This document shows, piece after piece, positions 1 to 35,345 of a stretch of 35,345 nt of DNA. Position numbers and translations under genes: made by a program. The stretch comes from Methanosphaera sp. (lineage in GTDB: Archaea; Methanobacteriota; Methanobacteria; Methanobacteriales; Methanobacteriaceae). Within the stretch, counting starts at the first letter, position 1, and each line of letters starts with the position of its first letter. Under the pieces are notes generated by a model. That model saw nothing but the letters and a program-made list of their open reading frames with translations, ran no database searches and was not told where the DNA came from. The stretch spans positions 1 to 35,345 of the forward strand of contig NZ_JAEELZ010000037.1 of NCBI RefSeq assembly GCF_016282985.1, read 5' to 3'.

Positions 1-57
1 AGACTAGAAAACATGATAAAAAAATAACGTGGAAGAAAGTAATTCTTTAAAAAATTT

Positions 58-134
58 TGCAAATAATTTGCATCGAGAAAATCCTGATATAAAATTTTCA
101 TTTATCATTCAATGAAAAAATCAGAATTTTGTCG
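58..134. repeat. Palindrome and long imperfect hairpin downstream of azlD
   Basis: The first 160 bases hold no gene. Bases 58-72 form a 15-base palindrome (TGCAAAT-A-ATTTGCA). Bases 74-134 form a long interrupted stem: CGA 74-76 with TCG 132-134, AAAAT 78-82 with ATTTT 126-130, TGAT 85-88 with ATCA 120-123, and TTTTCATT 95-102 with AATGAAAA 111-118. It lies just past the end of azlD and could be a 3' RNA structure or terminator. The function is inferred only from position. Confidence 0.35.
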
Positions 135-160
135 GCCACTCTATAATTGAAAAAAAAAGT

Positions 161-475
161 TTAAAATAAGGGAACTAAAGAGTAAACAGTGATTAATACA
201 ATTACTGTGATTATAACAATTGCTCCAAGAGGAACTTTTTTCCAGGATAGTCCCGCAGCAACAATTGCGCCAATTAAACCAATATACCATAATTGATTAT
301 CTACTGTTAGTACCCCTGGAATTATTAAAGCGCTTAGAGCCGTATATGGAATTAAATCAAGAAACTTTTCAGTTTTTTTACTAAAATTAATTTGTCCCAC
401 AAATATTGATGGTATTAATCTTGGAATAAATGTTACTAGTGCACATCCCAATATTACCATGTCTGCAGTGTTCAT
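161..475 (-). CDS. azlD: AzlD-like branched-chain amino-acid transport subunit
   Basis: A 104-residue membrane protein with about four hydrophobic segments separated by short basic loops. Length and pattern, including a conserved-looking FIPRLIPSIF stretch near residues 16-25, match the small AzlD/BrnE subunit that pairs with AzlC/BrnF in export of branched-chain amino acids such as leucine, isoleucine and valine. Its ATG overlaps the TGA of the upstream azlC gene (ATGA at 475-472), so the two are translationally coupled and should form one complex in the cytoplasmic membrane. The family call is firm; the exact substrate is inferred from the family. Confidence 0.85.
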   Translation of the reverse strand: MNTADMVILGCALVTFIPRLIPSIFVGQINFSKKTEKFLDLIPYTALSALIIPGVLTVDNQLWYIGLIGAIVAAGLSWKKVPLGAIVIITVIVLITVYSLVPLF

Positions 476-1173
476 TTAATTCCCCCATCATCTGTTAAAA
501 AATATGCATCATTTATCAAGTATACTCCGATTAATGCACCCAACAATGTTGATACAATTATGGACCAGTTTCCAATTATAGTTTGCAATATTATGTTTAT
601 TATTCCAGTTATTATAACAAGTAATCCTATTCTATAGTTTTTCTTGACATTTGGTATTAAAATTGCAACGAATAATGCATATAATGAAATGTTGAAACTG
701 TTTGTAACAATAACAGGTAATAAATCCAATACAAAAACTCCAATTGCTGCACCCAATATCCAAGATAACCAGGAAGTTAATGACAATCCGACATATGTCC
801 AAATTGACGATTCATCCATTAAAGAAAACATTGCAAATGATTCATCTGTAGTTAAATGACACGACAATGCATTTAACAAAGGAGAAGTCTTTTGAACCTT
901 ATTATATACACAGACATTCATAACAAAATATCTTAAATTAACAACAAAATTAGTTAATATGATTGCAAAAGCTGTAGCACCATTTAAAAGCATAGTGACA
1001 GCAATAATCTCCCCAGCACCAGCATATACAAGAATTGAAAAACCAACAGTTTGCAAAGGAGTTAATCCTGCTTTAATAGCTAAGGCAGCATAACCAATAC
1101 CCATAGGTATATATCCCATAGTAATAGGTATTGCTTTTTTAAATCCAAAAATAAATTCATCTTTTTTAGACAA
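472..1173 (-). CDS. azlC: AzlC-like branched-chain amino-acid transport permease
   Basis: A 233-residue polytopic membrane protein. The N-terminal FGFKKAIPITMGYIPMGIGY segment (about residues 10-29) and the AGAGEIIAV stretch (about 51-59) are typical of AzlC/YgaZ, the large subunit of branched-chain amino-acid exporters. The start is TTG at 1173; an AAAGGAGT ribosome site lies at 1191-1184, about ten bases ahead, and no in-frame ATG fits better. It is first in a two-gene operon with azlD. No regulator gene is adjacent. Substrate specificity cannot be read from sequence. Confidence 0.85.
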   Translation of the reverse strand: MSKKDEFIFGFKKAIPITMGYIPMGIGYAALAIKAGLTPLQTVGFSILVYAGAGEIIAVTMLLNGATAFAIILTNFVVNLRYFVMNVCVYNKVQKTSPLLNALSCHLTTDESFAMFSLMDESSIWTYVGLSLTSWLSWILGAAIGVFVLDLLPVIVTNSFNISLYALFVAILIPNVKKNYRIGLLVIITGIINIILQTIIGNWSIIVSTLLGALIGVYLINDAYFLTDDGGIK

Positions 1174-1220
1174 TATAATAACGACTCCTTTAGTATAAAA
1201 ATAAATATATGTTTAAAATG

Positions 1221-1230
1221 ATATAAATAA
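1221..1230 (-). promoter_or_regulatory. Putative TATA box for azlCD
   Basis: Reading the minus strand, an ATTTATAT-type box lies here. It would place the transcript start near 1200, leaving a short leader that contains the AAAGGAGT site at 1191-1184. A nearer A+T-rich candidate at 1201-1210 would start transcription inside the ribosome site, so it is less likely. No operator was recognised. Confidence 0.35.
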
Positions 1231-1633
1231 TTAATTTATTGAAAAGATTTAAATTATTAATTCATTACAATTATGAGGTAAATATACTGAATTGAAAATT
1301 TTATTTCATTATGTAATAATGTTTTTTATCATTAATTGATGAATAATCAACATTCCATATATATTAAAGATATAATAATATAATTTCTATTAAAATTTTT
1401 AATAATAAAAAAATATCAATTGAAACAGATACAGAAATAAAACTAAAACTGTTAAAATTAGTAATTCTTAAAGTATCTTTTATAAATTCTATTTTTTTCA
1501 AATAATATTTACTAAATGATTCAATCGTGAAAAAATTATAAAAAAAATTAATAATAAATGTATTATAGAAAGTTTTCATAAAAAACAGGTTTATATTAAA
1601 AAGTTTAAATAAATAGAATAACGAAGGTATAAA
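1231..1633. other. A+T-rich intergenic region
   Basis: About 400 bases with no supportable gene. A 71-codon minus-strand reading frame at 1364-1579 is low-complexity Phe/Ile/Leu/Tyr sequence without a ribosome site and is not accepted. A TTTATATTAAAA box at 1590-1601 is a plausible TATA element for the plus-strand gene starting at 1634. Confidence 0.5.
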
Positions 1634-2369
1634 ATGTCAAAGAAATTTTTAATTAGTATATTATTATTACTATGTTTCATTACTCTAGCTAGTGTTAGTG
1701 CTGCAGATAACAGCTCACAAAATTCTTTGTCAAGTGATAGCAGTACAACAGATGCTAATACACCAAGTTTAGAAAATATGTTAAATGCTAATAATGGAAA
1801 TGAAAACTCACAATCAACTAATGGTTTTTCCATGGATAATATGGCTGGAATGAACATGTCAGACATGATGTCAGGAATGAACATGAGCGGAATGAACATG
1901 TCAGGAATGAACATGTCAGAAATGATTCCAGGAATGAACCCATCCGCATCCAATGATACAACACCAGAAACTAGTTCAAATAACAATGATCAACAAGGTA
2001 ATACCCAACCAGTATCACATACACAAAAACAGAAAGAAGTCAAACAAAATCCAACAAAAACAACCAACAACCAACAAAAAGTATATAAAACTCATACAAT
2101 AAAAAAGCTAGTGACAATAGTGTTGTTTATCAAGGAAACTCATTGACATTAGATGCAATAAATAAAATATTCGGTCAAAATATTACAAATGGATATTTAG
2201 TCGTCTTCATGGATGGTCAAGTAATATTCAATGACACTTAAGTGATGATTTATCAATGACTATATTACAACTCATTGAAAAATATCTCGGTAATCATAAA
2301 ATTAAAATAGAATTTACCGATGCTAATAACAATACAAATACCTATGAAGAAGATATAATTATCGAATAA
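1634..2369 (+). pseudogene. Secreted Met-rich protein, interrupted by two frameshifts
   Basis: The first frame (1634-2146) begins after GAAGGTATAAA and encodes a clear signal peptide (about residues 1-24, ending VSAAD), a Ser/Asn/Thr-rich segment, a Met-rich repeat and a Gln/Thr/Lys-rich linker. At the six-A run 2101-2106 coding sense moves to another frame, reading KKASDNSVVYQGNSLTLDAI up to a stop at 2239-2241. It then resumes at 2241-2369 as SDDLSMTILQLIEKYLG and ends at TAA 2367-2369. One extra A in 2101-2106 and one extra T near 2238-2240 would restore a single frame of about 245 codons. The gene is therefore either decaying or mis-sequenced at two short homopolymers. The rebuilt tail resembles the surface-protein style of these methanogens; its function is unknown, and metal binding by the Met repeat is a guess. 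Confidence 0.65.
1847..1939 (+). repeat. Tandem 15-base repeat encoding GMNMS
   Basis: GGAATGAACATG starts at 1847, 1874, 1889 and 1904, and GGAATGAAC recurs at 1931. The three middle copies are 15 bases apart and encode GMNMS units; interspersed units read SDMM and SEMIPGMN. The region supplies most of the Met residues of the secreted protein and is prone to copy-number change by slippage. Confidence 0.8.
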
Positions 2370-2604
2370 ACTCATCCCCTTCTTTTTTAACTTTTTTTAA
2401 ATATAATTGGATTAAAAAAAATAATCCGCTATATTGAATTCCTTATTTGAATTATTATTATAAAAATTTATTAATAGTTTATTTTTGCGATTTAGATATT
2501 CTTTTTATCAGTTAAATACAATAATTAAGATAATTTATATGTGATGAAGTAAAAAATTTTTTTAATGTTTTTGACTATAAAGTATTTTATCAATTATCCA
2601 AAAT

Positions 2605-2657
2605 GTGTTCACATAATTCACACTTTTTGTTCATATAACATGAACAAGAACATATAA
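2605..2657. repeat. Short related repeats and an inverted repeat
   Basis: Three related ten-base units occur at 2607-2616 (GTTCACATAA), 2629-2638 (GTTCATATAA) and 2648-2657 (GAACATATAA). The middle unit lies in a perfect inverted repeat, TTGTTCAT 2627-2634 with ATGAACAA 2640-2647. The cluster abuts the palindrome at 2658-2691. Such arrays can be protein-binding sites; no protein is assigned. Confidence 0.45.
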
Positions 2658-2691
2658 TTTACTTCGTTATACGGTAGTATTACGAAGTAAA
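2658..2691. repeat. 34-base lox-like palindrome
   Basis: TTTACTTCGT (2658-2667) and ACGAAGTAAA (2682-2691) are perfect inverted arms. Inside them ATAC (2669-2672) pairs with GTAT (2677-2680) around the centre GGTA, with one T/T mismatch per side. Size, symmetry and the ACTTCGT/ACGAAGT core resemble the 34-base loxP site of phage P1 (arm ATAACTTCGTATA), a tyrosine-recombinase site. No recombinase gene is in the window. It may be a recombination or attachment site, an operator, or chance. Confidence 0.5.
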
Positions 2692-2700
2692 ATAAAACTA

Positions 2701-2806
2701 ATGAAAGAAATGAAAAAATCCATAAAAACAAGCATGTCTAAAATACCAAAAATCAACCACCACATATAGATGTAATATACTCAAAAATGAAAAGTAGAGA
2801 AAAATA
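2701..2806 (+). pseudogene. Short coding remnant beside the palindrome
   Basis: A 22-codon frame starts at 2701 (MKEMKKSIKTSMSKIPKINH) and stops at a TAG just after. In the next frame sense continues as HIDVIYSKMKSREK, then a stop. The two pieces read as one basic, Lys-rich N-terminus broken by a frameshift. It could be the relic of a mobile-element or phage gene left next to the lox-like site. The family is not recognised, and chance is possible in sequence this A-rich. Confidence 0.25.
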
Positions 2807-2878
2807 GAAAAAGTGACTTAGCAGAGAACATTATTATGAAAAAATAATACTATTATCAATATTTTGATGATTATTATT

Positions 2879-3706
2879 TTATTTAGATTTTAATTTTCCA
2901 TAGAAATATGAAGCTGTAGCTCCACCATCAATAAGAAAATCTGAACCAGTTATGAAAGCTCCATTTTCATTAAGCATTAATTGTGCAAGATTTGCTACTT
3001 CATCTGCCGTTCCTGGCCTTCCTGATGGACAATTTGCAAACATATTTTTATAGAAATCTCCACGTGGACCATTAAATTCATCAATTGCGAGTGGTGTTAC
3101 TATTATTCCAGGAGATATAGAATTTATTCGAGCATTTCTTTCGCCCCATTTACAAGCTTCATACATGACTCGCTTAACATTACATCTTTTCGCTAGTTGA
3201 TAAGCATGTAATGTGTCTTTAATGTTTTCGGGCTGTAAAATATCCAAATCAAGTAATTCTTCTGTTGGTGTTGTGGCTAATTGTTCATCAATAGTTGCTC
3301 CCAATTGTTTCATCCTATGTCCTGACTGTGAAGATATGGTAACTCCACTTCCACCTTTTTTTATTACTTTACCTATTTCTTCTAAGAGAACTGCTGTTCC
3401 ATAAAGATCTACTTTAAGAATAGTTTCTATACTTGCTTGTGAAGGAGAAACTCCTGCTGCATTAATAAAGTTACTTATTTCTCCATAATCCTGAGAAGTT
3501 TTAATTAAGTTTTTTATAGATGTTCTACTGGAAATATCACATTCAAGATATTCAACATCAAACCCTGCTTCAATCATAGTTTTTGATATTATTTCAGCGT
3601 TTTCAACGTTTTTATCCCCAATTATCAGTTTTTTACCATAACTTATTCTTCTTGCAATTGCCATTCCTATTTGTCCGGCTCCTGTTAAAACAACAACTTC
3701 CTTCAA
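2879..3706 (-). CDS. Short-chain dehydrogenase/reductase (SDR), copy 1
   Basis: A 275-residue classical SDR. The nucleotide loop TGAGQIG is at residues 8-14, with an acidic D31 suited to NAD(H) selection. The catalytic Tyr-x3-Lys is YQLAK at 169-173, preceded by SSQSG near 125-129. The C-terminal DFLIDGGA motif is typical of the family. The start is TTG at 3706, behind a GGAGGA ribosome site. It is last in a minus-strand group of redox genes and is a paralogue of the SDR at 5493-6347: both carry an unusual SPSQAS stretch after the usual NAG position and the phrase ARINSISPGIIVTPLA. The substrate cannot be told; carbonyl or alcohol oxidoreduction is inferred. Confidence 0.85.
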   Translation of the reverse strand: MKEVVVLTGAGQIGMAIARRISYGKKLIIGDKNVENAEIISKTMIEAGFDVEYLECDISSRTSIKNLIKTSQDYGEISNFINAAGVSPSQASIETILKVDLYGTAVLLEEIGKVIKKGGSGVTISSQSGHRMKQLGATIDEQLATTPTEELLDLDILQPENIKDTLHAYQLAKRCNVKRVMYEACKWGERNARINSISPGIIVTPLAIDEFNGPRGDFYKNMFANCPSGRPGTADEVANLAQLMLNENGAFITGSDFLIDGGATASYFYGKLKSK

Positions 3707-3754
3707 ATTAATTCCTCCATTTAATAATTAACTAGTTTTCTTAGTTTAATGAAG

Positions 3755-4870
3755 TTATTTTTCAAATAAATTTACTACTTTTTCTAATTCTTCACTAATT
3801 TTAATCTGTTGAGGACATACTTTTTCACATGCACCACATTTTACACAAGAGGATGCTTTTGTAAATTTTTCTGCATAATTATCATAATATAAATAATTTA
3901 ACATTTGATCTACTTTGGACTGTTTTTCATCGTTGAAAATTGAGAAATATTTTGATATAGGAATTTGTTTAGGACAATATTTAAAACAATAATCACAGTA
4001 TGTGCACGGAATTTCAATGGAATCATTTATTATATCACGTGCTTGTTTAATTATTTCCAATTCATCGTTATTCATTGTCTTAAAATCTTTAACTATACTC
4101 ATATTTTCCTGAAGTTCTTTTAGATCAGACATTCCACTTAGTACTAATGCTACTGAACTTAAATTTAAGACATAGGATAATGCCCAATTAACTGGACTTT
4201 TTTGGTTATAACTTTGAAATAATTTTTCTACTTTTTCTGGAACATTAACTAAATTTCCACCTTTTAATGGCTCCATAACAAATACATCCAATCCATTATC
4301 CTTAACTATCTCATAACATTTTTTAGCTTGAACTGCATCGTTTTTCCAATCAACATAATTAATTTGAAGTTGTACAAATTCTATATCCTGGTTTTCTGTC
4401 AATACTTGATTTAAAGCTTCAGGAGTTCCATGATGACTTATACCTAATTTATTAATTAAACCTTCCTTTTTAAATTCCCTTAAATAATCAAATACGTTTA
4501 ACTGTTTACAAACACCATTATAAAATAAATCAGAAGTATTATGAACCAAATAATAATCGAAATAATCCAATCCACACCGTTCCAATTGTGTTTGAAAAAT
4601 ATTTTCCGGATTATCATTGATTGTCATTCCATATATTGGCATTTTATCAGCAATTAGAACTTCATCACGAGAATATCTATCTATTACACATTTTTTAATA
4701 GCTTCTTCACTTTTTCCATTATGATAATTAAAACCCGTATCAAAATAACGGCCACCATTTTCAATATAATAATCTACAAGTGTATTAACTTTATTATAAT
4801 CTATTTGACTTACATCACCATTTATAATAGGTAATCTCATAAATCCAAAACCTAACTTAAAATCATTCAT
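3755..4870 (-). CDS. Aldo/keto reductase with C-terminal 2x[4Fe-4S] domain
   Basis: A 371-residue fusion. Residues 1-270 are an aldo/keto reductase TIM barrel with the tetrad visible as D44 and Y49 (FDTGFNYHNG), K76 (ADKMP) and H110 (LVHN). Residues 288-356 carry two cluster motifs, C289-x2-C292-x2-C295-x3-C299 and C342-x2-C345-x2-C348-x3-C352. This architecture is common in anaerobes and suggests ferredoxin-linked reduction of carbonyl compounds rather than simple NADPH use. The ATG follows AGGAGTGG and comes directly after the TGA of the upstream nitroreductase gene (TGAATG), so the two are co-translated. The substrate is unknown. Confidence 0.88.
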   Translation of the reverse strand: MNDFKLGFGFMRLPIINGDVSQIDYNKVNTLVDYYIENGGRYFDTGFNYHNGKSEEAIKKCVIDRYSRDEVLIADKMPIYGMTINDNPENIFQTQLERCGLDYFDYYLVHNTSDLFYNGVCKQLNVFDYLREFKKEGLINKLGISHHGTPEALNQVLTENQDIEFVQLQINYVDWKNDAVQAKKCYEIVKDNGLDVFVMEPLKGGNLVNVPEKVEKLFQSYNQKSPVNWALSYVLNLSSVALVLSGMSDLKELQENMSIVKDFKTMNNDELEIIKQARDIINDSIEIPCTYCDYCFKYCPKQIPISKYFSIFNDEKQSKVDQMLNYLYYDNYAEKFTKASSCVKCGACEKVCPQQIKISEELEKVVNLFEK

Positions 4871-5410
4871 TCAAACCACTCCTAAAAAAAAATCATGATG
4901 AATATTTTCAATATGTAATTTATCTTCAGAATATTCTTTTTTAAATTCGCCTTTTTGACCTAATGCAATACAATTTAACACTCGAAAATTATCAGGAACA
5001 TTCAATAACTCCCTGATTTCTTCATCAGCACTTTTAACTTGTCCTGCACGGTTTCTTATGTGAATCCAACATGCTCCAATATTAAATTGTTCTGCAGCAA
5101 GTAAGATATAAGTAGATGCAACAGATGCATCTTCTATCCAAAGTTCACAATTTGAAGTATCCACCATTACCACAATACATACATTTGATTGAATTAATGG
5201 ATTTGCACCCATAGCTTTACAATGAGCTATCTCCCGAATCATTTCTTTATCTTTTACCACAACGAAATGTACGGGATGTTCTCCCCAAGATGAAGGTGCT
5301 GTTAAAGCTATTTTTAGTATTTCATTAATGGTATTGTCTTCAATTTCATCAGTAAGAAAAATCCGAGTAGATCTTCTTTTTAATGTTAAATCCAATAAAT
5401 CATTGCTCAT
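4871..5410 (-). CDS. Nitroreductase-family FMN oxidoreductase
   Basis: A 179-residue protein of the FMN nitroreductase fold. The N-terminal RRSTRIF, the APSSWGEHPVHFVVVKD stretch and the GACWIHIRNR segment match the small archaeal and clostridial nitroreductases. The frame is open to 5470, but a TATA box at 5456-5465 places the transcript start near 5434, so ATG 5410 (MSNDLLDLTL) is chosen. The hydrophobic 20-residue extension upstream is not expected to be translated. It heads the three-gene unit nitroreductase, Fe-S aldo/keto reductase, SDR. A similar protein lies at 33164-33682. The natural electron acceptor cannot be inferred. Confidence 0.85.
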   Translation of the reverse strand: MSNDLLDLTLKRRSTRIFLTDEIEDNTINEILKIALTAPSSWGEHPVHFVVVKDKEMIREIAHCKAMGANPLIQSNVCIVVMVDTSNCELWIEDASVASTYILLAAEQFNIGACWIHIRNRAGQVKSADEEIRELLNVPDNFRVLNCIALGQKGEFKKEYSEDKLHIENIHHDFFLGVV

Positions 5411-5455
5411 AATATCCCAAACAAAAATAGATAATAATATTTGTATTACTAAGTT

Positions 5456-5465
5456 TATATTTATA
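5456..5465 (-). promoter_or_regulatory. TATA box for the nitroreductase unit
   Basis: On the minus strand this reads TATAAATATA, between the end of the SDR copy 2 gene and the nitroreductase start. It gives a leader of about 20 bases with a weak GGGAT ribosome site before ATG 5410. It shows that the genes from 5410 to 2879 can be transcribed separately from those at 7189-5493. Confidence 0.5.
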
Positions 5466-5477
5466 CACAATCGAAAT

Positions 5478-5486
5478 AAAAAAAAA
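5478..5486 (-). terminator. Oligo-T terminator after SDR copy 2
   Basis: Nine consecutive T on the minus strand lie within 16 bases past the SDR copy 2 stop. Oligo-T tracts end archaeal transcripts, and the next promoter follows directly. Confidence 0.45.
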
Positions 5487-5492
5487 TAATAA

Positions 5493-6347
5493 TTAATGAA
5501 TTTCTAAATCCATTAATCCACTACTTAATGCAGCAATCGTACCACCATCAATTAATAAATCAATACCAGTTACGAATCCGGCTTTGGTGCTAAGTAAAAA
5601 TTCACTTGCAAAAGCTATTTCATCAGAAGTACCAACCCTTTTTGCACCACATACATCTATCATTCTTTGATAACCTTCTCCTGAACTATTAAATTCATCA
5701 TAAGCAAGTGGAGTAACTATAATTCCAGGACTTATAGAATTAATTCTTGCTCCTCTATCTGCCCATGAAGTTGCTGATGCATATTGAACTCTTAATTGAT
5801 TTGCTTTTTTAGAAACTACATATGCTATTCCAGAATTAGTTATTACCTCTTCACTAAGACAATCTAGTTCCTTGAGTTTATCTGTTTCAGTGATTCTTAA
5901 TAAATGTTCATCTTCCGGACTTAATGGAGAAGGCATGTATCCAGTCATTGAAGAAATAATTAATCCTGCCCCTCCTTTTGCCATTACTTTTCCAAATTCA
6001 TCTAAAGCATATGATGTACCAATTAAATCTAATTTAATTATATGTTCGGGTGATGCCTGTGAAGGAGAAGCACATGCAGTATCTATGAAATACATTACTT
6101 TTCCTAAGGAATCTGCTTTTTGAGCTAATTCTCTGATAGACTCTTCTTCCATAGCATTAGTTACTTGTGTTTCAACATCATATCCAGAATATGTTAATTC
6201 TTTTTTTAATGATTCTAATTTTTCTTCATTTATATCAGCCAGTAATATTTTTTTTCCGGCTGATATTCTTTTAATTATTGCAAGACCCATATCCCCTGCA
6301 CCTAATAATACTACTACTTCCTTTTCTTCGTTTAAATCAAATTTCAT
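5493..6347 (-). CDS. Short-chain dehydrogenase/reductase (SDR), copy 2
   Basis: A 284-residue SDR. The nucleotide loop is LGAGDMG (residues 15-21), a shortened form lacking the usual Thr-Gly start. The catalytic YVVSK is at 176-180 with SSMTG near 132-136. The C-terminal IDLLIDGGTIA matches the family. It shares SPSQAS and ARINSISPGIIVTPLA with the SDR at 2879-3706, so the two are paralogues inside one gene cluster. The ribosome site GGGGTG lies in the last codons of the upstream aldo/keto reductase, whose TAA ends three bases before this ATG, so the pair is coupled. The substrate is unknown. Confidence 0.85.
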   Translation of the reverse strand: MKFDLNEEKEVVVLLGAGDMGLAIIKRISAGKKILLADINEEKLESLKKELTYSGYDVETQVTNAMEEESIRELAQKADSLGKVMYFIDTACASPSQASPEHIIKLDLIGTSYALDEFGKVMAKGGAGLIISSMTGYMPSPLSPEDEHLLRITETDKLKELDCLSEEVITNSGIAYVVSKKANQLRVQYASATSWADRGARINSISPGIIVTPLAYDEFNSSGEGYQRMIDVCGAKRVGTSDEIAFASEFLLSTKAGFVTGIDLLIDGGTIAALSSGLMDLEIH

Positions 6348-6349
6348 AT

Positions 6350-7189
6350 TTACACCCCATACTTTGATATTGCTTCAATAAACATTGGATCATCAATATT
6401 AGCTATTGGATTTCCTGTTTCTAATTCTTTAATTTTTTCCATATCTTCACTTGAAAGCTCAAAATCAAAAATGTTAAAATTTTCAATCATTCTTTCTTTT
6501 TTAACGGATTTTGGGAATACTATTATTCCCCTTTGTAAAATCCATCTTAATATTACTTGAGCAACAGTTTTATCGTACTTTTCTCCTATTTCCTTTAAAA
6601 TAGGATTTGAAAAAATATTATTTTTTCCTTCAGCTAACGGTCCCCATGATTCTATAACTGCATCATATTTTTCATAAAATTTTTCTTGTGAATCCTGTTG
6701 ATAAAATGGATTTATCTCAATTTGATTCACCATAGGTTTTATTTTACTATGTAAAGATAAATTCGTAAATCTGGAAGGAGTGAAATTACACACCCCAATT
6801 GCTTTTACTTTTCCTTCATCATATAAATCTTCCAAAGCTCTCCAAGTAGCAAAAATATCGCCAATGTTCTGATGAATTAAATACAAATCAATGTAATCTG
6901 TTTTTAATTTATTTAATGATTCTTCACATGCTTTTTTTGTTTCTTCATACCCATGGCTTGAATGCCATACTTTTGTTGTTATGAAGAATTCTTCACGGTC
7001 AATTCCACTTTCTTCTATAGCTTCACCAACTTGAGTTTCATTGAAATATGCCTGAGCTGTATCAAAGTGTCTGTAACCAACTTCTATTGCTTTTTTCACT
7101 GCTTCTTTTGTATCTTCTGGTGCTATTTGAAATACACCAAAACCTAATTGTGGTACTTCCAAATTATTTGATAATTTAATATAATCCAT
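6350..7189 (-). CDS. Aldo/keto reductase (AKR5-like)
   Basis: A 279-residue aldo/keto reductase without extra domains. The tetrad is visible as Asp and Tyr in FDTAQAYFNE, Lys in ITTKVW and His in YLIHQ; PKSVKKERMIENFNIFDFEL near the C-terminus is the usual NADP(H)-contact region. The frame is open to ATG 7213, but the TATA box at 7230-7239 places the transcript start near 7210, and GAAGTGAT precedes ATG 7189, so the shorter start (MDYIKLSNNL) is preferred. It is first in a coupled pair with SDR copy 2. Reduction of an aldehyde or ketone is inferred from the family. Confidence 0.87.
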   Translation of the reverse strand: MDYIKLSNNLEVPQLGFGVFQIAPEDTKEAVKKAIEVGYRHFDTAQAYFNETQVGEAIEESGIDREEFFITTKVWHSSHGYEETKKACEESLNKLKTDYIDLYLIHQNIGDIFATWRALEDLYDEGKVKAIGVCNFTPSRFTNLSLHSKIKPMVNQIEINPFYQQDSQEKFYEKYDAVIESWGPLAEGKNNIFSNPILKEIGEKYDKTVAQVILRWILQRGIIVFPKSVKKERMIENFNIFDFELSSEDMEKIKELETGNPIANIDDPMFIEAISKYGV

Positions 7190-7229
7190 ATTCATCACTT
7201 CTTTAAGAGACATTATCAGTTAAATTAAT

Positions 7230-7271
7230 AATATATAAACTATCCTAAGGAAAGTTTTTACTAGGGAAAGT
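7230..7271 (-). promoter_or_regulatory. Promoter and probable MarR operator of the aldo/keto reductase unit
   Basis: The TATA box (TTTATATATT on the minus strand) is at 7230-7239. Directly upstream, 7239-7255 is a 17-base near-palindrome, ACTATCCTAAGGAAAGT, with seven of eight pairs matching. A second GGAAAGT half-site at 7265-7271 repeats AGGAAAGT 16 bases away. A related palindrome sits in the same place relative to the TATA box at 8287-8302, so both promoters may be controlled by the MarR-type protein encoded at 8366. Confidence 0.5.
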
Positions 7272-7293
7272 AATATTTTAAAAAAAAATATTC

Positions 7294-7689
7294 TCAATTT
7301 TCCCATTTACTTAAAATCCATTTATTTTCAATTTTTTCCATTAAAATCTCAGTGTGTAACGTCCATGTACCTTTAATACCATAAACTTTTGCATCTAACT
7401 CAACATCAGCATTTAATTTAGCGTATTTTTCTTCAAGAATAACTATACTAGGCTCTATTATTGTTGAATGATAATAATTCAAAATACCATTAACAATATC
7501 TTCAATATATTCTTGTTTTGTTTGGATTTTACCTGACATATGAATAAGAGTATAATCTTCATCCATTATAGAATTTAACATTTTAGCATCTTTATCTATC
7601 ATTGCTTGTTGAAATTCCTCGAATTTATGAAGTACTTCCATTTGAATAGAATCAAATTCAGAATGATTTATTAGAGATACATCAGACAT
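7294..7689 (-). CDS. NTF2-like (SnoaL/DUF4440-type) protein, copy 1
   Basis: A 131-residue soluble protein with the NTF2-like cone-fold pattern: an N-terminal helix FEEFQQAMIDKDAKMLNSIM, DEDYTLIHMSG, and a C-terminal beta sheet ending ENKWILSKWEN. These proteins bind small ligands or act as small isomerases or lyases; no catalytic set can be named here. The ATG follows AGGTGAG eight bases after the acyltransferase stop, so the two genes are one operon. It is a paralogue of the protein at 34142-34564. The role is unknown. Confidence 0.7.
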   Translation of the reverse strand: MSDVSLINHSEFDSIQMEVLHKFEEFQQAMIDKDAKMLNSIMDEDYTLIHMSGKIQTKQEYIEDIVNGILNYYHSTIIEPSIVILEEKYAKLNADVELDAKVYGIKGTWTLHTEILMEKIENKWILSKWEN

Positions 7690-7697
7690 TTACTCAC

Positions 7698-8240
7698 CTA
7701 AAATTTATTTTCATCCAATGTTTTAACAACACGTGCCGGAATTCCAACAACTACAGCATAATCCGGAACATCTTTTGTAACAATTGCTCCAGCACCCACT
7801 ATAGCATGTTTACCTATTGTAACACCAGGCATTATACTGGCCCCAGCTCCAATCCATGCACCTTCTTTGATAGTTATTTCCTTACAGATTAATACTTGAC
7901 GATTATATTCATCATGATTGTTAGATAGTAACTGTACATTTGCTGCAAGCATAACATTATCCTCTATGGTTATTCCACCTCTAGCCATCATTAAACAATT
8001 ACTATTAATGAACACATTATCCCCAATTTTTACATTTTCGAAAGATGTACCTGATAATGGAGTGCGTAGTGTAAAATTTGAACCAGTGTTTGATTCAAAC
8101 AATTCATTGATAAGTACATCATATTCTTCAGAAAGTGGCATTGTATGATTAATTTTAAATAATAATTCTGTTTGTTTACCTAATTTTTCCAGTTCTTCGG
8201 GCGTAATTTTTTCCATATCAACATTAAATTCTTTAACCAT
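7698..8240 (-). CDS. Hexapeptide-repeat acyltransferase (maltose/galactoside O-acetyltransferase-like)
   Basis: A 180-residue left-handed beta-helix protein. An N-terminal helical cap (about residues 10-65) is followed by hexapeptide turns: IGDNVFINSNCLMM, IEDNVMLAANVQLL, IKEGAWIGAGASIM and IGKHAIVGAGAIVT. SNNHDE (about 106-111) holds the His expected to act as the general base. It ends with the usual VVVGIPARVVK. It should transfer an acetyl group from acetyl-CoA to a sugar or small alcohol, working as a trimer. The start is ATG 8240 with AAAAGGTGA ahead. It is divergent from the MarR-type gene and opens a two-gene unit with the NTF2-like protein. Confidence 0.85.
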   Translation of the reverse strand: MVKEFNVDMEKITPEELEKLGKQTELLFKINHTMPLSEEYDVLINELFESNTGSNFTLRTPLSGTSFENVKIGDNVFINSNCLMMARGGITIEDNVMLAANVQLLSNNHDEYNRQVLICKEITIKEGAWIGAGASIMPGVTIGKHAIVGAGAIVTKDVPDYAVVVGIPARVVKTLDENKF

Positions 8241-8276
8241 ATTTTCACCTTTTACTATATTATTATTTAATAAACA

Positions 8277-8335
8277 TCATATAAATACTTTCATATGGAA
8301 AGAGTTTCTATATAACAGTATTTATATATAGAAAC
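8277..8335. promoter_or_regulatory. Divergent promoter region with two palindromes
   Basis: Minus strand: TATA box ATTTATATGA at 8286-8277 for the acyltransferase, with the palindrome CTTTC-ATATG-GAAAG at 8288-8302 directly upstream. Plus strand: TATA box ATTTATATAT at 8320-8329 for the MarR-type gene, inside a perfect 11-base inverted repeat, GTTTCTATATA 8304-8314 with TATATAGAAAC 8325-8335. The second palindrome would block TATA binding when occupied, which fits autoregulation. The first resembles the site at 7239-7255. Confidence 0.55.
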
Positions 8336-8365
8336 CAATATATAATAATACAAAGGAGTTATATT

Positions 8366-8806
8366 ATGTCACTACCACCACAATTTAAAAAAGATAATAT
8401 CGAAAATATATTCATATATCATTACGTAGAAGAAATGATATCCAATTATGGAAAATACATAACTACACAGTTAACTGATGATGATATAACAAGATCAGAA
8501 CTTCCATTCTTACTAAGAATAAGATTTGGAGAAAAAACAACACAAAAAGAACTGGTAGAACTATTTAAAGTCAGTGAAGGATACACAGCAAAAATTCTTA
8601 GAAAATTTGAAGACAAAAACTACATAAAAAGATATGAAAATCCAGATAATCATAGAATAAAAATAGTAAAACTAACACCAGAAGGAATGGAAATAACAGA
8701 CAAATATATAGAATATATAAGAGACTGGGAAAATAAAGTAACATCCAATATGAGTCCAGAAGAAGTACAAACACTTAAAAAACTATTATATAAAGTTGTA
8801 ATATAA
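8366..8806 (+). CDS. MarR-family transcriptional regulator
   Basis: A 146-residue winged-helix protein. N-terminal helices (about 12-50) form a dimer interface, and the helix-turn-helix TTQKELVELFKVSEGYTAKI lies about 58-77. It is followed by the recognition helix LRKFEDKNYIKR and the wing NPDNHRIKIVKLTPEG, which is typical MarR/SlyA. MarR proteins bind small phenolic or oxidising ligands and release DNA. AAAGGAG at 8352-8358 precedes the ATG. It is divergent from the redox and acyltransferase genes, and palindromes overlap both promoters, so it probably represses itself and the minus-strand genes. The ligand is unknown. Confidence 0.88.
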   Translation: MSLPPQFKKDNIENIFIYHYVEEMISNYGKYITTQLTDDDITRSELPFLLRIRFGEKTTQKELVELFKVSEGYTAKILRKFEDKNYIKRYENPDNHRIKIVKLTPEGMEITDKYIEYIRDWENKVTSNMSPEEVQTLKKLLYKVVI

Positions 8807-9218
8807 TAAAATATGAATTATTCCTCACCGTTTAAACTCTCTTCAAAGTTTTTTTTAATTAACTACCCATTTTAAATATTTTTTTGAATTAAAATTGATT
8901 TTTCTATATCTTTAAACATTTTCATAAATAGTATTAGAAATCTTCAATAAAAAAGTCTTATTTTTATATTAAACTACAGAATGCTCTCTTTCATAACCCT
9001 ATTCCTAGTTTAATCAAATTATTTATGAAATTAAATGAGAATTAAGTAAATTATTACCTATTAAAATACTACACCAACTATTTTTTTCTTAATAGTTCTT
9101 ATTAACATATAAAATGAAAATAAATTGTTAAAATATTAAAAATTAAGAAAAATAATTAATAATACTCTTAATAAATAATCAATTAGATAAAAATAATATA
9201 ATATTATTATTAACTGAT
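8807..9218. other. A+T-rich intergenic region
   Basis: Just over 400 bases without a gene. A run of eight T at 8851-8858 is a likely terminator for the MarR-type gene. The last 60 bases are almost pure A+T and should hold the promoter of the 9219 gene, but no single TATA box stands out. Confidence 0.45.
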
Positions 9219-10343
9219 GTGATTGCCGTGAATAAAAGTGATATAGAAAGAGATTATTACATGCTTAAAGGACCATTAGCAACAAAAGGATATGACTGGT
9301 GGTGGCATTCTCTTACAGCGTATAATAAAAAAACAAAAGAACCTAAAGCATTCTTTATAGAATATTTTGTTTGTAATCCTGCTTTAGCAGAAGATAAACC
9401 AACCTTAGGACAAAATCCTGAAAATAAAAAATTAGGTAAAAGACCATCTTATTGTATGATAAAAGTTGGATGCTGGGGTAAAAATGCTAAACAAATCCAT
9501 AATTTTTATTCTATGAATGACTTTCATTGTCCATCCAATAAACTAGATATAAAAGTAGGAGACTGTACTTTAACGGAAACTCATATGAAAGGTTCATGTA
9601 ATGTAAGTAAAGAAGAAGCTTCAGAACATCCAGAGTATATGTGTGATGCCGGCAGCATGTCTTGGAATTTAGATATAAATAAACAAATATCTTTTAATGT
9701 AGGTTATGGTGCAAGTAAACTATTTAGAAAATTAAATTCATTTGAAATGTTTTGGCACGCAGAAGGTATTAAAACTGAGTATGCCGGTACAATTATTCTT
9801 GATGGAGAAGAATATGAAGTAATACCAGAAAAATCTTACGGTTATGCTGATAAAAACTGGGGTGGAGACTTCACAAGCCCTTGGCTATGGATTTCATCAT
9901 GTAACATCACCAGTTTAATTAGTGGTAAAAAATTAAATAATTCAGCTTTTGAAGCTGGTGGGGGAAGACCTAAAGCTTTTGGTATTGAAATACCTCGAAA
10001 ATTACTAATAGGATTTTATTATGAAGGAAAAATGTATGAATACAACTTTGCTAGATTTTGGAATCTTGTAAAAATAGATTTTGACTTTGAAGAAGGTGAA
10101 AAAATTCATACATGGACCATTAATGCTTCAAATAAGAATTCTTATATTGAATTAGAATTACATTGCAAACGGGATGAAATGTTACTTATAAACTATGAAG
10201 CACCAAACGGCCTTAAGTTACATAATCGTCTATGGAATGGTGGAACCGGTTATGGTGAAATAAAATTATATAAAAAAGATGGAACATTAATAGATCATGT
10301 TAAAATAGAAAATACCGGATGTGAATATGGAGAATATTGTTAA
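9219..10343 (+). CDS. Tocopherol-cyclase-like protein
   Basis: A 374-residue protein, rich in Trp and aromatic residues, with no signal peptide or membrane segment. The core YADKNWGGDFTSPWLWISSC (residues 209-228) matches the signature of the tocopherol cyclase / carotenoid 1,2-hydratase-like superfamily, and the N-terminal KGYDWWWHSLTAYN agrees. Plant and cyanobacterial members cyclise prenylated quinols; methanogens have no tocopherol, so the substrate here, perhaps another isoprenoid or lipid, is unknown. The start is GTG 9219 or GTG 9228; the latter has GTGAT just ahead, and neither is decisive. An ABC permease and ATPase follow in the same direction with a gap of about 30 bases, suggesting a joint role in handling a hydrophobic compound. 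Confidence 0.7.
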   Translation: MIAVNKSDIERDYYMLKGPLATKGYDWWWHSLTAYNKKTKEPKAFFIEYFVCNPALAEDKPTLGQNPENKKLGKRPSYCMIKVGCWGKNAKQIHNFYSMNDFHCPSNKLDIKVGDCTLTETHMKGSCNVSKEEASEHPEYMCDAGSMSWNLDINKQISFNVGYGASKLFRKLNSFEMFWHAEGIKTEYAGTIILDGEEYEVIPEKSYGYADKNWGGDFTSPWLWISSCNITSLISGKKLNNSAFEAGGGRPKAFGIEIPRKLLIGFYYEGKMYEYNFARFWNLVKIDFDFEEGEKIHTWTINASNKNSYIELELHCKRDEMLLINYEAPNGLKLHNRLWNGGTGYGEIKLYKKDGTLIDHVKIENTGCEYGEYC

Positions 10344-10374
10344 TTTTCCATTACTTACAAGAAAAAGGTGCAAT

Positions 10375-11505
10375 ATGAATTACTTTAAATTAATTCTTAA
10401 AAATCCATTTAGAAATAAGACCCGAAGTTTACTTGCAATAATAGGAATAGCTATAGGTATTGCTACAATAGTAGCATTGGGATTAATAACTGTATCACTT
10501 GAAGATTCAACAGAAACAACATTAAAAGAAGGATCTGCAGAGATTACAGCCACCAAAATAGGTAGTTCCCTAGCGTCATCTTCAGGTAATCTTAATGAGA
10601 GTTATGTTGAAGAATTATCTAAAGTTGATGGAGTTGAAAAAACTGCGGGGATGCTTGAAAGTACTGTAATTGATACATCAAAAAAGAGTGATTCCAGTAG
10701 ATACGGTTTTAGTCTGTATGGTGCAAAAACCGATGATCTATCTATTGTTGGTATAAACAATATAAATGGTAGTGTATTTAATGAAAATGAAAATGAATTG
10801 ATTGTCGGAAAAAGTCTGGCCGAAGAAGAAAACTATACAATAGGCGACAAAGTAGACGTATATGGAAAAGAATTTAAAATTACTGGTATTTATGAAACTG
10901 GTTCAATCTTCTATGACTCTGCAATGTATACTGGTTTAAGCAAATTACAGAATTTAACAGATAATGAAGAAAAAATTTCAAGCATATCCATTAAGATAAA
11001 AAAAGATGCTAATTTAACTACAGTAAACGATAAAATCAAAAATGAATATAACGATACATTAAGAACAATTACAGCTGAAGAAATGACTCAAACTATCGAT
11101 GATACCCTCGGTATGATTAATTCAGCAACTACTGCTATTGAAGCATTAGCTATAATAATTGGTGGTTTGGGTGTTATAAATACTATGATGATGACAGTTT
11201 TTGAAAGAACACGTGAAATAGGTGTTTTAAAGTCAGTAGGATGGAGTAAAAAAAGAATCCTTTCTATGATAATGGGTGAATCAATAGTTCTGACTATAAT
11301 ATCCGGAATAATTGGATCAATTTTAGGAGTACTGGCTGTTTTCATACTATTTAAACTGAACGGAGACAATATGACAATAATATATAATATTAACATATTC
11401 ATCAAAGCATTTTTAGTAGCATTAAGCGTAGGTATTATTGGTGGTTTATATCCGGCCATTAAAGCTTCAAGATTATCACCGACAGAAGCATTAAGATACG
11501 AATAG
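10375..11505 (+). CDS. ABC transporter permease, MacB/FtsX type
   Basis: A 376-residue membrane protein: TM1 about residues 17-40, a large extracytoplasmic MacB periplasmic-core-like domain about 45-260, then three C-terminal TM segments (about 267-290, 315-345 and 355-375) with the FtsX-type ERTREIGVLKSVGWSKKRIL loop and the terminal ASRLSPTEALRYE. The frame is open from GTG 10321, but AAAAAGGTGCAAT precedes ATG 10375 (MNYFKLILKN), which is chosen. The family moves lipids, peptides or macrolides by a mechanical piston-like action. Its ATPase follows ten bases after the stop. Confidence 0.88.
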   Translation: MNYFKLILKNPFRNKTRSLLAIIGIAIGIATIVALGLITVSLEDSTETTLKEGSAEITATKIGSSLASSSGNLNESYVEELSKVDGVEKTAGMLESTVIDTSKKSDSSRYGFSLYGAKTDDLSIVGINNINGSVFNENENELIVGKSLAEEENYTIGDKVDVYGKEFKITGIYETGSIFYDSAMYTGLSKLQNLTDNEEKISSISIKIKKDANLTTVNDKIKNEYNDTLRTITAEEMTQTIDDTLGMINSATTAIEALAIIIGGLGVINTMMMTVFERTREIGVLKSVGWSKKRILSMIMGESIVLTIISGIIGSILGVLAVFILFKLNGDNMTIIYNINIFIKAFLVALSVGIIGGLYPAIKASRLSPTEALRYE

Positions 11506-11515
11506 AGGGTTTCCT

Positions 11516-12550
11516 ATGTCAAATATTGTAAGTATTAGAAACTTAAAGAAATTCTATGATAATGGTGAAACAAAGGCATTGAATGGAATTAACCTGGATA
11601 TTCGAAAAGGAGAATTTGTATCTATAATTGGTCCATCGGGTAGTGGTAAATCAACACTTCTCAATATGATTGGAGCACTGGATATTCCCGATAGTGGTAG
11701 TATAACAGTTGATGGTATAGATTTAAACAATTCCAGAGAGAACTTATCTAAGTTTCGCAGTCAAAAAATTGGATTTATTTTCCAGTTACATAATTTAATT
11801 CCAAATCTTAGTGTACTTGAAAACGTTCAAATCCCTCTTATTGGAAAACACTTAAGAGTTAATAAAACTAGTGAAAATAAAGCTATAGAATTACTTAAAA
11901 GTGTTGGTTTAGAAGATAAGATTCATCAAAATCCTACAAAGATGTCTGGTGGTCAAAGACAACGTGTTGCAATAGCAAGAGCATTGGTAAATGAACCATC
12001 AATCATAATAGCAGATGAACCCACAGGAGCTTTAGATACGAAAACAAGTCAGAAAATAATGAATCTGCTAAAAAAACTACATAAAGAATGTAATGTAACC
12101 TTAATAGTAGTAACCCATGATCCTACAGTTGCCAATCAAGCAGACAGAATAATAACAGTACGTGATGGAAAAATAATAGAATCAAATAAGGAATTTGTTA
12201 AAGACAATAGTACTAATCATAAAGAAGTATTAGATACAAATCTGGACTTTGTTGATTATGTGACAAGTGAAGAAAAGATTGGATGCTTAATCCCTAGAAA
12301 AATTGTAATTAAAATGGATAACAAGAAAATGCAATTATACATTAAGGCATTGACAAGCAATCAAATTAGGACAGCCAGATTAAATGAAGAAAAAGGAACA
12401 TCAACTTTTCAAGAAAACATCGTGCATATGGGAACATATAGTTTAACAGGAAAACAAATACCATTAAAAGTAGTACAAACCAAAATACCTGCAGGTATAA
12501 TTGATAAAATATCAGATAGAATTATAAAATATAGTTTATATGGAGAGTAA
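11516..12550 (+). CDS. ABC transporter ATPase (LolD/MacB type) with C-terminal extension
   Basis: A 344-residue protein. Residues 1-228 form a complete ATPase: Walker A GPSGSGKST 39-47, Q-loop Q90, signature SGGQRQR 144-150, Walker B IIIADEPTG 163-171 and H-loop H201. It partners the permease immediately upstream. Residues 230-344 are an extra region absent from usual LolD proteins of about 225-235 residues. It contains VDYVTSEEKIGCLIPRKIVI and a charged stretch ending IIKYSLYGE, with no recognised family. The extension may regulate the transporter or bind its cargo; this is inference. Confidence 0.88.
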   Translation: MSNIVSIRNLKKFYDNGETKALNGINLDIRKGEFVSIIGPSGSGKSTLLNMIGALDIPDSGSITVDGIDLNNSRENLSKFRSQKIGFIFQLHNLIPNLSVLENVQIPLIGKHLRVNKTSENKAIELLKSVGLEDKIHQNPTKMSGGQRQRVAIARALVNEPSIIIADEPTGALDTKTSQKIMNLLKKLHKECNVTLIVVTHDPTVANQADRIITVRDGKIIESNKEFVKDNSTNHKEVLDTNLDFVDYVTSEEKIGCLIPRKIVIKMDNKKMQLYIKALTSNQIRTARLNEEKGTSTFQENIVHMGTYSLTGKQIPLKVVQTKIPAGIIDKISDRIIKYSLYGE

Positions 12551-12609
12551 ATTGTTACTCATCCATTTTTTTGTTTTAATATTGTTATAAAATATTTACA
12601 TTATTCTTA

Positions 12610-13242
12610 TTATTCTGAACTTAAATTAGCTCCCATTTTAAAAGCTTCTTCTAAATCAATAGGGAACTGTTCATTGTTAGATTTTATTTTATTTTCCTCA
12701 TCAAATATTCCCATATTGTATTTACTATAATCATTTACCTGTAATGTATTACATGACGGATATATCTCTACTTTACCATTTAAAAAGTTGAATAAACCTT
12801 CAAAACTGGCAAATTTATCTTTATAATCACTTTCATAATATTCTTTAGGCGCATTCATTGTATATATTAATCCAACATTAATTTTACCTTCAAAGTAATT
12901 TCCACCATCATAAGATAATGCAACAAATATTAACCGTTCAATAAACGCTTTATACTGACTTGCAGGTTCTCCCATATAAATAGGAATACCTATGAGCAAG
13001 GTATCTGCTTCATATATCTTTCCAATAAGTGGTGATAAATCATCTTTCCAGAAACATTTACAACGTTCCTTATCTTTCATTTTACATATTAAACAACTTC
13101 GACAACCTGTAAAATCCAAATCATACAAATCAATATACTCTGTTTCTGCTCCTACTGATTCAGCACCTTTTTGTGCTTGTTTCATAAGTTTTGCTGTATT
13201 CCAATTCTTACGTGGACTAGCATTTACAACTATCGTTTTCAT
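12610..13242 (-). CDS. Flavodoxin-fold NAD(P)H-dependent oxidoreductase, iron-sulfur flavoprotein-like
   Basis: A 210-residue flavodoxin-like protein. The N-terminal VVNASPRKNWNTAKLMKQA is the FMN phosphate loop. Residues 47-64 carry a compact Cys motif, C-x2-C-x2-C-x7-C-x-C (GCRSCLICK...CKC), as in archaeal iron-sulfur flavoproteins (Isf), where it holds a [4Fe-4S] cluster. IGIPIYMGEPASQYKAFIERL (about 95-115) is the second flavin-contact region. Isf proteins accept electrons from ferredoxin and reduce oxidants such as peroxide or oxygen. It is convergent with the ABC genes. Cluster presence is inferred from the Cys spacing only. Confidence 0.78.
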   Translation of the reverse strand: MKTIVVNASPRKNWNTAKLMKQAQKGAESVGAETEYIDLYDLDFTGCRSCLICKMKDKERCKCFWKDDLSPLIGKIYEADTLLIGIPIYMGEPASQYKAFIERLIFVALSYDGGNYFEGKINVGLIYTMNAPKEYYESDYKDKFASFEGLFNFLNGKVEIYPSCNTLQVNDYSKYNMGIFDEENKIKSNNEQFPIDLEEAFKMGANLSSE

Positions 13243-13311
13243 TTTTAAAACAACCCTAAAAATTTTTTATAATCACTTAATAATATATATCATCATCATA
13301 TTAAAAAAAAA

Positions 13312-14112
13312 TTATTTAATTGTTAATTTTATTTCTTTATGAGGTCTGGTTCTTCTATATTTTAATCTTGGAATTCCTATAACAAAAGCTGCATACATAT
13401 GTTTATTAGAATCAATTTCCGGGAAAAATTCCATTAATTTATCATTATCAATTTCTTCAGCCATACCTATGAATAATGAATGAAATCCACCAAAACCTAA
13501 TGTATATGCCAACAATTCTAAACGTGTCATAGCTATTACTGCATCAGTCTTATTTTCTGAAAATGCTAACAGTAATTGTTGTCCTTCCCATAATAAGGGA
13601 TGTCTTTTTGGATTTCTATTAACATCGTTTAAATAAGCTCCAACTTGTTCAATTCTAAAGCACTCATCCTCTTTAGCTTTAATAATATTGTAAACATGAT
13701 CAATAAATTCATCTAATTTATCTTCAACAAGTGCAAACTCCACATCCTGAATATTTTGTCGATTAGGACTATAATATGCAGCTTCCATCAATTTTTCTAT
13801 AGATTGATGAGATATTTTTTCGTCCTTAAACCACCTGCATGTTCTTCGTTGCTTATAAAATTGTAATAAATCTTCATAATTTACCGGAATATTATCCGGA
13901 TCATAATCCATTATCCTATCTTCTTGACCAGCATATGCTTTAATTTTAATTGCATTTGTAGGACATAATGTTGAACATTGTCCACAATCAAAACAATTGT
14001 TTTCCAAATCAACTGCTTTATTATCAACTATCTCAATATTGTCACGTATACAAACTTGTTTACATAAACTACAGCCAATACATTTCTCATTATCAATAAT
14101 CAAATGTTTCAA
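13312..14112 (-). CDS. Ferredoxin-nitroreductase fusion protein
   Basis: A 266-residue protein. Residues 1-60 are a two-cluster ferredoxin (CIGCSLCKQVC at 11-21; CFDCGQCSTLCP about 40-51). From about residue 80 there is an FMN nitroreductase domain, with RRTCRWFKDEKISHQSIEKL, AAYYSPNRQNIQDVEF and the late GFGGFHSLFIGMA stretch. The fusion should pass electrons from ferredoxin-type donors to FMN and on to an unknown acceptor. The start is TTG 14112 with GGGTGAT ahead. It is in the same direction as the flavodoxin-like gene about 70 bases downstream and may be co-transcribed with it. Confidence 0.87.
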   Translation of the reverse strand: MKHLIIDNEKCIGCSLCKQVCIRDNIEIVDNKAVDLENNCFDCGQCSTLCPTNAIKIKAYAGQEDRIMDYDPDNIPVNYEDLLQFYKQRRTCRWFKDEKISHQSIEKLMEAAYYSPNRQNIQDVEFALVEDKLDEFIDHVYNIIKAKEDECFRIEQVGAYLNDVNRNPKRHPLLWEGQQLLLAFSENKTDAVIAMTRLELLAYTLGFGGFHSLFIGMAEEIDNDKLMEFFPEIDSNKHMYAAFVIGIPRLKYRRTRPHKEIKLTIK

Positions 14113-14216
14113 TATATCACCCTTTAAAAAAATACAATATCTTTAATTAATTCTTTGTTAATAACCATATATTATAATTTTAAAATTTATTTTAAAAAAA
14201 TATCATATAATAAATG

Positions 14217-14302
14217 AAGTATAAATATTTCTTCTATACTTAACTCATTGTATCTAAAAAAAAATTAAATACATCCAATTACATACTTTTTTATATAATA
14301 TA
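14217..14302. promoter_or_regulatory. Divergent intergenic region with inverted repeat and TATA box
   Basis: Between the ferredoxin-nitroreductase and the XRE gene, AAGTATA 14217-14223 and TATACTT 14235-14241 form a perfect inverted repeat with an 11-base spacer. TATATAATAT at 14293-14302 is a good TATA box for the plus-strand gene, with a predicted transcript start near 14320. The repeat could be an operator for either gene. Confidence 0.35.
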
Positions 14303-14334
14303 GTTCTATTTATTTTAAGGATGTGAAATTAAAT

Positions 14335-15504
14335 ATGTCACAAAGCATTAAAGTTAATCCCGAATGGATAATCTGGTCCAGAAAATCTCTTAACTTTAGT
14401 ACAGAATCAGCTAGTAAAAAGTTAAAGATTAAAGAATCAACTCTTAAAGAATGGGAATCAACAGGACTACTAACATATAAAAACATCAACAAATTAGCCA
14501 ATCTTTATGATGTTAGTCCTTTATTATTTTTAAATAACACAACACCCCCTAAAATAGAACAATATATTAAAGATTATAGGACAATGAATGATAAACGAAT
14601 TCTATCAAATCCAGATATTTTAAAAGAAATAAAACATGCAAAACGTAAAAGAGCTTTTTTAGTAGATATAGCTGAAAAACTTAATAAAAACGTAGAATTT
14701 GAATATTATCAAGAAAAAGCTCCAAATAAAACTGAAATAATTAATATTATTAAAGATTCTTTAGATGTGAATGCTGTTAAATTAAATAATTATAATATTA
14801 ACCAGTGGATTAGAGAATTTGAATCATTGAATATATTAATTTTTAAATTTTACAATATTAAGCCAGATGATATAAAAGGATATGCTTTCAATAATAGACA
14901 GTTACCTCTTATTGGAATTAACAATAGAAATTCAGACAAAGAGAAAATATTTTCATTGTTTAATGAATATGCTCATTTATTACTTGGTAAAGATGGAATT
15001 AGTGGAGATTATAATAGAGAAAAAGAAGAAGAGTTATGTAATTCAATTGCTTCAGAAATCTTAATGCCATCTAAAGAAATCAAAAATATTAAAATAAGCA
15101 ATGTAAATTCTATTATAAGGATAGTATCAACCAGATATAATGCAAACATGGAAACAATATTGTATAGATTAAAAAACTTAAATATTTTATCAGAAGAAGA
15201 AATGGAAGAACAACTAGTTAAACGAGTATACAATAAAGATGATAAAAAATCTGAAGAAAAAAGTGTTGAAAAAGAAGCAGATACTACTAAAAATACTCCT
15301 AAAAAGAGAAAAAGAAGCAAACAACAACGTTTTAAAACTATTGCATCAAAAAACGTTAACCAAAACGGACATTTATTTATTGAATTATTGTTAGAAGCCT
15401 ATGATGAAGAACTTATTAATGATTTAGATTTATCTAATGAACTGGGAGTACCTTATATGGCAATTCCATTTGTAATTGAAAAAATAAATGGAGGAAGACG
15501 ATGA
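14335..15504 (+). CDS. XRE helix-turn-helix / ImmA-IrrE-like protein (antitoxin-type)
   Basis: A 389-residue protein. Residues 12-66 form an XRE-type helix-turn-helix (SRKSLNFSTESASKKLKI followed by a recognition helix). Residues about 130-250 are an ImmA/IrrE (DUF955) metallopeptidase-like domain. The usual HExxH is NEYAH at 210-214: the first metal-binding His is Asn, while the downstream E-x-CN-x-IASEILMPS part is kept. Residues about 295-330 are a Lys/Glu-rich linker, then a C-terminal alpha/beta segment follows. GTG 14323 is possible, but ATG 14335 lies behind GGATGTGA. The last four bases overlap the start of the PIN gene (ATGA 15501-15504). This pairing matches predicted XRE-peptidase/PIN toxin-antitoxin modules; protease activity is doubtful. 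Confidence 0.82.
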   Translation: MSQSIKVNPEWIIWSRKSLNFSTESASKKLKIKESTLKEWESTGLLTYKNINKLANLYDVSPLLFLNNTTPPKIEQYIKDYRTMNDKRILSNPDILKEIKHAKRKRAFLVDIAEKLNKNVEFEYYQEKAPNKTEIINIIKDSLDVNAVKLNNYNINQWIREFESLNILIFKFYNIKPDDIKGYAFNNRQLPLIGINNRNSDKEKIFSLFNEYAHLLLGKDGISGDYNREKEEELCNSIASEILMPSKEIKNIKISNVNSIIRIVSTRYNANMETILYRLKNLNILSEEEMEEQLVKRVYNKDDKKSEEKSVEKEADTTKNTPKKRKRSKQQRFKTIASKNVNQNGHLFIELLLEAYDEELINDLDLSNELGVPYMAIPFVIEKINGGRR

Positions 15505-16055
15505 ATAATCCAAAATATTTGATTGACACCAACATCTTTGTTAGATTTCAAAGTGGACAACAATACGATCAATCCTGCTTTCCAGTACATTTTGAAAATT
15601 TCATAAAATTAATCGAAAACGGAAACGCCATCTCCATTGATAAAGTTAAAAATGAATTAGACGATGACTTTTTCTGTAAAGAATATGAAGATATCTTCAA
15701 AGAAAGTATCACTAATGAAATTGTAACCACTTATAATATACTTAAATCCAAACAACCCGAATATTTTAATACTTATGAAATAGAAAACCCAAATGATGCT
15801 GATCCATACTTAATTACTTACGCGTATCATCATGATTTATGTATCGTTACTCAAGATGAATTTCAATCCACCTCCAATAGAAATTTAAGTATAAGAAAAT
15901 TTAATATTCCAACAATTTGTGAAGAATTAGGAGCTATTTGTATTGATAACAAAGACAAAAAAGAGAATATAAATCAATATGATAAAGGATTCGGATGTAT
16001 TTGTTTTACAGAACTAATTAGAAAAGAAAAACTATGGAAAAATAATAATCACTAA
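15501..16055 (+). CDS. PIN-domain protein, DUF4411-like (toxin-type RNase)
   Basis: A 184-residue PIN-like protein. Acidic residues expected at the active site are visible: D9 in YLIDTNIF, E52 in KVKNELD, D99/D101 in NDADPYLI and D119 in CIVTQDE. DUF4411 proteins are predicted RNases of toxin-antitoxin pairs. After ICEELGA (about 139-145) there is an unusual stretch of about 20 residues before the expected GCICFTELIRKE end, so the C-terminus looks longer than usual. It is translationally coupled to the upstream XRE/ImmA-like gene. Toxin action is inferred from family and context. Confidence 0.82.
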   Translation: MNNPKYLIDTNIFVRFQSGQQYDQSCFPVHFENFIKLIENGNAISIDKVKNELDDDFFCKEYEDIFKESITNEIVTTYNILKSKQPEYFNTYEIENPNDADPYLITYAYHHDLCIVTQDEFQSTSNRNLSIRKFNIPTICEELGAICIDNKDKKENINQYDKGFGCICFTELIRKEKLWKNNNH

Positions 16056-16131
16056 AAATAGAACAATAATTATCTAAAAATATTAAAAAAAGTAAATAAA
16101 TCAAGACATTTAAAAAAGATTAGAATACATA

Positions 16132-16317
16132 TTAAAGATTTTTAATTCTTAAATGCATTCCTTGTCTTCTTCTATGACAACATCTTTGTTTCATCTCACA
16201 ATTTTTTTTATTTTCATGTTTGTCACATTTTTTCTCATTTTTATCATTACAACATTCTTCTCCAGAATGCCCATGATTTTTTCCTTTACAACAAGCATGT
16301 TCTTCTTTATGAGACAT
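16132..16317 (-). CDS. Small Cys/His-rich protein, probable metal binder
   Basis: A 61-residue protein with eight Cys (four of them as two CC pairs at 9-10 and 22-23, plus CC 46-47 and single C31, C40) and seven His, many Lys and Glu, and a basic tail RRRQGMHLRIK. A start nine bases further up (GTG 16326) is open, but GAGGTGA lies five bases before ATG 16317. The composition suggests metal binding, metallothionein-like or a metal chaperone; no known family is recognised. It has its own promoter-like A+T box upstream and stands alone between the PIN gene and the type I genes. Confidence 0.65.
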   Translation of the reverse strand: MSHKEEHACCKGKNHGHSGEECCNDKNEKKCDKHENKKNCEMKQRCCHRRRQGMHLRIKNL

Positions 16318-16401
16318 TTTATTCACCTCTTTTAATATAAAAAGTATATAATATTAATCTTAAAAAAAATAATTTACCTAATAGTTTATTTGGTTTTTGT
16401 C

Positions 16402-16467
16402 TTATATATACTTTTCATAAAAAAATATAGTAAAAAAAAATATAATAAATTTTTCATAAAAAAATAT
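16402..16467 (+). promoter_or_regulatory. Promoter with 17-base direct repeat before the type I genes
   Basis: TTATATATAC near 16402-16411 is a TATA candidate. TTTTCATAAAAAAATAT occurs twice, at 16412-16428 and 16451-16467, 39 bases apart start to start. The copies straddle the predicted transcript start (about 16430), which would suit a repressor site. Identity over 17 bases is notable even in A+T-rich DNA because of the shared TTTTCAT part. Confidence 0.4.
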
Positions 16468-16553
16468 GAAACTTTTATCTATTTTTATAGAAAAAAATTA
16501 TTAAATAAAAGAATAGATATTTTAATAGTATTAAATAGTAAGGAAGTATTGAC

Positions 16554-17132
16554 ATTAAAAGAATTAAACTTAAAAAGATAGCAGAAGTACATAGTGGATT
16601 GAGAAAATCATCTTTTAAAGATAAAGAAAACAAATTTGAATATAAGATAATTACTTTAAATAATGAAAATAATTATAAAATTAACCAAAATAAACTAAAT
16701 AAAATAAATACAGATAAAAAAATCGATGAAAAATATTTACTTAAAAAAGGAAATATTATCCTAAAATTAACACCACCCTACACCTCCAGAATCATAGAAT
16801 TTAATGAAAATAATATAACAACAACATCAAATTATGCAATTATAAAAGTTTATGAAAAATATTCGCCGGAGATAATTAATTTTTATCTAAACAGTGAATA
16901 TATTAAAAAACAGATTTATCAATTTGCAGATGAAACAAGTGTTAAAGTAATTAATATAGGTAATATCAAAGATTTCGATATTATTTTAACAAATGAAAAG
17001 AATGAAGATATTTATAAAAAACTTATCTTAACACACAAAGAAAAAAAAGAAATGATTGAAAAAGAATTAAATTTAGAAAAAGATTTATTAGAAGAAATAA
17101 TATTTGGAGAAAATGATAATGGTGAAAATTAA
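16554..17132 (+). CDS. Half-length type I specificity (HsdS-like) subunit, one TRD
   Basis: About 192 residues. It opens with IKRIKLKKIAEVHSGLRKSS, the usual entry of a type I target-recognition domain. A TRD body follows (YLLKKGNIILKLTPPYTSRI ... SNYAIIKVYEKYSPEIINFYLNSEYIKKQI ... SVKVINIGNIKDFDIIL) and then a C-terminal helix rich in Lys/Glu/Leu that would form the coiled-coil spacer. Full HsdS proteins have two TRDs; half subunits can work as dimers. No ATG is available: the first TTG (16599) would lose the opening strand, while ATT at 16554, seven bases after AAGGAAG, would keep it. It overlaps the methyltransferase gene by 14 bases. The order S then M, without R, is unusual. Confidence 0.65.
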   Translation: MKRIKLKKIAEVHSGLRKSSFKDKENKFEYKIITLNNENNYKINQNKLNKINTDKKIDEKYLLKKGNIILKLTPPYTSRIIEFNENNITTTSNYAIIKVYEKYSPEIINFYLNSEYIKKQIYQFADETSVKVINIGNIKDFDIILTNEKNEDIYKKLILTHKEKKEMIEKELNLEKDLLEEIIFGENDNGEN

Positions 17133-18567
17133 TCAAATACTACTTGAATCTTCTGAGAAATTAAAAGGACATATAGAATATGAAAGATTCCAACACAACA
17201 TAATAGGGGCAATTTTCTTCAAATACTTATCAGAAAAGATAGAAAAAGAAAACAATAAAAAATTATTTAAATTTAATATAAATTACAAAGAAGCATTTGA
17301 AGAAGAAAACATTGCTTTTTATGGAAAAACAATTAAAAAAGAATCTTTACAGAATTTAGGATATTTTATAAAACCTGACTATTTATATCAAAGTATTATT
17401 TCAGAAGAAGGAATCTTGAAAAAATTAGATTATGCTATCAAACATGTTGAATTCCAAAAAGAAAGTTTAAATGATATATTTGATTTTGTGAACTTTGAAA
17501 ATATACATGTAAATGATGAAATTAAAAACTTATTTGAATCAATCCTCAAAAATATTAATAAATTGGAATTTAACAGTAAAACTTACGATGAATTAAATTA
17601 TTTAATGGAATTCTTTTTAAAAAAATCATATACCCCTAATGAAATATCCATATTACTAAGTAAATTAGTTTCAATAGAAAAAAACACAATTGATAATGTA
17701 TACGATGCTACTTGTGGTTCCTGTTCAACATTAATGATTTTAAAAGAAGAAGTTAATGTAAAAAACTATTTTGGTCAAGAAATTAATAGAAATAATTTTA
17801 ATTTAGCTAGAATGAATCTAATTATGCATGGTATTAATCCAAATAACTTTGAAATATATAATGAAGACTCAACTACTTCAAGAAGAGATATACCACCAAT
17901 AGATGTAGTAATTTCACACCCCCCATTCTTAAAAAAATGGGAGGCACATGAAGAATTATTAAAAGATGAACGTTTTAATACTTACAAAAAATTACCTCCA
18001 AAATCTAAAGCAGATTATGCATTTATTGAAACCATGATATATCCACTAAAGGAAGATGGGATAATGGCTGTGATAATGTCACAAGGAGTTCTTTTTAGAT
18101 CAAATGCCGAAAAAGATATTAGAAAAACTTTCTTAAAAGAAAAAAATTACATTGATGCTATTATTGGATTACCCGAAAAAACATTCAACAAGAACATTCC
18201 CACATGTATAATAATTCTTAAGAAAAATAGGAATAAAGAAGATGGAATCTTATTTATTGATGCTTCTAATGAATATGATAATAGTTCTCATTTAAATAAA
18301 TTAAGAAAAGAAGATATAAATAAAATAGTACAAACATACAAGAAAAAAGAAGAAATTGAAAAATATTCCCATTTTGCAGACATAAATGAAATTAAAAAAA
18401 ATGACTTCAATCTAAATATTAAAAGATATGTAAATACTTACGAAGAAAAAGAAAAAATCAACATTCAAGAAACAATTAAAGAAATAAATGATATTGAACA
18501 AAAAATTAAAGAAATTAAATTAGAACAACAAAAACTGTTAAAAAGAATAGACCTCAACTTAAGTTAA
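17119..18567 (+). CDS. Type I methyltransferase (HsdM-like) subunit with altered catalytic motifs
   Basis: About 482 residues. It has an N-terminal HsdM helical domain (about 1-160, GHIEYERFQHNIIGAIFFKYLSE), then an N6-adenine methyltransferase domain. The AdoMet motif reads DATCGSC at 196-202 where families have D-x-T/A-C-GSG. The catalytic NPPF/Y motif reads HPPF at 267-270, so the key Asn is His (codon CAC 17917-17919). Flanking blocks KADYAFIETMIYPLKEDGIMAV and IDAIIGLPEKTFNKNIPTC are well kept. Methylation is therefore doubtful, though fold and DNA binding may remain. TTG 17104 and ATG 17113 are also open; ATG 17119 has the best spacing to GGAG. No HsdR gene is in the window. Confidence 0.8.
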   Translation: MVKINQILLESSEKLKGHIEYERFQHNIIGAIFFKYLSEKIEKENNKKLFKFNINYKEAFEEENIAFYGKTIKKESLQNLGYFIKPDYLYQSIISEEGILKKLDYAIKHVEFQKESLNDIFDFVNFENIHVNDEIKNLFESILKNINKLEFNSKTYDELNYLMEFFLKKSYTPNEISILLSKLVSIEKNTIDNVYDATCGSCSTLMILKEEVNVKNYFGQEINRNNFNLARMNLIMHGINPNNFEIYNEDSTTSRRDIPPIDVVISHPPFLKKWEAHEELLKDERFNTYKKLPPKSKADYAFIETMIYPLKEDGIMAVIMSQGVLFRSNAEKDIRKTFLKEKNYIDAIIGLPEKTFNKNIPTCIIILKKNRNKEDGILFIDASNEYDNSSHLNKLRKEDINKIVQTYKKKEEIEKYSHFADINEIKKNDFNLNIKRYVNTYEEKEKINIQETIKEINDIEQKIKEIKLEQQKLLKRIDLNLS

Positions 18568-18577
18568 ATGTTTTTCT

Positions 18578-18661
18578 TTAAGGAGATAGTAAAAAAATTA
18601 TATATTTTAAACTTAATTTCTAAAAATTATTAGGTTTCAATTTTTACTACAATCTCTTTAA
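18578..18661. repeat. Long imperfect inverted repeat in the hsdM-helicase gap
   Basis: The 427-base gap 18568-18994 has no gene. Bases 18578-18599 (TTAAGGAGATAG...) and 18639-18661 (...CAATCTCTTTAA) are inverted copies: TTAA-R-GAGAT pairs with ATCTC-Y-TTAA, and AGTAAAAA pairs with TTTTTACT, with a few unpaired bases. It could be an RNA hairpin after hsdM or the ends of a tiny mobile element. The rest of the gap is featureless A+T-rich DNA. Confidence 0.4.
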
Positions 18662-18994
18662 TTAATAACAAAATTATAAAAATCAAAGCAATTAACTTAT
18701 TTTAAATTAATTTCCTTATAAATTTAACTTAAAAAGATATTATCACTTCACCCCCATATTTTTCTAAAAGAACAAATTTTTAGACATATTTATAAAGTAT
18801 GAACCATTTTTCAGCATCATGTAAAAAAAATTAATCTTTTCAAAAAAAAATAATGTTAAACTTATTGAGAACTTCAATAATTACTAAACGCTATAATCAC
18901 CATTTCTTCTAAAAATAATTAATTAGAGTTATTATTAAAAAATTTTTATTTAATAGTAAAAAAAATTTAAAGGAAAACAATCAAAAATTTAATT

Positions 18995-21900
18995 ATGAAA
19001 TATGGAATAACTTGGTGGGGTAATAGTTGGATGAATGCTTTAAATAGTGTTGATTTTACAAATAGAATTCCACGTGGAAAGACATATGCTAATTCAGGAA
19101 AAGTATATGATATAAATATCGAAGACAATTATGTTGGTGCAAAAGTTTCTGGAAAATACAATGATTTTTATGATACAGGCGTTCTATTTAGAACCTTTAA
19201 TCAAAATGAAAAAAAGGAAATATTAAAAACAATTAATTCTTCTGAATCAATTTTATCTTCTTTACTTAATCACGAACTTCCTAGAGAACTATATGAAGAG
19301 CTAACAGAAAAAAATATACAAGTTTTCCCAAAAAATGCTAAAGATATTACCCCATTTTGTAATTGTCCAGATTATGCACATATCTGTAAACATGTTGCTG
19401 CATTGATATATATTATCACTCACGAAGTAGATAAGGATCCTTTCAACATATTTAAACTCCAGGGATGTGATTTACTTGAGTTATTGGATTATAATTCTAC
19501 AAGCAGCAACATTAAAAATATAAATGATTTGTTTATTAATGAAGATGTTGACAAAAATATTGAAAAGGATTCAATAGATTTCACGAATATTCCTGATTTA
19601 ATGAATTTAATATTCACTCTTTTAAATGAAAAACCTTTATTTTATGAAAAAGATTTTAAAAACATATTGAAAAGTGTTTATAGTTCAATGGAACGTTTTG
19701 CAAAGAAAGATATTGACGAATACACACGAAATTTAAATAATACATATAATCCATACATCCCTTTTGAAAAAGAAAAAACAAAAATATTTGAGAAAGGAGA
19801 TGATGAATTAGAAGAATGGTTAGAAAACATATTTTTAGAAAGATGGAATAAACCTAACCAATGGGACAATTTCACTATTAACCTAAATAATGAATACAAA
19901 ATTGATAAAATTGAAACGGGCACTGAATTATCATTTAAAAATGAAAAATCTGAAAAAATGTTATTTTCATTTTTTACAGAAATTGGTGAAAGTAATATTT
20001 CTAAATTTAATAAAAATATCAGAGTATTCTATGATATATATCAATTTACAATAGAATTAATTAAAAAACATGCATTAATACCGGAATTTTTTGAGAGTGA
20101 AGATGTTTATTATATAAGATGGATTCCTGCAGTCTTTAACAATAATATTATGGAAATAATAAATAAGTTATCAGTTTCATGTCCCGATGATTTGATTACA
20201 TTTAATAATCAAGAATTATCCAGAAAAGATCAAATAATTTCTGCTGTAAGCTTATTTGTTAAAGGATTTTTTGAAAAATATTTAGTATTTGGTGCTACAA
20301 AAACATTTAAAAAAACATATGATAATTCAATAGTACAATTATTTTTCTTTAATGGTCAAAAATTTGATAGTCTTAATGAAAATAATTATGAGAACTTGAT
20401 AAATCAATGGTTATCCAAATTTATTTTAAATTCCAGAGATTATGAATTATTCCTAGTGATAAATGAAGAATATGCAATGTTTGATGTAAGTGTTCAAGTT
20501 AGAGTTGGTGATGGTGAAATAACACCAATCCATAATGTGATAAAAGAAACAACAGACAATAATTTGAAAGTCCAATTAATCAGTGATACCTATCTTATCA
20601 ATGAGATATTTCCAGAACTTCATAAATCAATTGACATTAATAAAAACCTGGAATTCAATTTAGATGATTTTTCAAAGTTTTTTATCAACATATTACCTTT
20701 ATTTGAAATAATTGGAATTAATTTAATACTTCCAAAAAATCTTCAAAGAGCGTTTAAACCTAAATTAGTATTAGATATTGCAGGTACTAAAAATGAAAAA
20801 GGATATCTTACATTTAAAGATATTACTAAATTTGATTGGAAAGTTGCAATAGGTGATAAAAAATATGATATTAATGAATTTAAAAAGTTATCCGTGAAAT
20901 CTCAGGGACTTGTAAAATTAGCAAATGATTATGTAATTTTAGATGAAGAAGATACTAAATCATTAATTAAACAAATCGACAAATTACCTGAAAAACTTAA
21001 TAGACATGAATTATTAAAAGCTACTTTAAGTGGAGAAGTAAATGGTGCAGAAGTTAATATAGATAATGAACTAATGCAAATGGTAACAAAAATTAAAGAA
21101 AAGGATGAAATTGAAATACCAAAGGAATTAAATGCAACTTTAAGAAAATATCAGAAAACTGGTTATTCATGGTTAGTACAAAATATTAAAACAGGTTTTG
21201 GATCAATATTAGCTGATGATATGGGTTTAGGAAAAACATTACAGGTTTTAACCACTATATTATATCTTAAAAATGAAGGATTACTAAAAAAGGACAAAGT
21301 ATTGATTATTGCACCTACAAGTTTACTAACAAATTGGCAGGAAGAAATTAAAAAATTTACTCCGACATTAACATCTTATATTTATCATGGACAAAATAGA
21401 AAATTCCCAAAAGAGGATTATGATATTTATTTAACGTCATATGGTGTAATTAGACGAGACGAAGAAAAATTCAAAGAAAGAAAATGGTTTTTAAGTGTTG
21501 TTGATGAAGCACAAAACATAAAAAATCCAACCACTAAACAAAGTAAATCCATAAAATCTATTAAATCCAAACATAGAATCGCTTTAAGTGGTACTCCTGT
21601 AGAAAATCGATTATCTGAATATTGGAGCATATTTGATTTTATTAATAAAGGTTATTTAACTAGTTTAAAGAAATTTAGAAAAAATTATATTATCCCTATC
21701 GAAAAAGAAAGGAGTGTTGATATTTTAAATAATTTTAAACTTATAACTGAACCATTTATATTAAGAAGAGTGAAAAGCGATAAAAATGTTATTGAAGATT
21801 TACCTGACAAAATGACAAATGATATTTACTGTAATTTAACTGCTAATCAAAGTTCATTATACCAGGAAGTTTTAAACTCCACTATGGAAGAAGTTGAAGC

Positions 21901-22540
21901 AAATGAAGGTATGAAAAGAAAAGGGTTGGTACTTAAACTTATCAATTCATTAAAACAAATTTGTAATCATCCTTCACACTTTACTAAGGCCAATAAAGCA
22001 AAAATAAAAGATTCCGGAAAGATGGAAGTATTAATCAATATGATTGAAAATATTGTTGAATCCGATGAGAAAGTATTAATATTCACACAATACGTTAAAA
22101 TGGGAGAGATTATGAAAGAACTAATAGAAGAAAAATTTAATACAGAAGTATTATTTTTACATGGTTCTCTTTCTCGTATGAAACGTGACGAATTGATTGA
22201 CAAATTCCAAAATAATTCTCAAAATAAGATATTTATTTTATCACTGAAAGCTGGAGGTACCGGTTTAAATCTTACAGCAGCAACAAATGTCATACATTAT
22301 GACTTATGGTGGAATCCTGCTGTTGAAAATCAAGCTACAGATAGAGCATATCGTATTGGCCAAGATGAAAATGTTATGGTTTATAGGTTCATTACCAAGG
22401 GTACTTTTGAGGAACAGATTAACACGATGATTCATGATAAAGAAGAACTGGCTAATATTACTGTAGGTACTGGTGAAAAATTCATCACTGAAATGAATAT
22501 TAGAGAACTTAAGGAATTATTAGACTTGAGAATGAATTAA
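18995..22540 (+). CDS. SWIM zinc-finger SNF2-family helicase/ATPase
   Basis: An 1181-residue protein. The N-terminal segment MKYGITWWGNSWMNALNSVD is typical of the SWIM/SNF2 family. The SWIM finger is C122-x-C124-x6-C131-x-H133. A long middle region (about 200-680) matches the SNF2-associated domain style. The SNF2 motor occupies about 715-1170: motif I DDMGLGKT near 741-748, motif II DEAQ near 838-841, SGTPVENR, and motif VI QATDRAYRIGQ near 1111-1121. Such proteins translocate on double-stranded DNA and remodel protein-DNA complexes; their role in prokaryotes is unclear. It stands alone, 427 bases after hsdM. A link to defence is only suggested by location. Confidence 0.9.
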   Translation: MKYGITWWGNSWMNALNSVDFTNRIPRGKTYANSGKVYDINIEDNYVGAKVSGKYNDFYDTGVLFRTFNQNEKKEILKTINSSESILSSLLNHELPRELYEELTEKNIQVFPKNAKDITPFCNCPDYAHICKHVAALIYIITHEVDKDPFNIFKLQGCDLLELLDYNSTSSNIKNINDLFINEDVDKNIEKDSIDFTNIPDLMNLIFTLLNEKPLFYEKDFKNILKSVYSSMERFAKKDIDEYTRNLNNTYNPYIPFEKEKTKIFEKGDDELEEWLENIFLERWNKPNQWDNFTINLNNEYKIDKIETGTELSFKNEKSEKMLFSFFTEIGESNISKFNKNIRVFYDIYQFTIELIKKHALIPEFFESEDVYYIRWIPAVFNNNIMEIINKLSVSCPDDLITFNNQELSRKDQIISAVSLFVKGFFEKYLVFGATKTFKKTYDNSIVQLFFFNGQKFDSLNENNYENLINQWLSKFILNSRDYELFLVINEEYAMFDVSVQVRVGDGEITPIHNVIKETTDNNLKVQLISDTYLINEIFPELHKSIDINKNLEFNLDDFSKFFINILPLFEIIGINLILPKNLQRAFKPKLVLDIAGTKNEKGYLTFKDITKFDWKVAIGDKKYDINEFKKLSVKSQGLVKLANDYVILDEEDTKSLIKQIDKLPEKLNRHELLKATLSGEVNGAEVNIDNELMQMVTKIKEKDEIEIPKELNATLRKYQKTGYSWLVQNIKTGFGSILADDMGLGKTLQVLTTILYLKNEGLLKKDKVLIIAPTSLLTNWQEEIKKFTPTLTSYIYHGQNRKFPKEDYDIYLTSYGVIRRDEEKFKERKWFLSVVDEAQNIKNPTTKQSKSIKSIKSKHRIALSGTPVENRLSEYWSIFDFINKGYLTSLKKFRKNYIIPIEKERSVDILNNFKLITEPFILRRVKSDKNVIEDLPDKMTNDIYCNLTANQSSLYQEVLNSTMEEVEANEGMKRKGLVLKLINSLKQICNHPSHFTKANKAKIKDSGKMEVLINMIENIVESDEKVLIFTQYVKMGEIMKELIEEKFNTEVLFLHGSLSRMKRDELIDKFQNNSQNKIFILSLKAGGTGLNLTAATNVIHYDLWWNPAVENQATDRAYRIGQDENVMVYRFITKGTFEEQINTMIHDKEELANITVGTGEKFITEMNIRELKELLDLRMN

Positions 22541-22813
22541 TTCTTTTTCTTTTTTTTATATTAAATATTTATATTATTTTTTAAAAAAATATACATAAAC
22601 AAGTAATTATAAACTTTTTTAAGAATTAATGTAAAGAAAAATATTAAAACAAGTGAAAAGTTTAGATAAACGAATAGAAAACATTTATTTTTTTAGTGAA
22701 ACTAATGTAACCAAAATTACAAGAAAATTTGAAGAGAAAATACTTATTTAAAAAGAAATCAACAAAAATGAGGGATGAAATTCTCTTGACTTTTCAAAAA
22801 AAGGAGAATGAAA

Positions 22814-24526
22814 ATGAAGAACATATTAAAGATAATGAAAGATAAAGTTCCCCTACTGGTACTGATGATGCTTTTTTTAATCATAGAAGTTTACTGTGAT
22901 TTAACACTCCCTTCATATACTGCAGATATTGTAAATAATGGTATTCAAAATACGGATTTTAATCTTATTTCATCCATTGGTTTAAACATGATGCTGATGG
23001 TAACAATATCCGTATTTGCTACAGTAATCGTTTCTTATATATCAAGTAAAGTATCCAGTTCATATGCAAGAGATTTACGGGAAAAAATATTTGAAAAAAT
23101 ATTAAACTTTTCAAATCACGAACTAAATCAATTTTCTAAAGCTTCATTAATTACACGTTCAACAAATGATATAAATCAAATCCAGCATGTTATTGGAATA
23201 ATGTTTAGAACTTTACTCTTCGCTCCTATATTAGCAATAGGTAGTATTATTAGAGTATTTGAAATAGGATCCAATCTATCTTGGATAATATTTGTAGCAT
23301 TTATTTCTGTAGCCATATTATTAGTTAGTGTGATTAGTACCGTTCTTCCGTATTTCAAAAAAACACAGGAAATTGTTGATCAAATAAATAGGGTATCCCG
23401 AGAAATATTATTAGGTATTCCAGTTATTAAAGCTTTTGTTAGACAGGAATATGAAAAAGAACGTTTTGATTTTTATAATCGGGAATATGTTAGAGTGAAT
23501 CTAAAAGTTTATAGAACCATGTTCATTTTAATCCCATCAATGAATCTTATAATGAACTTAATGATAGTATTAATATTATACTTTGGAAGTTTTGATGTGT
23601 TAAATGGAACATTACTTACAGGAGACATTATTGCATTTACACAATATTCCACCCAAATGGTTGCATCTTTTATTATGATTGGAGGATTTGTAATTATGCT
23701 TCCAAGATTATTTGTATCCATTAATCGTATAGAAGAAGTTCTTAGTACAGAGATAAGTATTACTGATGGAACAGTCAAAGATGAATCATTAAAAGATGTG
23801 ATTGAATTTAAAAATGTTTCTTTTACTTATCCTGGAGCTGAAAGAAAAACTTTGAACAATATTAATTTCAAGTTAGAACCTGGAAAAACTACAGCCATCA
23901 TAGGAGGTACAGGTAGTGGTAAATCAACAATATTAAATCTTATTCCTAGATTACAGGATGTTACATCAGGTGAAATACTACTTAATAACATTAACATTAA
24001 AGAGTTTAACTTAAAGAATTTGAGAAATAAGATTTCGTTAGCACCTCAACAAGCAGTATTATTCTCAGGTACTGTTAGATCTAATTTAAGGAAAGGGAAA
24101 AATGAAGCGAATGATACTGAAATGTTTGAGGCTATAAAAAATGCTCAAGCAGATGAATTTATAAAAGATCTTGAAAGTGAAGTATCTCAGGGTGGTTCAA
24201 ATTTCTCAGGAGGTCAAAAACAAAGATTGTCCATAGCAAGAACAATTATAGGTAAACATAGCTTTTATCTTTTTGATGATTGTTTCTCCGCATTAGATGT
24301 GTCAACAGAAAAGAAAATACGTGAAAAACTTAAAGAAATCACAGAAGGCAGTTCTGTTTTATTAGTATCCCAAAGAATAAGTACAATTAAATTTGCTGAT
24401 GAAATAATAGTATTAGACGATGGAAAAATAATTGATAAAGGTACTCATAATGAATTAAAAGAAAGATGTTCATTATATAAAGAAATTTTATCTTCACAAC
24501 TTGAAAATATGGGTGGTTCATTATGA
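22814..24526 (+). CDS. ABC exporter half, non-consensus ATPase site (MdlA-like)
   Basis: A 570-residue protein with six TM segments (about 1-300) and a C-terminal ATPase: Walker A GGTGSGKST, signature FSGGQKQRLS, Walker B FYLFDDCFSALD. The usual catalytic Glu after Walker B is Asp, as in one subunit of asymmetric heterodimeric exporters such as TM287/288 or MdlAB/YheIH. An ATG at 22808 is open, but AAGGAG is too close to it; ATG 22814 has better spacing. The gene overlaps its partner by four bases (ATGA 24523-24526). Lipid or drug export is inferred; the substrate is unknown. Confidence 0.9.
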   Translation: MKNILKIMKDKVPLLVLMMLFLIIEVYCDLTLPSYTADIVNNGIQNTDFNLISSIGLNMMLMVTISVFATVIVSYISSKVSSSYARDLREKIFEKILNFSNHELNQFSKASLITRSTNDINQIQHVIGIMFRTLLFAPILAIGSIIRVFEIGSNLSWIIFVAFISVAILLVSVISTVLPYFKKTQEIVDQINRVSREILLGIPVIKAFVRQEYEKERFDFYNREYVRVNLKVYRTMFILIPSMNLIMNLMIVLILYFGSFDVLNGTLLTGDIIAFTQYSTQMVASFIMIGGFVIMLPRLFVSINRIEEVLSTEISITDGTVKDESLKDVIEFKNVSFTYPGAERKTLNNINFKLEPGKTTAIIGGTGSGKSTILNLIPRLQDVTSGEILLNNINIKEFNLKNLRNKISLAPQQAVLFSGTVRSNLRKGKNEANDTEMFEAIKNAQADEFIKDLESEVSQGGSNFSGGQKQRLSIARTIIGKHSFYLFDDCFSALDVSTEKKIREKLKEITEGSSVLLVSQRISTIKFADEIIVLDDGKIIDKGTHNELKERCSLYKEILSSQLENMGGSL

Positions 24527-26322
24527 GAAAAGATAGGAGAGAAGTATCAAAGCCCAACAATACAAAAAAATCCATTAAACAAGTATTGTCTTTATTAAAA
24601 GATTATAAACTAAAATTATCAATGACATTTATTTGTGCTGTAATTAGTACATTATTTACCGTGATAAGTCCTTTATTAATAGGACGAGCTACAACAATCA
24701 TATATGATGGAATAACACAAATAATGAACCATACAGGAAGTATTGACTTTGAAAGTTTATATTTCTTATTATTAGTTGCAACAGTATTATATGTCGTTAG
24801 TGCAGTATTCACATATTTACAAAGTTGGTTCTTAACTCAGATATCAACAGATATCAGTTATAAATTAAGAAAACAACTTATTGACAAAGTAAATATGCTG
24901 GCCATGGAGGAATTTGATAAAAATAAAAGAGGAGACATTCTTTCAAGAGTTACAAATGATGTGGATTCATTACAAACAGGAATTACTTCAACTTTCCTAC
25001 AATTTATGACAGCAATCATTACTCTTGTAGGGGTGTTTGTAATGATGTTAACCATTAACCTTTGGATGACATTAGTAACTGTAATACTTGTTCCAATATC
25101 TTTTATTGTTATAAGTATTGTAGTTAAACGTTCACAAAAATTTTATCAATATCAACTAAAATACAAGGGTAGTGTTAACTCACAAATTGAAGAAACATTT
25201 ACAGGTCAAAACATTATACGTGCATTTAACCAGGAAGAAGAATCATTTAAACAGTTTAAAGAAGATAATGATAAATGGTACTCACATGAGTGGAAATCCC
25301 AATTCTATTCCAGTTTAATGGGTCCTATAATGAATTTTATATCAAATTTATCTTATGTAGCAATAGCAGTTCTTGGAGCATTTTTTGTACTGGAAAAGGC
25401 AATAACTGTGGGTGATATATTAGCATTCTTCCAATACATACAAAATTTCACTCACCCAATTCAACAGATTACAAGAGTAATGAACATAGTACAGACAGCA
25501 TTAGCTGCAACAGAAAGAATATTTGAGTTCTTAGAAATTGAAAATGAAGAAAACTTATCAATTAAAGGAATTACAGATATTGAAGACAAAATTACATTTG
25601 AACATGTTAGATTTGGATATGATGAAAATGATGTAATAAAAGATTTATCCTTTACTGCAAATAAAGGTGAAAAAGTAGCTATAGTTGGACATACTGGAGC
25701 AGGAAAATCAACAATCATTAAATTGCTCATGAGATTTTATGATATAAAAAGTGGTGATATAAAAATTGATGGAGTAAACATTAATGAATATGATAAAAAC
25801 AGTTTAAGATCAATGGTAGGTATGGTTTTACAAGATACATGGTTATTCAGTGACACAATAATGGAAAATATTAGATATGGAAATTTAAAAGCTACTGATG
25901 AAGAAGTTATAGAAGCATCTAAAATAGCATATTCTGATCATTTTATAAAACAATTACCTGAGGGATATAATACTGTATTAAATGAAGATACTGATAATAT
26001 TTCCATAGGACAAAAACAATTATTAACAATTGCAAGAACAGTATTAGCTAACAAAAAAATACTTATATTGGATGAAGCTACTTCAAGTGTTGATACAAGA
26101 ACAGAAAAATTAATACAAGAAGCAATGGACAAACTAATGGAAAATAAAACAAGTTTTATTATAGCTCATAGATTATCAACCATCAAAAATGCAGACAAAA
26201 TACTTGTTATGGATGATGGTAAAATAATTGAAGAAGGAAAACATAACGAATTAATACAGATAAGTAATGGTTACTACAAGTCCTTATATGAACAGTTTAG
26301 AGTAGAAGGAGGAGTAGATTAA
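24523..26322 (+). CDS. ABC exporter half, consensus ATPase site (MdlB-like)
   Basis: A 599-residue partner of the preceding protein. It has six TM segments (about 20-320) and an ATPase with Walker A GHTGAGKST, Walker B ILILDEATSSVD including the catalytic Glu, and H-loop IIAHRLSTI. Its signature reads ISIGQKQLL rather than LSGGQ, again the pattern of asymmetric pairs in which one composite site hydrolyses ATP and the other only binds it. It is translationally coupled to the upstream half. Oligo-T at 26329-26336 probably ends the transcript. Confidence 0.9.
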   Translation: MRKDRREVSKPNNTKKSIKQVLSLLKDYKLKLSMTFICAVISTLFTVISPLLIGRATTIIYDGITQIMNHTGSIDFESLYFLLLVATVLYVVSAVFTYLQSWFLTQISTDISYKLRKQLIDKVNMLAMEEFDKNKRGDILSRVTNDVDSLQTGITSTFLQFMTAIITLVGVFVMMLTINLWMTLVTVILVPISFIVISIVVKRSQKFYQYQLKYKGSVNSQIEETFTGQNIIRAFNQEEESFKQFKEDNDKWYSHEWKSQFYSSLMGPIMNFISNLSYVAIAVLGAFFVLEKAITVGDILAFFQYIQNFTHPIQQITRVMNIVQTALAATERIFEFLEIENEENLSIKGITDIEDKITFEHVRFGYDENDVIKDLSFTANKGEKVAIVGHTGAGKSTIIKLLMRFYDIKSGDIKIDGVNINEYDKNSLRSMVGMVLQDTWLFSDTIMENIRYGNLKATDEEVIEASKIAYSDHFIKQLPEGYNTVLNEDTDNISIGQKQLLTIARTVLANKKILILDEATSSVDTRTEKLIQEAMDKLMENKTSFIIAHRLSTIKNADKILVMDDGKIIEEGKHNELIQISNGYYKSLYEQFRVEGGVD

Positions 26323-26762
26323 CTATTTCTTTTTTTAAAAAAAAAATGTCATTTTAATCAAACCAAATAATGAAAAAACATCAAACATGAAATTATTTTC
26401 ACATTAAACATCATAGGTTTTTTATTTATACAATGTTCAAAATTTTATAATTTACTCAATATTTTTATATTTTAATAATAATTTTTAGAGTTTTTTTAAA
26501 ATGATTTTTATTTTATTTAAATACTAAATTATACATTACCATATTTTATATATATCATATTAACAAATATAATAACAGAGATAATGTTTTTGTTTTCTTT
26601 TAAAAGGAAAAACTTTTGAAAAAAAATAAAGAAATTAATAAATAATAATTCTTATTTAAAATTCCATAATTATTGTTATAATAAGAAATGGAACAACTTA
26701 TAAATATATGAAAAATTTTTATTGATAATAATTCTTAAATAGAATCTTCATAAAAGGTAGTC
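26323..26762. other. A+T-rich intergenic region
   Basis: About 440 bases without a gene between the ABC exporter and the glutamate synthase operon. A TTATAAATATA box around 26699-26709 could serve the downstream operon with a start near 26730; the remainder shows only A+T runs. Confidence 0.45.
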
Positions 26763-26785
26763 GGAAGAAGACTTCCTATATAAAT
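26763..26785 (+). promoter_or_regulatory. NrpR-type operator and TATA box of the glutamate synthase operon
   Basis: GGAA-GAAGAC-TTCC lies at 26763-26776, an exact fit to GGAA-N6-TTCC, the operator known for the nitrogen repressor NrpR in Methanococcus. TATATAAAT follows at 26777-26785. If that is the TATA box, transcription starts close to ATG 26805 and the GAGGT at 26794-26798 is not used; if the box near 26700 is used, the operator lies downstream of the start. Either position would allow repression. A second match sits ahead of glnA. Confidence 0.6.
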
Positions 26786-26804
26786 TTTATAATGAGGTAA
26801 TCAA

Positions 26805-27722
26805 ATGTGTGGAATTGCAGGAATAATATATAAAGATAAAAAAACACATAAAGTCGGCAAATCATTAACTTCAATGCTTGAATCTTTACAACACAGAGGA
26901 CCGGATTCAGCAGGATTTGCAATATACGGAGGATTAAATTTACCTGAAAATAATTATCAATTAAACATTGAAATTAAAGATAATTCTGAAGCATTAAACC
27001 AAGTAAAAACAACACTTACAGAAATTAGCTCAATATTTCAGGAAGAATTAATCAAATCTGATGAAAAATATAATGTTTACCGTTGCGAAATAAGTCTAAA
27101 TAATTACTCAATGTTAAAACCTTTAATCCGTAATTTAGATGAACTTGATGATGTACAAGTACTTAACGGTTCACATTCATTTGAAATGATAAAGGACATC
27201 GGTAAAGTAAAAGACATTGCAAAAAGATATAATGTTACAAAAAGAACTGGAACTCATGGAATAGGCCATACTAGGTTTGCTACCGAAAGTGGAATAGACA
27301 GATACCATGCACATCCTTATCAAAGTTATATTAGACCAGACATTACTGTAGTACATAATGGACAAATAACAAATTACTGGAAAATTCGGGATCCTCTAGA
27401 AAGAAAGGGACATATCTTCGAAACATTAAACGACACAGAATGTATTGTACATTATATTGCAGATAAATTAAACCAAGGATATAAACTCGAAGAAGTATTA
27501 GAAGAAGCTGTAAAAGATTTGGATGGTCCATTTTCCATACTTGTAGGAACACCTGATGGAATTGGAATTGCAAAAGATAAACTTGGACTTAGACCGGGAG
27601 TAATGGCAGAAAATGATGACATTTTTGCAATAGCTTCCGAAGAAATGTCACTGCAGGATGTGTTGGATACAGATCATGTGGAACAAATCGCACCCGGAGA
27701 AACTAGATCATATACATTATAA
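26805..27722 (+). CDS. Glutamate synthase amidotransferase subunit (archaeal GltB domain 1)
   Basis: A 305-residue class II (Ntn) glutamine amidotransferase. Cys2 in MCGIAGI is the nucleophile exposed after Met removal. QHRGPDSAGFAIY (about 29-41), GIGHTRFATESG, HAHPYQ and VVHNGQITNY are the family landmarks. It releases ammonia from glutamine for the FMN subunit. In bacterial glutamate synthase this domain is the N-terminus of one large chain; here it is a separate gene, as in many archaea. A segment of about 85 residues (about 45-130) is inserted between the first two blocks. It is first in a four-gene operon. Confidence 0.88.
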   Translation: MCGIAGIIYKDKKTHKVGKSLTSMLESLQHRGPDSAGFAIYGGLNLPENNYQLNIEIKDNSEALNQVKTTLTEISSIFQEELIKSDEKYNVYRCEISLNNYSMLKPLIRNLDELDDVQVLNGSHSFEMIKDIGKVKDIAKRYNVTKRTGTHGIGHTRFATESGIDRYHAHPYQSYIRPDITVVHNGQITNYWKIRDPLERKGHIFETLNDTECIVHYIADKLNQGYKLEEVLEEAVKDLDGPFSILVGTPDGIGIAKDKLGLRPGVMAENDDIFAIASEEMSLQDVLDTDHVEQIAPGETRSYTL

Positions 27723-27735
27723 GAAGGGAATAAAA

Positions 27736-28407
27736 GTGAGAAAGTATATAATAGATGCAAAAAATATGGAAGAAAAAGAATTGAATCGTTCAATTAAAGA
27801 ACATGCAGTAAATTACGATAAATTAATTATTAAAAATCCACAATCAAACCATAATATAGCTGCAGGCCTAACAGAATCAGTTGAAATAGAAATTGATGGT
27901 TCTGCAGGATATTTTGTTGGAACAATGGTTGATGGTCCAAAAATACATGTTAAACAAAACGCAGGATGGTTTGCCGGAGATAATATGACTTGTGGTGAAT
28001 TAATTATCGAAGGAGGAACTGGTGATGGAGCAGGTCAAGGAATTTATGGTGGAACCGTTGTTGTGAAAGGTGATACAGGTTCACGTACTGGAGAAATCAT
28101 GAAAGGTGGAACAGTTATTATTGGTGGAAATAGTGGTTACATGACTGGTTTATTGATGATGGGTGGTCGTTTGATAGTACTCGGAAATGTGACAGATGAT
28201 GCTGGTGAATCTATTATGAGAGGTACAATATATGTGCTTGGAGAAGTTAAAAGTTTGGGAAAACATGCACAAATGGAACAAACCACTTTAGAAGATCAAA
28301 AAGAATTGAAAAGAATATTAACAAAATATGGATTTGAAATTACAGATGTTGATTATACCAATTTCAAAAAAATTACAAACAACTCCAAACAGGAATTAAT
28401 GTGGTGA
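27736..28407 (+). CDS. Glutamate synthase GXGXG subunit (archaeal GltB domain 3)
   Basis: A 223-residue protein built of repeating G-x-x-G-x-x-x-G turns, such as AGWFAGDNMTCGELIIEGGT, GQGIYGGTVVVKG and SGYMTGLLMMGGRLIVLG, which make the right-handed beta helix found at the C-terminus of glutamate synthase. It is structural, joining the amidotransferase and FMN parts. The frame is open further upstream, overlapping the previous gene, but GTG 27736 (MRKYIIDAKN) follows AGAAGGGA and is preferred. The stop lies inside the GTGGTGA that serves as ribosome site for the next gene. Confidence 0.87.
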   Translation: MRKYIIDAKNMEEKELNRSIKEHAVNYDKLIIKNPQSNHNIAAGLTESVEIEIDGSAGYFVGTMVDGPKIHVKQNAGWFAGDNMTCGELIIEGGTGDGAGQGIYGGTVVVKGDTGSRTGEIMKGGTVIIGGNSGYMTGLLMMGGRLIVLGNVTDDAGESIMRGTIYVLGEVKSLGKHAQMEQTTLEDQKELKRILTKYGFEITDVDYTNFKKITNNSKQELMW

Positions 28408-28412
28408 AAACA

Positions 28413-29489
28413 ATGACAGAACATAAAATAGCTATGGTAGGAACTCCTTGTGGAATAATGGCAGCATCAAAAATACAACACTACACTGAAACACCAATAT
28501 ATTTTAAAATAGGTTTATTCTGTATGGAAAACTTTTCATACTTATACTTTACAAAACTATTGGAAAGTATTGATTTGACAATGAATGATATTGAAAAATT
28601 CAGAATTGAAAAAGGATATGCATTTTTTAACTTAAAAAATGGTGAACAAATAAAAATATCATTATCTAAAGCTAAGACAGTAGTTAGAAAAAACTGTAAT
28701 ATTTGTGTAGAATTAACTTCAGAAACATCTGATGTATCTGTAGGTTCTATTGGTTCAGAAAATGGATGGTCAACAGTAATTATCAGAACTGAGAAAGGAG
28801 AAAAAATTATAGAAGATGCTATAAAACAAAAATATCTTAAGGCAAAAGAATTAACTCCTTCACAATTGAAACTTTTGGAGAGAATAGCTTCAAATAAAGC
28901 CAAAGAAAATCTTGAAAATATAAATGAAAGAGAATCAAAAGCACGTCCTGTATTATACCAAAGAGATAAAACAGATGAAAATATCTTAGAAGAGAATTCT
29001 GAATCAAACTTTGATGATTTAAGAGCAAATGTAATCAATGTTGGAGCTTGTGTACTCTGTGGAGCCTGCGAATATGTATGTCCTGAAGACTACATTTTAA
29101 TCAAGAATACAAAACCACGTAAAAAACGAAAAAAATGTCCTGATGATTGTCATATGTGTTTTACAGTTTGTCCAAGAACATTTGTCCCTATCAATCTTAG
29201 AAATGATATTAGTAAAAAAATTGGTGATTATAGGAAAATTTTAACTGTAAAATCATTAAAACATAATAGAGGCCAGGATGGAGTTGTGGTAACTACAATA
29301 CTGGATTATCTTATTTCAAATAAGATAGTGACTGAAACATTAATCGTTGATAAAAAAGAGGATTTAGATTGGAAACCTGTAGCAAAACTTACAAAAGATA
29401 TCGATGAAATAGTTAAAGCTTCAGGAACAAAGTATTCTGTTTGTCCAGTATTTAAACCTTTAAAACAATTAAAAAAGGATGTGATTTAA
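28413..29489 (+). CDS. F420-type FrhB-like subunit with swapped domain order and a ferredoxin domain
   Basis: A 358-residue protein. Residues 1-185 match the C-terminal part of FrhB (F420-reducing hydrogenase beta): VGTPCGIMAASK (9-20), IGLFCMENFSY, C95/C98 (CNIC), SDVSVGSIGSENGWSTVIIRT and the helix KLLERIASNKAKENL. Residues 207-255 are a two-cluster ferredoxin (C213, C216, C219, C223; C242, C246, C249, C253). Residues 267-358 match the N-terminal part of FrhB (NRGQDGVVVTTILDYLIS ... ASGTKYSVCPVFKPLKQL). The usual order is N then C, so this chain is permuted. It probably supplies electrons from reduced F420 to glutamate synthase. ATG 28413 follows GTGGTGA; the frame is also open from GTG 28401. 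Confidence 0.8.
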   Translation: MTEHKIAMVGTPCGIMAASKIQHYTETPIYFKIGLFCMENFSYLYFTKLLESIDLTMNDIEKFRIEKGYAFFNLKNGEQIKISLSKAKTVVRKNCNICVELTSETSDVSVGSIGSENGWSTVIIRTEKGEKIIEDAIKQKYLKAKELTPSQLKLLERIASNKAKENLENINERESKARPVLYQRDKTDENILEENSESNFDDLRANVINVGACVLCGACEYVCPEDYILIKNTKPRKKRKKCPDDCHMCFTVCPRTFVPINLRNDISKKIGDYRKILTVKSLKHNRGQDGVVVTTILDYLISNKIVTETLIVDKKEDLDWKPVAKLTKDIDEIVKASGTKYSVCPVFKPLKQLKKDVI

Positions 29490-30968
29490 ATGCCATTTGA
29501 CGTTAACAGAAAATCAGAAATATGTAAACGAAATAACGATAGACCAGGATGTTGTTGGTATTTATGTGACAATCCTAAAAAATCTTTATGTAAAAATTGT
29601 TATAGCTGTTATAGTAATTGTCCACATGGGGTATATGAAATAATTAATGATGAACCACAACCAGTTCATCAAGAAAACTGTGTTGGCTGTAAAATTTGTG
29701 AAGAAATGTGTCCAAATAATGCAATATATGTAACACCATTACCTGATGAACACAGAGGAATCTGGTCAAATTATACCATGTTGGAAATTAAAAGAAAATC
29801 CATAGAAGGTTCTTACAAAGTAAGAGGATGTGGTGCAACACGTCATGTTCCATCATTTGATGATTTAACAATATTACCTGCTCAAGTATCAAGACCACCT
29901 ATCGATAAATACAGGGAACCATGTAACTCAGAAGTAACATTAGGAGATAGGTTTGCAGAAAATCCTATAAAAATTTCAACGCCTATTATGATTGGAGCTA
30001 TGTCATTTGGAGCTATTAGTAAAGAAGCAAAGATAGCATTAGCCAGAGGATCAACACTTGCCGGAACTATAACAAATACTGGTGAAGGTGGAATGCTACC
30101 TGAAGAAAGACATTTTGCAGACAAATTAATTGCTCAATATGCTTCAGGAAGATTTGGAGTTTCAGCAAATTACCTGAATAATGCAGATGCAATAGAAATA
30201 AAAATAGGACAAGGTTCAAAAGCCGGAATGGGAGGACATTTACTTGCTGAAAAAGTTACAGCAGAAGTGGCAAAAATTAGGAATATACCTCAAGGAACTA
30301 ATGCTTTAAGCCCTGCAAGACATATGGATATAGTAGGTCCTGAAGATTTAGGTATGAAAATTAATCAATTACGTGAAATAACAGATTGGAAGATACCTAT
30401 TATGGTAAAATTCACATCAGGTAGAGTTAAGGAAGATGTTAAAATTGCTGCCAAAGCAGGAGCAGATATAATTGTTGTTGATGGTATGCAGGGAGGTACC
30501 GGTGCTGGTCCGGAAGTAGTTACTGAACACTCTGGAATTCCTACAATACAAGCAATATTAGAAGCAGATAATGCTCTTAGAGATATAAACCTTAGAGAAG
30601 AAGTAAGTCTTGTAGCTGCAGGAGGTATACGTTCCGGAGCTGATGTAGCTAAAGCAATAGCATTGGGTGCAGATGCAGCATATATTGGAACAGCAGCTTT
30701 AATCTCATTAGGTTGTAAAGTATGTCAGGGATGTAGTAAAGGAACATGCCCTAAAGGAATAGCAACTCAAAATCGATTATTTAGACGAAGATTGGATCCT
30801 GTTAGAGGTGGAGAACAAGTTGCAAATTACATTAAAGTAATGACCGAAGAAGCAAAAATGTTAACTCAGCAAGCAGGAAATACAGATATTGAAAAATTAG
30901 AGAAAGAAGATTTAGTAGCCTTAACAATGGAAGCATCCCATATTACTGGAGTACCATTGGTACGGTAA
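29490..30968 (+). CDS. Glutamate synthase FMN subunit with N-terminal ferredoxin (archaeal GltB domain 2)
   Basis: A 492-residue protein. It has an N-terminal two-cluster ferredoxin (C34, C37, C40, C44; C64, C67, C70, C74), then the FMN TIM barrel of glutamate synthase: PIMIGAMSFGAISKEAKIAL, SPARHMDIVGPEDL, GGTGAGPEV near 335-343 and AAGGIRSGADVAKAIALGAD. C409, C412, C415 and C420 (CQGCSKGTCPKGIAT) supply the family's Fe-S cluster. It makes glutamate from 2-oxoglutarate and the ammonia released by the amidotransferase subunit. The ATG abuts the TAA of the FrhB-like gene and follows GGATGTGAT. It is the last gene of the operon. Confidence 0.92.
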   Translation: MPFDVNRKSEICKRNNDRPGCCWYLCDNPKKSLCKNCYSCYSNCPHGVYEIINDEPQPVHQENCVGCKICEEMCPNNAIYVTPLPDEHRGIWSNYTMLEIKRKSIEGSYKVRGCGATRHVPSFDDLTILPAQVSRPPIDKYREPCNSEVTLGDRFAENPIKISTPIMIGAMSFGAISKEAKIALARGSTLAGTITNTGEGGMLPEERHFADKLIAQYASGRFGVSANYLNNADAIEIKIGQGSKAGMGGHLLAEKVTAEVAKIRNIPQGTNALSPARHMDIVGPEDLGMKINQLREITDWKIPIMVKFTSGRVKEDVKIAAKAGADIIVVDGMQGGTGAGPEVVTEHSGIPTIQAILEADNALRDINLREEVSLVAAGGIRSGADVAKAIALGADAAYIGTAALISLGCKVCQGCSKGTCPKGIATQNRLFRRRLDPVRGGEQVANYIKVMTEEAKMLTQQAGNTDIEKLEKEDLVALTMEASHITGVPLVR

Positions 30969-30999
30969 AAGCATGAATTAACCATTTCAACGCCAAAGA

Positions 31000-31034
31000 G
31001 AGAAGAATTAATTTACTTCTCAATAACTTTTTTT
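31000..31034 (+). terminator. Terminator of the glutamate synthase operon
   Basis: GAGAAG 31000-31005 pairs with CTTCTC 31016-31021, followed shortly by seven T at 31028-31034. It lies about 30 bases after the last stop codon and ends the operon before the promoter at 31098. Confidence 0.55.
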
Positions 31035-31097
31035 AAAAAAAAATAATACTTAAAATAGAAATAATAATTAAAATTATATATAACTCTTAACTCTTAT

Positions 31098-31107
31098 TTT
31101 ATATATT
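31098..31107 (+). promoter_or_regulatory. TATA box of the predicted small RNA
   Basis: TTTATATATT on the plus strand, about 30 bases before the expected transcript start. CTCTTAAC 31084-31091 and GTTAAGAG 31128-31135 form an inverted repeat around it, a possible operator. Confidence 0.4.
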
Positions 31108-31127
31108 AAAAAGTTAAAAAAAGGGAG

Positions 31128-31224
31128 GTTAAGAGAGATAATGTTTTAGGGGTGATTAGAGGAGAATTTAAATATTTAATTTAAATTGAACTTTTAATCA
31201 CATTATTAATCACCCCTTTTTTTT
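31128..31224 (+). ncRNA. Predicted small RNA between the glutamate synthase operon and glnA
   Basis: There is no reading frame of note. A TATA box at 31098-31107 predicts a start near 31128. The outer stem is a perfect 11-base pair, AGGGGTGATTA 31148-31158 with TAATCACCCCT 31207-31217, followed by a run of eight T (31217-31224). Inside it AATTTAAAT 31165-31173 pairs with ATTTAAATT 31179-31187. TAATCAC also occurs at 31195-31201, so the left arm has two possible partners. The result is a transcript of about 97 bases with its own promoter and end. A bidirectional terminator is the main alternative. Nitrogen-related small RNAs are known in Methanosarcina; any role here is inference. Confidence 0.4.
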
Positions 31225-31263
31225 CCTTTAAAAAACATTTAAAGTATGAAGAATTTACTAATG

Positions 31264-32601
31264 TTATATATTTAAGTATCTTTCACGCTCATAATCAAAT
31301 ACCTGTATTCTATAATCATCCCATTCCTGACGTTTAATATTGTAGAATTGATTGTATACGAAATCACCTAAAGCATTTCTTACAATATCATCATTTTCTA
31401 ATTCATGATAAGCTTCCCATAAACTTGTTGGTAATGTTTTAATACCTTTTTCAGCCAATTCTTCAGGAGTATGTTCAAATGCATTGAATTCTGTTGGTTC
31501 TCCAGGATCCATTTTATTATCCATACCATCCAAACCAGCTTCTAACAATACTGCAAATGCCAAGTAAGGATTACATGAAGGATCAGCAGATCGACATTCA
31601 ATTCTTGTTCCTATACCTCTTGAAGCAGGAATCCTCAATAATGTTGACCTATTTTTAAGACCATAAGCAATGTAACATGGTGCTTCGTATCCAGGCACTA
31701 AACGTTTATATGAATTTACAGTAGGAGATAAAATTGCAGATAATGCTGGAGCATGTTTTAATAACCCACCAATAAAATACAATGCCTCTTGAGATAACTG
31801 AGTTTCAGTATCAGGATCATAGAAAATATTTTTTCCATCCTTAAATAAGCTCTGATTACAATGCATTCCACTTCCATTAACACCCAAGAATGGTTTTGGC
31901 ATGAAAGTTACTTTATATCCTAAATTATGAACTAATGCTTTAATAGCTTGTTTAAAAGTAATTACAGCATCAGCAGTTTTTAATGCATCTGCAAATCTGA
32001 AATCAATTTCATGTTGTCCCGGAGCAACTTCATGATGACTAACTTCTATGTTGAAATCTAATTTTTCGAGCCCTAAAACAATCTCTCTTCTTATATCAGT
32101 TCCATGGTCTAATGGTTCAACATCAAAATAATCTGCTTCATCTGCCGGTTTATAATTACCCTTTTCATCTTTATCAATGATGAAAAATTCCGGTTCAGGA
32201 CCCATATTAAATTGATATCCTCTTTCCTCAGCTTTTTTCAATGATTTTTTTAATACACCTCTTGGATCTCCTTCAAAATGTGTTCCATCAGTATTGTAAA
32301 CATCACATATGAATCTACAAGTTCCTTTATCTTCTGGTCTCCAAGGTAATGAAGAAAATGTACTAATATCTGGTTTTAATGCTAAATCACTATTGTTTAT
32401 TTCAGTAAATCCAGGTACTGAAGAACCGTCAAATAACAATCCATCTTTAATTATATCTTCAACATCATCAGGTTTTTTCAATGATACAGCCATACTTTTT
32501 GGAATACCATGAATATCAGAAAATTGTAATCTTAAAAATTTATAACCAAATTGATCTACCTGTTTAATTATTTCATCTATTTTATCATCTTCTATTGACA
32601 T
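31264..32601 (-). CDS. glnA: Glutamine synthetase type I
   Basis: A 445-residue GSI. Landmarks: [17 protein letters not shown] (about 23-39), [11 protein letters not shown] (about 55-65), [39 protein letters not shown], and the [32 protein letters not shown] block with catalytic residues near 315-350. It condenses glutamate and ammonia with ATP to glutamine, which feeds the convergent glutamate synthase operon. The length fits the short GSI-alpha type, and the Tyr adenylylation site of the longer bacterial form is not seen. AGGGTGA lies ahead of the ATG. The promoter carries an NrpR-type operator. Confidence 0.97.
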
Positions 32602-32660
32602 AAAAATTCACCCTAATTATTTATTATTAAAGAATTATCATATTCCGCATAAGCTTTAAT

Positions 32661-32694
32661 TAAATTATATTTTTCATATCGGAAATATGCTTCC
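32661..32694 (-). promoter_or_regulatory. glnA promoter with NrpR-type operator
   Basis: On the minus strand GGAA-GCATAT-TTCC (32694-32681) is an exact GGAA-N6-TTCC site. The TATA box AAAATATAATTTA follows at 32673-32661, so the operator overlaps or touches the BRE and would block TFB/TBP binding. The predicted transcript start is near 32642, giving a leader of about 40 bases that includes AGGGTGA at 32614-32608. Confidence 0.65.
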
Positions 32695-33163
32695 TACTTC
32701 CTTATATGATAATTATCATATATAAATGTTTTGAAAAAAATAGAATAAAAAAAATAAATAATATAATATTTTTATAGATTATTTTTTAATTTAATTAACA
32801 ATATTCACTTATTTTAATATTAGAATATTTAGAATATTATTACAAATCAAATTATAGAAGTATACAAATTATTTTATAAAAATATCATATCATATTGATT
32901 TTTCATATATTTTAGAAAATATTTTTTCCGATAAATTTTTGTTGATAATCCATCTTAAAATTACTATAAAAAATTGTATTTAATTAATTAAATATAATTA
33001 CTAATAGAAAATTATATCATATTTTAGATAGCTGTTAAAAAATAAATTCTAATAAAGAAAGAAATGAACCTACTGAAAAAATTTGGAAAAGAATATGATC
33101 CCATCATTCAAACATTAAATTAAATTAAGAAATAATTTAAAAACAAAATAAGGAAGTAAAAAT
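32695..33163. other. A+T-rich intergenic region between divergent glnA and nitroreductase
   Basis: About 470 bases with no supported gene. A 19-codon frame at 33064-33123 (MNLLKKFGKEYDPIIQTLN) lies just before the nitroreductase gene, with weak AAAGAAAG ahead; it may be chance or a relic. The nitroreductase ribosome site is AAGGAAGT at 33151-33158. Confidence 0.4.
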
Positions 33164-33682
33164 ATGTCATTATTAGAAATAATATTAAAAAGAAGAAGTG
33201 TAAGAACTTATACTGATGAAGAAATTCCTGAAAATAAAATAGAAAAAATATTACAAGCAGGATTACTGGCTCCTACAAGTAGAAATAGAAAACCTTGTGA
33301 ATTTTATGTTGTTAAAGATAAAGAAATTTTAGAAAAATTATCCAAATCAAAAGCATCTGGTTCATCAATGCTTGAAAATGCAAATACTGCAATAGTTGTT
33401 TTTGCTGATTCTGAAAAAGCAGATACTTGGATTGAAGACTCATCAATAGCTTTAGCATACATGGATTTAATGGCAAATGAATTAGATATTGGAAGTTGTT
33501 GGTGTCAATCACATCTAAGATTTTCCGCAGACAATAAAAAATCAGAAGAAGTAATTAAAGAAATTTTTTCAATGGATAGCAAATATCGTGTTGTAGGAAT
33601 ATTATCATTAGGAATTGCCAGTAGTAAACCAGAAGGGCATAACTTATCAGAAATAGATGAATCAAAAATTAGTTACTTTTAG
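33164..33682 (+). CDS. Nitroreductase-family FMN oxidoreductase
   Basis: A 172-residue FMN nitroreductase-like protein: RRSVRTYTDEEIPENKIEKI at the N-terminus, APTSRNRKPCEFYVVKDKEI (about 37-56) and GSCWCQSHLRF near 111-121. It is related to the protein at 4871-5410; both have WIEDSS/ASxA followed by the GxCW block. Such proteins reduce nitro groups, quinones or flavins with NAD(P)H or ferredoxin. A cupin gene follows about 60 bases later in the same direction. The physiological acceptor is unknown. Confidence 0.85.
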   Translation: MSLLEIILKRRSVRTYTDEEIPENKIEKILQAGLLAPTSRNRKPCEFYVVKDKEILEKLSKSKASGSSMLENANTAIVVFADSEKADTWIEDSSIALAYMDLMANELDIGSCWCQSHLRFSADNKKSEEVIKEIFSMDSKYRVVGILSLGIASSKPEGHNLSEIDESKISYF

Positions 33683-33745
33683 AGTAACAAAAATATATAA
33701 CTCTTGATATTAAAAAATTAGAATATTAATCAATTTGGTGAAAAA

Positions 33746-34066
33746 ATGAGTTTAAATACATCAGAAATAATAAATTTTGAAACTTTAATAGACTATCAAG
33801 AAAAATCTGTTGTCAGTACAGAAATACTTAACAAAGAAACAGGTACCGTTACAATATTTGCTTTTGATGAAAATGAAGGTTTATCAGAACATAGTGCACC
33901 TTTTGATGCGATGGTACAAGTTATTGATGGAACACTTCAATTAACAATTGATGGTGAAGAATTTACATTAAACAAAGGTGATATGATTATTATGCCTGCA
34001 AATGTTCCTCATGCACTTCATGCAAAAACAAAATTCAAAATGATTTTAACTATGATTAAATCTTAA
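33746..34066 (+). CDS. Small cupin-domain protein
   Basis: A 106-residue single-domain cupin. Motif 1 (EGLSEHSAPFDAMVQVIDG, about 46-64) keeps one His but not the second His or the Glu in standard spacing. Motif 2 (KGDMIIMPANVPHALHA, about 78-94) is well kept. Metal binding is therefore uncertain. Proteins of this type act as small-ligand sensors, isomerases or dioxygenase-like enzymes. ATG 33746 follows TTGGTGA. It may be co-transcribed with the nitroreductase. Confidence 0.8.
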   Translation: MSLNTSEIINFETLIDYQEKSVVSTEILNKETGTVTIFAFDENEGLSEHSAPFDAMVQVIDGTLQLTIDGEEFTLNKGDMIIMPANVPHALHAKTKFKMILTMIKS

Positions 34067-34088
34067 AAAAAATATATATACTCATTTT

Positions 34089-34105
34089 ATTCTTTTTAAA
34101 AGAAT
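34089..34105. terminator. Bidirectional terminator between convergent genes
   Basis: ATTCTTTT-T-AAAAGAAT is a perfect palindrome in the 75-base gap between the cupin gene and the convergent NTF2-like gene. It carries T-rich arms on both strands. Confidence 0.45.
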
Positions 34106-34141
34106 TTTAATGAATTGATAAAATAAAAATAAAAAAAAGAA

Positions 34142-34564
34142 TTAATTTTCATGTTCTTTTGGTGTGTAAGATGTATCCCATTTTACAAAGTACCAATCAC
34201 CATCTATTTTCTTTAGCCCAAATTTAGAATCTAAATTCCAAATACTTTGAACTCCTAATAAACAAGTACGAAGATCAACTATTGTAATAATTGATGCTTT
34301 ATCCCCTTTAATTTTAATTGAAGGTACTTCTATTTTTGATTCCCTATAATGTAACACATCATCTGATATATCTGTTAAAAATTCAGTTTTAGATTCTTTT
34401 CTTCCTGAACCTCTAATTAATACAAAAGAATCATCAAAAAGTTCATCTAATTTATCTATATCTTTAAACATTAAAGCTTCTTGTAATTGAATTAATTTGT
34501 CTATTACTTCACGTTCCTCATTTTCAAAATTATTATCAAAAAGTAATTTTACTCGTTTAGTCAT
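34142..34564 (-). CDS. NTF2-like (SnoaL/DUF4440-type) protein, copy 2
   Basis: A 140-residue paralogue of the protein at 7294-7689. It shows the same order of blocks: helix LIQLQEALMFKDIDKLDELF, DDSFVLIRGSGRKESKTEFLTDI, VLHYRESKIEVPSIKI, and a final strand DGDWYFVKWD. It is a soluble cone-fold protein, probably with a small-ligand pocket. AGAGGGGAT precedes the ATG. The two copies sit near nitroreductases at both ends of the window. The function is unknown. Confidence 0.7.
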   Translation of the reverse strand: MTKRVKLLFDNNFENEEREVIDKLIQLQEALMFKDIDKLDELFDDSFVLIRGSGRKESKTEFLTDISDDVLHYRESKIEVPSIKIKGDKASIITIVDLRTCLLGVQSIWNLDSKFGLKKIDGDWYFVKWDTSYTPKEHEN

Positions 34565-34669
34565 AATATCCCCTCTTTTTTAAATTATTTATGAAAAATA
34601 GGAAAAATAGAATTAAATTTAAAAAAGAGAAAAGTTTAATAAAAAAATAAAAATAGTTTAAAATTTTAT

Positions 34670-35345
34670 TTAATTATATTTGTAGAAACCCTCTCCTGCA
34701 TTAATTCCAGTTTTTCCTTGATCTATCTTTTCCTTTAATTTTGCTGCTATTTTTCCCGGAGTTGAATTTGGATCTTTTGCTTCGGGATTCATTATTACAA
34801 TATTATATGCTGTTGTTAAACCGACAACATCTAAAATCCTAAATGGTCCATTAGGCGCCCCTGTAGCTAATTTCCAGGTTAAATCTATCGTTTCAGGATC
34901 AGCCACATCATTTGCATACAACGCTTCAGCTGCACTTAAAAATGGAACCAACATAGAATTTAATATATATCCTGGTTGTTCTTTCTTAAGTTGTAACGGA
35001 ACCATATTAATATCTTCTGCAAATTTAACTACTTCATCATAGTACTTTTGTTCCGTTCCTTCGTGACCCATTACCTCTGCAGTATTATTTCTCCATATTT
35101 CATTTGCAAAGTGTAATGCCAAGTACTTGTTAGGTCTACCAGTATATTCTGCAAATGTACTAGGAAGCATTGTAGATGAATTTGTAACTAAAATTGTTTT
35201 TTCAGGCATATGTTTTGATAATTCCTGATAAAATGGAATTTTTTGATTTGGATCTTCAGCGATTGCTTCGATAATCAAATCCGCATCCTTTGCTGCTTCT
35301 TCATAACTTGTTGTCATAGATATATTTTCATATGCTATTTCAACC
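34670..35345 (-). CDS. 3-hydroxyacyl-CoA dehydrogenase, 5' end outside the window
   Basis: The frame is open to the window edge, so the N-terminal Rossmann start is missing; an internal ATG at 35317 is not the true start. Visible are the rest of the NAD domain (AAKDADLIIEAIAED, KTILVTNSSTMLPSTFAEYTG, and LALHFANEIW where the family usually has HFFNP) and the C-terminal helical domain (PGYILNSMLVPFLSAAEALY, GAPNGPFRILDVVGL and GEGFYKY at the end). It oxidises 3-hydroxyacyl-CoA or reduces acetoacetyl-CoA-type substrates with NAD(H). The change from FFNP to FANE suggests a non-standard substrate. Confidence 0.85.
   Translation of the reverse strand, partial: VEIAYENISMTTSYEEAAKDADLIIEAIAEDPNQKIPFYQELSKHMPEKTILVTNSSTMLPSTFAEYTGRPNKYLALHFANEIWRNNTAEVMGHEGTEQKYYDEVVKFAEDINMVPLQLKKEQPGYILNSMLVPFLSAAEALYANDVADPETIDLTWKLATGAPNGPFRILDVVGLTTAYNIVIMNPEAKDPNSTPGKIAAKLKEKIDQGKTGINAGEGFYKYN

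Follow-up and report, generated by a model that had tools for sequence, protein, structure and literature searches.

A circularly permuted FrhB protein encoded in the glutamate synthase operon of Methanosphaera

Introduction

Does an FrhB-family subunit whose halves stand in reverse order belong to glutamate synthase, and could it supply that enzyme with electrons from F420H2? The locus that raises this question lies in the window analysed here, the whole 35,345-nt contig NZ_JAEELZ010000037.1 of a Methanosphaera sp. genome (GCF_016282985.1). A preliminary description, relying on the order of motifs, read the protein as a circular permutant of FrhB and as the probable F420H2 input module of glutamate synthase. 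An F420 subunit of glutamate synthase was proposed by Susanti and Mukhopadhyay 2012, who named the systems FGltS(I) and FGltS(II), and Kaster 2011 listed MTH193 as an F420-dependent glutamate synthase that "remains to be proven".

Results

The FrhB-family gene lies within the glutamate synthase operon

The gene of the permuted FrhB protein (pFrhB; 358 residues, the putative F420 subunit of FGltS(II)) occupies 28413..29489 on the + strand, with an ATG at 28413 and a stop codon at 29487-29489, and its orthologues begin at an equivalent MSEHK-like position. It is placed, as first described, between the genes of the GXGXG subunit (27736..28407, +; PF01493, E 1.8e-29) and the FMN-containing catalytic subunit GltS (29490..30968, +; PF01645, E 7.1e-129), with near-zero intergenic spacing. 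GltS itself has two N-terminal [4Fe-4S] motifs (Fer4 match at residues 31-80). The operon begins with a class II amidotransferase, the glutaminase subunit, which starts MCGIAG (26805..27722, +; PF13522/PF13537, operon-conserved). pFrhB shares its operon with glutaminase, GXGXG and FMN GltS genes, as in FGltS(II).

The listed GXGXG reading frame starts at ATG 27658 and overlaps the end of the glutaminase gene by way of an extra segment, 27658-27735. GXGXG orthologues (225–229 aa) align from residue 24–31 of this frame; since its first 23–30 residues are absent from them, translation probably begins at GTG 27736 instead. A convergent glutamine synthetase gene (31264-32601) lies just downstream of the operon, making this an ammonia-assimilation neighbourhood. 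The order GATase-GXGXG-pFrhB-GltS recurs in what are presumably genomes of Methanosphaera and of many Methanobrevibacter, as well as in Methanothermobacter-like and Methanothermus-like ones; one Methanothermobacter-like genome (G035) has the operon and order of the pFrhB locus.

Domain order marks pFrhB as a circular permutant

Pfam places the C domain of the family first and the N domain last. FrhB_FdhB_C covers residues 4-148 (28422..28856, +; PF04432, E 6.5e-44, 149.9 bits, cut-off 23.3) and carries the cluster ligands Cys13, 37, 95 and 98, the F420 loop S109-V-G and the I65-x-K67-G68 turn. Residues 149-200 (28857..29012, +) comprise the C-terminal helix of the C domain and a new linker, with predicted helices at 149-176 and 188-197. 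The ferredoxin domain with two [4Fe-4S] motifs follows at residues 201-258 (29013..29186, +; Fer4 models match about 207-256), and its cysteines are C213, C216, C219, C223 and C242, C246, C249, C253. Finally, FrhB_FdhB_N covers residues 284-351 (29262..29465, +; PF04422, E 5.4e-16, 58.9 bits, cut-off 22) and carries the Q288-D-G FAD-pyrophosphate motif and the K340-Y341 loop. Both family models thus score above their cut-offs in the order opposite to the linear N-before-C order of FrhB/FdhB proteins; because that order is no condition of homology, pFrhB is marked as a variant of the family and not excluded from it. By contrast, Pfam finds the canonical order in the FrhB of the same genome (N 14-90, C 99-249). 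The layout proposed earlier, a C half and an N half enclosing two [4Fe-4S] motifs (213–253), is therefore what Pfam reports, PF04422 does not precede PF04432, and each of the motifs then quoted (GTPC, CMENFSY, CxxC, VGSIGS, GQDG and SGTKYSVCP) is present.

Consistent with this, the FrhB-fold chains displayed in a PDB search match pFrhB as two pieces in swapped order. Specifically, residues 198-347 align to residues 7-164 of 8riu_B, while residues 5-177 align to its residues 177-352. In a rotation scan against a profile built solely from 41 canonical-order proteins, the best single domain of native pFrhB scores 183.3 bits, and rotation at 180-196, within the linker region, gives one continuous domain of 315.5 bits spanning profile positions 2-350. 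A canonical protein, used as control, scores best unrotated. The ends of native pFrhB thus fall where canonical FrhB passes from its N to its C domain, and joining them, as had been proposed, restores a continuous FrhB. On the strength of the Pfam order, the PDB alignments and the rotation scan, we regard pFrhB as a circular permutant of FrhB with near certainty.

Cofactor signatures and a predicted single fold are retained

AlphaFold2, run on pFrhB with 35 permuted relatives, returned one globule with a mean pLDDT of 91.2 and a pTM of 0.91, values at which the two halves of the model are confidently placed relative to each other. In a Foldseek search, whose alignments follow sequence order and so cover one half at a time, the C half matches solved Frh, CODH-zeta, FwdI and Fsr chains at about 2.2 Å.

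Over the 35 relatives, C13, C37, C95, C98, the eight ferredoxin cysteines, Q288-D289-G290, G338, Y341 and S109-x-G111 are invariant or nearly so. K340 is kept in most glutamate-synthase-type relatives, and the QDGG motif has V at its fourth position in pFrhB, against G in most relatives. When mapped onto the FrhB of the same genome, these residues coincide with its cluster ligands (C13/37/95/98 correspond to C108/138/196/199), the QDGG FAD-pyrophosphate motif, the K-Y loop and the IxKG turn, with QDG, GTKY (G338-T-K-Y341), CMENF, I-x-K-G and S-x-G all retained; the CMENF loop aligns to the isoalloxazine-ring loop of FrhB. The signatures match the FAD and cluster residues characterised in Frh (PMC3591093, PMC3930138). 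Judged from these sequence signatures, FAD would be bound jointly by both halves of pFrhB.

Occurrence of pFrhB follows that of glutamate synthase

The permuted form is found in 128 of 152 Methanobacteriota genomes, as a near-full-length colinear copy in 124. pFrhB and GltS are both present in 124 genomes, 21 have no intact pair and 7 are mismatched (Fisher p 8e-19 before correction for relatedness, a value that overstates the evidence because the genomes are related). The mismatches are four genomes with pFrhB and without GltS, each 80% complete or less, and three with GltS and without pFrhB (G023, G068 and G108). In G023 (L237; 99% complete, 300 contigs), the glutaminase-GXGXG-GltS operon is present, and permuted FrhB was not found in this assembly.

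In 33 Methanobacteriota genomes pFrhB is unlinked from gltS, lying either on a different contig or well away from the operon; the distance sometimes reaches hundreds of kilobases on a complete chromosome (G080, G075 and G051). In G142 the pFrhB gene comes after GltS. In G052 (L234, L235), frameshifts and stops disrupt pFrhB as well as the glt operon, to which it is unlinked, while their flanks look mostly intact. That the permuted form is nearly universal among Methanobacteriota, and tracks gltS even if unlinked, is new as far as we have found.

Permuted FrhB proteins outside glutamate synthase

Near-full-length permuted proteins also occur in 19 of 23 genomes of a second archaeal phylum, and no gltS adjoins any of the second-phylum copies examined. 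Instead, permuted FrhB lies upstream of the gamma/delta/alpha/beta genes of pyruvate:ferredoxin oxidoreductase, POR (L116, L118, L119, L121 and L124; in L125 porC is the only POR gene seen after it), upstream of mtd (L112, L115, L117 and L122) or within a molybdopterin oxidoreductase/cytochrome cluster (L123). These POR, MTD and molybdopterin assignments come from Pfam for representatives and from sequence similarity to them for the remainder. Mtd is the F420-dependent methylene-H4MPT dehydrogenase. Three of the copies with mtd directly after them (L122:7210-8673, L115:7366-8829 and L112:1567-3027) encode permuted FrhB proteins with additional C-terminal sequence, about 487 aa in all. Because the permuted proteins of other archaea adjoin other oxidoreductases, the permutation is not confined to glutamate synthase.

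A survey of the phylum of G177, with five candidates scored per genome, found a permuted copy before porC in 1 of 394 sampled genomes (G183, the same place as G575). In G591, a single ORF at a contig end (L173:5036-6667) joins permuted FrhB to PorB, as a fusion or an assembly effect, with permuted FrhB taking the place of roughly the first 30 PorB residues. In L120, FrhB genes of both kinds, canonical and permuted (3108-4226 and 5518-6633), lie at most 1.3 kb apart, and a POR alpha gene comes after them. One apparent permuted protein (L091, match residues 2-352) was rejected as a canonical Fsr, and one apparent colinear copy (G656, 5-348) as two tandem canonical genes.

An FrhB next to POR has been described in ANME-1 (FrhB6; PMC9012536), and the pairing itself is therefore not new; the pairing of POR with the permuted form was not found in our literature search. 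An F420-linked POR in these other archaea is plausible, and F420 reduction by pyruvate would be the likelier direction by the redox-potential argument of PMC9012536.

The swap probably has a single origin

The distinct fetched ORFs that carry both domains divide into 103 with C-N order and 59 with N-C order, with none mixed. In an IQ-TREE analysis of domain-matched sequences, one branch splits 34 permuted from 34 canonical rows with support of 60/88, and a single order change is seen in 54% of bootstraps. A single origin is favoured by this split, and we hold it to be reasonably probable. The permuted proteins of Methanobacteriota, of the second phylum and of two additional genomes probably form one lineage.

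Homology of pFrhB to the CODH-zeta and FwdI chains (8riu_B and 8rja_E) is unbroken across the Fer4-to-N junction, which suggests that the parent probably had the order Fer4-N-C. A large archaeal genome family has tandem canonical FrhB genes (L174:1-1746, L176:4157-6776 and L184:1119-3748), an arrangement from which a permutation by duplication and loss could arise.

Discussion

Taken with the operon and the co-occurrence, the cofactor signatures suggest that pFrhB is very probably a permuted F420-FAD-FeS module that passes electrons from F420H2 to glutamate synthase. A Fer4-N-C module of the Fsr-N/FpoF type would have been opened between its N and C domains, and its old C-terminus re-joined to the ferredoxin domain by a linker of roughly 20 residues, giving C-linker-Fer4-N; the permuted chain would fold back to a single FrhB unit. 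In Methanobacteriota, F420H2 would be oxidised with transfer of a hydride to FAD, from which electrons may travel through the [4Fe-4S] cluster of the FrhB part (C13/37/95/98), then both ferredoxin clusters and the Fe-S clusters of GltS to FMN, where 2-oxoglutarate and glutaminase-derived ammonia would yield glutamate. Cofactor binding, the path, its direction and the formation of a pFrhB-GltS complex are all predictions. The role as input module put forward in the preliminary description gains indirect support from the conserved FAD, F420-loop and cluster signatures, the location in the glt operon of many genomes, the 124 genomes with both proteins against 7 mismatched ones, the 33 unlinked co-occurrences and the joint decay in G052. 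In addition, the pairing is analogous to that in other archaea, where canonical FrhB adjoins gltS.

A different partner is conceivable. pFrhB could be a general F420H2:ferredoxin oxidoreductase serving a ferredoxin-dependent GltS, with a loose operon link, a reading that fits the unlinked genes, the POR, mtd or molybdopterin oxidoreductase neighbours in other archaea, the ferredoxin domain of GltS itself and the presence of GltS without permuted FrhB in G023. We consider it improbable, as pFrhB presence follows GltS across the 152 genomes, both are decayed in G052, and in the operon pFrhB sits between two GltS subunits at near-zero spacing. That the reversed order is an artefact of a frameshift, a chimeric contig or two unrelated domains has a negligible chance: we found no point in its favour, and near-full-length colinear copies in 124/152 and 19/23 genomes of two phyla rule it out, as do complete single-contig genomes, one open frame and a confident single fold.

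The history of the swap also admits other readings. Several independent origins are possible but rather unlikely; FastTree trees set L126, a long branch in IQ-TREE, outside the main permuted group, and the modest support for the single-branch split points the same way, but the careful tree needs one change for 34 permuted and 34 canonical rows, and the cut point and C-Fer4-N layout are identical in all permuted proteins, without a mixed-order one. Still less probable is descent from an FdhB-type protein (N-C-Fer4). The circular order would be identical, and Susanti and Mukhopadhyay 2012 name the subunit an FdhB homologue, although their own trees place it with FrhB. In pFrhB the ferredoxin domain does follow the C domain, but the N domain comes after it, and the ferredoxin domain is directly before, and colinear with, the N domain, as in Fsr-N/FpoF-type proteins and in the 8riu_B and 8rja_E alignments. 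The 388-aa FdhB-like protein of the same genome matches the C and N parts with 77 and 36 bits, compared with 175 and 97 for FrhB. A single origin from a Fer4-N-C parent accordingly remains our preferred reading. Whether one ancient permutation founded a separate lineage of portable F420 modules across several archaeal phyla, serving glutamate synthase in Methanobacteriota and POR (once apparently fused to PorB), Mtd and molybdopterin enzymes elsewhere, we judge to be evenly balanced. If true, it implies undescribed F420-linked forms of POR, Mtd and molybdopterin enzymes; permuted FrhB beside POR suggests that uncultured archaea may possess F420-linked pyruvate oxidoreductases. The wider permuted lineage with partners other than GltS appears undescribed in the literature searched.

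Comparison with known systems

A search for "circular permutation" or "circularly permuted" with FrhB or F420 hydrogenase returned no relevant paper. However, in Mills et al. 2013 (PMC3591093, Fig. 9 legend) the Methanothermobacter marburgensis orthologue aligns C-half first, so the permutation of the glutamate synthase FrhB was already in print, barely noticed. Redox enzymes seldom occur in nature as circular permutants with all cofactor signatures intact; pFrhB shifts the termini of a module plugged into many archaeal enzymes, and it offers a candidate for the F420-dependent glutamate synthase of methanogens, gut methanogens included, which has long been unproven.

The closest known system is Methanothermobacter FGltS(II) (MTBMA_c06440 / MTH193 and neighbours; F420 subunit ADL58239), whose operon and protein are orthologous to the pFrhB system and differ by sequence divergence only (about 48% identity); gene placement varies within the family. 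FGltS(I)-like systems of Methanococcales-like and Halobacteriota-like genomes likewise have an FrhB-family subunit beside glutaminase, GXGXG and FMN GltS, but that subunit has the canonical Fer4-N-C order, the genes run GATase-GltS-GXGXG-FrhB, and GltS is about 45–50% identical. Fsr-N, FpoF/FqoF, CODH zeta (8riu) and FwdI (8rja) share the three domains, clusters and FAD signatures of pFrhB, arranged as Fer4-N-C rather than C-Fer4-N. The FrhB of F420-reducing hydrogenase shares the N and C domains, FAD and one [4Fe-4S] cluster with pFrhB, whereas its domains follow the N-C order and the ferredoxin domain resides on FrhG instead of FrhB.
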